DNA of 64,000 nt from Fibrobacter succinogenes (GTDB lineage: Bacteria; Fibrobacterota; Fibrobacteria; Fibrobacterales; Fibrobacteraceae). The position numbers were made by a program, and so were the translations under genes. This document shows positions 1-64,000 of the stretch, one piece after another. The notes under the pieces were generated by a model. The model was given only the letters and a program-made list of their open reading frames with translations. It had not been told where the DNA came from and searched no databases. Every line of letters starts with the position of its first letter. Position 1 is the stretch's first letter. The stretch lies in contig NZ_CACZDK010000004.1 of assembly GCF_902779965.1 (NCBI RefSeq), positions 62,001-126,000 of the forward strand, in the 5' to 3' direction.

Positions 1-1322
1 GCGTTTATGAACTTACCGAAAGAATCAAGCGAGGTAAATACCGCGTCAACGTGAGCAAGCTCAAAAAAACCGACATCGAAGGCGAGGAACTCACCGGAGG
101 CTACATTTGGGAATTCGACTATATCATAGACAGGCACGGTGCAGGGCTTCCATCATACAATCCAGCAGACTTTCAAACTTCTGATGGAGTAAACGTCGTT
201 TTGCGCTACCCCAAAAAAGAGAAAATTACGAAAGAACAGGAAGAATACCTAAAAAATTATTTGAACAATCTCGAAGCTTTAGTCAAGGACGGTAAAAACG
301 GGAACGGATACGAAAACTACGTGGATGTAGCATCGACAGTGGACTATATATTGCATCAAGAACTCACAAACCATGCAGATGCCTATGTCTATAATTTTTT
401 CATGTACAAGCCCAAGGATAGAACGGACGAGCATGGCAACAAGACCGTAGGCAAAACAACACTAGGCCCACCGTGGGATTTCGAACTAGCTTTTAAGAAC
501 AGTTTTAAGCCAGATAGTGGCAATAATGATAAAAAGGATACGAATTCCACCATAGGCTTCGATTTCCGAAGCACTAGTAGCTGGATAATAGAAAATAACT
601 ACAACAACTTCAATGTTTCAACGGGTTTAGGTTCGTACACACTAGCAGGATGGCTAATTGAAATGTGGAGGGATAGCGTTTTCCAAATCGAGGTGTCAAA
701 ACGTTGGGCGGAACTTCGCAGTGGCGTTTGGCACACCAAAACCATAGATGCCTATCTGGACTCCATGAAAACGTACCTGACGAGCGCCGCCGAAAGGAAT
801 TTCAAGCGCTGGCCAAATTTAGGGAAAGCAAGCGGAACCAATGACGAAGATCTGGAGCCTATGAAATACTGCGACACAAACAGGCCTCAAAAAGCGAGAA
901 TGATTATGGGCGGATACAACGCAGAAACTTGGGATGGAGAATTCGAACACGTCCGCAACAAAACAAAAGAAAGAATGAAATTGATAGACGAACTACTCGG
1001 ATTTAAGGAACCGGAAAAACCTGTAGTCTTCGAACCCATCATCCATGAACCCGACTGGCAAGCGGAAATGGGCGATACAAGTAAAGCCCACATTGACGCC
1101 AATCATTTAAGCAGGCTTTCACCGGCGAATTTCTTTGTCGTGAACGGCGACCATCTCGAAATCAGCACGAGCATCGGAGGCACATTCGCCCTTGTTGACC
1201 TGAACGGAGCCGTTCTTTACAGGACCCACATCAAGACCGGAGTAACAACGATGGAGATTCCTGCCAAGGCAAGGAACAAGCATTGGATTGCCACGCTGAA
1301 CGGCAAAATGTTGAACAAATAG
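1..1322 (+). CDS. CotH-family surface protein, 5' end outside window
   Basis: The frame is open from base 3, so the gene starts left of the window. The GTG at 51 is internal, because the residues before it (VYELTERIKR) align with VYLLLEKIKR in the next gene. CotH proteins are atypical, kinase-like proteins. Visible here are the helical segment with TNHADAYVYNFFMYK and the core PPWDFELAF, whose Asp corresponds to the metal-binding Asp of the fold. The last ~60 residues (GGTFALVDLNGAVLY, then HWIATLNGKM) match the C-terminus of the following gene and resemble a secretion or sorting tail. It lacks the Ser-rich linker of its neighbour. The family assignment is good; the substrate is unknown. Confidence 0.85.
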   Translation, partial: VYELTERIKRGKYRVNVSKLKKTDIEGEELTGGYIWEFDYIIDRHGAGLPSYNPADFQTSDGVNVVLRYPKKEKITKEQEEYLKNYLNNLEALVKDGKNGNGYENYVDVASTVDYILHQELTNHADAYVYNFFMYKPKDRTDEHGNKTVGKTTLGPPWDFELAFKNSFKPDSGNNDKKDTNSTIGFDFRSTSSWIIENNYNNFNVSTGLGSYTLAGWLIEMWRDSVFQIEVSKRWAELRSGVWHTKTIDAYLDSMKTYLTSAAERNFKRWPNLGKASGTNDEDLEPMKYCDTNRPQKARMIMGGYNAETWDGEFEHVRNKTKERMKLIDELLGFKEPEKPVVFEPIIHEPDWQAEMGDTSKAHIDANHLSRLSPANFFVVNGDHLEISTSIGGTFALVDLNGAVLYRTHIKTGVTTMEIPAKARNKHWIATLNGKMLNK

Positions 1323-1347
1323 CCGAGCTTAGATTCGAGCAGACCAG

Positions 1348-1377
1348 AAGGACCTCCCCCGCGGGATGTCCTTTTTT
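1348..1377 (+). terminator. Rho-independent terminator after first CotH gene
   Basis: AAGGAC (1348-1353) pairs with GTCCTT (1368-1373). An inner TCCC/GGGA extends the stem around a short C-rich loop, and a T run follows. Confidence 0.8.
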
Positions 1378-1516
1378 GTGAATTTTTGCCACATTTTTTA
1401 AAGAAATTTGCGGATGTCAGACTGTCAACACTTATAATGCATAATCTGTGATAAACGCATACTCCACCGACCTCATTATATAGATTACTATATGGAGTTT
1501 GGTAAAGGAGTATAAT

Positions 1517-3391
1517 ATGTTCAACAAATCAAAAATTTTCTTTTTTTGCATCGTTCTAGCGATGGCATTACCGATATTTGCGCAATCTTACGATTTGCCG
1601 CTAGTTATCGTAAACACGCAAAATAGGCAAGCTCTCCAGAAGGGAGCCGACAAGATTCCTGCGACAATGCGTATTCTGGACAACGGCACGAACAGCGTTG
1701 CCGACAGTTCCAAGGGCGAAAAATACAACATCGGCATCAAGATCCGCGGGCAGACTTCCGCAGACTTCCCCAAAAAGGGTTACGGCATCGAACTCAAGGC
1801 GCGCTCCTGCACAAACATCGCCGATACGGCCTGCCACGACACAAGCCTCAAGGTTTTAGGCATGCCCAAGAACGCCGACTGGGTGTTCCACGGACCATAT
1901 GTCGACAAGACGCTCATCCGCAACGCGCTCGCCTACTGGCTCTACCAGCGCACGGGCCGCTACAGTTCCCGATTCAAGTTCTTCGAGCTCTACCTAAACG
2001 GGCAATACAAGGGCGTTTATCTGTTGCTTGAAAAAATCAAGCGTGCCAAAGCCCGCGTGCATATTGCGAAACTCAAGGACGAAGATATCAGCGGCGACGA
2101 CGTGACCGGCGGCTACGTGCTGAGCATCGACAAGGTGGACAACAACTCTACACAGGGGCTAGACAAGGAAGGTTTCAAGAGTAAGGACGGTTCCCCTGTC
2201 GTGATGCGTTCCCCGAAAAAAGAGAACACCAACAAGCAACAGCAGCAGTATATCCAAAACTTTTTCAACAAGATTGAATCCACCTGCGACAACGGCGATG
2301 TAATGAGCAACGGGTGCTCCGACATCCTGGATATCGAAGCCGCGGTGGACTACGTCATCCACGAAGATGTCACCAACAACACCGACGCCTACATCTGCAG
2401 CTTCTACATGTTCAAGAACAAGGACAGCAAGGGCGGTAAGCTCCAACTCGGTGCACCGTGGGACTTCAACTTGGCATTCGGCGCATACCAGCGCGTTGGT
2501 GGCGAAAAGGCAGACGGTTGGCGTATTCCGCAGAGCGCAAATGACGGAGGCTTCGCTTTTGGCATGAACGAATGGTTTGTGGCAAAGTGGATACAGAACT
2601 TGTGGCGCAACAACACCTTCCAGCAAAAATACAAGGAACGCTGGGCAGAACTCCGCAGCGGTGTATGGCATACCAAGAATATCGACAAATTCATCGACTC
2701 GCTCAAGACAGTACTCAAGAACGCAGCCAACAGGAACTTTGAGCGCTGGCCGAACCTGGGCCAGTCTAGTGGCACCTGCGACGCCGACCCGATGGAATCC
2801 GGCAACAATAATGGCGGGAACAACGGTGGCATGTGGGGCGGCTGGGGCGGCGGCATGGGCGGTTTCTGCATGGGCATGAAAATGAATTACTATAACGAGC
2901 CCACGTGGGACGCCGAAATCGAGCACCTGCGCAAGTACGTGAAACAACGCTTTGCATGGATAGACCAGCAGATGAGTTTCAGCGAGCCCGCCTCCCCCGT
3001 AGTCACCGAAGCCCTCATCATTGACGACTGGAATTACTACGACAAGGATGACGATGATAACCCGACTACTTCGACAAATCCGAGTTCATCCAGCAGCAAT
3101 ACGAGTTCGTCAAGCCGTTCAAGGTTTTCAACATCTTCAAGCAGTTCAAATCCTGGGATAGCCGCCATCAGAGACCATCTGGAAATAACAAGACTGAACT
3201 TCTACACTCTCAACGAAAACAGAATTACCGTCCAGAGCGAGAGAGGCGGCATGTTCAGGCTCATGGACTTCAACGGCAACGTTCTCTTCGAAAAGCAAAT
3301 CAACGCAGGCATGCAGTCGTTCCATATTCCGCGAGCGACCCGCAACCAGCACTGGATCGCAACGCTCAACGGCAAAATGATAAGCCGCTAG
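1517..3391 (+). CDS. CotH-family secreted surface protein with poly-Ser linker
   Basis: This 624-aa protein starts at ATG 1517, which has AAAGGAG at 1504-1510; the TTG at 1499 upstream lacks a ribosome site. A Sec signal peptide (MFNKSKIFFFCIVLAMALP, cut near IFA-QS) is followed by a CotH domain with NADWVFHGPYVDKTLIRNAL, ELYLNGQYKGVYLLLEKIK and GAPWDFNLAFG. A Gly/Asn/Met-rich loop lies near residue 430. Around residue 525 there is a long Ser/Thr linker of the kind common in Fibrobacter surface enzymes. The C-terminal ~60 residues match those of the preceding gene. The domains suggest a surface protein-modifying or adhesion role, but the sequence gives no substrate. Confidence 0.88.
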   Translation: MFNKSKIFFFCIVLAMALPIFAQSYDLPLVIVNTQNRQALQKGADKIPATMRILDNGTNSVADSSKGEKYNIGIKIRGQTSADFPKKGYGIELKARSCTNIADTACHDTSLKVLGMPKNADWVFHGPYVDKTLIRNALAYWLYQRTGRYSSRFKFFELYLNGQYKGVYLLLEKIKRAKARVHIAKLKDEDISGDDVTGGYVLSIDKVDNNSTQGLDKEGFKSKDGSPVVMRSPKKENTNKQQQQYIQNFFNKIESTCDNGDVMSNGCSDILDIEAAVDYVIHEDVTNNTDAYICSFYMFKNKDSKGGKLQLGAPWDFNLAFGAYQRVGGEKADGWRIPQSANDGGFAFGMNEWFVAKWIQNLWRNNTFQQKYKERWAELRSGVWHTKNIDKFIDSLKTVLKNAANRNFERWPNLGQSSGTCDADPMESGNNNGGNNGGMWGGWGGGMGGFCMGMKMNYYNEPTWDAEIEHLRKYVKQRFAWIDQQMSFSEPASPVVTEALIIDDWNYYDKDDDDNPTTSTNPSSSSSNTSSSSRSRFSTSSSSSNPGIAAIRDHLEITRLNFYTLNENRITVQSERGGMFRLMDFNGNVLFEKQINAGMQSFHIPRATRNQHWIATLNGKMISR

Positions 3392-3650
3392 CTTAATTCG
3401 TTTTAGAATGACAAGACAGATGGCGGATCATCCTCGTCAAGCGAGGACAAGCGTCCGCCATGACGTTGTAAAACAAGAAACGCAAGCCAAAGCTGTATCG
3501 ACATACAGCAAGAGCTCGCGTGACGCAGTATTGCGATTGCTATACACAATTCGGATTAGAACCGAGCGAGACAAGGCGCGAGCCCCCGTAGCGTACTAAG
3601 CGTACGTGAGGGGTTGAGCAACGCCGTATCGCGAAGGTTATAATTCGAAT
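3392..3650. other. Intergenic region between convergent genes, no gene supported
   Basis: These 259 bases lie between the convergent CotH gene and glnS. They contain a CTGTAT/ATACAG hairpin near 3494-3507 and a segment (near 3570) with the reverse complement of CGCCTTG, possibly a decayed copy of the two-hairpin element seen elsewhere. A 63-codon ORF here has no recognisable features and no ribosome site. No clear terminator is visible. Confidence 0.5.
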
Positions 3651-5318
3651 TTACTTTGTAGGATTAAAACTATCCTTCAAACCAACCGTACGGTTGAACA
3701 CGAGGTGACCCGGCTTACTGTCTTCGCTATCGAGGCAGAAGTAGCCCTGACGCATGAACTGGAAACGGTCTTCGAGCTTCGCGTCGGCGAGAGCGGGTTC
3801 CACCTTGGCCTGCTTAATAACCATGGAGTTCGGGTTCAGGTAATCGTGCCAGTCTTCACCTTCCGGGACCTGAGCAGGATCTTCGAGCGTGAACAAGTTA
3901 TCAATGAGGCGCACTTCGGCATCCACAGCGTGAGCTGCAGAAACCCAGTGGATCGTGCCCTTGACCTTGCGACCATCCGGAGATTCGCCACCCTTGCTGA
4001 GCGGGTCATAGACGCAGTGGATCACCTTGACCTTGCCGTCTGCATCCTTTTCGACGCTCTTGCAAGTGACAAAGTAAGCGCCCTTGAGGCGGACTTCGCC
4101 TTCCGGCTTCAAGCGGAAGTACTTCTTCGGCGGTTCTTCCATGAAATCGTCGGCTTCGATGTAGAGCACCTTGCCAAACGGAACTTCGCGCTTGCCGGCG
4201 TTCGGATCGTTCGGGTTGTTCTCGACTTCAATCATCTCGACCTTGCCTTCTTCCCAGTTGTCAATCACGAGTTTGACCGGGTCGATGACAGCCATCACGC
4301 GGTTAGCGGTCTGGTTCAATTCTTCGCGAATGCAGAAGTAAAGGAGGTTCACATCGACCATGGAGTCGGCCTTGGAAACACCGATGCGGCTGCAGAACTC
4401 GCGGATAGAGCTCGGCGTAAAGCCACGGCGGCGGAAACCGCAAACTGTCGGCATACGCGGGTCGTTCCAGCCAAGCACCGCCTTCGTCTGCACAAGTTCA
4501 AGGAGCTTGCGCTTACTCATCATTGTGTAAGTGAGGTTCAAGCGGGCAAATTCAATTTGCTGCGGGCGATTCTGCAAACCAAGTTCAATGAGGAACCAGT
4601 CGTAAAGCGGACGGTGGGCTTCGAACTCCAGCGTACAGATGGAGTGCGTGATGCCTTCGATCCAGTCGCTGATCGGGTGGGCAAAGTCATACATCGGGTA
4701 GATGCACCACTTGTCGCCCGTGCGGTGGTGCGTGCAATGCTTGATGCGGTAGATGACCGGGTCGCGCATGTTCATGTTCGGGCTTGCAAGGTCGACCTTG
4801 GCACGGAGGCACTTTTCGCCGTCAGCGTACTTGCCGTCGCGCATTTCGTGGAAGAGCTTCATGTTCTCTTCGACGCTGCGGTCGCGGTACGGGCTCGGGC
4901 GGCTGGGCTTGCCAGCATCGTTGCCACGGTATTCCTGCATTTCGTCGCGAGTCAAGTCTTCGACGTAAGCCTTGCCCATTTCAATCATCTTTTCGGCAAA
5001 GGCGTAAATCTGATCGTAGTAGTCGCTTGCAAAAAATTCTTCTTTCCATTCAAAGCCGAGCCACTTCACGTCTTCGCGGATGGAATCGACGTATTCCACA
5101 TCTTCCTTGGTCGGGTTCGTGTCATCGAAGCGGAGGTTCGTAAAGCCGCCGAACTTTTTGGCGGTGCCGAAGTTCAAGCAGATGGACTTGGCATGTCCAA
5201 TGTGAATGTAGCCGTTCGGTTCGGGCGGGAAACGCGTCAGCACGTGATCGCGCTTGCCGGTCTGGAGGTCGTTAACGATAATGTCCTGAATAAAATTCGA
5301 AGATTCGGGGATTTCCAT
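3651..5318 (-). CDS. glnS: Glutaminyl-tRNA synthetase
   Basis: This cytoplasmic class I aminoacyl-tRNA synthetase charges tRNA-Gln. The 555 aa are close to the E. coli length of 554. The class I signature [13 protein letters not shown] lies near residue 38 and the KMSKS-equivalent is MMSKRKLL near residue 268. The acceptor-binding and C-terminal anticodon-binding barrels complete the family layout. The ATG at 5318 has AAAGGA six to seven bases upstream. A direct glutaminylation route is therefore present. Upstream on the same strand is a two-hairpin repeat ending in the 18-base block (5355-5432), followed by TATATTTT as a likely -7/-10 element. Confidence 0.97.
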
Positions 5319-5354
5319 ATTTCAATCCTTTGATTTTTACAAGGGAAAATATAG

Positions 5355-5432
5355 AAAAGTGCGCAAGGTGAGTCATGCACGAAAACTTGTTTTCGTATAT
5401 GCGAACCGCAGCCACGGACGCCGAAGGCGTCA
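5355..5432 (-). repeat. Two-hairpin intergenic element upstream of glnS
   Basis: Read on the minus strand, hairpin 1 is GACGCCttcGGCGTC (5417-5431), then a CGTGGC/GCGG spacer. Hairpin 2 is ACGAAAACaaGTTTTCGT (5379-5396). The element ends in CCTTGCGCACTTTT (5355-5368), and a TATATTTT box follows before glnS. The order matches copies at 41183-41259 and 47345-47421, with different stem sequences. Confidence 0.75.
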
Positions 5433-5433
5433 A

Positions 5434-5457
5434 AAGTAGGAAGTAGGAAGTAGACAG
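5434..5457. repeat. Heptad tandem repeat AGTAGGA/AGTAGAC
   Basis: Consecutive 7-base units AGTAGGA, AGTAGGA, AGTAGAC occur here. The same units fill other gaps of the window (13374-13455, 27766-27830, 28632-28667, 50797-50832, 50975-51006, 57903-57937). Confidence 0.7.
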
Positions 5458-5477
5458 AAAATAGTGGCTAATGTTTA

Positions 5478-8400
5478 CTAGTCCATCACACAGCGGACGG
5501 AATTCCCATTAACTTTAAGGTCCTCGCCCATACTGATATCGCCATAAAAGTAACCCATTCCTACAATTAAAGCGTTGTCATCATCTAATTCCTTTGACGT
5601 CCAAAAATCCGTGCTAAAACCATTGATGCTGAAACTTCCTTTAGGGAACATTTCATCTGGAGGATTCCAACAGCCAACAGGCTGCACCGAGAAGCCATAC
5701 TCATCAGGACCACCGCCATTTATATCTTTATAACCAACCCAGCCTTCCGATGATTTAAGAGCGTTTGCGGCCGTAGTAGAATCCCCTACTGCATTAATTA
5801 GGGTTTTCCAATCCTTTTCCGTCGGCAAATGCCAACCCGCAGGGCACGCTTTCATAGCATCCGCCCAAGTATAGATACTTCCGAACTCAGCGCAATTTGT
5901 AGAATCAAAATCTAAGCACAAACTCTTTTCCGTTTTGAAGTTTAAGTTTTGAGCCAGCCAAGTCTGCGAACCGATTTTCACGGTCTTGTAAGTTTGTCCG
6001 TCACGGGAATCGACCAGTGAACCTTTTACGACACTCGATGGGGGTATTATAGAAGATGATTTCTGCTCTATTTTTTTGCCACCGTCTTTTTGCGAATAGT
6101 CCTTGATGCAACGGACATTAAGCGCATAGTACGTATAGCTATCCGTGCGAACAACACTATCTTTGCAATAGTCGAAACACATTTCAACTTCCATGGATTT
6201 ATCATCTTTTTCAGTCGTATGGAAACACGTTTTATACCCCTCTTTTTCGGTTACAGATCCAAATCCACGGAATACACCTACAGGACGCACAGTGAAACCA
6301 AATTCATCTGAGCCATTGCCATCTTTATCCAAACCAATTTTGGATTCGCAATCAAGCCAACCTTTTTTGGATTTCAGTTTTTTCCCAGCAACTGATGCTC
6401 CGCCCACAGCCAAGAACAAAGTATCCCATTCGGCTTCTGTAGGTAAATGCCAACCCACAGGACAAACCGTCTTCAAAGCTTGCCACTCATAAAGACGACC
6501 ATTATGGGCGCAGTTGGCAGAATCGTCATCATAACAATTACTGTGTTCTGTTTCGTACTTTATATTTTCGGCCATCCATGTGTACTTGCCAAAAGTAACG
6601 GTCTTGTAAGTTTGTCCGTCACGAGGGTCTTTCATAACACCCCATGCAGACGATTTTCCCGAAAGGAAATCCGATGTTTCCGTCGGTGCTTGCGGCGGAT
6701 CATTCTTTACACAACGAATGCTAAGCGATGAATTCTTAGTGATTTCTTCAATAGGTTTATCTTTCTGTCTATCATGCAAAACAAAAGCAAGCGCTTCATC
6801 CGCATCATATTTTGAAGAACTCCAGAAAAATGCGGCATTGTCCTTTCTATCATAACTATACTTATAAGGTTCATGTCTTAGACTCATTGGAAGTGCCGAA
6901 AAACCAAATTTATCCATACCATTACTGCCGTTTTTCCATCCCGTAACGGTCTTGAGTGCCACATGGGCAAAAGACGGACCACCAATGGTTTCTAAAAGGG
7001 TTCCCCATTCCTTGCTTGTCGGCAAATGCCAACCATCAGGGCAAATTCCCCGTACAGGTTCCGTCGGGAAGCATGCTTTTCTATAACCGCATCCCTTGCC
7101 ATTTTCGGAATACACGGCAGCGCTGTCCATCGCGAGAGACCAAGGATAAAGGCGGCCAAACTTGGAACACGTGATTACGTCATCAATACCGCATTCGCTA
7201 TATTCCGTTTCATAGTTCAAGTTTTCTGCCATCCAAGTTTGTTTGCCGATGGTGACAGTCTTGTAAATTTGTCCATCACGGGAATCTACGAGAAGGCTAG
7301 AATCAAGCTTTGAGCCTGAAGCGGCGACATTCGCTTGTTTTAAATGATTATCATCTAAATTTTCGTCCTTCACACAGCGAACCCTATTTCTTTCACCCTG
7401 TTTTTCGCTTGAGCTCCGATATGCCTTATCCGAATCACCATATACCCCTACGGAATACGCTAAACGATATCCATTTTCCGTAGAACTCCAATAACCACCG
7501 CCAGGGATTGCCGAAAAGCCATAATCATCCGTACCAATAGCAGTGCCATTCCACCCTGTTACAGTTTTAAGAGCCTTTCCTGCCGAGTCCATCCCGCCTA
7601 CAGAAGCAAACAGGACATTCCATTCGATAAGCGAAGGTAAATGCCAACCTGTCGGACAAATACCTTGTACCGGATAATTCGGAATGCAATTCTTTTCGGC
7701 ACCGCAACCCTTGGCATCCTGAGAATAGACTCCAGCACTATCCATGGCATCGCTCCATTTGTAATAACGCCCGTATTTATCGCAATAACTTGCACTATCC
7801 TTCTTTGTGCTGTCTTTGCTGCAGTAGCTATTTGGAGTCGCAAAGTTCAAGTTTTCCGCCATCCAAACCTGCTTGCCAATTTTTACGGTCTTATAGGTTC
7901 GACCATCACGGGCATCGGTAAGCGGAGAACCTTCTATCATCTTTTTCTTGCTGCCATCCGGCAAATCACCTTTGATGCAGCGAACAGGGAAACCATAGTC
8001 TTTAGATAAGGTATCAAAGAAAGCCTTATCGCTGTAATAAAGCAAGTACATAATATTCGCTTTTTCTTTGTCATTATCAAAGCTCCAGAAAAATGCACTT
8101 CGGCCCATTTTGCTATTCCAATCTCTTATAAAATAGCGGTCGTCCTGACCAAAAACGTTGATAGGATATGCAGAAAATCCGTATGCATCTGAACCATTTC
8201 CATGACCATACCATGCCATTGACGATTTAAGAGATTTACCAGCAACCGATTGTCCGCCCACGACTGCAAAAAGGGTATCCCAATCCACAAGCATAGGCAA
8301 GCGCCACCCCGTAGGGCAAGCCTCTTTCGCCAAGTTCCATGAATAGAGACGACCATTTTTAGCGCAGACACCTGTAGAGTCACCTCTGCAAATGCTTTTT

Positions 8401-11400
8401 TCCACGTTGTAATTAAGGTTTTGCGCCATCCAAGTCTGCTGGCCTATAGTAACGGTCTTGTAAACATGACCGTCGCGAGAATCGGTAAATATACCTTCGA
8501 CAACACCTTCAACACGATTCGGCGGAACCGCAGACGTAGCAACAATACGATTATCACTAACATTGTGTTGCACACTCTCATCTTTAGTTTTTCGTCTTTG
8601 ATCTTTAGCATTACTCAAGTCCAAGCCGTCCTTCACACAGCGAACAGACTTTTTATATTGTTTATTACTTTCCAACAGATTTGCATACTCACCGCGCATA
8701 GCAAGGTGAAGACCATGCCCAACACGATCAAAATGATAAACATCCTCGTTTGTCAAGCCCATGTAATAAGCTTCATGCTCTCCTTCAAATTTCGTAGAAC
8801 TCCAAAATTCAGCCTTATCATTTTTTTCGGTAAACGAGCCCTCATAACTTTTATCATAAACTACAGGGAGAGCCGCAAATCCATAACCATCAGAGCCATT
8901 CTTTTCACCAGCCCAGCCTTTTTTCGACTTAAGCACTGTTCCCGCTATTTTTTCGCCACCCACTTCAGAAATTAAAGTCGTCCATTCTCTTAACGACGGC
9001 AAATGCCAACCATCAGGGCATACGCCTTGAACAGGAGGCTTCGGGTTACACCGTTGCGTATGACCCCAACCATCACCATCCTCATCAATCCACTTGTCTT
9101 CACATTGAATGGATTCATACCACGTATAGAAACGCCCATATTTTTTGCAATTTGCAACACTATCGCCATGGCAGGAACTATTCTTTGTTTCATAGTTCAA
9201 GTTTTCGGCCATCCAGGTCTGCGAACCGATCTTTACCGTCTTATAGGTATGACCATCGCGTGCATCTTTGAGAGGATCGGCCTTAACCACCCCAACTTTG
9301 CTAAGAACTTTAGGAGCATCATCTTTAAGGCAACGGACAGAATACCTAGATTCACTACCTCCATGACGCCAATCAACATCATCCAATTTCAAAGAAATAG
9401 CTTGTTTGCAACCAGCATAGTATCGGCACTCTGCGGTACTCCACCAATATGTATCATACCCTCCACTGTAGTACTTATTGTTTTTAGAACCGGTACCCGC
9501 AGGGAGTGCCGAAAAGCCGTAATCATCCGTACCAACGATACTATCCCTCCAACCCGTTCTAGACTTAAGAGCTGTACCGGCAACACTGCGATTACCAACG
9601 GCAACAAAAAGATCTTCCCAATCTTCTAGCGAAGGCAAGTGCCAACCAACCGGGCAAGCCCCCTTGGCATCATACCATTCATAAAGACGACCATATTGAG
9701 TACAGTTGTTCGGATTGTCGTTATAACAAAAACTTTCTTTTGTCTTGTACCTGAGATTTTCGGCCATCCACGTTTGAGAACCAATCTTCACAGTCCTGTA
9801 AGTTTGTCCGTCACGAGAGTCTATCAATAAAGCGGAATCAGGAACAACATTACTCTTTTCCTTCACATCTTGGTTGGTGCGTGGCGATGTCTCTCGCGTT
9901 TCATCTTTAAGGCAACGAATAGAAGAAGCACTGCTATCTAAACCGCTTGTACGATCGGTTTTACCTTCGAGCATGGAAACAGTTCTCAAGCAATTTTCTT
10001 TAGAATCACACTCCGTAGAAGTCCAGAAATCGGCGGCTTCGCCCAACTTTTTGAACTCACGATTTTTCCATGATGATTTGTAGCCCGCCGGGAGCACAGA
10101 AAAGCCATACAAATCAGAGCCTTTTTCTTCATCCTTCCAATCGGTCTTGGACTTAAGAACCAAATCCGCAATAAATTGCCCGCCCACCGTAACAAACAAC
10201 TCATCCCATTCCTGTAACGATGGCAGGTGCCATCCCACAGGGCAAACATTCTTTGCCGCAGCACGTCCATAAAGGCGACCGTATTTGGGGCAGTTACTCG
10301 AATCATGAGCAAAACAGAAGCTGAGTTCCGTTTCGTAATTCATATTCTCGGCCATCCATGTCTGAGCGCCGATTTTTATGGTCTTGTACATTTTTCCATC
10401 ACGTTTATCCGTGAAAGTTCCTTGGTTTGCAGAGATATTCGCACTCAAAACGGAATCAACATGAATTTGAGTCTTGGAGGAATCGACTACGATTTTATCG
10501 TGCTTTTTTTTCTCCACACGTTCAGCCTCTCCCAGAAGGCATCGAACATGCATGCTCTCTGATTTGGCGTTTCGTTTTAAATTTGCAGAACCATCCTTAG
10601 AGGGCATATCGATGTGATAAGCGTTATATTTATCGTCCTCCGTCGAGCTCCAATAATCTGGCTCCAACGCCAAGAAACCCAATTCATCCGTGCCATCGAC
10701 TCGGTAAAATTCAATACCCGGGCCACGCATTCTTTCTCCGCCAAAACCACTTGCTTTTCCCCTGAGCATCTTACCAGCAACAGAATTTCCTCCAGCAAAA
10801 GAAATCAGCGTTTTCCATTCGGCTCGTGTCGGCAAATGCCAACCATCCGGGCAAGCATTTACAGCGGCATCCCATGTGTAATAACGTCCTGATTCAGTAC
10901 ATATCACTAAATTACAGGAACTTTTTTCAACGCTATAGTTTAAATTTTCCGCCATCCAGGTCTGCGTACCGATTTTTACCGTCTTGTACACTTGATTGTC
11001 GCGCAAATCGACAAGAAAATCCCCTTCCATTCGAAAACCCCGAGCAGCAGGAATTGTCGCATTCGAAGACGAACTCACAGACTCTGCGGAACTGTTTAAC
11101 TCTGCAGAACTGCTGGAATTTGGAGTTTCAGCCTTGACGCAACGAACAGAAAGCCAACGATCATCACCCACACTTTCAATATTGGCCTTGCCACTATAAT
11201 ATTGAAGGTACATAGTACCCCCATCATTCCAAAAGAACGCTGATTTACCCTCAGTACCGTAATTTGATTCTCCATACTTAGCCCCTGCAGGGAGAGCAGC
11301 GAACCCGTAATCGTCTGTACCATTTCCGCCGCCAATCCAGCCTTCCGCAGATTTAAGATATTTACCGGCAACAGATTCCCCACCTATCGAAAAAATCAGA

Positions 11401-11744
11401 ACGCTCCAATCGAGTGCCGTCGGCAAACGCCAATCAGCCGGACAAGCCTCTTTTGCCGATTTCAATGAGTAAAGGCGACCATATTTAACACAGTTAAGAG
11501 CCTTATCGCCATAGCAGTAACTACCAGGCATTTCATAGTTCATATTTTCGGCCATCCAAGTCTGTTCGCCAATTGTCACCGTTTTATAAATCTGTCCGTC
11601 ACGGGAATCAGTAAACGTTCCTTTGGCAACAGCAACAACCTTACTTTTTTTTAGCGATTCATTCATCGAATCGCCACATGCCATAAGCATTGAAAAAATT
11701 ACCGCGCAAGACAAAGAAGATAATACAATACGCTTAATCATCAT
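5478..11744 (-). CDS. Giant lipoprotein with ten FISUMP domains
   Basis: This 2088-aa protein has a lipoprotein signal (hydrophobic stretch, then SMLMAC-GDS), so it is probably anchored in the outer membrane. It carries ten copies of the F. succinogenes major paralogous domain, starting near residues 50, 252, 452, 647, 832, 1092, 1282, 1492, 1712 and 1915. Each copy has DxRDGQxYKTVxIGxQTWMAENLNY, a C..NC..YGRLY segment, CPxGWHLPxxxEW, GxDxYGFxALP, and a closing VRCVKD or similar; linkers are Ser- or charge-rich. Copies 5, 7 and 8 have an extra Cys-containing insert before the CPxGWHLP core. The two ATGs at 11744 and 11741 follow GGAGG, and the gene lies 16 bases after the two-domain FISUMP gene, so the pair forms an operon. 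The domain's function is not established; a surface binding or display role is inferred. Confidence 0.9.
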   Translation of the reverse strand: MMIKRIVLSSLSCAVIFSMLMACGDSMNESLKKSKVVAVAKGTFTDSRDGQIYKTVTIGEQTWMAENMNYEMPGSYCYGDKALNCVKYGRLYSLKSAKEACPADWRLPTALDWSVLIFSIGGESVAGKYLKSAEGWIGGGNGTDDYGFAALPAGAKYGESNYGTEGKSAFFWNDGGTMYLQYYSGKANIESVGDDRWLSVRCVKAETPNSSSSAELNSSAESVSSSSNATIPAARGFRMEGDFLVDLRDNQVYKTVKIGTQTWMAENLNYSVEKSSCNLVICTESGRYYTWDAAVNACPDGWHLPTRAEWKTLISFAGGNSVAGKMLRGKASGFGGERMRGPGIEFYRVDGTDELGFLALEPDYWSSTEDDKYNAYHIDMPSKDGSANLKRNAKSESMHVRCLLGEAERVEKKKHDKIVVDSSKTQIHVDSVLSANISANQGTFTDKRDGKMYKTIKIGAQTWMAENMNYETELSFCFAHDSSNCPKYGRLYGRAAAKNVCPVGWHLPSLQEWDELFVTVGGQFIADLVLKSKTDWKDEEKGSDLYGFSVLPAGYKSSWKNREFKKLGEAADFWTSTECDSKENCLRTVSMLEGKTDRTSGLDSSASSIRCLKDETRETSPRTNQDVKEKSNVVPDSALLIDSRDGQTYRTVKIGSQTWMAENLRYKTKESFCYNDNPNNCTQYGRLYEWYDAKGACPVGWHLPSLEDWEDLFVAVGNRSVAGTALKSRTGWRDSIVGTDDYGFSALPAGTGSKNNKYYSGGYDTYWWSTAECRYYAGCKQAISLKLDDVDWRHGGSESRYSVRCLKDDAPKVLSKVGVVKADPLKDARDGHTYKTVKIGSQTWMAENLNYETKNSSCHGDSVANCKKYGRFYTWYESIQCEDKWIDEDGDGWGHTQRCNPKPPVQGVCPDGWHLPSLREWTTLISEVGGEKIAGTVLKSKKGWAGEKNGSDGYGFAALPVVYDKSYEGSFTEKNDKAEFWSSTKFEGEHEAYYMGLTNEDVYHFDRVGHGLHLAMRGEYANLLESNKQYKKSVRCVKDGLDLSNAKDQRRKTKDESVQHNVSDNRIVATSAVPPNRVEGVVEGIFTDSRDGHVYKTVTIGQQTWMAQNLNYNVEKSICRGDSTGVCAKNGRLYSWNLAKEACPTGWRLPMLVDWDTLFAVVGGQSVAGKSLKSSMAWYGHGNGSDAYGFSAYPINVFGQDDRYFIRDWNSKMGRSAFFWSFDNDKEKANIMYLLYYSDKAFFDTLSKDYGFPVRCIKGDLPDGSKKKMIEGSPLTDARDGRTYKTVKIGKQVWMAENLNFATPNSYCSKDSTKKDSASYCDKYGRYYKWSDAMDSAGVYSQDAKGCGAEKNCIPNYPVQGICPTGWHLPSLIEWNVLFASVGGMDSAGKALKTVTGWNGTAIGTDDYGFSAIPGGGYWSSTENGYRLAYSVGVYGDSDKAYRSSSEKQGERNRVRCVKDENLDDNHLKQANVAASGSKLDSSLLVDSRDGQIYKTVTIGKQTWMAENLNYETEYSECGIDDVITCSKFGRLYPWSLAMDSAAVYSENGKGCGYRKACFPTEPVRGICPDGWHLPTSKEWGTLLETIGGPSFAHVALKTVTGWKNGSNGMDKFGFSALPMSLRHEPYKYSYDRKDNAAFFWSSSKYDADEALAFVLHDRQKDKPIEEITKNSSLSIRCVKNDPPQAPTETSDFLSGKSSAWGVMKDPRDGQTYKTVTFGKYTWMAENIKYETEHSNCYDDDSANCAHNGRLYEWQALKTVCPVGWHLPTEAEWDTLFLAVGGASVAGKKLKSKKGWLDCESKIGLDKDGNGSDEFGFTVRPVGVFRGFGSVTEKEGYKTCFHTTEKDDKSMEVEMCFDYCKDSVVRTDSYTYYALNVRCIKDYSQKDGGKKIEQKSSSIIPPSSVVKGSLVDSRDGQTYKTVKIGSQTWLAQNLNFKTEKSLCLDFDSTNCAEFGSIYTWADAMKACPAGWHLPTEKDWKTLINAVGDSTTAANALKSSEGWVGYKDINGGGPDEYGFSVQPVGCWNPPDEMFPKGSFSINGFSTDFWTSKELDDDNALIVGMGYFYGDISMGEDLKVNGNSVRCVMD
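5478..11744 (-). repeat. Ten tandem ~0.55-0.78 kb coding repeats
   Basis: The RDGQ-encoding segment recurs near 11590, 10985, 10386, 9800, 9246, 8466, 7896, 7264, 6606 and 5997. The core GQTYKTV..GxQTWMAENLNY is conserved while linkers and the middle of each unit diverge. The repeats may recombine with each other or with the two copies in the upstream gene. Confidence 0.85.
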
Positions 11745-11760
11745 TCAAACCTCCACAAAA

Positions 11761-13143
11761 TTAATCCTTAACACAACGAACTGAGCGACTATACTCAATT
11801 CTCGAAACATTCCAATACGCAATAAAACTATCATACAAGAAATCCACATCTTTCACAAACGAAGAGTTCGATTGATCCGTAGTCCAAAAACCGCCATAAC
11901 GACCTTCCGTTTTATATCCCCAAGCACCTTCCTTATACCCACCCGGAAGAACGGAAAAACCGTAATCATCGGAACCTACGACACTTATCGGTTTATCTAA
12001 TTTGTCTCTATGAACATAATCACCCTTTTTCACTTCTTCGACATCAACAACTTTATTCGAAGGAGCCCATTTTTCCTTGGCTTTCAGAAATTTTCCGGCC
12101 CTCAAGAATCCATCGCGATACCACTTTTTCCCTCCCACAGCAACAAATAAAGTTTTCCATTCCTCAAGCGAAGGAATGTGCCAACCAAGAGGGCAAACAC
12201 CACGCACAGGAAATTTCGGAGTGCACATACCACGATTATCATTAGAATAGCCACATCCCTTGCCATTTGTAGAAAAGACAGCCGCGCTATCCATAGCATC
12301 CTCCCAATTGTAAAGGCGACCATATTTGACGCAATTACTATCCGCATTGTTGTAACAGGAACTGCTATCCGTTTTGAAATTAAGGTTTTGCGCCATCCAA
12401 GTTTGCGCACCTATAGTTACGGTTTTATAAGTTTGTCCATCTCGTGCATCGATGAGGAGATTACTCTCTCGTCTTTCGTCTCTACCCTCTCGTCTGACAT
12501 CCCCCTTAACGCAACGAACCGAAAATCCACTCTTTTTTAGACCACTATTTAAATCAGCCCTTTCGCTGTAGTATTGCAAAAACAAGCCATACGCATTTTC
12601 CGCATTGTCCTCCTTAGAACTCCAGAAAAATGCATAAGCGCTATCGCTATTGTAATTGCCATTGTCAAAACGCACTCCCGCCGGAATCGCCGAGAATCCA
12701 TAATCATCGGTACCATTTCCAAGGCTAAGCCAGCCACTTGCCGATTTAAGGAATTTTCCACCCGAAATTTGGCCGCCCACAGTCATAAGCAACAAAGTCC
12801 AATCTTCATCTGTTGGCAAACGCCAACCATCCGGGCACGATTCCATTGCCGCGCTCCACGTATAAAGCCGCCCGAAATTCGAACAGTTATCTTCATTATC
12901 GTCATGGCAATAACTTTCATCGGCCTTGAAATTCAAGTTCTCAGCCATCCAAACTTGCTCGCCAATTTTAATGGTCTTGTAAATTTGACCATCGCGGGAA
13001 TCCTTGAACGATTCATAATTTAGGGATTTATTAAAACCGCTTTCTTCGCTTTTCTGCGGCAAATTTTTAGCGGAACTGCAAGCACTCACAACAGCAAGCA
13101 GCGAAGCGCTAACAACAGATATCAAAACAACTCGTTTATGCAT
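11761..13143 (-). CDS. Lipoprotein with two FISUMP domains
   Basis: This 460-aa protein starts at the ATG at 13143 (MHKRVVLISVV). The ATG nine bases upstream (13152) sits directly against the AAAGG ribosome site, so the inner start is preferred. The lipobox is AVVSAC-SS. FISUMP domains begin near residues 51 and 236. The second has the long insert type (AMDSAAVFSTNGKGCGY, then CTPKFPVRGVCP) also seen in copies 7 and 8 of the giant neighbour, which suggests exchange between the genes. It is the first gene of the operon with the giant protein 16 bases downstream. A TATTTTTG box at 13175-13182 is a candidate promoter. Confidence 0.88.
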   Translation of the reverse strand: MHKRVVLISVVSASLLAVVSACSSAKNLPQKSEESGFNKSLNYESFKDSRDGQIYKTIKIGEQVWMAENLNFKADESYCHDDNEDNCSNFGRLYTWSAAMESCPDGWRLPTDEDWTLLLMTVGGQISGGKFLKSASGWLSLGNGTDDYGFSAIPAGVRFDNGNYNSDSAYAFFWSSKEDNAENAYGLFLQYYSERADLNSGLKKSGFSVRCVKGDVRREGRDERRESNLLIDARDGQTYKTVTIGAQTWMAQNLNFKTDSSSCYNNADSNCVKYGRLYNWEDAMDSAAVFSTNGKGCGYSNDNRGMCTPKFPVRGVCPLGWHIPSLEEWKTLFVAVGGKKWYRDGFLRAGKFLKAKEKWAPSNKVVDVEEVKKGDYVHRDKLDKPISVVGSDDYGFSVLPGGYKEGAWGYKTEGRYGGFWTTDQSNSSFVKDVDFLYDSFIAYWNVSRIEYSRSVRCVKD

Positions 13144-13174
13144 AAAACCCATCCTTTACTTAGGGTAATAAATA

Positions 13175-13182
13175 CAAAAATA
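13175..13182 (-). promoter_or_regulatory. Candidate -7 element (TATTTTTG) of the FISUMP operon
   Basis: This is an exact match to TAnnTTTG, the -7 consensus known in Bacteroidota, 32 bases before the ATG at 13143. No clear upstream TTTG was found at the usual distance. Confidence 0.45.
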
Positions 13183-13269
13183 GCTAATAAACTACCTCTC
13201 TTTTTAGGTAAAAAGATTTTTCGGAAATTCAAAAAATTCACTGGATGGGACTAGCCCCAACCTCTTTGG

Positions 13270-13308
13270 CTCAGTCATACCCAAACAAGTTTGCCCGCGA
13301 CACTCGCC
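13270..13308 (+). repeat. Partial two-hairpin element
   Basis: CTCAGTCATACC, then CAAACaaGTTTG, then CGCGACACTCGCC. It parallels the minus-strand copy at 50836-50881 (CTCGGTCATGCC, CAAAACaaGTTTTG, CGCGACACTCGAC). The first hairpin and the final TTGCGCACTTTT are missing. Confidence 0.5.
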
Positions 13309-13373
13309 TTTGGAGGTTGTCTATCGGGCTGCGCCCTCCAGGATGACAACCCTAAGCTCTAAGTTCTAACCAA

Positions 13374-13455
13374 CTTCCGACTTCCCACCGCCTACTGCCT
13401 ACTGTTTACTAACCACCAACCACTTCCTACTGCCTACTGTCTACTTCCTACTGCC
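13374..13455. repeat. Heptad tandem repeat array
   Basis: About ten units of CCTACTG/CTTACTG/TCTACTT type, the reverse complement of the AGTAGGA/AGTAGAC units elsewhere. Unit length is 7 bases with some slippage. Confidence 0.65.
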
Positions 13456-13515
13456 GAGAAATCACTGGATCCTTCGGGCATTCGCCCTCAGGATGACGTT
13501 GCAAATGTTCTATAT

Positions 13516-15211
<1,696 letters not shown>

Positions 15212-15252
15212 CAATAACTTTATAAATAAAAAAGTCCAATTTGGAGGTGTCT

Positions 15253-17040
15253 ATGGAAAACGCAAGAAAAATTCTCAATGAATTTATCAAGACCAAGTTC
15301 TCCGACCCGAACGAACTGAAAAAAGAATTGTTCAAGGCCGGCGTTGCAGCCTTGGATGAAGGCTGGACGTTCATGGACGCCTCATTCCAGTTGGGCGGAA
15401 AGGCTAGAGACGAAGGTCTCTCTCCTGATGAAGTTGAAACAATTTTGCGAAACGCATTCTCCGAAGAAAAGCGGAGAACGGAGCGCGAAGAAGAACAGAA
15501 GGCCGCAGCTCAGGCAGCATCGGCTCCAGCTCCTGCAGCACCGCAACCGAGTGCAGCCCCAAGCTCCTCCATGAGCCAGACGATGAGCGCGCCAAATGTT
15601 GCCCCGATGGGACAAACCATCATCTCGCCGATTTCAGCAAGCATGATGCAGCAGATGATCGCGCTCGGGCTCGACAACCAGTCTTTGGAATTGTTGCAGA
15701 ACTTCAAGATTGACCCCGAAGCACTCTCGATTCCATGGCCAGCTCCAGACTGGCGTAAAGACTTTGCGAAGTTGCTTGCGGCCACATTCAAGCCTGACGA
15801 GACTGTAGAATTCAAAATTTCAAACACGCCGAACAGTTCCTGCGAACTTGTTTCAAATATTATCGGGCAAGACGAAGCGCTCAAGAAGATCATGAAGCAG
15901 CTCGACAGCCCGGACGGAGCGCTTTTGACCATCAACGCCGTCAAGAGCAGCGAAGATGCCACCGACGAAAGTTGGCACTACCGTTACGTTGTCGTAGACA
16001 ACCCGAAAATGACGCTTGCAAAGCAGCTCGCCTATTACAAGGCATTGAACCTTCCTTGCGCGGCCCTCGTGAACACGGGTGCAAACTCCGTTCAAGCCTG
16101 GATTAAAATCGAAGCACACGACCTCGATGAATATAACGAACGCGTGAACTTCCTCTTCCAGACGCTTGAATCGCAAGGCTTCAAGGTCGATGACGGCAAC
16201 CGCAACCCAGACCAAATGGTTCGCATGCCAGGCGTGCTCCGCAATGGGAAACAGCAATACCTTATCGCTTTGGAACAAGGTGCCAAAAACTTCACGGAAT
16301 GGCAAGAATGGGCAGAATACTCGCTTGACGGAAAACCCCTCATCGAACTTGCTAGCGATTCAGAAGTTGCCCCCAAGAAAGACGCCACCATTATCGAGAA
16401 CGTACTGCGCGCCGGTGAATTTTTCTTGTTCACAGCACCACCCAAAAGCGGAAAATCGCTTGCCCTCATGGACATGGCTCTTTCAATCTGCTATGGCGAA
16501 GACTGGCTCGGCAACACGACAAATGAAAACGACGTTTTGTTCATTAACTTGGAACTCACCAAGTCCGTGTTCCTGAACCGTCTCTTTTTGCTAGGCGAAA
16601 GACGCAGGCTTCAGGCTAATACATCCAAGTTCGGTTTCTTGAACCTCCGTGGAACAGCCCTTACTCCGCTTGAAATTGCACAACTTATTGCCAAAAGAAT
16701 CCAAGGCGCCAAAAGGCTCGAAAACCACAATTACAAGGTTGTCGTCATAGATCCGATTTCAGCAGTACTGCACAATCCGAAATCATCAAGACTTAGCGGC
16801 TCCCCGCACCAGATTCTTATGCAGATGATCGATTCGATTATCGCGCTCACGGGTTGTGCGGTCGTAACCTCCACGAACATCAACGAATATCCTTACCTCG
16901 AAGCTCGTGCCGATAGCGTCATGTCGCTCTCGCCTGTGGAAGGTAGCCTCAACACGTACCAAATCAACGGTTCGTTCCGCGAATTTCCGAAAACGCTCGC
17001 CAAGGAATGTTCCTGGATTTATCCGAGATTTATAGTTTAA
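15253..17040 (+). CDS. RecA-like ATPase with primase-polymerase-like N-terminal region
   Basis: This 595-aa protein starts at ATG 15253, six bases after GGAGG. The N-terminus is helical with an Ala/Pro/Ser linker near residues 85-115. Residues ~200-350 resemble the primase-polymerase region paired with RepA-type ATPases in mobile elements (WHYRYVVVDNP, LPCAALVNTGANSVQAWIKI, NPDQMVRMPGVLR). The catalytic His usual in the S-x-H-AW position is Gln here (SVQAW), so primase activity looks lost. The AAA_25/RecA-like domain has an intact Walker A (APPKSGKS, near residue 394) and Walker B (VVVIDPIS, near 498). It is followed 21 bases later by the methyltransferase-like gene. The ATPase call is firm; the primase-like call is moderate. 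Confidence 0.7.
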   Translation: MENARKILNEFIKTKFSDPNELKKELFKAGVAALDEGWTFMDASFQLGGKARDEGLSPDEVETILRNAFSEEKRRTEREEEQKAAAQAASAPAPAAPQPSAAPSSSMSQTMSAPNVAPMGQTIISPISASMMQQMIALGLDNQSLELLQNFKIDPEALSIPWPAPDWRKDFAKLLAATFKPDETVEFKISNTPNSSCELVSNIIGQDEALKKIMKQLDSPDGALLTINAVKSSEDATDESWHYRYVVVDNPKMTLAKQLAYYKALNLPCAALVNTGANSVQAWIKIEAHDLDEYNERVNFLFQTLESQGFKVDDGNRNPDQMVRMPGVLRNGKQQYLIALEQGAKNFTEWQEWAEYSLDGKPLIELASDSEVAPKKDATIIENVLRAGEFFLFTAPPKSGKSLALMDMALSICYGEDWLGNTTNENDVLFINLELTKSVFLNRLFLLGERRRLQANTSKFGFLNLRGTALTPLEIAQLIAKRIQGAKRLENHNYKVVVIDPISAVLHNPKSSRLSGSPHQILMQMIDSIIALTGCAVVTSTNINEYPYLEARADSVMSLSPVEGSLNTYQINGSFREFPKTLAKECSWIYPRFIV

Positions 17041-17061
17041 ACATTTAACACGATTTTAAAG

Positions 17062-18432
17062 ATGTACAAACAAAATAATCGTTTTCCACACCGTACCGAA
17101 GGCAACAGAATCGGCAAACCCCTCACCGGAGGCAAGTTCCACGCTTCCAGAAAACCGGATGTCCACAAGGACGATGAATTCGAAAAGAAAACCGCAAAGG
17201 CCGACAAGCCTGTTGTCCGTAAAATTCTTTCGTTCGACGACATCAAGGCGCAAGTTTCTGCATGGATGGAAAACGACCGAATTCCAGGAAAATTGCAAGC
17301 TTGGTTCACAGCCGACGCGACTCCTGAAAACTCCGACTGGAGGATTGTCAAGGAATACAAAGGCGCTCAAGAAAACCTAGTCATTGACGCCCCCTCCCGC
17401 GACATGAAGCCATTAGAGCTTGTGAACCGCGTCATGGAACAGCTCCACAAGGACCATCTGCGCATCTTCAAGAAAGCTTTACGCCAAATTTGGTTCCGCG
17501 CCACAGGCGACGGACGTTTTGCGCTCCTCGTACAAGTAAACGTGAAGGGCAAGATTTCGGCACACGGCTACAAAACGTTCGTCGATTTCCTTGAACGCAG
17601 TTGCCCCGAAGTCATCAGTTGCCACCAAATCCAGTGCCTCCCCGACCGCCTTTTTGACCCCATCAATGCACAGGGCATGAAGGTCGAATGCAAGTGTGCA
17701 TTCGGAAACAGCTTTATGCCGATCGCATCGACCGGTTTCTGCATGCATGTTTTGGACTGGACCCCCCGCATCAAGGACGCCTGGCTAAACCTCCCCATGC
17801 GCATCAAGGATGCCATCCACCCGAACCGCGAAGACCGATTCTTTGAATTCTGCTCAGGCTCGTCTTACGTTTCCGCGTCGCTCGCTCCTTTCTTTAAGCA
17901 AGTCGAAGCCCTCGACTGCCGCGAATCGGCCATGCAGTCATCCAAGCTGAACATCCGTAACATCGCGACTCAGAACATGCGTTTCCACCGCAGCCACCTG
18001 GATGCAAACTTCATCTCCAAATTTTTCTCCAAGAGTGAAAACGCCGAAGGCCGCTGGACATTCTACATCAACCTGAGCACCGAAGATACAATCACTTCGG
18101 AAATGGTACTCTCGCTCGCCGGATCGCGCCCCGAAAGAATTCTCTTGCAGACCGGCAACCTTGAAACCGCATCCAAGGCTATCAAGTCGTTCAGAAACGA
18201 AGGCTACATGCTCCGCAAGAGCATCCCGTTCTACTTGGAACCGGGTCGCGGAAATTTTGAAATTCTATTCCTCTTTGTACCCGATAGAGTGGGCATTTTG
18301 GGTCAAAATCCAGCCCTTGCACACCGTTCCCGCAACATTCAACGCCCTAAGGAACGCCTCCAGAGCTCAAAAATGTCGGATATTCCTCATTTTGTGCAAA
18401 AAACGCCCTCTTTTAAGCAAAGAAAAGATTAA
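17062..18432 (+). CDS. Methyltransferase-like protein, degenerate TrmA/RlmD type
   Basis: This 456-aa protein has a basic N-terminus, then a layout like the RNA m5U methyltransferases: an RNA-binding-like middle and a C-terminal Rossmann segment. RFFEFCSGSSYVSASLAPF near residue 258 matches motif I (DLYCGxGxFSLxLA), and VEALDCRESAMQSSKLNIRN matches the SAM-binding region after it. The DPPR motif position reads NLSTED and the catalytic SCNP position reads LLQTGN, so the Cys nucleophile is absent. I infer a non-catalytic or re-purposed paralog. It lies between the ATPase gene and the LysM gene in a co-directional run. Confidence 0.5.
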   Translation: MYKQNNRFPHRTEGNRIGKPLTGGKFHASRKPDVHKDDEFEKKTAKADKPVVRKILSFDDIKAQVSAWMENDRIPGKLQAWFTADATPENSDWRIVKEYKGAQENLVIDAPSRDMKPLELVNRVMEQLHKDHLRIFKKALRQIWFRATGDGRFALLVQVNVKGKISAHGYKTFVDFLERSCPEVISCHQIQCLPDRLFDPINAQGMKVECKCAFGNSFMPIASTGFCMHVLDWTPRIKDAWLNLPMRIKDAIHPNREDRFFEFCSGSSYVSASLAPFFKQVEALDCRESAMQSSKLNIRNIATQNMRFHRSHLDANFISKFFSKSENAEGRWTFYINLSTEDTITSEMVLSLAGSRPERILLQTGNLETASKAIKSFRNEGYMLRKSIPFYLEPGRGNFEILFLFVPDRVGILGQNPALAHRSRNIQRPKERLQSSKMSDIPHFVQKTPSFKQRKD

Positions 18433-18472
18433 ATTAATATTAGACAAAAATTATTTGATTAGGGAAAAGTGT

Positions 18473-19630
18473 ATGCGATTTTTAAAATGTGCTTCGATTT
18501 GCCTTGGTCTTTCGGCTCTAATTGCATCTGCCTATGTAGTTAAAAAAGGCGATACCCTCTGGGACATCAGTGGTGAATTTTTAAACGATCCGTTTGCCTG
18601 GCCGGACCTCTGGGAAAACAACAGGCACATTCAAGACCCGCACTGGATTTATCCGGGCGACTCCATCAATTTAGGTGATGGTATCAAGGACGACGGAAAC
18701 CGCCTGCCCAAAACAAGACCTTGCGAAGCTGCCGTTGCCGATTCCAACTTGCCCAAGAACATCCAGGCCGTAGGCTGCGATGAACGAGACGCCCGCAAAG
18801 GCGATTTCGAGAACATGCTCGGGAATCTCCGCGACAAGGACAAAAAGCAAAAGCGTAAAAAAGCCGCAGACGCATATTTCTACCAGAAGCGTCCGGAACC
18901 GAAGATTTTCAACGGTTACTACCAAATTCTCGCTCCCGAAATCTACACAATCGATTCTCTCAAGAAAGACAAGCGATTCTTCTCTATCCGCTCCGGCGAA
19001 AAGAAGGAACCGATTATCCACATTCCTGAATCCGAAATCGTCGTTGGTATTGGTCGCAAAACCGATGCAACTGTGAAGAAAGGCGACTTGGTCGAAATTC
19101 TGGATGCACGCGCAATCGAAGTCCCGACCAACAAAGACAAGAGTTTTGACAGATTCGCATTGATCAGACTTTCGGGCTATGCAAAAATTACCGCAGTTGG
19201 CGATACGCTCTCCAGAGCAAAGATTGTCCAAAGCTTTAGAGAAATCAAGACTGACCATTCTAAAGCTCGCCTGAAACAACCGCTCAATGTGCTGAACGTG
19301 TCCGGCTACACTGCCGTTCCCGAAGTAAAGCTCGAAGAAATGGCAATGATCCGCTATACAATGGACCCGATGCTCCTCATCGGTTCTTACGCCTACATTT
19401 TAGTAGACAAGGGTACAGTTCATGGCTACAACACCGGAGATGCCATCGCCATTTGGGAAGAAGACAAATCCGATGCAGGTCTCCCGCCGAGACTCCTTGG
19501 ACGTGGCGTGATAGCAAGAGCGACCGACAAAGAATCTACAGTTCTCGTTCGTGAAGTTTACTCGAACAGCCGCCACATTGAAATTGGACACAAGGTCTCC
19601 GTGACCCATCAAGCAAACCTCGCCCAGTGA
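18473..19630 (+). CDS. Secreted LysM-domain protein
   Basis: This 385-aa protein starts at ATG 18473 with AGGGA upstream; the longer frame upstream overlaps the previous gene and has no signal. The signal peptide (MRFLKCASICLGLSALIASA) runs straight into one LysM repeat, VVKKGDTLWDISGEFL to WIYPGDSINLGDG, which binds glycan chains such as peptidoglycan. The remaining ~310 residues have no family I recognise and contain charged and beta-rich stretches. It is probably periplasmic and bound to the wall. The stop overlaps the GTG of the next small gene. Confidence 0.88.
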   Translation: MRFLKCASICLGLSALIASAYVVKKGDTLWDISGEFLNDPFAWPDLWENNRHIQDPHWIYPGDSINLGDGIKDDGNRLPKTRPCEAAVADSNLPKNIQAVGCDERDARKGDFENMLGNLRDKDKKQKRKKAADAYFYQKRPEPKIFNGYYQILAPEIYTIDSLKKDKRFFSIRSGEKKEPIIHIPESEIVVGIGRKTDATVKKGDLVEILDARAIEVPTNKDKSFDRFALIRLSGYAKITAVGDTLSRAKIVQSFREIKTDHSKARLKQPLNVLNVSGYTAVPEVKLEEMAMIRYTMDPMLLIGSYAYILVDKGTVHGYNTGDAIAIWEEDKSDAGLPPRLLGRGVIARATDKESTVLVREVYSNSRHIEIGHKVSVTHQANLAQ

Positions 19631-19743
19631 CAAAAAATTTATTGATTATCATTGGCGTCGCGATTTCGATTCTAGCCATCCTCATGGCTGGGAGTGTCCT
19701 TATACTCAATTATCCTGAATTGTCAGCGCATATTCCATTCTAG
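19627..19743 (+). CDS. 38-aa single-pass membrane peptide
   Basis: The GTG at 19627 overlaps the stop of the LysM gene (GTGA), a coupling arrangement common in operons. The product starts MTKNLLIIIGVAISILAILM, one transmembrane segment, and ends in a short polar tail (NYPELSAHIPF). The stop at 19741 is 15 bases before the histidine kinase start. There is no separate ribosome site. Its position between a wall-binding protein and a sensor kinase could fit a small membrane regulator, but this is inference. It may also be untranslated. Confidence 0.5.
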   Translation: MTKNLLIIIGVAISILAILMAGSVLILNYPELSAHIPF

Positions 19744-19758
19744 GGAAGTGAGCTTCCA

Positions 19759-21807
19759 ATGCGGATATCTCGTAGCAATCTTCTTTTTCTTTCCTTTTTT
19801 GCGGGAGGAATTGTTTTACCAACAGCAATCCTCTCGTTTTTGAGTGTACGCAATATCCAGAACGAAGCGTACCTCGCCCAGAAGAACTACAACGAAAGCA
19901 CAGAGACTTTCCGCGAGCAGTGCGAATCGACCATCAGCAAAGAACAGAGCAAGATTTTTCAGGAAGTCAAATCGGCATCTCTGTACCTTTACGAACAGCC
20001 GCACAGCCTTCTAGATTTCGGCAACGCTACGCAGTTCAAGACGGTAAGCGGCATCGAGGCCATGTTCCTATACAACAACGGGACACTGATTTACCCCGAT
20101 ATTTCGTCCAAGCACTTTTCAAAGACTTCGGACTTTTCAAACAGTATCGCAAGTCCGTTTGAAAAGATGATTTTCCGCGAAGAAGTCACCTCGGCCATGC
20201 CGCAGCCTGTAAATCTCTCGCGTTCGGCTCGCCAGCTGCGGTTCTCGTTCGAATCAAAAGACGACCACATCCAGAACATCCTTGGACTTGTACGCATCGC
20301 CTATAAAACCAAGGAATACGACGAAGCGCTCCGCCTCCTCAACGTTCTTGAAGAGCACCCGCACCAGCAGGGCTACCTGCATTCGGACCTCACGCGTTCG
20401 GTGAACTTGCTGCACTTCGAAATTCTCGTGGCGCAAAAGAAGCACAAAGAAGCCGAAGACTACACCCTCGCGGTATTGAACCAGTTTCTGCAGAGCAAGA
20501 ACATCGAGAATCTGCCCTCGGCAAAATTCTTTTTCGAAACAGCCTTTACGCAAATCCTCTCTTTCGAAAACTTGAGTCAAGAAAAACGCGAAGCGTTCTG
20601 GAACTTGCGAGAAAATTTCAACCGCCAGCTTGGCTACATGGATGTATTCTTTAACAACAAAGAAATAGTCCAAGCCCTCTTGAATAAAGAAGCTAACTCC
20701 AAAAGCGGCATTGATATCATGAGCAACAGCAAGGCGACGTTCATCAAGATGAGCTACCCCATACTCTCCGGGGACCAAGTTGTTCTTGCCAAGGTAAACA
20801 TCGAAGAATATCGCGAACGCATGCGTTCCAAGCTAAAGACTTCGGCTCAAGGCTGGAAAGGAATCCCCTATTCCATCACCGAAGGGTCGGACAAGACTTT
20901 AATCCTCGGCCATGTTTCGGACAGTTCCGCCATCATGACGCAGGTCCAGCTCGACAAGATTATTTCCTGGAACCTCACTTTATACGAAAAAGGTTTGAGC
21001 GAAATCAAGAAAGAAACACGCAAGCGCATGTTCCTCATGTACGGGCTTTTATCGTTCTCGCTCATTACAGTGCTACTCGGTTCTATCGTGATGTTCAGAT
21101 TCCTCACGCAAGAGCATAAGCTGTTGGCCATGAAGGCAAACTTCCTTTCGAGCATTTCTCACGAACTCAAGACGCCGCTCACCTCCATCAAGATGTTTGC
21201 CGAAATGATGGCTCGCGGGCGCGTGCAAAAAGTAGAGAAAGTGCAAGAATATTCAGGGCTTATCGGCAAGGAAGCGACCCGACTCGAGAACTTGATTGGC
21301 GCCATTTTGAACTATACGCGCATGGAACACGGCAAGAGCGGATTCCATTGGGAAAAACTTGACTTTTCTGCTTGCGTGCAAAAAGTTTTTGATAGCGTTG
21401 AAGATATCGGTGTCGAAAAAGGACTCCTATTCCACACCAAGATTGAACCCAGTTTATATATAATCGGTGATTACACGGCTCTCTACAGCCTGGTGCAAAA
21501 CCTTATCGAAAATGCGATTAAATACACAAACGCACCCGGCAACATTACCATCACGGTAGTACCCGCCGAGGACAGGGTCGTTTTCTCCGTTGCAGATACA
21601 GGAATCGGTATTCCTTCTTCGGAACAAAAAAATATATTTAATGATTTTTATAGAGTCGGTGACGAAATGACACGCAGCACGAAAGGCTCTGGCCTTGGCC
21701 TTGCCATTGTCAAGCGCGTAGCCGAAACGCACAAGGCCACCATTTCACTCACCAGCAAACCCGGCAAGGGCTCCACCTTTACCGTACGATTCAAAAAGGC
21801 AGAATGA
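19759..21807 (+). CDS. Membrane sensor histidine kinase
   Basis: This 682-aa kinase has a first membrane segment at ~7-28 and a long periplasmic sensor of ~400 residues, partly helical with TPR-like character (residues ~170-290). A second membrane segment lies near 415-440. The H-box SHELKTPLTS has its phosphorylated His at residue 468. N-box NLIENAIKYTN, G1 DTGIGIP and G2 GSGLGLAIVKR follow. It autophosphorylates and passes phosphate to the response regulator, whose ATG overlaps its stop (ATGA). The signal is unknown; the LysM and beta-propeller neighbours suggest an envelope or surface cue. Confidence 0.95.
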   Translation: MRISRSNLLFLSFFAGGIVLPTAILSFLSVRNIQNEAYLAQKNYNESTETFREQCESTISKEQSKIFQEVKSASLYLYEQPHSLLDFGNATQFKTVSGIEAMFLYNNGTLIYPDISSKHFSKTSDFSNSIASPFEKMIFREEVTSAMPQPVNLSRSARQLRFSFESKDDHIQNILGLVRIAYKTKEYDEALRLLNVLEEHPHQQGYLHSDLTRSVNLLHFEILVAQKKHKEAEDYTLAVLNQFLQSKNIENLPSAKFFFETAFTQILSFENLSQEKREAFWNLRENFNRQLGYMDVFFNNKEIVQALLNKEANSKSGIDIMSNSKATFIKMSYPILSGDQVVLAKVNIEEYRERMRSKLKTSAQGWKGIPYSITEGSDKTLILGHVSDSSAIMTQVQLDKIISWNLTLYEKGLSEIKKETRKRMFLMYGLLSFSLITVLLGSIVMFRFLTQEHKLLAMKANFLSSISHELKTPLTSIKMFAEMMARGRVQKVEKVQEYSGLIGKEATRLENLIGAILNYTRMEHGKSGFHWEKLDFSACVQKVFDSVEDIGVEKGLLFHTKIEPSLYIIGDYTALYSLVQNLIENAIKYTNAPGNITITVVPAEDRVVFSVADTGIGIPSSEQKNIFNDFYRVGDEMTRSTKGSGLGLAIVKRVAETHKATISLTSKPGKGSTFTVRFKKAE

Positions 21808-22517
21808 TTATGCAACACAGAATCCTCATTGTTGAAGACGAAGAAATCATCCGGCTTGGGCTCCAGGACAACTTCGAGCTCGAAAATTACGAAGTCGAAA
21901 CGGCATGCGATGGCGAAGAAGCAATCGCCAAAACGGACTCGTTCCAACCGCACTTGATTTTGCTGGACGTGATGCTTCCCAAGAAGAGCGGCTTTGAAGT
22001 TTGCCGATTCATCCGCAAAAAGCACCCGGAATGCATCATCATCATGCTCACCGCCAAAACGGAAGAAACGAGCAAGGTTGCAGGTCTCGACATGGGCGCC
22101 GATGACTACGTGACAAAGCCGTTCTCGATTCTGGAATTGCTCGCTCGCGTGAAGGCATTCCTCCGCCGAATCGACCTCCAGAAAGCTCCCGCCAAGCAGC
22201 TTTCATCCGTGGACGCCATAGACTTTGCCGACATCCACATGGATTTCAAGAAGTTTGTCGCCACCAAGGGCGGTGTTCCGTTGGAACTTTCCACGAGGGA
22301 ATTCCAGATTCTCAAATATTTCTGGCAGCGCCGCGGCGAAGTCATTTTGCGCGAAGACTTGTTGCAAGACCTCTGGGGTTACACTCCCGACAACATGCCC
22401 TCTACAAGAACAATCGACAACCACATTGTAAACTTGAGGCGCAAACTCGAAGACGACCAAGCAAATCCGAAAATCATCCTTTCCATCCGCGGAGCAGGCT
22501 ACAAGTTCGATGCATAA
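21804..22517 (+). CDS. OmpR-family response regulator
   Basis: This 237-aa protein has a receiver domain with the acidic pair ED at 11-12, phosphoacceptor Asp55 in LILLDVMLP, and Lys in DDYVTKPF. A winged-helix DNA-binding domain follows (LSTREFQILKYFWQ, RTIDNHIVNLRRKLE, IRGAGYKF). It is translationally coupled to the kinase and overlaps the next gene by 8 bases, so the propeller protein is likely produced with the system. Targets are not visible. Confidence 0.96.
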   Translation: MIMQHRILIVEDEEIIRLGLQDNFELENYEVETACDGEEAIAKTDSFQPHLILLDVMLPKKSGFEVCRFIRKKHPECIIIMLTAKTEETSKVAGLDMGADDYVTKPFSILELLARVKAFLRRIDLQKAPAKQLSSVDAIDFADIHMDFKKFVATKGGVPLELSTREFQILKYFWQRRGEVILREDLLQDLWGYTPDNMPSTRTIDNHIVNLRRKLEDDQANPKIILSIRGAGYKFDA

Positions 22518-25041
22518 TCTTTGGCTAAACAAAAACAACGCATTCAAGGCGTGGATTTTTACAGTCCTCGCCCTCTGTTCGCTGTTCTCTAGCCAAGCTT
22601 TTGCTAGCAAAATGGCTTCGCAACTCCAAGAAGCCATTTACCTCTTCGAAATGAAAGGCGAAGTCGATGAATCGGTCCGATTGCTCGAAAAAATCACGCG
22701 GCAAGGCGATGACGACGACAAGGAATCCGCATTCTTCTACCTCGGAAAAATTTACGATCTCGCCAACAACAAGGCTCAAGCAAACCACTTCTACGGTCGC
22801 AGCCAAGCCTTTACCAAAACCACAAGCAAAGCCTACTGGCTTGCCGGTCGTGATGCAGCAACAAGCTATTCTCCAGAAAGGCTTTTGCAAAAGACCATTA
22901 CGCTGAAAAGCCCCATCCGCAAATTCTTCGATGGCAAAAACGCCAACATTCTTTTCGAAAACGGCCACATCGCCAAAATCGAAAACGGGAAAATCGTTGA
23001 AATAGCATCGAAGCTCGACGAATCTAGCCACTTGCTACAAATCGATTCCGACGGCATGTGGTACCAAAATTCCACACGCGACTCGCTCTTTTACAAACCG
23101 CACAATTCGCCCAATCAACAAATTTCTTACGTCGTAAAAAACATCAACCAGTTCACCGCCATAAACGGAAACGCCATAGCAATATCCGAAAAAGGATTCT
23201 ACATTCTTGATCGCAAGGGTACAATTCTCAAGAACAATACCGACTATACCTCTTGCCAATTGCAAAACAACCAGTTCATCAACGACAACTTTATCATCAA
23301 TTGCACCGACAACGCACTTCACTTTATTTCGGCAAGTTCAGCAACGGAATCATTCACCATCGCGCAATACGATATTATCCAAAAAACTTATATCTATAAA
23401 GATTACATTTATCTAATTTCGGGAAACATGCTGTTCTGCTACAATGTGCAAGACCCTAAAAAAACGCTCTGGCGAGCTGAGGTCGGGAACGTAGAAAGCA
23501 TCCAAATTTTTGAAAATAATATCGTCACGCTTGAAGCTTCTGGAAAAATCACATTGTACGATCAGGCTACAGGCGCCGTACTTTCAACAGTCCGAGCAAA
23601 CGCATCGAACATATATACGCTTGCACAAGGAACACTTGGACTATTCTCCAACGAAGGTTCCGTCATCACCGTCGATACGTTACTCCGTCCATTGTGGGGG
23701 TTCAACTTAGCAAAGCCCCCCATGACACGCCCGATTATCAAGAAGCGCTATATTTACGTTCCCTTTAGCAACCGAAAAATTTTTGCTATTGACGCCCACT
23801 ATTACGGACAACGTCCTTTATATTCAAGCAAGCTAACATCGCAAGCCGTGCATTTGGCAAAGCAAAAAAAATGGGATAAAATTCCGCCCTATCTCGAAAT
23901 GATTCTTGAAAACGAGCCCGGCAATGCCGAAGCACATTTCTTGAAAGCGTTCAACCTAGAACTCAAGGAAGCCCCCGAAAAGGACCGTCAAAGAGCATGG
24001 GCCGAAGCCGTGAGACTTTCTACCGGAAGTCCGCAAATCGCGCGCATTGTGTTAAGGTATTACAGCAAAGTCATCGGCGCCAACTATGCAAGCCAGCTGA
24101 ACATTTCTCCGAAAACATTGTACCCGCAATTACTGGGTTCCAAAAAGAACCTTTACATGGTGGACCCAGCCACAGAGCAGCTCATTTGCATCAATGCAGA
24201 AACGGGCAAACAGCGCTGGACCAAGTATATCGGGAAAATCGGGAATGCCCCGGTGATTCAATCTGACGAAAACACGATACTCATTTCGACGGGCTACCAG
24301 ATGAGTATCTATGACATAAACAAGGATTCGTTCAACAAGCCGCTTCAGCTTCCCGGCAAGGCTTTCAACTTCACACTCACCGGGGATTACATTTACGCCT
24401 CCACTTGGAACGGCTTTTTACTAAAGATTTCACGAACCTCTAATAGCATAATCTGGTCACGCAAAGTCTATTCGATGCCGTTCCATATCGTAAAGCTAAA
24501 CCGTTTCTTGCAACTGTGCAACCTCGATGGCGAACTCATGCGCTTAAACGACGACAACGGGCTCACCCTAGAAAAATCAACCTATAAAGTTCAAGTGAAT
24601 ATCACAGCTATGGAAGGTGTAGACTCCACGCTCGTTCTTGTTTCTAGCACAAATAAACTATTCTTACAGAACATCAAGCACAAGGACTTTAGCCCCACGC
24701 AAGTGCTTATGGAAAATCCCATCGTTTCGATGCAAGTGCTCAAAGATCAAGGCGAAAACAAAATTATCATTTCGCTTTCGGACCAGTCGATTTACCTCTA
24801 TTCAAGCATTGGCACTCCGCTCTGGAAATACCAAGGGAAAAAATCGATTTTCTCAAAACCATTCATTTACGACGGAAAAGCATGGATAGACCAAGGGAAC
24901 GAAATCATAGCCATTTCACTCAAAACCGGAAAGGTCGTCATGACGTTTAACACACCCGGCGGAGCAGGTACTCCACTTATTATGAACCACACATTGTTCA
25001 GTGCCTCCCCAAAACGTGTTCTTTACTCTTTTCCGCTTTAA
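22510..25041 (+). CDS. Secreted PQQ-type beta-propeller protein
   Basis: This 843-aa protein has a Sec signal (WIFTVLALCSLFSSQAFA-SK). A short TPR-like region (residues ~38-100) precedes beta-propeller blades with PQQ-like repeats, e.g. LYMVDPATEQLICINAETGKQ. A second helical repeat segment near residues 440-510 interrupts the propeller. No quinoprotein dehydrogenase active-site residues were recognised, so a scaffold or binding role is more likely. The start overlaps the regulator's stop region, making it the last gene of the two-component operon. No clear terminator follows. Confidence 0.8.
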   Translation: MHNLWLNKNNAFKAWIFTVLALCSLFSSQAFASKMASQLQEAIYLFEMKGEVDESVRLLEKITRQGDDDDKESAFFYLGKIYDLANNKAQANHFYGRSQAFTKTTSKAYWLAGRDAATSYSPERLLQKTITLKSPIRKFFDGKNANILFENGHIAKIENGKIVEIASKLDESSHLLQIDSDGMWYQNSTRDSLFYKPHNSPNQQISYVVKNINQFTAINGNAIAISEKGFYILDRKGTILKNNTDYTSCQLQNNQFINDNFIINCTDNALHFISASSATESFTIAQYDIIQKTYIYKDYIYLISGNMLFCYNVQDPKKTLWRAEVGNVESIQIFENNIVTLEASGKITLYDQATGAVLSTVRANASNIYTLAQGTLGLFSNEGSVITVDTLLRPLWGFNLAKPPMTRPIIKKRYIYVPFSNRKIFAIDAHYYGQRPLYSSKLTSQAVHLAKQKKWDKIPPYLEMILENEPGNAEAHFLKAFNLELKEAPEKDRQRAWAEAVRLSTGSPQIARIVLRYYSKVIGANYASQLNISPKTLYPQLLGSKKNLYMVDPATEQLICINAETGKQRWTKYIGKIGNAPVIQSDENTILISTGYQMSIYDINKDSFNKPLQLPGKAFNFTLTGDYIYASTWNGFLLKISRTSNSIIWSRKVYSMPFHIVKLNRFLQLCNLDGELMRLNDDNGLTLEKSTYKVQVNITAMEGVDSTLVLVSSTNKLFLQNIKHKDFSPTQVLMENPIVSMQVLKDQGENKIIISLSDQSIYLYSSIGTPLWKYQGKKSIFSKPFIYDGKAWIDQGNEIIAISLKTGKVVMTFNTPGGAGTPLIMNHTLFSASPKRVLYSFPL

Positions 25042-25143
25042 TTAGAATCAAAATATAACCGTAGGGGTATTGGTAAATTAAATTTTAGTGGTCATATTTG
25101 CAAAATCTCACTACATTTTGCACATCAATTATATAGGAATTAA

Positions 25144-26922
25144 ATGAGCGTCCATTTCAAAAAATTCATCCCTATTTGCACTCTCGCCACAGCGATTGCG
25201 TTCATGGCCACTGGTTGCAAGGACGATGAATCCAAGACGCCCCAACAAATTTCGGAATACCCGCGAAACGAGACTTTGTACATCGGCGGATTCGAATGGG
25301 CACCGCCCACCACGTTCAACCCGCTCCACCCCGACCCAAACTTTCCGGCAGACGGCAACATAAGGCTCATGTACGAGTCACTCTTAGCCTATAACCAGCT
25401 TACCGGGAATCTGGACCCGATGCTTGCCGATGGCTATACCCAGACGGATTCCAGCATTACAGTACACCTCGATACACGGGCCAAGTGGAATAATGGCGAA
25501 AAGATGACCACCGAAGATGTCATTTTTTCATTCAAGATCGATTCAATCCTCCCGACTGCGCACCACAACAACTGGAAGCGCATCAAAACCATCACGGATG
25601 ACGGCGACAACAACATAACGTTCCATTTGGCAAGCAACAGAAACCCGCTCATGGTTCTGAACGCCATCGCCGAGACATCGATTCTCCCCAAGTCAGTCTT
25701 TGAACCGCTGATCAAATCAGCCAAAACCGGAAAGACTTACAACATGGAGAAGATTATCGAATTCACGAACGACCAGCACCCCATCGCCTCGGGGCCGTAC
25801 ACCCTAAAGACTTACACCCCGGACCAGATTGTTCTTGAACGAGTCGAAAACTACTGGCGTCAAAATCATTACGGTGGAAAAAAGCCTGCACCCAAGTATA
25901 TCATCCATCCCATCTACGACAAGAACGATTACTTCAATGGCGCGATGGCACGCGGGAACCTCGATGTTTCTTCGAATTTCCTGCCAAGAATTTGGGAAAA
26001 AGCAAAGGACAGCGTCCGCGCCTGGAGCCGCGAAGAACCCTATCAACTTCCCTCAACCCTCACAGCTCTCGTTATCGCTACATCCAAGGAACCGTTCAAC
26101 AGCGTTAATTTCAGACGAGCCCTGGCCCACGCCATCGACTTTGAAAAAATCAAAGTTCGAGCGCTCTCCAACTATACGCCCGTCATGCAACCTGGATTTA
26201 TCCTCCCGTTCGGTTCCGAGAAAAAGTATTTCAACAAAGAAGACATCGAAACTTACGGATATAGTTACAACACGAACAAGGCCCGCGAAATTCTCGCAGA
26301 AGCAGGCTATTCCTGGAACGAAGAAGGCAAGCTCCTTGATAAAAAGAAAAAGCTAGTCCGCCCCATTTCAATAGAATGTCCGCAAGGCTGGACCGACTGG
26401 ATCGACGCTATTAACGTCATCGTCGAATCGTTTGCAGAAATCGGCATTACCGCCGTTCCTAAAATTATCGATTATGGCATATGGGACACGAACCTCCGCC
26501 GTGGCACATTCGACCTCACCTTCAAGACACCGCCCACGGAACACTCTGTAGCAAATCCCTGGAACAGATTCTATCAAATGCTAAGCACAGCCAACTATAA
26601 ACCCATAGGCGAAGAAGCTTTTGCAAACCCGGGACGCTTCCAAAATGCAGAAATCAACAAACTTTTGAAGCAAATTCCGACCATCACAGCCGAAGATTCA
26701 CTGGTAGAAGCCTATCGAGAACTCAACAAGCTGTTTATGCAAACGGTCCCCCTTATTCCCGTCATGTACAGGCCTACAACCTACTATCAATTCTCAACCA
26801 AGCATTGGACAAACTTCCCTACAGAAGAAAATCCGTATGCACCACCAAACAATTTGATTGTAGCAGCCGGAGTGAGTGCGCTTTGGGAAATTGTCCCCGT
26901 CGAACAGCGGGATAATCAATAA
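25144..26922 (+). CDS. Oligopeptide-type ABC transporter substrate-binding lipoprotein
   Basis: This 592-aa SBP family 5 protein (OppA/DppA type) has a lipobox FMATGC-KDD. Family features include WAPPTTFNPLHPD, LAYNQLTGNLDPMLADGYT, ITVHLDTRAKWNNGEKMTTED (the SBP5 signature region) and FRRALAHAIDFEKI. It should capture peptides or similar solutes for an ABC importer. No permease or ATPase gene is adjacent. The ATG at 25144 has AGGAA eight bases upstream. Confidence 0.93.
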   Translation: MSVHFKKFIPICTLATAIAFMATGCKDDESKTPQQISEYPRNETLYIGGFEWAPPTTFNPLHPDPNFPADGNIRLMYESLLAYNQLTGNLDPMLADGYTQTDSSITVHLDTRAKWNNGEKMTTEDVIFSFKIDSILPTAHHNNWKRIKTITDDGDNNITFHLASNRNPLMVLNAIAETSILPKSVFEPLIKSAKTGKTYNMEKIIEFTNDQHPIASGPYTLKTYTPDQIVLERVENYWRQNHYGGKKPAPKYIIHPIYDKNDYFNGAMARGNLDVSSNFLPRIWEKAKDSVRAWSREEPYQLPSTLTALVIATSKEPFNSVNFRRALAHAIDFEKIKVRALSNYTPVMQPGFILPFGSEKKYFNKEDIETYGYSYNTNKAREILAEAGYSWNEEGKLLDKKKKLVRPISIECPQGWTDWIDAINVIVESFAEIGITAVPKIIDYGIWDTNLRRGTFDLTFKTPPTEHSVANPWNRFYQMLSTANYKPIGEEAFANPGRFQNAEINKLLKQIPTITAEDSLVEAYRELNKLFMQTVPLIPVMYRPTTYYQFSTKHWTNFPTEENPYAPPNNLIVAAGVSALWEIVPVEQRDNQ

Positions 26923-26982
26923 AAAAGTTTCTATTCCACTTTAAAAAAATTATCTTTAGCAAATCAATTCAAGGAGTATAAC

Positions 26983-27780
26983 GTGGGAAAATTACGTTTT
27001 GTTTTGCCAAATACTTTTACAAGCCTGAACTTTTTGCTTGGAGTTTTTTCCATTTGCTGGACAACCGGAGCGTTCAGTTCTTTTAGTACGGCAGACCAAA
27101 TCCGCATGGGTGCATACTTTGTCATGTTGTGTGCCCTTTTTGACAAGCTTGACGGATTTGCGGCACGTCTTGTGAACGCCAGTTCTGAATTCGGAGCCCA
27201 ATTTGACAGCCTTGCAGACTTGATTGCATTCGGTCTCGCCCCGGCTTTCTGCTTTTTCTTTACCTACAAGATTTATGCACCGGAATGGTTCCAGAACCAC
27301 GGCCTCCTGATGACGTTCGCCCTCGCAGTTTACGTGCTCTGCGCCGCCATGCGCCTTGCCAAGTACAACGCCTGCGATTCTGACACGTATCATCATCACT
27401 TTTCTGGGCTTCCGTCCACTTTTGCCGGCATGATTAACGCCGTGCTTATCGTGTACCTCAAGAGCAAGGGCGTTTTTGCAGACCCGAGCAGTTTCCTCTT
27501 CTGGGCACCCATTATCGTTTTCACCGTAACAGGATTCTTGATGGTAAGCCCGTTGTTCCTCCCGAAGCTCCAGCCGCGCAAGAACAAGGCATTCAACATT
27601 TTCCAGATTGTATTGATTCTCCTTACCTACGTTGCCGGAATCCTCTTCTACAACGAAAAGGTGCCGTACATCCTTGAATATCTGTTGCTCCTCGGCGTAA
27701 GCTACATGGTAATCGGTTTTGGTGTAGGCCTTGCCAACCGCAAACAAATCATCGAAGAAGCGATGAAGAGTAAGAAGTAA
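26983..27780 (+). CDS. pssA: CDP-diacylglycerol-serine O-phosphatidyltransferase
   Basis: This inner-membrane enzyme makes phosphatidylserine, the precursor of phosphatidylethanolamine. The CDP-alcohol phosphotransferase motif DGx2ARx8Gx3Dx3D is complete (DGFAARLVNASSEFGAQFDS plus LAD). Several membrane helices follow over 265 aa. The start is GTG at 26983, seven bases after AAGGAG. The final codons (KSKK, stop) lie inside a heptad-type repeat, so the C-terminus may have been shaped by repeat insertion. A TATCTTTA box near 26950 could be the promoter. Confidence 0.92.
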   Translation: MGKLRFVLPNTFTSLNFLLGVFSICWTTGAFSSFSTADQIRMGAYFVMLCALFDKLDGFAARLVNASSEFGAQFDSLADLIAFGLAPAFCFFFTYKIYAPEWFQNHGLLMTFALAVYVLCAAMRLAKYNACDSDTYHHHFSGLPSTFAGMINAVLIVYLKSKGVFADPSSFLFWAPIIVFTVTGFLMVSPLFLPKLQPRKNKAFNIFQIVLILLTYVAGILFYNEKVPYILEYLLLLGVSYMVIGFGVGLANRKQIIEEAMKSKK

Positions 27781-27830
27781 GAAGTAGACAGTGGTTAGTG
27801 GTTAGTCAATAATCGTTAGTCACTAGTTAT
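27766..27830. repeat. Heptad-type repeat spanning the pssA stop codon
   Basis: GAGTAAGAAGTAAGAAGTAG, then ACAGTGGTTAGTGGTTAGTC. The repeat begins inside the last codons of pssA and continues downstream. Confidence 0.55.
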
Positions 27831-27883
27831 TGCGAAGTCATCCTCCGAAGGAGGATTCATACAACTTCCCAAAGCATTTCTCC

Positions 27884-27916
27884 GCCTGCCGATTGTCGAG
27901 CAGGCTTTTCTTTTTA
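27884..27916 (+). terminator. Terminator after pssA
   Basis: GCCTGC (27884-27889) pairs with GCAGGC (27900-27905), followed by TTTTCTTTTT. A TCCTCCgaaGGAGGA hairpin at 27841-27855 precedes it. Confidence 0.75.
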
Positions 27917-27930
27917 TAGGCTATAGCACA

Positions 27931-28629
27931 TTAGCGCAACGCCATGCGTTCCAGAAAATCCGCTAACGCACGTCCATATCGGTCGAACAAGTGTTCCAAC
28001 GACATGCGCGGGAGTTCTAGCGTCACGCAATCAAGCCCTCGTTCACCGCACCACGTCCCAAGGCTCCCCGGCGTCTTGTACCCAATGTCCGGAACCCATT
28101 TCAAGTTAAACGTCGCCATCAGCCTTTCGACAAGTTCTGTTTTCTGCGGAGCATCGACGCAACCCATGGGCGCATGCATCGAAAGAATCGACAAAGGCTT
28201 TAGCTTTTCTATCAACGCAACAAGAGCCTGCGTTTCCAGTTCGCTCCCAGCAGTACCCCCTGGCGATAAAAGCGTATCTCGTGGGGCTTCCAAAATAGAG
28301 CGCGAACCAACCATCTCCGTCGAAAAATTCTGCGTACCGAAATTGCGGTTCAAGTCAACACCATTTGCATTCCCGCGCGTTCCAAGAGTCATGCCGTCTG
28401 GATTAGCACACAAAATAAATGCAACGGAATCAAAGTTATCGTCAAAAGCACGAAGCACACGACTCAAGAGGAATGTCGTTTCAGGTTCTTCACCATGAAT
28501 ACCGGCAATCACAAGCAACTTGCATTTGCACTTGCACGGGTAATAAAGCAGCGGAGCACCCAACACAGAGCGCCCATATTCAAGAGAAGGCAAGCGGATA
28601 ATACCGCGAGATTCGGGAGAAAATTTCAT
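27931..28629 (-). CDS. mpaA: Murein tripeptide amidase MpaA-like (M14 family)
   Basis: This 232-aa zinc carboxypeptidase resembles MpaA, which cuts the gamma-D-Glu-diaminopimelate bond in recycled murein peptides. Visible are the zinc motif IHGEEPE (HxxE), NANGVDLNRNFG, the second zinc His in SMHAPMG, and SLGTWCGERGLDCVTLELP with the catalytic Glu. No signal peptide is seen, fitting a cytoplasmic recycling role. It is downstream of the M15 carboxypeptidase on the same strand, separated by a 132-base repeat-rich gap. Confidence 0.85.
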   Translation of the reverse strand: MKFSPESRGIIRLPSLEYGRSVLGAPLLYYPCKCKCKLLVIAGIHGEEPETTFLLSRVLRAFDDNFDSVAFILCANPDGMTLGTRGNANGVDLNRNFGTQNFSTEMVGSRSILEAPRDTLLSPGGTAGSELETQALVALIEKLKPLSILSMHAPMGCVDAPQKTELVERLMATFNLKWVPDIGYKTPGSLGTWCGERGLDCVTLELPRMSLEHLFDRYGRALADFLERMALR

Positions 28630-28631
28630 AA

Positions 28632-28667
28632 GACAAGTAGACAGTAGGAAGTAGACGGTAGGAAGTT
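28632..28667. repeat. Heptad tandem repeat upstream of mpaA
   Basis: AGTAGAC, AGTAGGA, AGTAGAC, GGTAGGA units in direct succession just before the mpaA start. Confidence 0.65.
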
Positions 28668-28699
28668 AATATCATTGCAGCCAAGAACTGCTTACAGTG

Positions 28700-28736
28700 T
28701 CATCCTGAGCGAAACGCAGTGAAGTCGAAGGATCTT
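28700..28736. repeat. Dispersed TCATCCTGAGCGAA..GAAGGATC motif
   Basis: TCATCCTGAGCGAAACGCAG, then TGAAGTCGAAGGATC. Related sequences occur at 36279-36313 (TCATTCTGAAC...GAAGAATC) and, reversed, at 13468-13499. Such dispersed intergenic motifs occur in many bacterial genomes. Confidence 0.5.
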
Positions 28737-28761
28737 TTGATATGTAAAAGCGTAATGCATT

Positions 28762-29430
28762 CTATACAAAGTAAGGATAGATGTAATCCTCCGCAAGTTG
28801 CGGGAGGTTCGCAAGCACTGCACGCTTGCATTCCATTTCGCTACGTTCATAAATACGGCGCAACACGTCAAGCGAAAAATGCTCCAAGCGTTTGCGCGAC
28901 GTGGGCAAGTGCGCAATGTGCCAGCCTTCCGGGCGAATTTTTCCACGACCAGGAATGAACACACGACTAAAGCCAAACGCTTTATCCGCCACCATCCGTT
29001 CGGTCAAGAATGCATGAAACTTCGCAAACATCCCTTCGCATTCCGCAGGCGTAAGCTGAACCTCGTAGCCCTCCGGGCACGCAGCTCCATCGACCACGTC
29101 GATGTCCGTCCCCAAATGGTGACGGCTCGCCCCCGGAAGTGCAGACCACGTGAGAATTGCATACATCAGCTCTTCTTCATCCTTCGGACGTTCCATCGGG
29201 ACCCCCGCAGCAGACAACAGCGGAAGTTCCCCACGAGCCTTGCGGTTCCAAATCGAGAGTTGCTTTTCAAACGAGCGATACGCCGACTCCAGGCGTAATT
29301 CAAAACCATTCGCCGTAGCATCTCGCGCAAGCAACTGCAAATCAGTCACAATTTCCCTATCCACAAAATAGCCCGGCTGGAATTCAACCAAGTCTGGCGT
29401 TCCAAGCCCATACGGCAACAAATCCATCAT
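28762..29430 (-). CDS. D-alanyl-D-alanine carboxypeptidase, M15 (VanY) family
   Basis: This 222-aa zinc peptidase trims peptidoglycan stem peptides. Family residues are LESAYRSFEKQ, SRHHLGTDIDVVD (zinc His and Asp) and EGWHIAH (catalytic Glu and third zinc ligand His). No signal peptide is evident from the chosen start. The ATG at 29430 overlaps the ruvC stop by 4 bases (ATGA), so the two are translationally coupled. Confidence 0.9.
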   Translation of the reverse strand: MMDLLPYGLGTPDLVEFQPGYFVDREIVTDLQLLARDATANGFELRLESAYRSFEKQLSIWNRKARGELPLLSAAGVPMERPKDEEELMYAILTWSALPGASRHHLGTDIDVVDGAACPEGYEVQLTPAECEGMFAKFHAFLTERMVADKAFGFSRVFIPGRGKIRPEGWHIAHLPTSRKRLEHFSLDVLRRIYERSEMECKRAVLANLPQLAEDYIYPYFV

Positions 29431-29999
29431 TGAATCGTCCCTCCCATCTTTTCAATCAAATCCTTCCACTGCTGTACCGTAGCCTTTTTCTTTGTAGTCG
29501 TCTTCTTTTTCGTGACAAGCGACTGCACCGGAGAGGCCGGATTCGCATGCGTCCATGCAATAGCAAGCGCATCGGTCGCATCGAGCGGGAGTTCCGAAGA
29601 CGCAATTCCAAGGCGCGCAAAGACCATGTTTGCCACATGTTCCTTCGAGGCCGCACCATCCCCTGTGACCGCCTGCTTCACGACTCGCGGTGGGTATTCG
29701 TCATAAGTCATCCCGCGACGGTGGCACGCCACAAGGATAGCCCCGCGGATATGTCCAAGCACAAGGGCACTCTTTACATTCTTCGCAAAAAACACGCCTT
29801 CCATCGCCAAAGCATCGGGATGGTAGTGATCTAGGCGCTCTTCCAGTTCCGAAACAATGTGCACAAGGCGGTCTTCAAGATTTTTCGAAGCGTTCGCATG
29901 AAACGTGCCATACTCCAGCACCTGTATTTGATTTCCCGTTTTTTTTAGGAAAGCATACCCAGTTGTAATGGAACCAGGGTCAATACCAAGAATAACCAT
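29427..29999 (-). CDS. ruvC: Holliday junction resolvase RuvC
   Basis: This 190-aa endonuclease cuts Holliday junctions with RuvAB. The start is the ATG at 29999 giving MVILGIDPGS; the longer frame upstream is intergenic. Catalytic acids are visible as Asp in LGIDPG, Glu in AMEGVFF, and the acidic pair in DATDALAIAW. A Lys/Thr-rich tail (TKKKTTTKKKATVQQW) extends beyond the E. coli length of 173. It is divergent from the primase-like gene at 30089, and ruvA and ruvB are not adjacent. It heads the ruvC-M15-mpaA run. Confidence 0.95.
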   Translation of the reverse strand: MVILGIDPGSITTGYAFLKKTGNQIQVLEYGTFHANASKNLEDRLVHIVSELEERLDHYHPDALAMEGVFFAKNVKSALVLGHIRGAILVACHRRGMTYDEYPPRVVKQAVTGDGAASKEHVANMVFARLGIASSELPLDATDALAIAWTHANPASPVQSLVTKKKTTTKKKATVQQWKDLIEKMGGTIQ

Positions 30000-30088
30000 A
30001 ACAAAAAAGATAGATAAAATTGCTTTTTTTTCAAAAAATCCGCATTTTTGAAGACGTTCTTTATTAGATTTCTTTATAGGAGGCGACC

Positions 30089-31972
30089 ATGCTGATAGAC
30101 CAGGAACATGCAGATTACATGAGAACAAAAGCTCACCCCAGACAATTGGGAATTCCACTGAGCCGTTGGGGGAGAAACCTTATAGCTTGCTGCCCGTTCC
30201 ACGCACCCGAAGAAACTTCATTGTTCTTCTACGATGCGTTGGGTTATTGGCGCTACCGCTGCTTGCAGTGCGGGAGCGAAGGCGATCTAGTTGACTTTCT
30301 CATGAAAAGCCGTTTTAACGGGATGGACGAACAAGCCGCCCGCTCTGAAGCTTATGACTTCCTTGGATCGCTCGACAAGGACATAGCAAACAACCAAGAC
30401 AGCGAACATCCGTGGGTCAAGGAAGTCGGTGGCGAAAAATCCAAGGTTTTGGAATGTTTCGTCCGCTATTGCCACTGGGCAGCCTGCAAAAGCCCATCTT
30501 CGGCAAAATTCCTCGAAGCTCGCGGCTGGAGCATTGGTCAAGCACAGCTCTATGGACTCGGCTATTACAGCGGTGACCCGGAGCCGTTCATCAGTTACTG
30601 CATGCTCTCCGGCATCGAACGCCATCAGATCAGTTTCTATCTCGACAACCTCGAAGCCTATCACGAACCGAGAATTACGATTCCGGCACGTAACTCCAAG
30701 GGATTCATTCATTCCGTTTACGGAAGGCTAATCGACGATAACGAAAAGAGCCACACGTACATCACTTACGCCTCTGGTCCGACCGCCATTCCGTTTAACA
30801 TCCAAGCGGATAGCGAAAATCCGATTATCGTACAGGGATTCTTTGACGCCCTCACCGCTGACCTCGCCGGTATTCCAGGCGTTGTCTCCACGATGTTCCA
30901 AGAATTGAACATCAACCACCTGTACAAGTTGAAGGCCTGCGGAGCAGAAGCATTTACGATCATCTTGCGCCGCGAAGAAGACCGCCGCAATCAAGAACTC
31001 AAAATTCAAAAGTACTTGAAGCTCGCCGACCAACTTCACATGAGCCTCAAGTCCATTGTGCTCCCGAAAGACGAGACTGTCGATACGTTTGTCCGCCATA
31101 ATGGTGCAGACCAGCTCATCGACCTCATTGAAAAAACCGAAGTCGATACAATCCACTCCCACCGTCGCTCGATGCTGTTGCAAGACATCAAGGAAAACTT
31201 TGATAACGCCATGGCATGCCAGCCGGATCAAAGCGTGGGCTATACGCTCAGTACATTCCCAAAGCTCACCAAGGAAATCGACGGTATTCAGTCGGGATGT
31301 TTCTTCGTGTCTTCGCATCCGTTCGGGCTCAAGACATTCTTGCTTTCTAGCATCACGCTTGACCTCATCGAAAGCAACCCGAGCCTCAAGGTCATTTACG
31401 TTGCCTACGAAACTCCGCGCCGTCAAATCTTTGACCGCTTCGTTTCCATGCTCATCGGTGAATCCATCCTCTCCGTGCGCAAGCAAAATGCAGACAACGA
31501 TATCAACAAGAAAATCATGGAAGCCACACGCGACTTGATGGGTTATGTGCGCAACAATCGTCTTGAAATTTGGGACGACATGCCTTCGCTCGACTTCAAC
31601 GACCTTCTCAAGACGCTTCAACCAGAGCTCAAGGATCACCCGAATTTGATTCTCGTGATTGACGGCATCGACCACTTGAAGATTACCGACCGTCCAGAAC
31701 TCCCGGACATCCACGAGAAGCGGTCGTCCATCATGCTTGACTTGTACAAGGCGCTCGACATTCCCATATTCCTCGGTGGTGAACTCATCGATTCCAACAT
31801 GGGACTTTTAGGGCCACGCGCTTACCTCCGCGATTCCGATGCCATCTACTGGCTCACCGAAAAAGACGGAGTTTTAAGCCTAGCCATTGATTCCAAGCGC
31901 TTGGGCACGAGCCGCATTTACGAAGACAGGATTTTGATGAATCCTCAATCTAGCCGCATGCAAGAAGCTTAA
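30089..31972 (+). CDS. Primase-helicase-like protein with decayed active sites
   Basis: This 627-aa protein has the order of a phage or Twinkle-type primase-helicase. A CHC2 zinc finger (C35-x2-H38, C58-x2-C61, GSEGDLVDFLM) is followed by a toprim-like region and a DnaB/RecA-like C-terminal domain. The toprim Glu is Gln (IIVQGFFDAL, near residue 248), and the DxD segment reads IILRREED (near 290). Walker A is altered (SSHPFGLKT, near 408-415, Leu where the GK glycine belongs). Walker B looks intact (LILVIDGIDHL, near 520). The ATG has a strong TAGGAGG. The stop overlaps the glycosyltransferase ATG (TAATG). Its fold suggests nucleic-acid binding; enzymatic activity is doubtful. Confidence 0.7.
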   Translation: MLIDQEHADYMRTKAHPRQLGIPLSRWGRNLIACCPFHAPEETSLFFYDALGYWRYRCLQCGSEGDLVDFLMKSRFNGMDEQAARSEAYDFLGSLDKDIANNQDSEHPWVKEVGGEKSKVLECFVRYCHWAACKSPSSAKFLEARGWSIGQAQLYGLGYYSGDPEPFISYCMLSGIERHQISFYLDNLEAYHEPRITIPARNSKGFIHSVYGRLIDDNEKSHTYITYASGPTAIPFNIQADSENPIIVQGFFDALTADLAGIPGVVSTMFQELNINHLYKLKACGAEAFTIILRREEDRRNQELKIQKYLKLADQLHMSLKSIVLPKDETVDTFVRHNGADQLIDLIEKTEVDTIHSHRRSMLLQDIKENFDNAMACQPDQSVGYTLSTFPKLTKEIDGIQSGCFFVSSHPFGLKTFLLSSITLDLIESNPSLKVIYVAYETPRRQIFDRFVSMLIGESILSVRKQNADNDINKKIMEATRDLMGYVRNNRLEIWDDMPSLDFNDLLKTLQPELKDHPNLILVIDGIDHLKITDRPELPDIHEKRSSIMLDLYKALDIPIFLGGELIDSNMGLLGPRAYLRDSDAIYWLTEKDGVLSLAIDSKRLGTSRIYEDRILMNPQSSRMQEA

Positions 31973-33153
31973 TGTTTACCATCGTTGATTTTAACAACTT
32001 CTGGAGTCCGTCAGGAGGCGGAGTCCGGCGTTATCATTTGCAGAAAATGGCGTTTTACGAAAAGCAAAGCGATGTGCTTTCGGTCTTTGTCATGCCTTCT
32101 GCAAGTACATACACGGAAACGCGAAGCGAAGGACTAATCATCGAGCATATCGAGGCATTCCGGTTCCCAGGCAATTGGGAATACCGCTTTATGTGGAAAG
32201 AAAGCCAGATCCGCCCGATTCTCGAGAAATACAAGCCTGATGCAATTGAAGTAGGTTCGCCATACATTCTGCCTTCAGTTGTTCATAACATAGCAAAGAA
32301 GGTTGTTCCAAATGCAGCATTGTTCAGCTTTTGGCATGCCGATTTTCCAGTGACTTACGTGGGTCGCCCCATCGCCAAAAAATTTGGAGCAGGCACGGGA
32401 AAGTTCTTCCGCAAAATTGCATTCTGGTACGCCCATAAAGAATTTGATGGATTCGATTGCGTACAAGCGTCATCAAAAGAAGCGATGGCCCGCCTTAAAA
32501 AGAACGGCCTCCCAGACCCGCGCTGGATTCCGCTCGGTTGCGACATCGACACATTCTCCCCAGAGCGTCGTGACGAAGCGTTAGTCGCCAAACTTAAGGA
32601 CGGTGAACCCGACCGCCTCACGATATTTTTCCCGCATAGGCATTGCAACGAAAAAGGGATTGACCTTGTTCTCGGAGCCTACGATATTTTAACGCAAAAG
32701 CTCGGGCACGAACCCGCAATAGTCTTTGCCGGCACAGGTCCAAGCCTCCCGCTCGTACAAGCGGCTGCCGAAAAATACAAGCATGTAAGCTACATCGGGT
32801 TTGTAAACTCCATTGACGAAATGGCCCGCTATTACGCGAGCGTCGATATGGGGCTTGCGCTCTCCGGTTGGGAAACGTTCGGACTTTCCATTCTCGAAAG
32901 CATGGCTAGCGGAAACGCCCTCGTCGGAGCCGCGGCAGGAGCCGCATTCGAGCACGTCACGGAATCAGGTGCAGGTACAATCCTCAAGGAACGCACGCCC
33001 GAAGCGCTTGCCGATGCCATTGTCGAGCTCTATCATTCTGACCTCACCGAAAAAAAGGCCAAAGCACGAAAGTACGCCGAGAAATTCAGTTGGAACGATT
33101 GCTTTAAGCGCCAGCTCGCGCTCTACAAAGAAATTACCGGACTTAAAAAATGA
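31972..33153 (+). CDS. Glycosyltransferase, GT4-type (GT-B fold)
   Basis: This 393-aa enzyme transfers a sugar from a nucleotide donor. The N-terminal Gly-rich loop (PSGGGVRRYH) contacts the acceptor or phosphate. The C-terminal donor domain has FPHRHCNEKGIDLVL, VFAGTGPSLPLV and the E-x7-E motif in WETFGLSILESMASGN. It is coupled by overlaps with the upstream primase-like gene (TAATG) and the downstream LtaS-like gene (ATGA). A role in lipid- or envelope-glycan synthesis is inferred from the partner. Confidence 0.9.
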   Translation: MFTIVDFNNFWSPSGGGVRRYHLQKMAFYEKQSDVLSVFVMPSASTYTETRSEGLIIEHIEAFRFPGNWEYRFMWKESQIRPILEKYKPDAIEVGSPYILPSVVHNIAKKVVPNAALFSFWHADFPVTYVGRPIAKKFGAGTGKFFRKIAFWYAHKEFDGFDCVQASSKEAMARLKKNGLPDPRWIPLGCDIDTFSPERRDEALVAKLKDGEPDRLTIFFPHRHCNEKGIDLVLGAYDILTQKLGHEPAIVFAGTGPSLPLVQAAAEKYKHVSYIGFVNSIDEMARYYASVDMGLALSGWETFGLSILESMASGNALVGAAAGAAFEHVTESGAGTILKERTPEALADAIVELYHSDLTEKKAKARKYAEKFSWNDCFKRQLALYKEITGLKK

Positions 33154-35207
33154 AAAACTTTATACAAAAGATTGCCAAGTTCTTTGAGCCATCCAAGAAC
33201 TTGGTTTTGATTTCGCTCGCCTTTTGGATAACGCATATTCTACTCCGCATAATGCTACTGTTCCGTAGCAATCCTTACGGATTCCCCTTCGTTTCAAAAC
33301 CGGACTGGTTTATTTTCCACGCGGTCTGTATTGACTTTATGTGGATCTGCAATGCGCTCGTGGTGTTTATGGTGCTCGGCGGAATTGTCGCAAAAATCGC
33401 AAGTTCGAAAAATGCTGATTCAAAATACGCGGGCGTTTCAAACGAAGCCTCAATCTCAAAAGTCGCAAAGGTCACGACGATTCTCTATACCGTTTTCCAT
33501 AGCGTTATCTTACTTTTCACGCTATTGGACAACGAAGTTCAACGATTCTTGGGTGGGCATTTGAGCTTCGGCCTTATGGACACCTACAAAGATACTTCAT
33601 CTATCGCCATGTTCTATGACTACGTGGCAAACGATTTATCCGTCCCTTATTTGCAATTCGTAGTCCTCGTGTCGATGCTCCCGCTGACCTACGGCTTATA
33701 TAAATTGTTGGTCAAGCATTACCGTACACCGGAAGGTTTTCGTCTAAAGAAGTCCGCCATCGCGATGATAGTTTTCTACATCGCTTCTTACCTGTTCGTT
33801 TATTTTATCTGGACCGGTCATGCGCGCATGACCAAGCTACGTCCGGTCGTTTCACTTGTCTACAACGACCTTTTTGTTTCAAAGAAAGTAGCCGGGCTTA
33901 CCGAAAAAGATCTCGCCGCCTACCGCACCACTTACCAAAATTTATGGCAACACGTTGAAGGCGATAGCCTTTGGAAATTTTCCGATGCAAAAGAAGGCCA
34001 TGGCCTACCGCTTTACCGCATCCCGACCGAAGCTCTTTTAAAAAGCGAAAAACTTGCCGCCCAGCGCGAGATGAAGCCGAACTTCATTTTAGTACTTATG
34101 GAATCGCATCGCGGGCTCAACACGGGCTACATGAATCCGCAAATCCAGCCCTCGCCCACGCCGTTCCTCGATTCAATTGCAGCGAACTCTCATGCTTGGA
34201 TTCGCATGCACACCAGCGGCGTCCCGACAACCGGCGGCGTTCTCTCAACACACCTCGGCATCCCGCACCATTCAAGGCTTGCACAAGCCACCGACCTAGC
34301 ACACATTTCGCTCCCCAGTTTTGTTTCCGTGCTAACAGAGAACGGCTACAGCACGCACTACATGTCTGCCGCCGATCCCGCTTGGGATAACCTTGGCGTT
34401 TGGATGGCCAAATGGTACACTGCAGAACATTACAGCCGCGAACGCGAAGACGATTCCACCTTCATGGACCATGCTGCCCAATACGTGCGCGACACGCTCT
34501 CCAAACAAGGCAAGCCATTCCTCGCCACACTCATGACGCGCTCCAACCATTACCCGTTCAACTTTGCCGCTGGCATGACCGACGAGCAAAAAGCACGCCC
34601 CCTGCAAGAGCGCATCAACGTCACTATGAACTACGCCGACAGGCAGCTCGCCCACTTCATCCGCTCCATTCAAAACGAAGAATGGTACAAGAACACGTAC
34701 GTCATCATCATGGCAGATCACGGATTCCCGCTGGGCGAAAACGGCGTTTCGACCATGAACGGCGGAGGATTCTCAAACATCAGTTGGATTCCGTTTATAA
34801 TCCACGGCAAAGGGCTTGAACCAACTCACGACACGACAACAGCCGCTCAAATCGACATCGCGCCCACAATTCTTGAACTTGCCGGATTCGCAGTCCCGAA
34901 CATTTTCATGGGGCACAACTTGTTGCGAGAAACAGAAACCATTCAAAATGCAGACAGCACGATCGTTCAAAAGGAACGCGCAGGCCTTTCGCTGGGTGCG
35001 TATTCCGGTTACTCTGCACTTGGACTCGACAACTACCGCGTTGTTTCAAAGACCGCTAGCAACGACGAAATTTACCTTTTTGCCGATAGCGATATACGTC
35101 AAGAGCACGACCTCGCCAAAACAGAAGCCGAACGCACAGCAAAAATGCATGCTATGCTCGACACACTCATCAAAATTTCGGATTACTCGCTCGAACACGG
35201 ACTTTAA
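33150..35207 (+). CDS. LtaS-like phosphoglycerol transferase (sulfatase fold)
   Basis: This 685-aa inner-membrane protein has about five N-terminal membrane helices (residues ~20-230) and an extracytoplasmic alkaline-phosphatase-type domain. The metal Glu is in FILVLMESHRG, the Thr nucleophile lies in the TSGVPTTGGVLSTHLGIP region, and metal ligands are in IIMADHGFPLG. Relatives move glycerol phosphate from phosphatidylglycerol to glycans, as in lipoteichoic acid or periplasmic-glucan decoration. Gram-negative members act on surface glycans. The overlap with the glycosyltransferase suggests a shared glycan product. Confidence 0.88.
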   Translation: MKNFIQKIAKFFEPSKNLVLISLAFWITHILLRIMLLFRSNPYGFPFVSKPDWFIFHAVCIDFMWICNALVVFMVLGGIVAKIASSKNADSKYAGVSNEASISKVAKVTTILYTVFHSVILLFTLLDNEVQRFLGGHLSFGLMDTYKDTSSIAMFYDYVANDLSVPYLQFVVLVSMLPLTYGLYKLLVKHYRTPEGFRLKKSAIAMIVFYIASYLFVYFIWTGHARMTKLRPVVSLVYNDLFVSKKVAGLTEKDLAAYRTTYQNLWQHVEGDSLWKFSDAKEGHGLPLYRIPTEALLKSEKLAAQREMKPNFILVLMESHRGLNTGYMNPQIQPSPTPFLDSIAANSHAWIRMHTSGVPTTGGVLSTHLGIPHHSRLAQATDLAHISLPSFVSVLTENGYSTHYMSAADPAWDNLGVWMAKWYTAEHYSREREDDSTFMDHAAQYVRDTLSKQGKPFLATLMTRSNHYPFNFAAGMTDEQKARPLQERINVTMNYADRQLAHFIRSIQNEEWYKNTYVIIMADHGFPLGENGVSTMNGGGFSNISWIPFIIHGKGLEPTHDTTTAAQIDIAPTILELAGFAVPNIFMGHNLLRETETIQNADSTIVQKERAGLSLGAYSGYSALGLDNYRVVSKTASNDEIYLFADSDIRQEHDLAKTEAERTAKMHAMLDTLIKISDYSLEHGL

Positions 35208-35284
35208 TCTACGAGACGCGTCAAGGCCAACGAGATGCGTCGAAGCAATTCAAGGCCGCATAAAAAGCCCACAGACTTTAACGC

Positions 35285-35315
35285 AAAAAAGACTCGTCAA
35301 TGACGAGTCTTTTTA
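35285..35315. terminator. Bidirectional terminator
   Basis: GACTCGTC (35291-35298) pairs with GACGAGTC (35302-35309), flanked by A6 and T5. It can end the LtaS-like gene on plus and tRNA-Pro on minus. Confidence 0.8.
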
Positions 35316-35316
35316 G

Positions 35317-35390
35317 TCGGGATGACTGAATTCGAATCAGCGACCTCTTGAACCCCATTCAAGCGCTCTACCAGGCTGAGCTACATCCCG
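35317..35390 (-). tRNA. tRNA-Pro (GGG)
   Basis: This 74-nt cloverleaf has acceptor CGGGATG/CATCCCG with discriminator A and a D arm TAGCTCAGCCTGGTAGAGC. The anticodon stem is CTTGA/TCAAG with loop ATGGGGT, anticodon GGG. The T arm carries TTCGAAT. CCA is not encoded; ACTAAAAA follows. It decodes CCC and CCU. Confidence 0.95.
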
Positions 35391-35486
35391 AGGTCTCTTA
35401 CAAGAGTATGCCAAAGTTAGTTAAACCACGGTATTTTTTCAAGGCAAACTCTTGAAAAAAGCATTAATTAGCCCATTCCGGCAGCG

Positions 35487-36221
35487 CTAGTCCTTCCAAT
35501 AACCAACGATAAGCACTTCGGGAGTTGCCTTCGGGAATTTTTTGCTCTTGAAGCCAACAATTTTGCGGATGCTCTTTTGCTTGAGTTCCCAGCCCGTGCG
35601 GGAAAGCCCACTCGTCGAAAGCGTCAGCTTAAGTCCGGGAACCTTGCCCCCTTCCTTAATTTTGCCGATGTCATCGACATTCAGCATCACATTCTTTGTC
35701 TTGAGCTTAAATTCCTTTTGGGCGTTTTCGTCAAGCGCCAGGTCCGGACGAGTTTTCTTGTCGGTTCCCCACACGTAGAATGTCCATTCGCGCTTTTCAT
35801 TCGGGGCATAGTAACCCGTATCAAATAGCTTTTCGCCAAAGAAAATCGGATTTTTCACATAGCCGTCAAGCTGCGCCGCATATGACTTACCCTGATTGTC
35901 AATCATCACCACGACCGGGTTGATTTGGCCATCCATGCCTGCAAAATCCATATCGAATTCAATTGTCACCGGAGCATTCGGAGCAATCTTAGTCGGATAC
36001 TTGAAATTCGACATGCCAATACCTTGGCCCATCACGGTTTCAAGAACAATTTCTTTATTTGTAATGTTAGCGCCTTTAATAACAATATGCTTGACATCGC
36101 CCTGGTCCGCATAACCAATTGGATACGGATCCGGCACAAAACGGATAATATCGTCAGCCATGGCTGTCGCCGAAAATGCGAGAGCGACCACAAAAAGAGA
36201 TTTGAAAATTCTAGACATCAT
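35487..36221 (-). CDS. Secreted protein of unknown function
   Basis: This 244-aa protein has a Sec signal (MMSRIFKSLFVVALAFSATAMA-DD). The mature part looks all-beta, possibly two Ig-like domains. The first (~25-120) has GANITNKEIVLETVMG and APVTIEFDMDF, reminiscent of DUF1573-type domains. No catalytic motif is seen. Two ATGs (36221 and 36218) are possible and neither has an obvious Shine-Dalgarno. It is likely periplasmic or surface located; the function is not inferable. Confidence 0.7.
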   Translation of the reverse strand: MMSRIFKSLFVVALAFSATAMADDIIRFVPDPYPIGYADQGDVKHIVIKGANITNKEIVLETVMGQGIGMSNFKYPTKIAPNAPVTIEFDMDFAGMDGQINPVVVMIDNQGKSYAAQLDGYVKNPIFFGEKLFDTGYYAPNEKREWTFYVWGTDKKTRPDLALDENAQKEFKLKTKNVMLNVDDIGKIKEGGKVPGLKLTLSTSGLSRTGWELKQKSIRKIVGFKSKKFPKATPEVLIVGYWKD

Positions 36222-36344
36222 GATATGAATATAGTAAATAGCAGTTGGTAGAACTTAGTAAGAAGTGGTTAAGAGCACGTCATTCTGAACTTAACGAAGT
36301 GAAGTGAAGAATCCAGTAAAACTTCATCCGAAACATGTCAAAAA

Positions 36345-36602
36345 CTAACGCATCTTTCTATCCTTGCACAAATACATAGCCTCTTCGCGGCATTGCGCAA
36401 CAACATCGGAGTTCTGCGAATTAAAATGCCTGCTGAGGCAAGAATCGTATTTTTCTTGATCCAGACATTTCGCATTTTTTCGATCCACTGTTTCGCGATC
36501 CGTCGGTCCGTACCATTCTTCAGCACAACTATCAGTAGATGCACATGCGCATGCCCAAAAGATTGGGCTTAGCAGAATGGAAATAATCAAAGACTTCGGC
36601 AT
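36345..36602 (-). CDS. Small Cys-rich secreted protein
   Basis: The 85-aa product begins MPKSLIISILLSPIFWACAC, a signal peptide with a possible lipobox at WAC. The remainder has evenly placed cysteines (DSC, AKCLDQ, DSCLSRH, AQCREE, LCKDR), suggesting disulfides. The start at 36602 is chosen because the longer frame has no signal at its N-terminus. It is divergent from the HAD gene, with only 33 bases between starts. No homologous family is recognised. Confidence 0.55.
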   Translation of the reverse strand: MPKSLIISILLSPIFWACACASTDSCAEEWYGPTDRETVDRKNAKCLDQEKYDSCLSRHFNSQNSDVVAQCREEAMYLCKDRKMR

Positions 36603-36622
36603 AAAATGAATATACAAAATTC

Positions 36623-36630
36623 TACATTTG
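36623..36630 (+). promoter_or_regulatory. Candidate -7 element (TACATTTG) of the HAD gene
   Basis: This is an exact TAnnTTTG match ending five bases before the ATG at 36636. A start site ~6 bases downstream would give a leaderless mRNA. Confidence 0.4.
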
Positions 36631-36635
36631 GCGCC

Positions 36636-37427
36636 ATGACTCCACACGACGAACTCAAAGCATTGCTTTCGAAAAAAGAACTGTTCATTTTCGATTTAGA
36701 CGGAACGCTATTCAATACTCTTGGCGATTTGGCGCCCGCAGTGAATTATGCAATGAAGCAATTCGGGCTTAAAACACATCCCAACGAAGACGTAAAAATT
36801 TTCATCGGTAACGGATCCATGAACCTCATCCGTCGAGCGGTAGCCGCTAATTATGTAGGCATGGAAAACATCCGTGATATCGATAAAGTCGCCGCCGTGC
36901 TAAGCAGCAATGGCTACAGCGAAGAAAACATCAAGGAAATTCATAAAGTTTATTCTGAATACTATTGGGAACATTGCACCGAAAACACGGAACCGTACGA
37001 AGGGGTTATAAAACTCGTTCAACGAATCGCAAACATCAATCGTGACGAGAACTGCACTAATGGTAATGGGTACTGCGCCGGGACTAAATGCGCGGCGATG
37101 CTCACGAACAAGCCGGTCGCTCCCGCACAAAAGATTCTCGAAAAATTCGGACTCGAAAAATCGTTCGCCACTTACCTCTGCGGCGACACTACGCCCGAAC
37201 GCAAGCCAAGCCCCGCTGGGATTTTCGAGATCCTACGCCAAACAGGGATCGTCCCCGAAAAAGCAATTATGATTGGAGACGACACGCCTGATGTTCTAGC
37301 CGCAAAGAACGCAGGCATCGACTGCATCACGCTCTTCGAAGGCTTCGGCAAAGCAGAGAATCTACTCCCCTTGTCGCCACGATACACCACCGGCCATATC
37401 AAGGATTTCGCGAAGTTTATTGATTAG
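36636..37427 (+). CDS. HAD-family phosphatase, phosphoglycolate phosphatase-like
   Basis: This 263-aa protein has the HAD motifs FDLDGTLFNT (nucleophile and acid-base Asp), LTNKP (motif II Thr), RKPSP (motif III Lys) and GDDTPD (motif IV). The alpha-helical cap (residues ~15-90) is of Gph type, which salvages 2-phosphoglycolate. A Cys-containing insertion (DENCTNGNGYCAGTKCAA) sits just before motif II and is unusual. ATG 36606 would add ten residues, but the TACATTTG element at 36623 favours 36636. Confidence 0.85.
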   Translation: MTPHDELKALLSKKELFIFDLDGTLFNTLGDLAPAVNYAMKQFGLKTHPNEDVKIFIGNGSMNLIRRAVAANYVGMENIRDIDKVAAVLSSNGYSEENIKEIHKVYSEYYWEHCTENTEPYEGVIKLVQRIANINRDENCTNGNGYCAGTKCAAMLTNKPVAPAQKILEKFGLEKSFATYLCGDTTPERKPSPAGIFEILRQTGIVPEKAIMIGDDTPDVLAAKNAGIDCITLFEGFGKAENLLPLSPRYTTGHIKDFAKFID

Positions 37428-37461
37428 ATGATTCCATCATCGCGACAAAGATAATTCTAAA

Positions 37462-37812
37462 CTAATTATTCTCTTCTGAATTTTGATTAAAATTTTGAAT
37501 AAACTCTTCAAAATTTTCTCGAGGCATTCCCAAAACGCAATCGTCACATCCATCATCTGGAATTTCTCTTACTTTCACAAGCAAATCTTTCTTAGCCCAT
37601 CCAATGCACGAGTGCGTTTTCAACACCACAAATTCACCACGATCTTTTAGAAGAAAAGCTTCTTCATTCAAAGGTAAACGGCATATCTCTTCTTTAGCAC
37701 TTGAATCCCGAAATAACGGAACCTCTTCTTTTTTAGGCATAACCTCAACTATTCGAGCCCATATTTGACTGGCCGTAGATAAAACAAGCAATAGAAATAA
37801 ACCCAATCTCAT
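37462..37812 (-). CDS. Small secreted protein, SH3-like candidate
   Basis: This 116-aa protein has a signal peptide (MRLGLFLLLVLSTASQIWA). The central region (VPLFRDSSAKEEICRLPLNE to LKTHSCIGWAKKDLL) resembles a short bacterial SH3 domain, with a GWAKKDLL end typical of that fold. Cysteines in DDGCDDC follow. The function is unknown. It precedes the broken lipoprotein on the same strand by 24 bases downstream. Confidence 0.6.
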   Translation of the reverse strand: MRLGLFLLLVLSTASQIWARIVEVMPKKEEVPLFRDSSAKEEICRLPLNEEAFLLKDRGEFVVLKTHSCIGWAKKDLLVKVREIPDDGCDDCVLGMPRENFEEFIQNFNQNSEENN

Positions 37813-37836
37813 TTTTAAAAGCTCTGCATATTTTCT

Positions 37837-38144
37837 TTACTTTTTCATCGACGGATTTACTAATAAATCCCTTGAATATTGTTTTGACGTTTCACTAATA
37901 GCGTCATCAATGTCATATGGACGTACTTCTATAGATATATAGTTTGTTTGATAATTAAAAGGCGCAGGAACCCCATAATAAAACTCCACTATCTCTATTT
38001 TTTTTGCCGCCGTTTTTATGGAATCCTTAACAGCTCCTTTTGAGGGATATCTTGTTTTTCTTCCGCAGCACCGCAATTAGCCCAAAATACGGCCGTGAGC
38101 AACAGCGTAATTTTATGAAAATTTTCTCTAAAGAACCTAGACAT
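37837..38144 (-). pseudogene. Frameshifted fourth member of the AgmX/PglI-type lipoprotein family
   Basis: From ATG 38144 the frame encodes MSRFFRENFHKITLLLTAVF, then WANCGAAEEKQ, clearly homologous to the MAKNFSKFLGK/MANFFSKYFSE lipoprotein starts of the three upstream genes. That frame stops at 38016 after 42 aa. A second frame, overlapping it, continues to 37837 (DSIKTAAKKIEIVEFYYGVP). The A-rich stretch GAAGAAAAACAAG is the likely shift site. The second part lacks the C-terminal domain of the family, so the copy is also truncated. Confidence 0.6.
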
Positions 38145-38188
38145 AACTATGATTATACAAAATTATTTGGTCGGCGACAAAGGCTGTT

Positions 38189-38908
38189 CTAAAGCACTTG
38201 AGGACGCCGAAGAGATACTTCGTACAGATTAACAGGAAATGTAAAAGTTGCGCCTTTCTGCGTTTTCGGGAACACCCAACGACTGACAGATTCTTTTATT
38301 TCTTCATTCATGGCGCTAAAGGGGCTATTTTCAGCGATTGTAGTCGATGTAATCTCAACTTTTTCAACCTTGCCGCTTGAAGCAATTTTCAACGTCAAAA
38401 CAATTTTCCCTTCAAATTCATTTGCAGAATCCGAACGATTCCTTATATTCTTGGAGCAGACATAACGTAAGCCAAGAATTCGTTGGCGATATACCTTTAA
38501 AAAAGCTTGAACATCAATATCAAGCCCTTTGATGACAACATTTTTTTCAGACAATGGCTTTATACGACACTGGCGAACATACTCACGAGCACAACCATCA
38601 CAAACAACATCCGAAAGAACGCCATAAAGAGCCACTGTTTGCAATAGTCCATCCAAGTTAGGTTTTTCAGCTTTTACAGGAAAACTATCACGATAAATTT
38701 TAGAGATTTCAACCTTTTTCAACTTTATCGGATAAAAAATCGACTTTTCCTTGAGGCTATCAGACTGCTGTTTATTAACATCCTCCGCTTTAGGATTATC
38801 TGTTTTAGGAGCCTCAGCTTTTTTTTCAGCATCACCGCAACCAGCCCACAATACCGCCGCGGTCATGAGTGCCACTTTGCCAAGAAATTTGCTAAAGTTT
38901 TTTGCCAT
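38189..38908 (-). CDS. Lipoprotein with AgmX/PglI-type C-terminal domain
   Basis: This 239-aa lipoprotein has lipobox VLWAGC-GDA and an acidic, Lys-rich linker. The C-terminal ~100 residues have the AgmX/PglI layout, related to the TonB C-terminal fold: YRQRILGLRYVCSKN, FEGKIVLTLKIASSGKVEKV, SRWVFP. Extra cysteines appear at CDGCAREYVRQC. In relatives this domain is found on envelope-spanning motility or energy-coupling proteins. Here it is on a lipoprotein, so the partner is unknown. It is one of three intact tandem paralogs. Confidence 0.75.
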   Translation of the reverse strand: MAKNFSKFLGKVALMTAAVLWAGCGDAEKKAEAPKTDNPKAEDVNKQQSDSLKEKSIFYPIKLKKVEISKIYRDSFPVKAEKPNLDGLLQTVALYGVLSDVVCDGCAREYVRQCRIKPLSEKNVVIKGLDIDVQAFLKVYRQRILGLRYVCSKNIRNRSDSANEFEGKIVLTLKIASSGKVEKVEITSTTIAENSPFSAMNEEIKESVSRWVFPKTQKGATFTFPVNLYEVSLRRPQVL

Positions 38909-38966
38909 GTTTTATAAATAACAAAATTCAAATCAGAAAAATCAGCAGGAAAATAAATTTTTTCGA

Positions 38967-39941
38967 TTATTTAGGCTGCGACGAAGTTTTGTCTTCTTCA
39001 TAAAAACGAATAGGCACATAAACAGTCGTCTCAGATTCAACCTTAGAGAAAGTCCATCGACTTGCTGCGTTTCTTATCTCTTCATCAAAACTTTTAACAC
39101 CCGTCGTCGATTTCTTTATTGAAGATTTTTTTACGGTTCCATCAGCAGCAATCGTCAACTTTAAAACGATTTTTCCCTGAAATGTATTAGCAGAATTTTT
39201 CTTGATGAATTTTCTGTATATAAGCCTTAAACCCGGACTTCTTTGTCGAAGAACACGCTCAACTCTAGAAACCATATCTTGATTAATAGTTTGTTTGTCT
39301 GCGAATTCAATATTTTGATAAAGAACTTTCACAAACCATCTAGATGAAATCGTATTCGAATAATCCAATAACGATAACCCATCATCTACAGAAGCGTTTC
39401 CAGGACCATTATTAAATCGACCTTCAGAACCATCATTAAAGCCAAGACGACGTAGTCTATTCCTATCCGCAATAACACCATAATAACACATAACAGAGCC
39501 TAAATCTGATCTAGCTTTCAAAATCGAATCACGATTTTTTGCAAAAATAAACCTCCGCATAAGAGCATATTGATATCCGTCTTTCTTTTTTTCTACATCA
39601 TTCCATTCAATCGGGAAAAAAGCCTTCATCAAGCTATCTCTAGTCCGCTGTTTTTCAAGCAGTTTCGCGGAATCCAGCAATACGACTGTTTGGGAATTTG
39701 CATCAAGAGAATCTTTAGGATTCTCAATCGCAAGAGAATCGTCTTTTCCCGATACATGCGGCAACGCCGCAGAATCAGACGATTCAACGGAATTGGATAT
39801 TTCAGTTACACCGAAACTATTCGAAGCGTTGCTTACCGGCTTTTCATTTTTAGAATCATTATCGACATTGCAACCAGCCCACAGCACCGCTGTAGCCAAC
39901 AATGCAATTTCACTAAAATATTTGCTAAAGAAATTTGCCAT
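38967..39941 (-). CDS. Lipoprotein with AgmX/PglI-type C-terminal domain (paralog)
   Basis: This 324-aa paralog is nearly identical at the N-terminus to the next upstream gene (MANFFSKYFSEIALLATAVL, WAGC). The linker repeats SNSFGVTEISNSVES and LDANSQTVVLLDSAK. The C-terminal domain shows RRSPGLRLIYRKF, FQGKIVLKLTIAADGTVKKS and ASRWTF. The middle contains an extra ~100 residues with RRLGFNDGSEGRFNNG. Recent duplication of the signal and linker with divergence of the middle is apparent. Confidence 0.75.
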   Translation of the reverse strand: MANFFSKYFSEIALLATAVLWAGCNVDNDSKNEKPVSNASNSFGVTEISNSVESSDSAALPHVSGKDDSLAIENPKDSLDANSQTVVLLDSAKLLEKQRTRDSLMKAFFPIEWNDVEKKKDGYQYALMRRFIFAKNRDSILKARSDLGSVMCYYGVIADRNRLRRLGFNDGSEGRFNNGPGNASVDDGLSLLDYSNTISSRWFVKVLYQNIEFADKQTINQDMVSRVERVLRQRSPGLRLIYRKFIKKNSANTFQGKIVLKLTIAADGTVKKSSIKKSTTGVKSFDEEIRNAASRWTFSKVESETTVYVPIRFYEEDKTSSQPK

Positions 39942-40010
39942 AATTTAATAGGGAGTTAGAAGAATACTGCAGGAAGTTATCAAAAAAAATTAAGAGTCTG
40001 TTCTAAGCAT

Positions 40011-40850
40011 TCAATCCTTATAGAACGTAAACGGGATCTTAAATGTTCCCTGAACATTTTTTTCGCCAAAATTCCAATATTTCACAGTTTTCTTAAGTTC
40101 TTCGTCAAATTCATCATAGCCCGTTGTCGAAGAATCAATTTCAACATTTTCAACGAAACCGTTCAAATTTATCTTAATTTTCAAAACAACAGTTCCATTA
40201 AATTCTGGATTCTTTTTCAAAAACATGTTGTAAATAAGACGCACAGTAGATGATCGTTGGCGAACCACATTTAAAACAGCCGAGACACTATCATTGACAA
40301 CAATAATATCCGATTCATTTATTTCTTGCACACGACCTTTAGCAGCAGAGTTTAGATATCTTATTACATCATCTCGCGATGTAACAACTCCATAAAGAAA
40401 AACATTTTCTCCAAAATTTTTCCTAACACGCCTCATTTCTTTTAACTGCATCTGCACTAGACACTTCAAAATACCACGAGTATCAAAACGTTGACAATCT
40501 TTACCGGATCTTTCAATAGGGAAAAAAACTTTCATCAAGCTATCTCTAGTCCGTTGCACTTCAAGCTGTTTTGCAGAATCCAACAATACGACCGTTTGGG
40601 CGTTCGCATCAAGAGAATCTTTAGAAATCTCGTTCGCAAGAGAATCGTCTTTTTCCGTTACATTCTGTAACGCTGCAGATTCAGTCGATTCAACGGAATT
40701 GGATATTTCAGTCACACCGAAACTGTTCGAAGAGTTGCTTACCGACTTTTCATTTTTCGAATCATCATCGACATTACCGCAACCAGCCCACAGCACCGCT
40801 GTAGCCAACAATGCAATTTCACTAAAATATTTGCTAAAGAAATTTGCCAT
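40011..40850 (-). CDS. Lipoprotein with AgmX/PglI-type C-terminal domain (paralog)
   Basis: The 279-aa form starts at ATG 40850 (MANFFSKYF), matching the paralog; ATGs further upstream (40856, 40865) add residues absent from relatives. Lipobox VLWAGC-GN. The linker (NSFGVTEISNSVESTESAAL) is shared with the neighbour. The C-terminal domain has RQRSSTVRLIYNMFLKKN, FNGTVVLKIKINLNGFVENV and VKYWNFG. It is the first gene of the minus-strand array; the hairpin-rich region lies just upstream. Confidence 0.75.
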   Translation of the reverse strand: MANFFSKYFSEIALLATAVLWAGCGNVDDDSKNEKSVSNSSNSFGVTEISNSVESTESAALQNVTEKDDSLANEISKDSLDANAQTVVLLDSAKQLEVQRTRDSLMKVFFPIERSGKDCQRFDTRGILKCLVQMQLKEMRRVRKNFGENVFLYGVVTSRDDVIRYLNSAAKGRVQEINESDIIVVNDSVSAVLNVVRQRSSTVRLIYNMFLKKNPEFNGTVVLKIKINLNGFVENVEIDSSTTGYDEFDEELKKTVKYWNFGEKNVQGTFKIPFTFYKD

Positions 40851-40980
40851 GGCCATAAATAACAAAATTCAAAATAAACAATCAATGCAAAAAAATTTCT
40901 TTTACAATTTTTTTTCACATCATTTTGGCACAAAGGCTTTTCAGAACTTTCCATTGAGATGATGAGATTTTTGCGTTTTT

Positions 40981-41260
40981 CGCACTTCTCGCGCGTCGCT
41001 CGCCTTGCACGCTTTTACTAAATTGGCACGCTTCGCGTGCATTTGACATTTGCAATGTCATGCAGCTGCATCTCGACCATAGACGATGTAAAAACATCGT
41101 CTGCGGCACTCGATTTGCGTGCATTTAGTACGGCTCGGACATGCTCGTTCAAGCAAGCTTGACTCGCGCGTCGCTCGCTTTTGACGCCTTCGGCGTCCGT
41201 AGCGGCAGCTCAAATATGCGAAAGCAAGCTTTCGCGCATTCCTCGCCTTGCGCACTTTTA
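40981..41260 (+). repeat. Hairpin-rich array upstream of miaB
   Basis: No ORF here is supported. Stems in order are GCACGCttcGCGTGC (41026-41040), TGACATTtgcAATGTCA (41044-41060), GACGATGTaaaaACATCGTC (41082-41101), TCAAGCaaGCTTGA (41149-41162), GACGCCttcGGCGTC (41183-41197) and GCGAAAGCaaGCTTTCGC (41218-41235). The array ends in CTCGCCTTGCGCACTTTT (41242-41259), followed by TAAATTTG and the miaB ATG. The last two hairpins plus the 18-base block form the same unit as at 5355-5432 and 47345-47421. With its flanks this gap runs 40851-41274. Confidence 0.75.
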
Positions 41261-41261
41261 C

Positions 41262-41269
41262 TAAATTTG
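41262..41269 (+). promoter_or_regulatory. Candidate -7 element (TAAATTTG) of miaB
   Basis: This is an exact TAnnTTTG match beginning three bases after the repeat block and ending five bases before the miaB ATG at 41275. No Shine-Dalgarno lies between. Confidence 0.45.
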
Positions 41270-41274
41270 GCCGC

Positions 41275-42597
41275 ATGACGAAATACCACTTGGCCACATA
41301 CGGCTGCCAGATGAATGAATACGACTCCGCGATGATAGCTCAAGAGCTAGACATGTGCGGCTGCGTCGAGACGAACAACCAGGAAGACGCCGACATCATC
41401 ATCGTGAACACCTGCAGCGTACGCGAAAAGGCCGAGGAAACCGCCATTGCGAACATCAGCAAGCTCAAGTACTTGCGCAAAAAGAATCCCGACGTGAAAG
41501 TCGTCGTTTGCGGCTGCATGGCCAAGAACCGCGGCCCGGAACTGTTGAAGCGCCTCAAGAACGTGAACTACATCGTGGGCCCGGACCAATACCGCAAAAT
41601 TCCGGAGCTTCTGTTCGGCGACGCCCAAAGCCCGCTGCACAAGACGCACCACAAGATGTTCATCGACGAGGACCGCAACGAAAACTACCTCGGCGACTAC
41701 GCCAAGTTGAGCAATAACTTCAGCACGTTCGTTGCCATCCAGCGCGGTTGCAATAAGCGCTGCAGCTACTGCATCGTGCCATACCTCCGCGGTCCCGAGA
41801 AATATCGCGAAGCAGATGACATCCTCGCCGAAGTCCGCAGAGCCGCCGACAAGGGCATTACCGAAGTCATGCTGCTCGGGCAAACCGTAAACGCCTACAA
41901 GACCGCCACCGAAGACTTCGCCACGCTTTTGACAAAGGTCTCCGAAATCGGCGGCATCAAGCGCATCCGCTTTACAAGCCCGCACCCGCGCCATTATACG
42001 AACGAACTCATCGACGTTCTTTTGAACAACCCGAAAGTTTGCCATTACGCGCACATTCCGCTCCAGAGCGGCTCCGACGCCATTCTCAAGAAGATGCGCC
42101 GCCAGCACAACATGGAACAATACATGACCGTCATCGAGCAGCTGCGTAGCCATGACCCGTATTACGCCATTTCGACAGATGTCATTTGCGGATTCGTGGG
42201 CGAAACCGATGAAGATTTCGAACAGACTATCAAAGCATTTGAAGCATGCCAGTTCGATACCGCCTACATGTTCATTTACAGCCCGCGCAAGGGAACGGAA
42301 TCGTTCAACGAGCCTGAAATTCTCACGCCCGAAGAAAAGTCCGCACGCCACACGCGCCTCGTGGAACTCCAGAACGCCATTACGCTCAAGCGCAACCAGA
42401 TGATGATCGGCCGCACCGAAGAAATCCTCGTTGAAGCAAGCTCCACTCGCGACAAGACTGAATTTGTTGGTAAAACAGACAATTTCAAGAAGGTCATCTT
42501 CAAGCCCGAAGAAGGACACATCATCAAGCCGGGCGATTACGTGCAGGTTAAAATCGACGACATCCGCGGTTGGACGCTCCGCGGCACGCTCGTATAA
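41275..42597 (+). CDS. miaB: tRNA-2-methylthio-N6-dimethylallyladenosine synthase MiaB
   Basis: This 440-aa radical-SAM enzyme adds the methylthio group at tRNA position 37. The N-terminal MTTase domain holds cluster cysteines in YGCQMNEYDS, NTCSVREKAEE and CGCMA. The radical-SAM motif is CNKRCSYC. A C-terminal TRAM domain (residues ~375-440) ends GWTLRGTLV. ATG 41275 is chosen; the TTG at 41248 lies inside the repeat block. It is probably leaderless (see 41262). Confidence 0.95.
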   Translation: MTKYHLATYGCQMNEYDSAMIAQELDMCGCVETNNQEDADIIIVNTCSVREKAEETAIANISKLKYLRKKNPDVKVVVCGCMAKNRGPELLKRLKNVNYIVGPDQYRKIPELLFGDAQSPLHKTHHKMFIDEDRNENYLGDYAKLSNNFSTFVAIQRGCNKRCSYCIVPYLRGPEKYREADDILAEVRRAADKGITEVMLLGQTVNAYKTATEDFATLLTKVSEIGGIKRIRFTSPHPRHYTNELIDVLLNNPKVCHYAHIPLQSGSDAILKKMRRQHNMEQYMTVIEQLRSHDPYYAISTDVICGFVGETDEDFEQTIKAFEACQFDTAYMFIYSPRKGTESFNEPEILTPEEKSARHTRLVELQNAITLKRNQMMIGRTEEILVEASSTRDKTEFVGKTDNFKKVIFKPEEGHIIKPGDYVQVKIDDIRGWTLRGTLV

Positions 42598-42680
42598 AAC
42601 ACGCTCGTATATATCGCAGACCCCGCCTTGCGGTTCATTTACGTAACTCAAAGATATTCAACGAGTTACACGTTTTCACA

Positions 42681-42712
42681 TTTGTAAAATCCCTCAAAAA
42701 TTTATATTTTTG
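42681..42712 (+). promoter_or_regulatory. Candidate promoter of the SPOR gene: TTTG-N20-TATTTTTG
   Basis: TTTG at 42681-42684 and TATTTTTG at 42705-42712, 20 bases apart, fit the Bacteroidota-type -33/-7 pattern. A GAGGG ribosome site follows before ATG 42727. Confidence 0.6.
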
Positions 42713-42726
42713 GAATAGAGGGCAAT

Positions 42727-43647
42727 ATGGCTAAATATTTTATTCGTAATTTGGTTATTTCTGGCGCCCTGAGCGCATTTTCCACAACAGCATCCTTCGC
42801 AGAAACCGCACCAACACTGGCTTCTGCACAAAAAGCGTATGTCAACGGCAACTGGAAAGAAGCAGCCTCCGCTTACGAAGTCGTTTGCCCCACACAACCC
42901 GATTCCAGCCGTACTGAATGTTTTTTGTGGAATATCCTCGCCCTCTCTCAAACAGGCGTAACCGCAGATTTCACCAAAGCCGGTAAGCGCCTAGACTCCC
43001 TCATCGACAAGACCAATCCGCAAAAAACTATTTATACAGACCTCATGATGACTAAGGCTCAGTTTCAGCTGTACCTTGGCCGTTACAACAAAGCCGCACA
43101 ATCCCTCATCCATGCAATTGAAACTTCACAGCCGCACCAAGTTACAGTGTTGCAAAAAGTCTGTTCTGCAGTGCAAAGCCGCACCCGCAACGAAGACCTG
43201 AACGAAGCTTGCCAAAATCTAGGGAACCCAGAAGCGCGCAAGGCAAAAACCGAAGCGTCCACCAAAACAGCGCCAATGCAAACCGCAGCAGCTAAGCAAC
43301 CTCCCGCGCAAAACGCAACACAAACAGCATCTGCGCAACCTGTTCCACCGACGCAACCAAACACGACTAAAGTCCCTGCAGCAAAAAACGCCGAAGAAAA
43401 ATCTACATGGCAACTGCAACTGGGCGCATTCAGCGTCAAATCCAATGCCGATTTGCTCGTTGACAACTTGAAAAAACGCAACATCGCCTGCACAATCAGC
43501 CAAAACACGCTTGAAAGCGGTAAAGTCCTCTATATCGTGCGCACCGGTCCTTTTGATACAAAGGAAAGCGCAGTGGACTACGGAGCAAAAAAACTCACTC
43601 CAATCCACGTGGAATTCAGGCCGTTACTCGTAAAACAAGCTCTTTAA
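42727..43647 (+). CDS. Secreted SPOR-domain protein
   Basis: This 306-aa protein has a signal peptide (ISGALSAFSTTASFA-ET), then a TPR-like helical region (AQKAYVNGNWKEAASAYEVV) to ~residue 160. An Ala/Gln/Pro/Thr-rich linker (~170-215) leads to a C-terminal SPOR domain (WQLQLGAFSVKSNADLLVDN, YIVRTGPFDTKESA). SPOR domains bind denuded glycan strands, often at division septa. No membrane anchor besides the signal peptide is seen. It is single-cistron, with a terminator at 43688. Confidence 0.88.
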   Translation: MAKYFIRNLVISGALSAFSTTASFAETAPTLASAQKAYVNGNWKEAASAYEVVCPTQPDSSRTECFLWNILALSQTGVTADFTKAGKRLDSLIDKTNPQKTIYTDLMMTKAQFQLYLGRYNKAAQSLIHAIETSQPHQVTVLQKVCSAVQSRTRNEDLNEACQNLGNPEARKAKTEASTKTAPMQTAAAKQPPAQNATQTASAQPVPPTQPNTTKVPAAKNAEEKSTWQLQLGAFSVKSNADLLVDNLKKRNIACTISQNTLESGKVLYIVRTGPFDTKESAVDYGAKKLTPIHVEFRPLLVKQAL

Positions 43648-43687
43648 GCAAATAAAATTATACTCGAAAAAATTTTTTACAGTTTTT

Positions 43688-43711
43688 AACGCAGAAAACT
43701 TGCGTTTTTTC
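43688..43711 (+). terminator. Terminator after the SPOR gene
   Basis: AACGCA (43688-43693) pairs with TGCGTT (43701-43706) and a T run follows. Confidence 0.6.
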
Positions 43712-43744
43712 GCATTATACCTACAAAAAAAGCAAAAATAGTGC

Positions 43745-43752
43745 TATATTTG
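43745..43752 (+). promoter_or_regulatory. Candidate -7 element (TATATTTG) of tRNA-Leu
   Basis: This is an exact TAnnTTTG match 12 bases before the mature tRNA 5' end at 43765. Confidence 0.55.
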
Positions 43753-43764
43753 TGTTGCTCCCCC

Positions 43765-43848
43765 GCCGGGGTGGTGAAATTGGTAGACGCGCTGGACTCA
43801 AAATCCAGTACTCGCGAGAGTGTGAGGGTTCGATTCCCTCCCCCGGCA
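43765..43848 (+). tRNA. tRNA-Leu (CAA)
   Basis: This 84-nt class II tRNA has acceptor GCCGGGG/CCCCGGC with discriminator A. The anticodon stem is CTGGA/TCCAG with loop CTCAAAA, anticodon CAA. A long variable arm (TACTCGCGAGAGTG) and T arm GAGGG-TTCGATT-CCCTC complete it. CCA is not encoded. It decodes UUG. Confidence 0.96.
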
Positions 43849-43873
43849 TTAAACGTTTAAGAAAGAGATCCAA

Positions 43874-44602
43874 ATGAGTAACATGTTCAAAATGCTTTCT
43901 GCTGTATTATTCGCGGGCTCATTAGCGTTTGCTCAGTCTGACGACCTCTTTTCTGATGATTTCCAAGACGCTGCAACTGCAGATTCCATCGCACAAGCTA
44001 ACGCTGAGGCTTCTCAGGCAAACATTGGTACAGCTCAAGCTGCCGGTGGCCAGTGGGAAGGCTTTAAGTACGAAGATATGGGTCTTACCCAATGGGAATA
44101 TCAGCAGGCAAAAGAACAAGGCGTATCTCGTGAAAAATTGACAAAGCTCGTCGAGCTCGGCATCCGCCCGACAGAATATCTCCAGAAACCTTGGAACAGA
44201 CTCGGTGTGAGCGAAGAAGATTGGCTCAGCCAGCGTGCCGAAGGCATGGAAGATGCAGACATCGACCGTTCTTACCGCTATCGCAGTGGTGATCAGAAAA
44301 GCGCCTACATTTCTCTTTTGATTCCTTCTTACTACCAGTGGAAAACAAAGCAAACTGCCAAGGCAACCTTTATGGATGTTCTTGAAATTGGCAGTATCGC
44401 AGTGACTGTTGTCCTTAAGGTTCAAGACAAGGGCAACTGGTGGTGGGGTTTCGGCGGAATTTTGGCAGCACACCTCTGGTCATTCGCAGATGCATTCATC
44501 AGCACCCAGTGGGATAGCAATCCAGACGCAAACCGCTTCAGCTTTGGCGTTCTTCCGACACCGGACCAGGGCGTAGCAAGTTTCTTCAATGTAAAGTTCT
44601 AA
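43874..44602 (+). CDS. Secreted or membrane protein of unknown function
   Basis: This 242-aa protein has a signal peptide (MLSAVLFAGSLAFA-QS) and an acidic, Ala-rich stretch. A helical segment with a repeated pattern follows (GLTQWEYQQAKEQGVSREKL, then LGVSEEDWLSQRAEG). The C-terminal part has SLLIPSYYQWKTKQTAKATF and two hydrophobic stretches (IGSIAVTVVLKV, WWWGFGGILAAHLWSFADAF), reminiscent of DUF5683-like membrane proteins. It lies 6 bases before panD, so they may share a transcript starting near tRNA-Leu. Confidence 0.7.
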   Translation: MSNMFKMLSAVLFAGSLAFAQSDDLFSDDFQDAATADSIAQANAEASQANIGTAQAAGGQWEGFKYEDMGLTQWEYQQAKEQGVSREKLTKLVELGIRPTEYLQKPWNRLGVSEEDWLSQRAEGMEDADIDRSYRYRSGDQKSAYISLLIPSYYQWKTKQTAKATFMDVLEIGSIAVTVVLKVQDKGNWWWGFGGILAAHLWSFADAFISTQWDSNPDANRFSFGVLPTPDQGVASFFNVKF

Positions 44603-44608
44603 GCAGCA

Positions 44609-44965
44609 ATGCAGCTAGAATTACTTAAAAGCAAAATACATCGCGCTACAGTTACCGATGCAAACCTCAATTATGAAGGTTCCATCACCATCGCCCGCGA
44701 TTTGATGGATGCAGCAGGCATTCTCCCCTTTGAAAAAGTAGGCGTACTTGATGTTAACAATGGCTCTCGCCTCGATACATACGTTATCGAAGGTAAAGCC
44801 GGTTCTGGCGTAATCTGCTTGAACGGTGCAGCAGCACGTTTGGTACAGCCAGGCGACCTTGTGATTATCGTAGCTTATGCAACGATGTCTCCGGAAGAAG
44901 CCAAGACTTGGAAACCAACCGTTATCCGCGTCAACGCAAAGAACGAAATCATCGAAAAGATTTAA
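44609..44965 (+). CDS. panD: Aspartate 1-decarboxylase
   Basis: This 118-aa pyruvoyl enzyme makes beta-alanine from L-aspartate for pantothenate and CoA. The self-cleavage site is NYEGS (Gly24-Ser25), where the Ser becomes the pyruvoyl group. Other family residues are [30 protein letters not shown] and [13 protein letters not shown] terminator follows at 44988. Confidence 0.96.
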
Positions 44966-44987
44966 GCTCTGCTGAGCACTGTATTTT

Positions 44988-45021
44988 GCCCGCCACCTAA
45001 CTTAGTGCGCGGGCTTTTTTT
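44988..45021 (+). terminator. Terminator after panD
   Basis: GCCCGC (44988-44993) pairs with GCGGGC (45009-45014), followed by T7. Confidence 0.8.
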
Positions 45022-45136
45022 CTGCATCAAAACTCTATTCGCTCCCCCAATAAATTTCAAAAAAATATTCGATTTAGCTTTTTGTAACAATGTAAATGTT
45101 GTATATTAAAAGCAAACTACAAATTGAGGTTATTCA

Positions 45137-46648
45137 ATGCAAATAGACTTAATGTATGTCGCTGTAGGCATCGCAGCACTTTTTTTCATCTGCATCTTCA
45201 CGATGTCTTACATCAAAGCTGCTCCAGACGAAGCCATCATTGTTTCCGGTATCCGCAAAGAACCTAAGGTTATCATCGGCCGTGCCGGTTTCAGAATTCC
45301 GTTCTTCGAACGCGCCGACCATCTTTCATTGCAATTGATTCAGATCGATGTGAAAACAGGAAGCCCCGTCCCGACTAAGGACTATATCAACGTTTCTGTC
45401 GACGCCGTCGTGACCGCCAAGATTTCGGACAATCCGGACCGCCTCAAATCTTCTGCACAGAACTTCTTGAACAAAAAGCCAGAAGACATTCGCGCCATGA
45501 TTGTTGATATTCTCGAAGGTAACATGCGTGAAATCGTAGGCCGCATGCAGCTCGTAGATCTCGTGGGCGACCGCAAGCAAGTCTCTGAACTCGTGCTCGA
45601 GAACGCCATTCCGGACCTTGAAAAGCTCGGTATCGTGGTGCAGACGTTCAACATCCAGAATTTTGAAGATGCAAACGGCGTGATTGAAAATCTTGGTGTC
45701 GATAAGACTTCTGCCATCCGCAAAGCCGCCGCGATTTCCAAGGCAAATGCCGAAAGAGACATCAGCGTTGCTCAATCGCAGGCCAAGAAAGAAGCTAACG
45801 ATGCCGCCGTTGCCGCAGAACTCGAAATTGCGCAGAAGCAAAACGATCTTGCCGTGAAGAAAGCGAACCTGCAAAAGATTTCTGACACGGAAAAAGCAAT
45901 TGCAGATGCCGCTTACGAAATCCAGAAGCAGACTCAGCAAAAAGAAATTAACGTGGCTCAGGCCGAGGCTGAAGTCGCGAAGCAAGAAAAGGAAATTGAA
46001 ATTCGCGAACGCATGGTCATGGTGACAGAAAAGGAACTTAAGGCCCAAATCGAAAAGAAAGCCGAAGCCGACCGCCAAGCACAAATCCAGCGTTCCGAAG
46101 CCGAACTCTTCCAGCAACAGAAAGACGCCGAAGCCATCCGCTATAAAGAAGAACAGCGCGCCAAGGCAATCAAGCAAATTGCAGAAGCCGAAAAGGAAAA
46201 GGCATTCGCCGAAGCTGAAGCCACAAAGGCAAAAGCATTAGCAGAAGCAGAAGCGACAAAGGCTAAGGGTCTCGCCGAAGCTGAAGCGATCAAGGCTCAA
46301 GGTCTTGCCGAAGCCGAAGCGCTCAACAAGAAGGCCGAAGCCATGAAGCTTTACGGCGATGCTGCTCGTCAAGAAATGCAGCTCAAGACGATTGAAAAAT
46401 ACTTCGAGCAAATGCCACAAATTGCAGCTGCTATCGCAAAGCCGATGGAAAAGATTGGCAACATCACCATGTACGGCGAAGGCAATACGGCAAAGCTCAC
46501 GGGCGACATCACCAAAACACTCACGCAGGTCACGAACGGCCTTACCGACTCGCTCGGCATTGATCTCCGCACGGTTCTTGGATCCATGTTCGGTGCAAAA
46601 CTCGCCGGAGTCACGAAAAATGACGATTCCAAGAAAGAAAACTCGTAA
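45137..46648 (+). CDS. Flotillin-like SPFH protein
   Basis: This 503-aa protein has one N-terminal membrane segment (VAVGIAALFFICIFTMSY), then an SPFH/PHB domain (residues ~30-200). A long coiled coil rich in Ala, Glu and Lys follows, with tandem AEAEATKAKALAEAEATKAK units near residues 355-400. The C-terminus is helical. Flotillins form large oligomeric cages on the inner membrane. The usual partner NfeD is not adjacent. GAGG lies ahead of the ATG and a strong terminator follows. Confidence 0.92.
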   Translation: MQIDLMYVAVGIAALFFICIFTMSYIKAAPDEAIIVSGIRKEPKVIIGRAGFRIPFFERADHLSLQLIQIDVKTGSPVPTKDYINVSVDAVVTAKISDNPDRLKSSAQNFLNKKPEDIRAMIVDILEGNMREIVGRMQLVDLVGDRKQVSELVLENAIPDLEKLGIVVQTFNIQNFEDANGVIENLGVDKTSAIRKAAAISKANAERDISVAQSQAKKEANDAAVAAELEIAQKQNDLAVKKANLQKISDTEKAIADAAYEIQKQTQQKEINVAQAEAEVAKQEKEIEIRERMVMVTEKELKAQIEKKAEADRQAQIQRSEAELFQQQKDAEAIRYKEEQRAKAIKQIAEAEKEKAFAEAEATKAKALAEAEATKAKGLAEAEAIKAQGLAEAEALNKKAEAMKLYGDAARQEMQLKTIEKYFEQMPQIAAAIAKPMEKIGNITMYGEGNTAKLTGDITKTLTQVTNGLTDSLGIDLRTVLGSMFGAKLAGVTKNDDSKKENS

Positions 46649-46673
46649 TAAATTCTAAAAATTCACACAATAG

Positions 46674-46709
46674 GAGATTACAGAATAGCCTGTAATCTCT
46701 TCTTTTTTT
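46674..46709 (+). terminator. Terminator after the flotillin gene
   Basis: GAGATTACAG (46674-46683) pairs with CTGTAATCTC (46690-46699), then TTCTTTTTTT. Confidence 0.85.
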
Positions 46710-46716
46710 ATATTCA
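46709..46716 (+). promoter_or_regulatory. TATATTCA element before the gene at 46721
   Basis: TATATTCA ends four bases before the ATG. The same octamer sits before the paralog at 47504. No Shine-Dalgarno is seen. Confidence 0.35.
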
Positions 46717-46720
46717 AATC

Positions 46721-47314
46721 ATGCGTGTATTGTTGTTGACCATTTTGCTTGCAACGATAGCCTTTGCAGCCTCCCCTGCAAAGACCGATTCGTCTGTGGT
46801 CCAATCCCGCGATATAACAACAATTTCCACAACCGCACCGACAGATACTATTGTCGACACAATTTACGTCATTCAATCAAGCGGCATTCCTTGGAATCGC
46901 GAGCATTTTGACCCAGAACGTTTGGTGCGACACGACACTTTCGACCCCGCATTGAAAGTTGCTTACACTTACTCCGTGAGCTTTATCGGCGGTTCGCTCG
47001 GTTCTTTTGCACAACAAAGTTTTATGGCGCATTTCGCTTACGAATTCACGCCTAATCTTCACTTGTACGCAAACGTCGGTCTCTGGATGCCGCTATATTC
47101 TAACATTCGCTTTGGAGCTCCGATTGCTAGAGAAGATGTAAGGCAAGGGAACATAAGCGTTCTAGTTCCAGACATCGCGCTAGAATACAAGCCCAGCGAC
47201 AAAGTGACATTTAGAGTCATGTACGTCAACGAACGCGATGCATTCAGGGCTTACGGCCCACACCGTTACTTCTACGACGATTGTCCGTGGAGCAGCCCTC
47301 TTTATTGCAGATAA
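46721..47314 (+). CDS. Secreted protein, paralog of the next gene
   Basis: This 197-aa protein has a signal peptide (MRVLLLTILLATIAFA-AS). The mature part matches the gene at 47517 almost throughout: SGIPWNRE, TFDPALKVAYTYS, FMAHFAYEFTPNLHLYANVG, VPDIALEYKP. Alternating hydrophobic residues suggest a small outer-membrane beta-barrel or part of one. The C-terminus is short and Cys-containing (DDCPWSSPLYCR). No characterised family is recognised. Confidence 0.7.
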   Translation: MRVLLLTILLATIAFAASPAKTDSSVVQSRDITTISTTAPTDTIVDTIYVIQSSGIPWNREHFDPERLVRHDTFDPALKVAYTYSVSFIGGSLGSFAQQSFMAHFAYEFTPNLHLYANVGLWMPLYSNIRFGAPIAREDVRQGNISVLVPDIALEYKPSDKVTFRVMYVNERDAFRAYGPHRYFYDDCPWSSPLYCR

Positions 47315-47325
47315 ATTCTACTACT

Positions 47326-47503
47326 CTCGCCTTGCGCACTTTTTGATGTCTTCGACATCCGTAGCTTCGGCTCGGTAATGAGAAAGCTAGCTTTCTCGCT
47401 ACTCTCGCCTTGCGCACTTTTGACGCTTTCAGCGTCCGTGGCAGCGGCTCGGTAATAAATTCGCGCAAGCACGATTTTGCTACTCTCGCCTTGCGCACTT
47501 TTG
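47326..47503 (+). repeat. Tandem two-hairpin units, ~80-base period
   Basis: CTCGCCTTGCGCACTTTT occurs three times, starting at 47326, 47404 and 47486 (periods 78 and 82). Between the first two are GATGTCttcGACATC (47345-47359) and GAGAAAGCtaGCTTTCTC (47380-47397). Between the second and third are GACGCTttcAGCGTC (47422-47436) and a weakened second stem. CGT(A/G)GC and CGGCTCGGTAAT link the hairpins. The array ends directly at the TATATTCA element of the next gene. Confidence 0.8.
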
Positions 47504-47511
47504 TATATTCA
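47504..47511 (+). promoter_or_regulatory. TATATTCA element before the gene at 47517
   Basis: The octamer follows the third 18-base block and ends five bases before the ATG. Confidence 0.35.
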
Positions 47512-47516
47512 TTGAC

Positions 47517-48110
47517 ATGAATATGAAATACATTATTTTATCTGCCCTTAGCATAACAATGCTAGCCTTTGCGGATGCACCCGCAAATCTTAAATCAACC
47601 GGAATGGCATCTCAAGTCATTGCCGAAGCTACAGCCCCCCAAAACACTGAAGTCGGCACCAATTACGAAATTCAAAACGGCGGCATTCCTTGGAACCGCG
47701 AATTTGATTCCGACCGCATGGTCCGTCACCAAACATTCGATCCGGCCTTAAAAGTGGCATATTCCTATTCGCTCAATTTCGTAGCAGGAAGTTTCGGGTC
47801 ATTTGCAAATCAAAGCTTTATGGGGCATTTCGCCTACGAATTTACACCAGACCTTCACTTGTACGCAAACGTTGGTCTTTGGATGCCGCTTTACACCAAC
47901 CTCAGCAACGGCTCCCGCATTGCAAGAGAAGACATGCGCCAAGGCAATGTCAGTGTGATAATTCCAGATATTGCATTGGAATACAGACCTAGCGAAAACG
48001 TTTTGTTGAAAGTGGCATACGTCAACGAACGAGACGCGGTCAAGGCTTACGGCCCACGCAGCTTCTTTCATGACCGCAGTTCTTCAAGATGCACCGTACT
48101 CTGCCAGTAA
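47517..48110 (+). CDS. Secreted protein, paralog of the previous gene
   Basis: This 197-aa protein has a signal peptide (MNMKYIILSALSITMLAFA-DA). It shares NGGIPWNREFDSDRMVRH, TFDPALKVAYSYS, FMGHFAYEFTPDLHLYANVG and NVSVIIPDIALEYRP with the gene at 46721, and both end with a short tail containing two Cys. A second ATG two codons in is possible. It was probably formed by local duplication, with the repeat array now between the copies. Confidence 0.7.
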   Translation: MNMKYIILSALSITMLAFADAPANLKSTGMASQVIAEATAPQNTEVGTNYEIQNGGIPWNREFDSDRMVRHQTFDPALKVAYSYSLNFVAGSFGSFANQSFMGHFAYEFTPDLHLYANVGLWMPLYTNLSNGSRIAREDMRQGNVSVIIPDIALEYRPSENVLLKVAYVNERDAVKAYGPRSFFHDRSSSRCTVLCQ

Positions 48111-48176
48111 TTTTTTCGCAAGCATAACCACATAAGAAATCTATACAGTCTCATCACACATCTATTCTACATTGTC

Positions 48177-48210
48177 ACCTCGCGCACGCCGCGGGGTCTT
48201 TTTATTTTTT
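48177..48210 (+). terminator. Terminator after the paralog pair
   Basis: ACCTCGCG (48177-48184) pairs with CGCGGGGT (48190-48197, one T-G), followed by TCTTTTTATTTTTT. Confidence 0.75.
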
Positions 48211-48229
48211 CTAAATTTTACAGCAAAGA

Positions 48230-48679
48230 ATGCTCCAAAACTATTCTAAAGCACTCCATCTAAACTTTGCCGTAGGGGTTTCTTCGGCTGTTTTTGCCGC
48301 ATTCCTCTTTACAGGTTGCGAAGAAGAAAAGCAAGCCCCAGTTGTTCGCGAAGTCCGCCGCATCAAAGGCGAAGTGGAAGTGCTGAACAGTTGCAGCATG
48401 AAAGGCGCCGCCGTAAAAATGCGCTCTTTCTTACGCAACAACGGATTTGATGTCGTCCATATCGATAACGAACGACTCCAGAACTACGACGAGACCATCA
48501 TCGTACTCCGTAACCCAGAATGGGAAGGCGCACAGGCGCTTGCCGCCACGCTCAAGACTAAAAACGTCTTGGTGCTGTTGAACAAGAATGCCACGGTCGA
48601 TGCCGTAGTGCACACCGGAAGAGATTTTCAACAAATAGTAGAACCCGATCAGGGAGATAAACATGACAGCAACAAATAA
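48230..48679 (+). CDS. Lipoprotein with LytR C-terminal (LytR_C) domain
   Basis: The 149-aa product has a lipoprotein signal (AAFLFTGC-EEE). The LytR_C domain has VEVLNSCSMKGAAVKMRSFL, NNGFDVVHIDN, and a conserved T-x-I-V segment (ETIIVLRNPE). The domain usually occurs at the end of LytR-CpsA-Psr proteins or alone on lipoproteins in the envelope. The 3' end overlaps rsfS by 17 bases. Confidence 0.75.
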   Translation: MLQNYSKALHLNFAVGVSSAVFAAFLFTGCEEEKQAPVVREVRRIKGEVEVLNSCSMKGAAVKMRSFLRNNGFDVVHIDNERLQNYDETIIVLRNPEWEGAQALAATLKTKNVLVLLNKNATVDAVVHTGRDFQQIVEPDQGDKHDSNK

Positions 48680-49082
48680 CCAAGATTTTTCTGAAACCGT
48701 TAAGCTTGGTGCAGGTATCCTTTTTGAACTTCGCGCCCAAAACGTGCAGCTCATCGACCTCCGTGGAGTCAAGAACGAAGCGGATTACTTCCTCATCGCG
48801 ACTTGCGAAAGCGAAGCCCAGATGCAGGCCATCTTGAACGAACTCACCAAGGAATTCAAGGCTCGCAAACTCCACTATATCGGCGTTGAATACAAGGAAG
48901 GTGTCCGTTGGGCCATCTTTGATGCGGGTCTTGACCTGATGGTCCACCTGTTCGAAGAAGAAAAGAGAAATGAAATTTCTTTCGACCGCCTGTACGCAGA
49001 CGGCAAACTTATAAACCTTGATGAGCATGACTTCATCCGCGAAGACGCTAAGAAGTCTGGAGACGACAATGAACTCATTTAA
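48663..49082 (+). CDS. rsfS: Ribosomal silencing factor RsfS
   Basis: This 139-aa protein binds ribosomal protein uL14 and blocks subunit joining when nutrients are low. Family features are VQLIDLRGVKNEADYFLIAT, a conserved W in VRWAIFDAG, and LMVHLFEEEKRNEISFDRLY. GGGAGA lies before the ATG. It overlaps the gene before it and argS after it, indicating one transcript. Confidence 0.92.
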   Translation: MTATNNQDFSETVKLGAGILFELRAQNVQLIDLRGVKNEADYFLIATCESEAQMQAILNELTKEFKARKLHYIGVEYKEGVRWAIFDAGLDLMVHLFEEEKRNEISFDRLYADGKLINLDEHDFIREDAKKSGDDNELI

Positions 49083-50781
49083 TGCAGAAATCGCAAAGGC
49101 TCTTGCCGCTACTGGAGCATTTGCTGAAGATGCCGCATTGAAACTTATTTCCGTACCGCCTGATACAAGCCACGGAAACTTCACTATCCCGTGTTTTTCT
49201 CTTGCAAAGACACTCCGCAAGGCTCCGAAGCTCATTGCCGAAGACCTCGCTGCACAAGTGAAACTCCCTGCAGGCCTTTCGAAAGTCGAAGCCGTTAACG
49301 GTTATTTGAACTTTTTCATTGACCGCAATTTCCTCGCCAAGGAAACATTGGGCGAAATCGCCGCCAAGGGCTTGGAATACGGCCATGCCGCTCCGAATGG
49401 CAAAGTCGTCTGCATCGACTACAGTTCCCCGAACATCGGTAAGGAACTCGCGTTCCACCACCTACGTTCTACAATGATCGGTAACTCGCTCGCCCGCATC
49501 TACAAGGCTGCCGGTTACAAGGTCGAACGCATCAACCACTTGGGCGACTGGGGTACAGCCTTCGGTAAGCTCATCGTGATGTACCTCCGCGAAAAGCTCC
49601 CGACTGACGATGCCACGCTGGATGCCCTCACCGTGAAGGAACTCAACATCCTTTACGCCAGTTTCTCCAAAGCATCCAAGGAAGAGCCCGGTCTCGAAGA
49701 CGAAGCACGCGCCGCATTCACAAAGCTCGAACAGGGCGACGCCTTCTACCGCAAGCTGTGGACCGCATTCCGCGCCGCCACGCTCAAGGAACTCATGCGC
49801 ATTTACGACATGATGGGCGTTGGCTTTGACCATTACACTGGCGAATCCTTCTTTGAAGACAAGATTCCGGCCGTTCTCGACGAACTCCGCGAAAAGAACC
49901 TGTTGGTGAACAGCCAGGAACGCGATGTGGTGATGCTCGACGAATTCGACTTGAACCCGTGCCTTATCCGCAAAAGCGACGGTTCCACGTTGTACGCAAC
50001 CCGCGACCTCGCCGCAGCCATTTACCGCAAAAAGGAATACAACTTTGACAAGTGCCTTTACGTGGTGGACCTTGGACAAGCGCTCCACTTCAAGCAGGTA
50101 TTCCACGTTTTGAAGAAGATGGGCCGCGAATGGTACAAGGACATGTACCACATTCCGTTCGGCGTGATCCTCCAGATGGTCGATGGCAAGTGGGAAAAAG
50201 GAAAGACGCGTACCGGAACGGCAAGTCTCCTCCGCGATGTAATCGAAGCTGCCCAGAAGAAGATTCTCGAATTCATCGACGAAAAGAATCCGACTCTCGA
50301 AAACAAGGAACTCATCGCACGCCAGATCGGTATTAGCGCACTCACATTCAACGACCTCAAGAACAGCCGCTTGAAGGATGTTCGCTTTGACTGGGATGCC
50401 GTGATGAGCTTCGAAGGTGATACGGGTCCGTATGTGCAGAACGCCCACGTGCGCCTTTGCAGCATCATGCGCAAAGCCGGCTACACGGTGAACGTTGCCG
50501 ATGTCGATTACTCGCAGCTCACCGATGACGCCGCCTACAGCCTCATCAACATTCTCGCGAAGAAGGGTGAAAAGATTCTCGCCGCCGTCAAGGACGATGA
50601 ACCGAGCGTGCTCGCGCAATACGCCCTGGAAATTGCCGAAGCCGCACACAAGTTCATCCACGAAGACCGCGTGCTCGGATCTGCCGAAGAAAAGTCCCGC
50701 TTGTTCCTTGTACAATCGACGCAGATTGTGCTCGAAAACGTGCTCGACCTCCTCGGCCTCTTCCCCATCCGCCAGATGTAG
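49069..50781 (+). CDS. argS: Arginyl-tRNA synthetase
   Basis: This 570-aa class I synthetase charges tRNA-Arg. ATG 49069 is chosen because GGAG lies upstream and MNSFNAEIAKAL begins the additional N-terminal domain; the start overlaps rsfS by 14 bases. The HIGH-equivalent is in SSPNIGKELAFHHLRSTMIG, and the DALR anticodon-binding domain has GPYVQNAHVRLCSI. The C-terminus ends in PIRQM. As in many ArgRS enzymes the KMSKS motif is not canonical. Confidence 0.95.
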   Translation: MNSFNAEIAKALAATGAFAEDAALKLISVPPDTSHGNFTIPCFSLAKTLRKAPKLIAEDLAAQVKLPAGLSKVEAVNGYLNFFIDRNFLAKETLGEIAAKGLEYGHAAPNGKVVCIDYSSPNIGKELAFHHLRSTMIGNSLARIYKAAGYKVERINHLGDWGTAFGKLIVMYLREKLPTDDATLDALTVKELNILYASFSKASKEEPGLEDEARAAFTKLEQGDAFYRKLWTAFRAATLKELMRIYDMMGVGFDHYTGESFFEDKIPAVLDELREKNLLVNSQERDVVMLDEFDLNPCLIRKSDGSTLYATRDLAAAIYRKKEYNFDKCLYVVDLGQALHFKQVFHVLKKMGREWYKDMYHIPFGVILQMVDGKWEKGKTRTGTASLLRDVIEAAQKKILEFIDEKNPTLENKELIARQIGISALTFNDLKNSRLKDVRFDWDAVMSFEGDTGPYVQNAHVRLCSIMRKAGYTVNVADVDYSQLTDDAAYSLINILAKKGEKILAAVKDDEPSVLAQYALEIAEAAHKFIHEDRVLGSAEEKSRLFLVQSTQIVLENVLDLLGLFPIRQM

Positions 50782-50796
50782 CAGCGCGCTTCGCGC

Positions 50797-50832
50797 AGTA
50801 GGAAGTAGGAAGTAAGAAGTAGACAGTTAGAC
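50797..50832. repeat. Heptad tandem repeat after argS
   Basis: AGTAGGA, AGTAGGA, AGTAAGA, AGTAGAC and AGTTAGAC units. Another run in the opposite sense is at 50975-51006, just past the FISUMP gene end. Confidence 0.65.
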
Positions 50833-50835
50833 AAA

Positions 50836-50881
50836 TGCGTAGGTCGAGTGTCGCGACAAAACTTGTTTTGGCATGACCGAG
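50836..50881 (-). repeat. Partial two-hairpin element
   Basis: On the minus strand this reads CTCGGTCATGCC, then CAAAACaaGTTTTG (50857-50870), then TCGCGACACTCGACC. It matches 13270-13308 and lacks the terminal 18-base block. A GCGCGcttCGCGC hairpin at 50784-50796 is nearby. Confidence 0.5.
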
Positions 50882-50930
50882 ACCAGCATTTGGTACTTGA
50901 GCAAAGCGAAAGTACTAGTAGACAGTAAAA

Positions 50931-50963
50931 AAAAAACGAGAGCTTTTTAAGCTCTCGTTTTTT
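50931..50963. terminator. Bidirectional terminator between argS and the FISUMP gene
   Basis: AACGAGAGCTT (50935-50945) pairs with AAGCTCTCGTT (50949-50959), with an A run before and a T run after. Confidence 0.85.
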
Positions 50964-51003
50964 GCATTTGGAAAACTTCCTACCGACTACTTCCTACTGT
51001 CTA

Positions 51004-52125
51004 CTAATTACCGTTAATGCATCTCACAGAATAACCATTATTCCTTGCAGTTGCAGGGACAAGCTGGCGAACCATCTGATCACTCATGCGGCCCATAGCC
51101 CAAAGCCAAATCGTTTCGTTGCGGCCATTCTGAGCACTCCAGAAACCAGCATATTCGCCCATATCTTCGTAACGTACCGTAGACCTGCCAAGGAGCTTGC
51201 GATAGCCCGAAGAGAAAACAGTAAAGCCATATTCGTCGGTACCGCCACCGCCCTGCCAGCCAGTCGTAGCCTTCATCTTGGAAGCAAAGTTACCGCACTT
51301 ATCAACGCCATCATAGCAACCCGTGAGGCCCTTGAGCATATCAGACCATTCGCGGTCACGCGGCAAGTGCCAGCCTTCAGGGCAAGCCTTGCGAGCGCCT
51401 TCCAAGTCGTACAAGCGACCACTACGAGCGCAGTAAGAATCCTTGTCTTCATAGCACCAGGAATGACCTTCGACATTGTAGTTCACGTTCTGAGCAAACC
51501 ATTCACGACCTTCCACCTTGATAATGCGATAAACTTGTCCATCGCGCGGGTCCGTAAAAGACGTAGACTTGTCACGAATCATAGCGCGATGTTCCTGCTC
51601 GGCCTTACGGAACGCCGAAAGCTGTTCACGCTTGTATTTCTGACGACCTTCGAGTTCAGCCACCCAAGCCTTCTGGGCCTGCGGATTTGTAAACTTTATA
51701 CGCAAATCATAAATATTGAACAAGTCGTTACCGCAAGCAAAATCGACACCGGCAATATTGATAATTTGTTCTTGATTACCAAAGCGACGCGGCTTGTCAA
51801 AGTAAGAAACCCACGCTTCCATGGTGTTGCGGCAGTTGTCGTAGAAATTCGGATCTTCGACCAACTTTGCCGGAATTGTCATGTTACCCGCAACAGAAAA
51901 ATCAAACTTGTCATCCAAAATGCGGAATGAAACCGGTTGGACATTCTTGTAATGCGTGTATTCACCAAAACGGATATCCCCGTCAATTTTGGCAGCAGCA
52001 TAATCGCCCTGTCCTTCGGCATTAAAAATAGCATCCCACGTTTTCGGCGGAGCCGCAAAAACCTGGGCAACGGACAGCATGAGCACTGAGCAAATTCCTA
52101 GTTTGAACAATTTAATTCTCTCCAT
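51004..52125 (-). CDS. Secreted single-domain FISUMP protein
   Basis: This 373-aa protein has a Sec signal (LGICSVLMLSVAQVFA-AP). The N-terminal half (~20-185) is unlike the other FISUMP proteins: it has DNCRNTMEAWVSYFDKPRR and a charged helical stretch (ELEGRQKYKREQLSAFRKAE). One FISUMP domain starts near residue 194 with DPRDGQVYRIIKVEGREWFA, then CPEGWHLPRDREW, EYGFTVFSSG, and ends YSVRCINGN. It differs from the operon copies by W-F-A-Q-N and the absence of a lipobox. GGA lies ~8 bases before the ATG. Confidence 0.85.
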   Translation of the reverse strand: MERIKLFKLGICSVLMLSVAQVFAAPPKTWDAIFNAEGQGDYAAAKIDGDIRFGEYTHYKNVQPVSFRILDDKFDFSVAGNMTIPAKLVEDPNFYDNCRNTMEAWVSYFDKPRRFGNQEQIINIAGVDFACGNDLFNIYDLRIKFTNPQAQKAWVAELEGRQKYKREQLSAFRKAEQEHRAMIRDKSTSFTDPRDGQVYRIIKVEGREWFAQNVNYNVEGHSWCYEDKDSYCARSGRLYDLEGARKACPEGWHLPRDREWSDMLKGLTGCYDGVDKCGNFASKMKATTGWQGGGGTDEYGFTVFSSGYRKLLGRSTVRYEDMGEYAGFWSAQNGRNETIWLWAMGRMSDQMVRQLVPATARNNGYSVRCINGN

Positions 52126-52226
52126 TTTTTAATCCATTCTATTTACTTATTGCAATGTTAGTTATTTTTTATCTACTTGAATGTAAATTGTTTGGTAAAA
52201 TGCCCTAAATTTTTTAATATTATAGT

Positions 52227-53072
52227 ATGTCTATGACTCGTTATATTCTTCAAATTCTTTGCCCTGACCAAAAGGGACTTATCGCCGGCACAACGCAAGT
52301 TCTCGCCAAAGCCGGAGCTAATATTATCGACCTCCAGCAACACACCGCCAAGGATATCGAAACGTTTTTCTTGCGTGCCGTATTCGACATTGAATCGGAC
52401 GACATTCCCGAAGTCAAAAGACACCTCGAAACCATCGCTCCGCACTTGCAGTTGAACTGGAAACTCTTTGACACATCTAAGACTGAACGCGTTGCCATTT
52501 TTGTTTCGAAGACCGACCACTGCCTTTATGACCTTCTCCTCAAGCATCGCGATGGCGACCTCCCCTGCGAATTCAGTTGCATCGTCGGAAACCACCCGGA
52601 CTTGGGCCCTGTAGGCGGTTCCTTTGGTGTTCCGTTCTACTATGTGCCGTCTAACCCGGACAAGACCATTCCCGAAAATCGTTTCCGCGAAATCATCGAA
52701 GAAACAAAAACAGATACGATTGTCCTTGCCCGCTACATGCAGATCTTGAGCGAGAACTTTACCGAAGAATTCAAGTACCGCATCATCAACATCCACCACG
52801 GATTCCTCCCGGCATTCAAGGGGGCAAAGCCCTACCACCAGGCATGGCACAAGGGTGTGAAGATTATCGGTGCAACGGCGCACTTTGCCACCGAAGACCT
52901 CGACCAAGGTCCGATTATTTGCCAAGACATCCAGCGCGTTCCAGAAACCGCAAGCATCGACGAACTTGTTGAACTCGGCAAGGATATCGAAAAGCGTACG
53001 CTTTCTCAAGCGCTCAAGCTCTGGCTTGAACACCGCGTGTTCGTTCACGCCGGCAGAACGTTTATTCTCTAG
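52227..53072 (+). CDS. purU: Formyltetrahydrofolate deformylase
   Basis: This 281-aa enzyme releases formate from 10-formyl-THF, supplying formate and balancing one-carbon pools. An N-terminal ACT domain (residues ~1-85, LCPDQKGLIAGTTQVL) senses methionine or glycine in the E. coli enzyme. The C-terminal formyltransferase-type domain has NIHHGFLPAFKGAKPY and THFATEDLDQGPII-like ATAHFATEDLDQGPII, with the catalytic Asn-His-Asp. The ATG at 52227 or 52233 is possible. Confidence 0.94.
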   Translation: MSMTRYILQILCPDQKGLIAGTTQVLAKAGANIIDLQQHTAKDIETFFLRAVFDIESDDIPEVKRHLETIAPHLQLNWKLFDTSKTERVAIFVSKTDHCLYDLLLKHRDGDLPCEFSCIVGNHPDLGPVGGSFGVPFYYVPSNPDKTIPENRFREIIEETKTDTIVLARYMQILSENFTEEFKYRIINIHHGFLPAFKGAKPYHQAWHKGVKIIGATAHFATEDLDQGPIICQDIQRVPETASIDELVELGKDIEKRTLSQALKLWLEHRVFVHAGRTFIL

Positions 53073-53081
53073 GAGTCACCA

Positions 53082-53693
53082 ATGTCCGAAGAAAACCAGA
53101 ATGAAGTCCCCGCTCAGGAACCGACTGTTTCCGCAGACAGCGAAGTCAAGACTGAAGCTACAGCCGAAGTCACACAGACTAGCGTCGAACCTGTAGATGA
53201 TGATAAAGAAATTGTCAATCCTTTAACAGGCGAAGTGATTCGTCCCGCAAAGCAGAAAGAATCTTCGAACTCGCCGTACAAGCAGTTCAAACCGGAAACG
53301 TTTGTAAACCCGATGACGGGCGAAGAAGAGCAGACCACAATTGGTGGCCCCCAGGTCATTATCAAAAAAGACCGCGGACTCGCCTACTATGTCGGTTTTG
53401 CATTGCTCGTTGTCTTGAGTTTTGCATTCTTCTTTTTGCCGGGCATTACCATTACATTCGCAGTAAGCCGTCTCGTCGACTTGAACACATCTGCGGCATG
53501 GGTATTCAGCACCATTCTGAGCTTCGGAGTTTGGCTCATTTTCAAGCTAAAAATCAAGGGATTCGAAAAATCCTTCCATCGCTATTTAGTACTTTGCGTA
53601 GTATGCTTGGTGGCAATGTTTGCCATCCAGTTTATTACGGATTACAACGTGATTTCAGAAGTTGTTGCGCTCCTCATCGGAGCTAAAGGCTAG
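53082..53693 (+). CDS. Membrane protein of unknown function
   Basis: This 203-aa protein begins with a ~95-residue acidic disordered region holding two copies of the short motif VNP(L/M)TGE (IVNPLTGEVIRP and FVNPMTGEEEQT). Three membrane segments follow (YYVGFALLVVLSFAFFFLPG, AWVFSTILSFGVWLIF, YLVLCVVCLVAMFAI). GGAG precedes the ATG by 8 bases. It lies between purU (9 bases) and pyrE (9 bases), so it is co-transcribed with nucleotide-metabolism genes. Confidence 0.75.
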   Translation: MSEENQNEVPAQEPTVSADSEVKTEATAEVTQTSVEPVDDDKEIVNPLTGEVIRPAKQKESSNSPYKQFKPETFVNPMTGEEEQTTIGGPQVIIKKDRGLAYYVGFALLVVLSFAFFFLPGITITFAVSRLVDLNTSAAWVFSTILSFGVWLIFKLKIKGFEKSFHRYLVLCVVCLVAMFAIQFITDYNVISEVVALLIGAKG

Positions 53694-53702
53694 GAATTTT
53701 AA

Positions 53703-54374
53703 ATGAATAATACAGATAATTTTGTTCACTTTCTCGTAGAATCTGGCGCTCTTAAATTTGGCAACTTCGTGACCAAGAGCGGTCGCGAAACACCTTACTT
53801 TATCAACACCGGAGAGTTCCGCACCGGAGCTTCTCTTTCGAAACTCGCTGAATTCTACGCTTCGGCATTCATGGTTCATTTTGACGGCAAGGCCCAGAAC
53901 CTCTACGGTCCGGCCTACAAGGGCATCCCGCTCTGCGCCGCAACGGCAATGAAGCTTTCTGACCTTTATTCCCAAAACCTTACCTTTACGTATAACAGAA
54001 AAGAAGTCAAGGACCATGGCGAAGGCGGTTCTCTTGTCGGTTACAAATACGCCGAAAAGACAAACGTCGTCATCATCGAAGACGTGATTACCGCAGGCAC
54101 TTCCGTCAACGAAACAATGCAGGCGCTTTCTCAAATTGAAAACGCAAATGTCATCGGTCTTTTGATTTCTGTGGATCGCAAGGAAAAGCTCGATAACGGC
54201 AAGTCTGCACTCCAGACCGTTCAAGATGAATACGGCATCGAAGCCCATTCCATCGTGAACATCAATGACATCATTGCATTCCTCGAAAACGAAGAAAACC
54301 GCAAGGCAATCAACGCCCCCGAAGGAATCCTTGACCGCGTCTATGCCTACCGCGAAAAGTGGGGAGCAGTTTAA
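53703..54374 (+). CDS. pyrE: Orotate phosphoribosyltransferase
   Basis: This 223-aa pyrimidine enzyme joins orotate and PRPP to give OMP. The PRPP-binding motif is VVIIEDVITAGTS. Other family parts are LKFGNFVTKSGRETPYFINT, GPAYKGIPLC and FTYNRKEVKDHGEGG (flexible loop). It follows the membrane-protein gene by 9 bases. Confidence 0.95.
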   Translation: MNNTDNFVHFLVESGALKFGNFVTKSGRETPYFINTGEFRTGASLSKLAEFYASAFMVHFDGKAQNLYGPAYKGIPLCAATAMKLSDLYSQNLTFTYNRKEVKDHGEGGSLVGYKYAEKTNVVIIEDVITAGTSVNETMQALSQIENANVIGLLISVDRKEKLDNGKSALQTVQDEYGIEAHSIVNINDIIAFLENEENRKAINAPEGILDRVYAYREKWGAV

Positions 54375-54410
54375 AACTGCAAGTTCTTCCCGCGAAATCC
54401 ACGAGAGCAA

Positions 54411-55106
54411 ATGACGTTTAAGAAGTCAATTTTATCCATTGGATTTGCAATCTGCATGCTCACCGGGTGTGCAGATTCTTATCATTGGACAACAAGCCAC
54501 CCCGCGTACCATAAGGCACCTTATGGCGGCATTGCTGTTACAGGCATCGAGAACGCATTTGTCATTACTCGTTCAAACTGGTTTGCCAAGCGCCTCGAAA
54601 TCGGCACGGATAGCATTCAAATTAAAGGAACAACCCACTGCCGCAACACATTTGAAACAGAATTGCGCAAGGCATACGGGAACCTCATTGTTATTCCGGA
54701 TTCAGCAAACACCAAGTTTCCCGAAGAAAGCCTAAAACTTGACGAACGCATCTTTATCAAGGGACACATTCCAGAACAAGGTATCGCCATTAAGGACACC
54801 GCCGGCAATGTTCCGCCAGTTGTCTTGATTCTGCACGAATTCATTATCGGTACGGACTTGAAGCGCGAAAATTTCTTTGACTATGCGCTCATCCACAACG
54901 AAAGCGGCAATATCCGCAAGCCCGATAACGTGAGCGCCGTTTTCTCGTACACACTTTGGGACAATTTAAAGCAGCGCCCGCTTTTCAGCGCTGTTGACGA
55001 AATCCAGCAGCCCATCACGACCTACAAGCTTGCAAACTTGACGAACCTCATCCAGATTGCCGTCCAAAAAATCCGCAAGAATATCTACGAAGGAGTGGTC
55101 AAATGA
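54411..55106 (+). CDS. Lipoprotein of unknown function
   Basis: This 231-aa lipoprotein has lipobox CMLTGC-ADS. The mature region holds KAPYGGIAVTGIENAFVIT and EESLKLDERIFIKGHIPEQG, predicted as mixed alpha/beta. No family is recognised. Its last codons overlap the ATG of the barrel gene (ATGA), so the two proteins may act together at the outer membrane. Confidence 0.72.
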   Translation: MTFKKSILSIGFAICMLTGCADSYHWTTSHPAYHKAPYGGIAVTGIENAFVITRSNWFAKRLEIGTDSIQIKGTTHCRNTFETELRKAYGNLIVIPDSANTKFPEESLKLDERIFIKGHIPEQGIAIKDTAGNVPPVVLILHEFIIGTDLKRENFFDYALIHNESGNIRKPDNVSAVFSYTLWDNLKQRPLFSAVDEIQQPITTYKLANLTNLIQIAVQKIRKNIYEGVVK

Positions 55107-56359
55107 AAAAACTCCTCGCCATACTTTTATTCCTTGCGGCTTTTGCAAATGCCTCCGAAGTTTTCTTCGATTCGCGTTTCACGTTGTGGAAAGACGCAAC
55201 CATCTTGATTTGGTCACTCGACGGCAATTCGCCCATTAGCACTAACGAATTTTGCCTATCACTCCGCCGTAACAATACCGGAATCGGAGAACCCAAATGC
55301 CGCGAATTTGGGGAATGGGAACGCGACACCATCGCCATGCGCTATGGCTCCTGGCTTTCGAACAACTTAGAAAAAGGTTTGCCATCAAGTTACTTGCGCG
55401 CAAGGCACCCCGGCATGGCTGCAAAGATTCAAGTTCTCGAAGACAATATCGTTCTTTTCCTCGCACCTCAAGGAAAGTTTATTCAAGTAGCAATTTTTGA
55501 CGAGACCGCACAAGAGCCAAAAGCAGCAGGCATCGTCAAAGCAAACAGCGATAAAATAGCCCTCGGTGATGACATTGCTGCCACATTCTTTGACAAGCGC
55601 ACCAAGCGCCGCCTCACCAAAGAAGAACGTCTCAAAATGCAAACAGAACCCGATGACCTTTACAAGGAAGTTCCGAATTTAAAAATTTGGGCTGGCGTAG
55701 GTGTTGGTTTTTCACAAGCCCATTTTCCGCTCACTCCCGATAACTGGACGAGCAGCCATACCAAAAGCCGAGTGCGCAACTACCGCGCCACAAAGGATTC
55801 CGTAAGCCTTTGGAATTTTATCGACGATGCAGACCCGTTCCTCAGCTTTTACGCAGGCCTCACGTGGCATGGCTTTATCGGCATCGAATTCATGTACCGC
55901 TATTCCAATCGCGATATGAAAATCGACCATTCCGATACAGTCTACAAGGAACTCGATCATTGGGATTTCGGACAGCACGATATCGGGCTCAACGCGCTTT
56001 TATCCATGACATACCCCATCACGCCATGGCTTAACATTACACCGCTATTTTTCCTCGGTTTCCAATACACCTTCTACGTCGAAGATATCGAGCTCAAGAA
56101 GGGAGTCAAAACCCCATCAAAAGCTTACAAGTACCGCATTAAATTCGAGGACCTTTATAAAGGCGCACTCGTAGGCATTGGCGGACAGTTCGTATTCAAA
56201 AAGCATTATGGCGTAGACCTCCGCGCAGGCATTTCTAGCCGCGGTCGCGACCTCTATGAAGCCCCCTCCCCCGATGCAGGCGCCGCCCCCACAACAATCG
56301 GCAAATCCACCATCGATTGCTTTATAAGCCTCGGGTTTGAATACCATTGGACGCTGTAA
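55103..56359 (+). CDS. Outer-membrane beta-barrel protein
   Basis: This 418-aa protein has a signal peptide (MKKLLAILLFLAAFANA-SE). An N-terminal ~170-residue periplasmic-type region is followed by a barrel-like C-terminal half with alternating strands (IWAGVGVGFSQAHF, FIGIEFMYRYSNRD, LNITPLFFLGFQYTF, GVDLRAGISS). It ends SLGFEYHWTL, an aromatic terminal strand typical of outer-membrane insertion. It is coupled to the lipoprotein before it. Confidence 0.78.
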   Translation: MKKLLAILLFLAAFANASEVFFDSRFTLWKDATILIWSLDGNSPISTNEFCLSLRRNNTGIGEPKCREFGEWERDTIAMRYGSWLSNNLEKGLPSSYLRARHPGMAAKIQVLEDNIVLFLAPQGKFIQVAIFDETAQEPKAAGIVKANSDKIALGDDIAATFFDKRTKRRLTKEERLKMQTEPDDLYKEVPNLKIWAGVGVGFSQAHFPLTPDNWTSSHTKSRVRNYRATKDSVSLWNFIDDADPFLSFYAGLTWHGFIGIEFMYRYSNRDMKIDHSDTVYKELDHWDFGQHDIGLNALLSMTYPITPWLNITPLFFLGFQYTFYVEDIELKKGVKTPSKAYKYRIKFEDLYKGALVGIGGQFVFKKHYGVDLRAGISSRGRDLYEAPSPDAGAAPTTIGKSTIDCFISLGFEYHWTL

Positions 56360-56361
56360 TT

Positions 56362-56470
56362 AGTTACTAGTTAATAGTTACTTCGCCCTATGGGCTAGTT
56401 ACTAGAATTTAATTACTAGAATTCTTAATATGGAATTCTCTAGTAACTAGTAACTTGGAACTCTCAACTA
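56362..56470. repeat. TAGTTACTAG-type repeat region
   Basis: The gap before the helicase has repeated TAGTTACTAG/TTACTAGAATT units in both orientations, related in style to the heptad repeats. Confidence 0.5.
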
Positions 56471-56493
56471 AGACCTCCTACTTGCAATTTTTC

Positions 56494-56501
56494 TATCTTT
56501 G
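56494..56501 (+). promoter_or_regulatory. Candidate -7 element (TATCTTTG) of the helicase gene
   Basis: This is an exact TAnnTTTG match eight bases before the ATG at 56510, with no Shine-Dalgarno between. Confidence 0.45.
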
Positions 56502-56509
56502 CCACCACT

Positions 56510-57901
56510 ATGAGTGAAGACATTAAAGAAGAAACGAAAGAAAGAGTAAATCCGTTTTTAACGCCTGTTAAAATTATCGAGCCCAAGAACAAGCTCCCCG
56601 ATTATACATTTGACATGCTCCCCGAAGAACAGAAGGCTATTCTCCGGGAACACGGTTGGACCGAACTCATGCCCGTCCAGCGCAAGTCCATCCCTTACAT
56701 GCTCGCCGCCCGCGATATGCTCGTGCAATCGAAGACGGGTTCGGGCAAGACGGGCGCGTACGCCCTCCCGCTTTTGCAGGTCATTGTCCGTGACCATCCG
56801 TATCCGCAGGCACTTATCCTTGTGCCAACGCGAGAACTCTGCATCCAGGTGCAAGAAGAATTCGAAAAGCTCTCGAAGGGTACAGGCATCAAGTCCGTCG
56901 CTATTTTTGGCGGCGTGAACTACGAACCGCAAATCAAGGCGCTCCGTTCCGGCGTACATGTCATTGTCGCTACTCCGGGCCGACTCATGGACCACATCCA
57001 GCGCGGCAATGTTGATTTGCTTTCTATCCGTGATCTCGTGCTTGACGAAGCCGATGAAATGCTCTCGATGGGTTTCTACCCCGACATGCAGAAAATCCGC
57101 AAGTACTTGCCGAAGGCAATCTCTTGCACGATGTACAGCGCTACGATTCCGCAGACGGTCAAAAGCCTTGCCCGCGAATTCCAGCGCCCGGGTGCCGATT
57201 TCCTTTCGCTCAGCTATGACAAGGTCATCGCGAACAACCTCGAACACCGCTACTACACTTGCGACGTGATGGAAAAGGATTCCATGACCATCAAGGTTCT
57301 GGAATACTACAATCCTGAAAGCTGCATGATTTTCTGCAACTACAAGCGCGACGTGAGCTACTTGGAACAAGTGCTTTCCGGTTACGGCTTTGAAGTTGGC
57401 GCCCTCAGCGGCGATGTGGCCCAGAGCCTCCGCGAAAAGACGCTCAACGCCTTCCGCGACAAGAAACTCAAGATCCTCATCTGCACCGATGTGGCAGCCC
57501 GCGGTATCGACGTGGACCACGTGACGCACGTGATTGTTTACGACCACCCCGCCGACCACGAAGTGTACGTGCACCGCAGCGGGCGTACCGCAAGAGCAGG
57601 CCGTAGCGGTCTTTGCATCTCGCTCATCACGCCGGTCGAAGAAATCGACCTGCGCCAAACGGCAGTCGACTTCGGCATCAACTTCATCAAGATGGATCCG
57701 CTTACAAACGAAGAAATCGCGAAGAAGGTGAGCGAACGTACCAAAGTCCGCCTCGAAGAAGTCCGCAAGCACTTCGGCGGTCAAAAAGCAACTGAACGCA
57801 TCAGCCGCATGCTCCCGCTCGTTAAGGATCTCGCGAACGGCACCACCGACGACCAGATGCTACTTGCGTATCTGTTAGATAAATTTGCATGGAGGAAGTG
57901 A
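56510..57901 (+). CDS. DEAD-box ATP-dependent RNA helicase
   Basis: This 463-aa helicase has Q-motif VQRKSIPY, motif I SKTGSGKTGAY, Ia PTRELC, II DEADEM, III SATIPQ, V TDVAARGIDV and VI HRSGRTARAG. The C-terminal extension (~65 residues, KVSERTKVRLEEVRKHFGG) is short and lacks the RNA-binding tail of DbpA or DeaD. It probably unwinds rRNA or mRNA in the cytoplasm. The start appears leaderless. Confidence 0.94.
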   Translation: MSEDIKEETKERVNPFLTPVKIIEPKNKLPDYTFDMLPEEQKAILREHGWTELMPVQRKSIPYMLAARDMLVQSKTGSGKTGAYALPLLQVIVRDHPYPQALILVPTRELCIQVQEEFEKLSKGTGIKSVAIFGGVNYEPQIKALRSGVHVIVATPGRLMDHIQRGNVDLLSIRDLVLDEADEMLSMGFYPDMQKIRKYLPKAISCTMYSATIPQTVKSLAREFQRPGADFLSLSYDKVIANNLEHRYYTCDVMEKDSMTIKVLEYYNPESCMIFCNYKRDVSYLEQVLSGYGFEVGALSGDVAQSLREKTLNAFRDKKLKILICTDVAARGIDVDHVTHVIVYDHPADHEVYVHRSGRTARAGRSGLCISLITPVEEIDLRQTAVDFGINFIKMDPLTNEEIAKKVSERTKVRLEEVRKHFGGQKATERISRMLPLVKDLANGTTDDQMLLAYLLDKFAWRK

Positions 57902-57902
57902 T

Positions 57903-57937
57903 ATAGTAGACAGTAGGAAGTAGGAAGTAGACAGTAT
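57903..57937. repeat. Heptad tandem repeat after the helicase gene
   Basis: AGTAGAC, AGTAGGA, AGTAGGA, AGTAGAC units directly after the stop codon. A reversed partial copy (CTTCCTACTTC) is at 58029-58039, just before map. Confidence 0.65.
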
Positions 57938-58049
57938 TGCTTGTCAATAAAGTCAATTATAAAGAAACTCCGATATCCTACATTTGCTATAGATCATTAG
58001 ACTCGATGCTCACGCTTATTATGGCATAACTTCCTACTTCTAACTAATT

Positions 58050-58811
58050 ATGGCTAAGATCAAAGTAAAATCCGCAAAAGAAATCGAACTGATTCGCGAT
58101 GCCGGCGCTCTCGCCGCCGAAACGCTGATCCGCGCGGGAGAAATGTGCAAGCCCGGCGTCTCCACCCTCGAAATCGATGAATTCATCGGCGACTACACTC
58201 GCCAGCACAAGGGCATCTCCGCCTGCATGGGCTACCACGGCTACCCGCGCTACGCCTGCATCAGCATCAACGAAGTTGTCTGCCACGGCATCCCGAACGC
58301 GAACACCATCCTCAAGGATGGCGACATCGTGAACATCGACATCACGACAATCCTCTCCGGCTATCACGGCGATACCTCCGCCATGTTCTGCGTTGGTAAG
58401 GTCTCCGACATCGCCCGTGAACTCGTGGACACCGCCAAGTTCTGCATGGAAGAAGGCATCCGCGCTGCTGGCGAAAGAGGCGCCCACTGGAACGACATCG
58501 GCTGCGCCATCCAGGACATCGCCGACGAACATGGCTTTAGCGTTGTCGAAGACTACTGCGGTCACGGCATCGGTCGCGGCTTCCACGAAGAACCGACCGT
58601 CTACCACTTCCGCAACTACGAACGTTGCCCGTTCATCGAAGTCGGTAACGTGTTCACCGTAGAACCGATGCTCAACGTCGGTCGCCCGGGCACCAAGACT
58701 CTCGCCGACGGCTGGACCGCAGTGACCCGCGACGGCTCGCTCAGTGCCCAGTGGGAACACACCGTCGTGAAGACCAAGGATGGCATCGACATTCTCACGT
58801 TGCCAAGATAG
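58050..58811 (+). CDS. map: Methionine aminopeptidase, type I
   Basis: This 253-aa metalloprotease removes the initiator Met. Metal ligands are in NIDITTILSGYHGDTSAMF (two Asp), CGHGIGRGFHEEP (His), TVEPMLN (Glu) and WEHTV (Glu region). The substrate His is in VCHGIPN. The ATG has no clear ribosome site. Confidence 0.95.
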   Translation: MAKIKVKSAKEIELIRDAGALAAETLIRAGEMCKPGVSTLEIDEFIGDYTRQHKGISACMGYHGYPRYACISINEVVCHGIPNANTILKDGDIVNIDITTILSGYHGDTSAMFCVGKVSDIARELVDTAKFCMEEGIRAAGERGAHWNDIGCAIQDIADEHGFSVVEDYCGHGIGRGFHEEPTVYHFRNYERCPFIEVGNVFTVEPMLNVGRPGTKTLADGWTAVTRDGSLSAQWEHTVVKTKDGIDILTLPR

Positions 58812-58813
58812 CC

Positions 58814-59149
58814 ATGTCCTTCCTCAGTAACGCCCGCGACAAAGCGATTGAATTCTTTTTTCAGCGTAACGATTTCTTCAAGCAATTTGGAGAAATCCAA
58901 AACGTTGATATAGATTCACAAGAAAACCAAGCGAACATCACCATCCTTCTGCATGGCGAGACCGAGCCGACTCTTCTTTGCGCCCACTATTGCTTTGAAG
59001 ATACAGATGAAGGAACTTTGATTGTCATAAACAAAGTCGATAGTCCGAGAGTGATGATCAACGAAATCGCCGCGTGGTGGTTCAAGGACCATTCCATCAA
59101 GAAAGCGCTCCCAAAAGGCACCGGCTTATTCGCCAAAATTTTGTTCTAA
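58814..59149 (+). CDS. Small protein, member of an unrecognised paralogous pair
   Basis: The 111-aa protein starts at ATG 58814, three bases after the map stop. It has helix-strand character with ITILLHGETEPTL and SPRVMINEIAAWWF. The next gene shares the LxHGETxP block and the closing I-x-E-I/V-x-x-W segment. There is no signal peptide, so it is probably cytoplasmic. The frame is also open upstream, but those codons overlap map and lack a ribosome site. Confidence 0.65.
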   Translation: MSFLSNARDKAIEFFFQRNDFFKQFGEIQNVDIDSQENQANITILLHGETEPTLLCAHYCFEDTDEGTLIVINKVDSPRVMINEIAAWWFKDHSIKKALPKGTGLFAKILF

Positions 59150-59171
59150 CTGGCACCGAAGGAATTTTATC

Positions 59172-59468
59172 ATGGACGAACAACTTCAAAAAGTCTTCAA
59201 CAACATTTCTTTTAGTGTCAACGCCGAGAAACAGACGATGGACCTCACGGTCCTCCCGCATGGCGAAACCACACCCATTTCGTTCCATTTGAACTACAAA
59301 CTCGTAGAAAATGGCGAAGAAACCGAAATAATCGTCGAAAAAATAGCCTCAGATCGAATTTGGGTCGATGAAATTGTTCACTTGTGGCTAGAAAAAAGTA
59401 ATTTTCAATATAGGATTCCCCAAAAACTCTCAAGAATTGTTAAAATGTTCTTGAAACAGGAGATCTAA
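59172..59468 (+). CDS. Small protein, paralog of the previous gene
   Basis: This 98-aa protein shares LTVLPHGETTPI and a DRIWVDEIVHLW segment with the gene before it. It is followed after 13 bases by the EcsC-like gene, which has AAAAGGAGC upstream. It is likely a tandem duplicate; the function is unknown. Confidence 0.65.
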   Translation: MDEQLQKVFNNISFSVNAEKQTMDLTVLPHGETTPISFHLNYKLVENGEETEIIVEKIASDRIWVDEIVHLWLEKSNFQYRIPQKLSRIVKMFLKQEI

Positions 59469-59481
59469 AAGGAGCAAGCCC

Positions 59482-60198
59482 ATGTTGAATTTTAAAGAAT
59501 ACAAAGACAAAAAAAGCGAATCCATTCAGGAACTGTTCAACTCTATCGTCTTCAATCTGATTACGGACATTCCAGACTCGCTCCTTTGCCCCAACAGCGA
59601 TCCCGACAAGCGCGCCGAAGTACTTATCAAGCAGGCCGCATTGAAGGCAGCCACGGTGAGTACATCGCTCTCCATCCCGGCCGGTTTTACAGGTGTCTTG
59701 ACCTCCATCCCGGATATTGCCGCGGTTTGGCGCATCCAGGCACAGCTCGTTTCTGATATCGCCTGCACCTATGGCAAGTTCGCCATGCTCAGCCGCGAAG
59801 CCATGGTCTGGTGTCTTTTCCGCCACAGTGCAGCCTCGCTCCTTCGTGATGTTGCAGTCCGCACCGGAAGCCGCATCGTTGTTCAGAAACTCTCGCTCAC
59901 AGCACTCCAGAAGTTGCTCCAAAAAATCGGCGTGAAGATTTCTGCAAACTTCCTCGGTCGCATCGCACTCCGCGCCATCCCCGCTATTGGCGCTATCGGA
60001 AATGGTGCTTACACTTACTTTGACACCACCGAAGTCGGAAAGACCGCCACAGCATATTTCAAAGCACTCGAAGGCGTTGAAAAGCCGGAACTCGTCGAAA
60101 ATAGCATCGACAAAGATCCTGATTCCAGCGAATCCGATGCAGAATCAACAGAAAACACCGAAAGCACTGACGAAAACAAGACGGACAAATCCATTTAG
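59482..60198 (+). CDS. EcsC-family-like protein
   Basis: This 238-aa protein has a helical body with hydrophobic, Gly-rich segments (SLSIPAGFTGVLTSIPDIAA, AIPAIGAIGNGAYTYFDT) typical of the EcsC family, whose biochemical role is unclear. The C-terminal ~45 residues are acidic and repetitive (ESDAESTENTESTDENKTD). It is the third gene of the small-protein run. The family call is by layout and motif, so it is moderate. Confidence 0.6.
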   Translation: MLNFKEYKDKKSESIQELFNSIVFNLITDIPDSLLCPNSDPDKRAEVLIKQAALKAATVSTSLSIPAGFTGVLTSIPDIAAVWRIQAQLVSDIACTYGKFAMLSREAMVWCLFRHSAASLLRDVAVRTGSRIVVQKLSLTALQKLLQKIGVKISANFLGRIALRAIPAIGAIGNGAYTYFDTTEVGKTATAYFKALEGVEKPELVENSIDKDPDSSESDAESTENTESTDENKTDKSI

Positions 60199-60204
60199 CT
60201 TTCC

Positions 60205-61671
60205 GTGTCCATTTCACAAACCATCAAGAATATTCTCAATCAGCAAGGAGTCTTTGTACTCCTTGTTTTAGTTCTTGTATTTCTTTTTTCATTTTCCTTC
60301 TTTGGCGAAAAGATTCCACTCAACGATGGCGCGGGCTATGACGGAACCTTTTATTATAGCGTCGCCCAGAATTTTTCGACGGACTTTTTTGAAAATGCCT
60401 ACGACCGCTTCCGCATCTTCCGCATTTTCCCATTTTTCCTAATTAATTTGTTTTTTTCCATTTTCAGCATCGAGCCAAGTCATGCAAACCTAATGTACTC
60501 GATGTATGTTCTCCATTACTTGAATCTCGCGATCCAGCTAACATTCTTTTTCAAGCTAGCACGCCTAAACAACTGGAAAAAGACAACCACGTCTATCATC
60601 TTTGCATGTTTCTTTTTCAACTATTTCACCCTTAAAAATTTCGGTTACGAGATATTCCAGACCGATGCTTTCGCCACCACAATCTTTCTCGTTTCATTCT
60701 ATTATCTCCAGCAAAAAAACATCTTTCTCGCATTATCCATTTCGTTCTTGGGACTTATCACCTGGCCCACAGTCTCATACACAATATGGCTATTGTACAT
60801 CTTTAATAAACCCTTTCCGCAAGACGGGCTTCGCCTAAATTTTATCACCGGGAAATTAGTTTCGATTGTATTCCCCCTACTTTCCATCGGAGCAGTCGTA
60901 ACGCTTTACGTGTTGCACAAGCAAGCTATTCTCGAAAGCATGCTCTGTATGCAAGCATACTTGCCGTTCCTCATCACAAATGCATGTGCCTGGAGCGTTT
61001 TCCTGTACATTCTTTTTCGCCACTGCAACTACAACATTTACTGCCCGCACAAAAAAAATCTTAGCATTCCCTGGAAAAAAATAACAAGTATCGCTATTCC
61101 GTTCCTCGCAATAAACATTTTCTTCCGCATGTACGCGAATAACGAATTTTTCTTCAATGAAGCCGCATTCGCCCTTCAAATACTTCTTCGACCGCTCAAG
61201 TATCCGCTTATCACACTTATCGGCCATATATCCTACTTTGGGATTCTTCCGATGCTTGTATTAATCCTCTTCCGCCATCTTTTAAAAGACGTATTCCACC
61301 GCACTGTCGGCTACACCATTGCATTTGTCGCTTTTCTCTTTTTTGCAACGGACAGCGAAGCCAGGCACATACTCCCGCAAATTCCATTGGCCCTCGTCCC
61401 GCTCGCAAGCCTCCTCGACAAAATGAACTTGAACGTAAAATCCGTCTCAGCCTTGATCGTTCTGCAACTTGTCCTCAGCCACTTTTACCTCCCGATAAAC
61501 GCGGATGGGCTCGCCGAAGCTATCGAAAGCAACAACTTTTATACGGTCGCACAACGTTATTTTATGAGTTTTGGCCCGTGGATGTCATTCCACACTTATA
61601 TTGTATGGGCAGCGATTTCTGTTTTCACCGCAATTTTAGTGTGCCAAATCATCAAAAAACGCAAGATTTAG
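60205..61671 (+). CDS. Polytopic membrane protein, glycosyltransferase-like
   Basis: This 488-aa protein has about ten to eleven membrane segments. The start is GTG 60205, six bases after the EcsC-like stop. The first periplasmic loop has NDGAGYDGTFYYSVAQ, similar in position to the Asp-containing loop of GT-C or PMT-type enzymes. LLYIFNKPFPQDGLRLN and a later conserved ARHILPQIPLALVPL are visible. No cytoplasmic domain is seen. A polyprenyl-sugar-dependent transferase is plausible but not proved. Confidence 0.6.
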   Translation: MSISQTIKNILNQQGVFVLLVLVLVFLFSFSFFGEKIPLNDGAGYDGTFYYSVAQNFSTDFFENAYDRFRIFRIFPFFLINLFFSIFSIEPSHANLMYSMYVLHYLNLAIQLTFFFKLARLNNWKKTTTSIIFACFFFNYFTLKNFGYEIFQTDAFATTIFLVSFYYLQQKNIFLALSISFLGLITWPTVSYTIWLLYIFNKPFPQDGLRLNFITGKLVSIVFPLLSIGAVVTLYVLHKQAILESMLCMQAYLPFLITNACAWSVFLYILFRHCNYNIYCPHKKNLSIPWKKITSIAIPFLAINIFFRMYANNEFFFNEAAFALQILLRPLKYPLITLIGHISYFGILPMLVLILFRHLLKDVFHRTVGYTIAFVAFLFFATDSEARHILPQIPLALVPLASLLDKMNLNVKSVSALIVLQLVLSHFYLPINADGLAEAIESNNFYTVAQRYFMSFGPWMSFHTYIVWAAISVFTAILVCQIIKKRKI

Positions 61672-61713
61672 CTATTTTCGCCCCCTTTTATACTATCAAA
61701 TGAAAAACCGCCC

Positions 61714-61743
61714 TTGAGTTCCCCCCAAAATTTTCTATTTTTG
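61714..61743 (+). promoter_or_regulatory. Candidate promoter of the EF-G gene: TTG-N19-TATTTTTG
   Basis: TTG at 61714-61716 and TATTTTTG at 61736-61743 are 19 bases apart, matching the Bacteroidota-type -33/-7 spacing. The ATG is at 61788. Confidence 0.55.
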
Positions 61744-61787
61744 GGCGCAACATTCAATAACATCAACTCCATTAGTGGAATAAAAAT

Positions 61788-63853
61788 ATGAAAGACATTC
61801 AGCTGCACAGAAATATTGGTATTTCTGCTCACATCGACTCCGGTAAGACAACTCTTACCGAACGTATCCTCTACTTCACAAAGCGTATCCACGCTATCCA
61901 CGAAGTTCGTGGTAAAGACGGCGTCGGTGCCACGATGGACTCCATGGAACTTCCGGTGAACGCGACTCCATCAACATCATCGATACCCCGGGGCACGTGG
62001 ACTTCACGATCGAAGTGGAACGTTCTCTCCGCGTGTTGGACGGTGCTATCCTCGTCCTCACTGGCGTTGAAGGCGTTCAGTCCCAGTCTATTACTGTTGA
62101 CCGTCAGATGAAGCGCTACCATGTACCGCGCGTCGTGTTCGTGAACAAGTGCGACCGCTCTGGTGCAAACCCGCTCCGCGTGGCTGTCATGCTCAAGGAA
62201 AAGCTCAACCACAAGCCGTGCGTGATGCAGATTCCTATAGGTTTGGAATCCAATCTTAAGGGCGTGGTTGACCTTATCGAAATGAAGGCCTACTACTTCG
62301 AAGGCGAAAACGGCGACGACATGATCGAAAAGGATATCCCGGAAGAACTCGTCGATCAGGCTAATGAATACCGTGAAAAGCTCGTTGACTGCTGCGCTGA
62401 CTACAGCGACGAAGTCATGGAAAAGGCTATGGAAGGCCAGTATGGCGTTGACCAGATCGACAAGGCCCTCCTCAAGAAGGTTATCCGCGAAGCTACCATC
62501 CGTCTCGACATCACTCCGGTGTTCATGGGCTCCGCTCACAAGAACGTTGGTGTCCAGAAGCTCCTCGACGGTGTCATCGACTACCTCCCGTGCCCGACCG
62601 ACGTTGAAAACAAGGCTCTCGACCTCGACAACAACGAAGCAGAAGTTATCCTCAAGTCCGAAGACAACGCACCGCTCGTTTGCTACGCATTCAAGCTCGT
62701 GAACGATCGCTATGGCCAGCTCACCTACGTCCGCGTTTACCAGGGTACCCTTAAGAAGGGCGACATGATCACCAACATGGCAACCGGCAAGAAGGTTTCC
62801 GTTGGCCGTCTCGTTCGTATGCACGCTGACGAAATGGTGGACATCACCGAAGCTGGTGCAGGCGACATCGTTGCTCTGTTCGGTATCGACTGCGCATCCG
62901 GTACGACATTCACGGATGGCAAGAACCACTACAACATGACTTCTATGCACGTTCCTAACCCGGTTATCGAACTTGTTATTGAAGCCAAGAACCGTGACGA
63001 CCTCGACAACATGTCCAAGGCCCTCAACCGCTTCACGAAGGAAGACCCGACGTTCCAGGTCGAAGTTGACAAGGAATCTGGTCAGACCATCATCAAGGGT
63101 ATGGGCGAACTTCACCTTGACGTTTATATCGAACGTATGCGCCGTGAATACAAGTGCGACGTGACGACTGGTGCTCCGCAGGTGGCTTACCGCGAAACCA
63201 TCACCCGCCCGGCCAAGTTCGACTACACCCACAAGAAGCAGACTGGTGGTTCCGGTCAGTACGCTAAGGTCGTCGGTGAAATGCGTCCGATGGCTGTCGA
63301 AGGCGACCAGGAAAAGGTCTACAACTTCGTCAACTCCGTCGTCGGTGGCCGTATTCCGAAGGAATACATCCCGTCTTGCGACAAGGGTTTCCAGAGCTGC
63401 ATGGAAGCAGGTTCTTTGATCGGCTTCCCGGTTGTGGGTATCGAAATGGAAGTTCAGGATGGTGCATTCCACCCGGTCGACTCCTCTGATATGGCGTTCC
63501 AGGTTGCAGCCCGTATGGCCTTCCGCGAAGCTTTCGCCAAGGCTGGTGCTCAGATCCTCGAACCGATCATGAAGGTCGAAATCCAGACTCCGACCGAATT
63601 CCAGGGCGGCGTTGTGGGTAACGTGTCCCAGCGTCGTGGTGCTATCACTGGCACTAGCGAAGAACAGGGCATGACCACAATCGATGCTGAAGTTCCGCTT
63701 TCCGAAATGTTCGGTTATGCTACGGACCTCCGTTCCATGACCCAGGGTAAGGCAGAATTCACCATGGAATTCTGCAAGTACCTCCCGGTTCCGAAGAACA
63801 TCCAGGAAGAACTCATCAAGAAGTACGGCGACAAGGTCAAGGCTCGCGCTTAA
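61788..63853 (+). pseudogene. fusA: Elongation factor G, frameshifted by an internal deletion
   Basis: The reading frame from 61788 gives [20 protein letters not shown] (G1 loop) to TMDSME at 61949. It then runs out of frame. From about 61964 a different frame gives [15 protein letters not shown] (G3) and continues without break to 63853. The switch I/G2 region (RERGIT and ~20 neighbours in EF-G) is missing. Only 20 bases remain where ~66 are expected, so the loss is not a multiple of three. Everything else ([22 protein letters not shown], domains IV-V) is conserved with high-expression codon use. This is either a very recent lesion, an assembly error, or a second EF-G paralog being lost. The mitochondrial EFG1-like type is suggested by QMKRYHVPR and [15 protein letters not shown]. 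Confidence 0.8.
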
Positions 63854-63881
63854 TATTGACTAAAGTCTAAATACTTTAAAG

Positions 63882-63912
63882 CCCTCGGTTATAATACCGA
63901 GGGTTTCTTTTT
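63882..63912 (+). terminator. Terminator after the EF-G gene
   Basis: CCCTCGGT (63882-63889) pairs with ACCGAGGG (63896-63903), then TTTCTTTTT. Confidence 0.85.
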
Positions 63913-63953
63913 GCTCACGAATTCTAAAAGCCAAGCCTTCTTGAAAAGCTTAC

Positions 63954-63990
63954 AAAAAAGGCCTGCAACTTTGGTTGCAGGCCTTTTTTA
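63954..63990. terminator. Bidirectional terminator at the window end
   Basis: GGCCTGCAAC (63960-63969) pairs with GTTGCAGGCC (63974-63983), with A6 before and T6 after. It may serve a convergent gene right of the window. Confidence 0.85.
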
Positions 63991-64000
63991 TTGACCCAAA

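Follow-up and report, generated by a model that had tools for sequence, protein, structure and literature searches.

Covarying palindromic repeats of Fibrobacteraceae, probably mobile elements recognized as a folded single strand

Integron attC sites are folded single strands in which the outer features are conserved and the inner palindrome varies, and the Rickettsia palindromic elements (RPE), mobile palindromic repeats of ~100 nt that lie between genes and have no known transposase, also occur in frame inside coding genes. REP elements carry at one end a defining tetranucleotide, GTAG or CGTC, that is conserved and unpaired, and no dedicated transposase is known for the CGTC REPs (PMC3733652). 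TnpA-REP requires the conserved stem mismatches of the REP, and REP, IS200/605 and integrons illustrate that folded single-stranded DNA with stem irregularities can serve as substrate (PMC8266576). The YPAL/RU-2 element of Yersinia is palindromic, lacks TA termini, gives duplications of varying length and targets sites at or beside dyad symmetry (PMC2229807).

The family described here was found in a 64-kb window (the whole stretch of DNA analysed) from Fibrobacter succinogenes, and it groups with short interspersed palindromic mobile repeats of the REP, RPE and YPAL kind, although it lacks the tags by which REPs, MITEs or attC sites are defined. Like REPs and REPINs with their RAYTs, the units are short, intergenic, imperfect palindromes with more than 100 copies per genome, strand-specific features and conserved stem mismatches; unlike them, the Fibrobacter unit has two hairpins, is about twice as long, and has neither a conserved GTAG or CGTC tag nor a Y1 transposase in its host. 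Among 94 copies, GTAG lies near the outer stem arm (X) in 15, and CGTC lies downstream in 28, then within a paired arm. The ends are the outer arm X and a terminal hairpin and are not mutual inverted copies, as the terminal inverted repeats of a classical MITE would be, and the target duplications are variable (0–4 nt) rather than of fixed length. The likeness to RPE is one of kind and not of homology: a palindromic mobile repeat, also present in frame inside genes. RPE differ in taxon and sequence, whereas the Fibrobacter copies share one core and fold despite their divergence, nest, and sit at promoter boxes. YPAL/RU-2, although likewise palindromic with variable-length duplications, is 168 bp long, and no comparable hypervariable compensated stems appear in the accessible part of its description (PMC2229807). 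Integron attC sites share the folded single strand with a conserved outer part and a variable inner palindrome, but the Fibrobacter units lack R boxes in 94 of 94 copies (R'', RYYYAAC, 0/94; R', GTTRRRY, 0/94), are tandem or solitary, and accompany no cassette genes.

Eight copies lie in the window, including one that is truncated and one nested within another. These copies and their surroundings are as follows.

3651–5318, minus strand: glutamyl/glutaminyl-tRNA synthetase gene (Pfam), downstream of the 5355 unit
5346–5353, minus strand: putative −7 box TATATTTT abutting the 5355 unit (from sequence; a TAnnTTT-like box is common to relatives)
5355–5435, plus strand: type-1 unit, active (folding) strand, flanking AAAA target copies included (best R1 hit, 101.6 bits)
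5359–5364, plus strand: 5' arm X of its outer stem, GTGCGC, with partner GCCAC at 5411–5415 (folds, consensus)
5379–5396, plus strand: its inner palindrome, ACGAAAA-CTTG-TTTTCGT (sequence, folds)
5417–5431, plus strand: its terminal hairpin, GACGCC-gaa-GGCGTC (sequence, folds, consensus)
13242–13320, minus strand: diverged unit, X = CAACCTC (R1 hit, 20.7 bits; core 13270–13306)
41017–41182, minus strand: type-2 unit, X' = ACTAAAT, split by a nested element (core descriptor, 41134–41177; intact homologue at locus L143)
41035–41044 and 41117–41126: direct repeats GCGTGCATTT flanking the nested element
41045–41116, minus strand: 72-nt element nested in the type-2 unit (filled versus empty site in L143; R1 hit, 54.3 bits)
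41179–41259, minus strand: type-1 unit upstream of miaB (R1 hit, 93.9 bits; empty site in L150), with terminal hairpin 41183–41197 and inner palindrome 41218–41235
41262–41269, plus strand: putative −7 promoter box TAAATTTG directly beside the 41179 unit, conserved among relatives
41275: start of miaB (MiaB-like domains by Pfam)
47326–47343, minus strand: truncated copy, outer arm and start of core only (exact 18-mer; sequence)
47341–47421, minus strand: type-1 unit, tandem copy 1, GATGTC hairpin (R1 hit, 98.2 bits)
47418–47502, minus strand: type-1 unit, tandem copy 2, GACGCT hairpin, 22-nt inner palindrome (G000:C4:109418-109502, 90.1 bits; core 47448–47488)
50831–50906, plus strand: CAAATGC-subfamily unit within an AGTAGGA-type repeat tract (R1 hit, 30.1 bits; core 50845–50881)

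A sequence-only reading of the window had placed units at 5355, 41183 and 47345; they lie there, and their shared plan is visible in the sequence. The stems that it listed are present, but the GACGCT/AGCGTC pair belongs to the fourth unit (47418–47502) and to none of the three, and the region 40981–41260 contains, besides the unit named, an element of a second type with a third nested inside it. Further copies that it did not list are those at 13242–13320 and 50831–50906 and the truncated one at 47326–47343. That the family is real, as it proposed, follows from counts far above the reversed and shuffled controls. The shared 18-mer CTCGCCTTGCGCACTTTT occurs six times in the window at up to three mismatches, against 0.19 expected. 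A core descriptor (CGAR N NNN GC, palindrome, AT N'N'N' YGAG), in which the inner palindromes were left unconstrained, gave seven cores in the window, none in the reversed window and none in 20 Markov shuffles. The 5355 unit fails this descriptor, having CGAA in place of the required GAG, yet is the top covariance-model hit.

Other repeats share the window. AGTAGGA/AGTAGAC-type heptamer tracts lie at 5428–5472, 13380–13465, 27762–27806, 28633–28671, 50797–50827, 50914–51025 and 57902–57935, and similar CTCGTCT tracts adjoin −7 boxes in relatives. Repeated modules of about 600 bp occur in a very large ORF (2088 aa; 5478–13152, minus strand) and in the ORF beside it, a Fib_succ_major protein, and paralogous ORFs at 38189–40865 (minus strand), one with a weak TonB_C match, have near-identical 5' ends (two copies 100% over 72 nt).

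Every copy folds on one strand in a constant order: the outer stem X/X', which is variable, then a core that is conserved, the inner palindrome and a short terminal hairpin. The core is GGCGAG..GC / AT..CGAGCC. Where GGCGAG faces CGAGCC, three Watson–Crick pairs are followed by tandem mismatches (G.A/A.G) and then by a closing pair; a three-base stem then leads to GC facing AT, which gives a C.A mismatch and a G.T pair. In the three units listed by the earlier reading the outer stem is GTGnGC with GCnAC. The two-hairpin plan read earlier holds for its hairpins, but it had missed this outer stem, which spans the second hairpin, and the units fold better and more fully on the opposite strand. 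The AAGGCGAG strand was taken as the active, folding strand because the other would carry T.C mismatches in the core. The irregularities are kept, in 126 and 121 of 134 copies for the G.A/A.G columns and in 130 of 134 for the G.T step. The inner palindrome is near-perfect, with 7 or 9 bp, and is 18 or 22 nt long in 80 of 94 copies; the 94 copies have 76 distinct inner palindromes.

The paired stem changes seen earlier in three units extend to strong covariation. In 126 distinct host copies, standard pairs fill 95.6% of cells, a figure inflated by the fitting of the alignment to the structure, and shuffled copies reach 64.0%. For covariation the score is 0.740, compared with 0.207 (sd 0.007) when shuffled and at most 0.091 with partners slid by 1–3 columns, and double changes are seen in 24 of 25 pairs. 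Independently, in host loci totalling 318 kb the descriptor found 96 cores, and none in the reversed sequence; this count and the slid controls demonstrate that the effect is real. Outside the conserved G.T step, the active strand has 82 G.T wobbles and 24 A.C cells (core 34:4, outer stem 27:10, terminal hairpin 7:7), an excess that arises partly from choosing the set with a model of the active strand and that is absent in the terminal hairpin. The inner stem (63 distinct palindromes of 18 or 22 nt) has 458 Watson–Crick pairs, 5 G.T, 2 A.C and 38 other mismatches, the last mostly at two or three positions; being almost pure Watson–Crick, it is unlike a typical RNA-selected stem.

A covariance model built from 11 copies gave at least 139 matches in the host genome at E ≤ 10 (best 150 of 2790 candidates scored), and the true copy number may be higher. 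With the strict pattern the host genome yielded 119 cores (3 when the pattern was reversed), and four other well-assembled members of the genus yielded 58, 37, 56 and 29 (reversed 3, 11, 11 and 4); the 18-mer occurs 17 times at up to two mismatches in the host genome and not at all when reversed. All 80 genomes of the genus that were searched contain the family, and among 168 genomes of the phylum the matches are confined to Fibrobacteraceae, in the genus itself and five sister genera (g1, g5, g6, g7, g10, g11), with no match in g2, g3, g4, g8 and g9. At least 80 public genome loci match, all titled Fibrobacter, Fibrobacteraceae, Fibrobacterales or Fibrobacteria among the matches listed. A phage origin was rejected, there being no match to the element in IMG/VR viral contigs. 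Rfam identified only tRNAs in the window and nothing relevant at E ≤ 1 in 17 loci, and no known family was reached at gathering score; as the earlier reading had supposed, no described family with this plan emerged from Rfam or from the literature outside a 2017 list of 224 candidate structured RNAs. Some contig ends of the assembly fall at these elements. A second, larger repeat (GCGTCGGCC ... CCGAGCTGGGGCCCCGCCCGCATGACGTACTT), which has no Rfam match, often hosts elements nested at one internal position (host loci L036, L079, L081, L084, L085, L093, L096, L105, L112, L113 and L115).

Empty sites, orthologous or paralogous, were found for many copies (L055 vs L022; L150 vs L144/L148; the window 41179 unit vs L150; the nested 41045 element vs L143; L269 vs L317; L325). 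The comparisons show clean insertions of about 72–83 nt with duplications of 0–4 nt, usually at A runs. Among the targets are −7 boxes, other copies of the element and coding sequence, where several of the insertions are in frame. The type-2 copy at L055 reads GTGCGCAAA, element (TTTAGTAAAAGG...GGAGCGC), AAAGATAG, where the empty L022 has GTGCCCAAAGATAG, a 3-nt duplication; on the gene's strand it lies inside a −7 box, TATC|TTTG, and the ACTAAA end of the element restores TAAATTTG. The 41179 unit sits at AAAA with an AAAAG repeat, and the L269 insertion falls directly after a stop codon with AA duplicated. The type-2 host of the nested 41045–41116 element is intact in L143; the 10-nt direct repeats there (41035–41044/41117–41126) are the nested element's own outer arm and are longer than the other duplications. 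This repeat and the comparison of L016 with L049 suggested that the outer stem is copied from the target, but X and X' travel with the element at L055 vs L022 and L269 vs L317, which rules this out. Intragenic insertions are in frame at L121 (78 nt, in a PD-(D/E)XK nuclease gene), L300 (81 and 75 nt) and L127 (78 nt), and plausibly at L042 (81 nt); at L067 and L101 (80 and 83 nt) the frame is not kept. L101 and L067 (1792) are one site at a gene's 3' end, filled in two species, with differing inner palindromes and terminal hairpins. These comparisons of sites show clean insertion, and from them we infer that the family is mobile.

The sequence-only reading had suggested that the element may act as RNA or as a cruciform bound by a protein; action of either kind at genes is not supported. 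A structured RNA (riboswitch-like leader, attenuator or sRNA), spread by duplication and keeping its stems for expression of the neighbouring gene, would suit the strong covariation, the tolerance of G.T on one strand, a tandem G.A motif such as RNAs are known to contain and the adjacency of many copies to promoters. Type-1 units adjoin a −7-like box (AAAnnTA) in 19 of 49 cases, against a background of 4.6%, which fits a target preference for the A runs there, or tolerance. With respect to flanking genes, the active strand is sense in 28 cases, antisense in 29, convergent in 31 and divergent in 14, with 21 copies inside predicted ORFs, and it is antisense at both the miaB and the tRNA-synthetase promoters. 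Most orthologous promoters have no element: it is present in about 4 of 29 relatives at miaB and in 2 of 29 at the tRNA synthetase (filled L177/L180, empty L178/L183). Upstream of the miaB −7 box the DNA is almost wholly unrelated between the 29 relatives, while the gene is 85–95% identical among the loci listed; the box is kept as TATCTTTG or TAAATTTG in nearly all, and the TAnnTTT-like box of the tRNA-synthetase gene is likewise common to relatives with otherwise unrelated upstream DNA. Since copies take every orientation relative to genes and most orthologous promoters have none, a role as mRNA leader or regulator site is unlikely. A terminator was rejected, as the T run precedes the hairpin, so that neither strand yields a hairpin followed by a T run. 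Copies nested in others or in frame inside genes, and the lack of an Rfam match, also speak against a structured RNA. The covariation itself is not proof of an RNA role here, because the inner stem is nearly free of wobble pairs, orientation is unbiased, promoters are mostly empty and insertions are clean; we consider an RNA function improbable. Separately, of 27 PD-(D/E)XK_2 / Transposase_31 (Rpn-like) genes, 9 have an element within 500 bp, where about 5.5% would be expected (in the host genome, for example, at L121, L042, L043, L045 and L110), a proximity that may reflect tolerance or a functional link.

The covariation might instead be mutational, template switching between hairpin arms having repeatedly perfected the palindromes of an inert repeat. 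The nearly perfect inner palindromes with very few G.T or A.C intermediates, and the lack of strand bias in the terminal hairpin, are what this would give. For the inner and terminal stems no other objection is as strong, while for the core its force is smaller. Such a process should, however, also remove the core's irregularities (G.A/A.G, C.A and G.T), yet some 90% or more of copies retain them, and stem changes at orthologous filled sites are one-sided in six cases and double in two, although the cases are few. As an account of the whole family it has a small chance of being right. Least probable is that a chromosomal protein (nucleoid, gyrase or promoter regulator) binds the units as duplex DNA or cruciform and that they multiplied as its regulon or as structural sites. 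Although the units are palindromic, intergenic, of high copy number and often beside −7 boxes, a dyad site would keep its sequence while these stems are hypervariable (76 distinct palindromes), the core wobble bias is strand-specific (34:4), and presence is polymorphic at orthologous genes.

The explanation that we favour, and think probable, is that these are non-autonomous mobile elements of about 72–83 nt, confined to Fibrobacteraceae, recognized in trans as a folded single strand and inserted at A/T runs. Recognition of this kind is suggested because the shape is kept while sequence is free, the irregularities are retained, the core is asymmetric between strands and insertions are clean. 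Every copy has to fold on one strand into a long, interrupted hairpin, built of outer stem, core with tandem G.A mismatches, C.A/G.T step and inner palindrome, with a short hairpin after it; trans-acting machinery would recognize this folded strand by shape and core. This strand could be single-stranded DNA exposed at replication, or an RNA copy. Copies would then be inserted at short A/T runs with duplications of 0–4 nt, stem sequence would drift freely so long as pairing persists, and copies at promoters would be tolerated where insertion leaves or rebuilds the −7 box TAnnTTTG.

Some observations count against this explanation. The duplications are short and variable (0–4 nt, one apparent 10 nt), whereas a classical transposase gives one fixed length; the G.T excess is in part an effect of the selected set and is nil in the terminal hairpin; and no mobilizing enzyme was found. 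The host genome has no Y1 transposase (PF01797), Y1 is patchy in the family (44/111), and the sampled Y1 loci of relatives are not flanked by elements, so that RAYT/IS200 mobilization was rejected, no RAYT flanked by the repeats having appeared at these loci. Reverse transcriptase, also considered, is patchy (31/111), and none of the host loci examined carries a larger autonomous element with the same ends. More tentatively, the unit may be a fold-recognized miniature mobile element whose single strand is copied by undescribed Fibrobacteraceae machinery, giving RNA-like compensatory evolution in DNA and insertion that spares itself at −7 boxes.

Covariation is usually taken as proof of a functional RNA, and here it is extreme in what appears to be mobile repeat DNA, which makes the family a test case for distinguishing structure-selected DNA from RNA. 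With dozens to more than 100 copies per genome in 80 species, fold-guided mobility could be traced comparatively. In a key fibre-degrading gut lineage, these repeats reshape promoters and add peptide segments to proteins.
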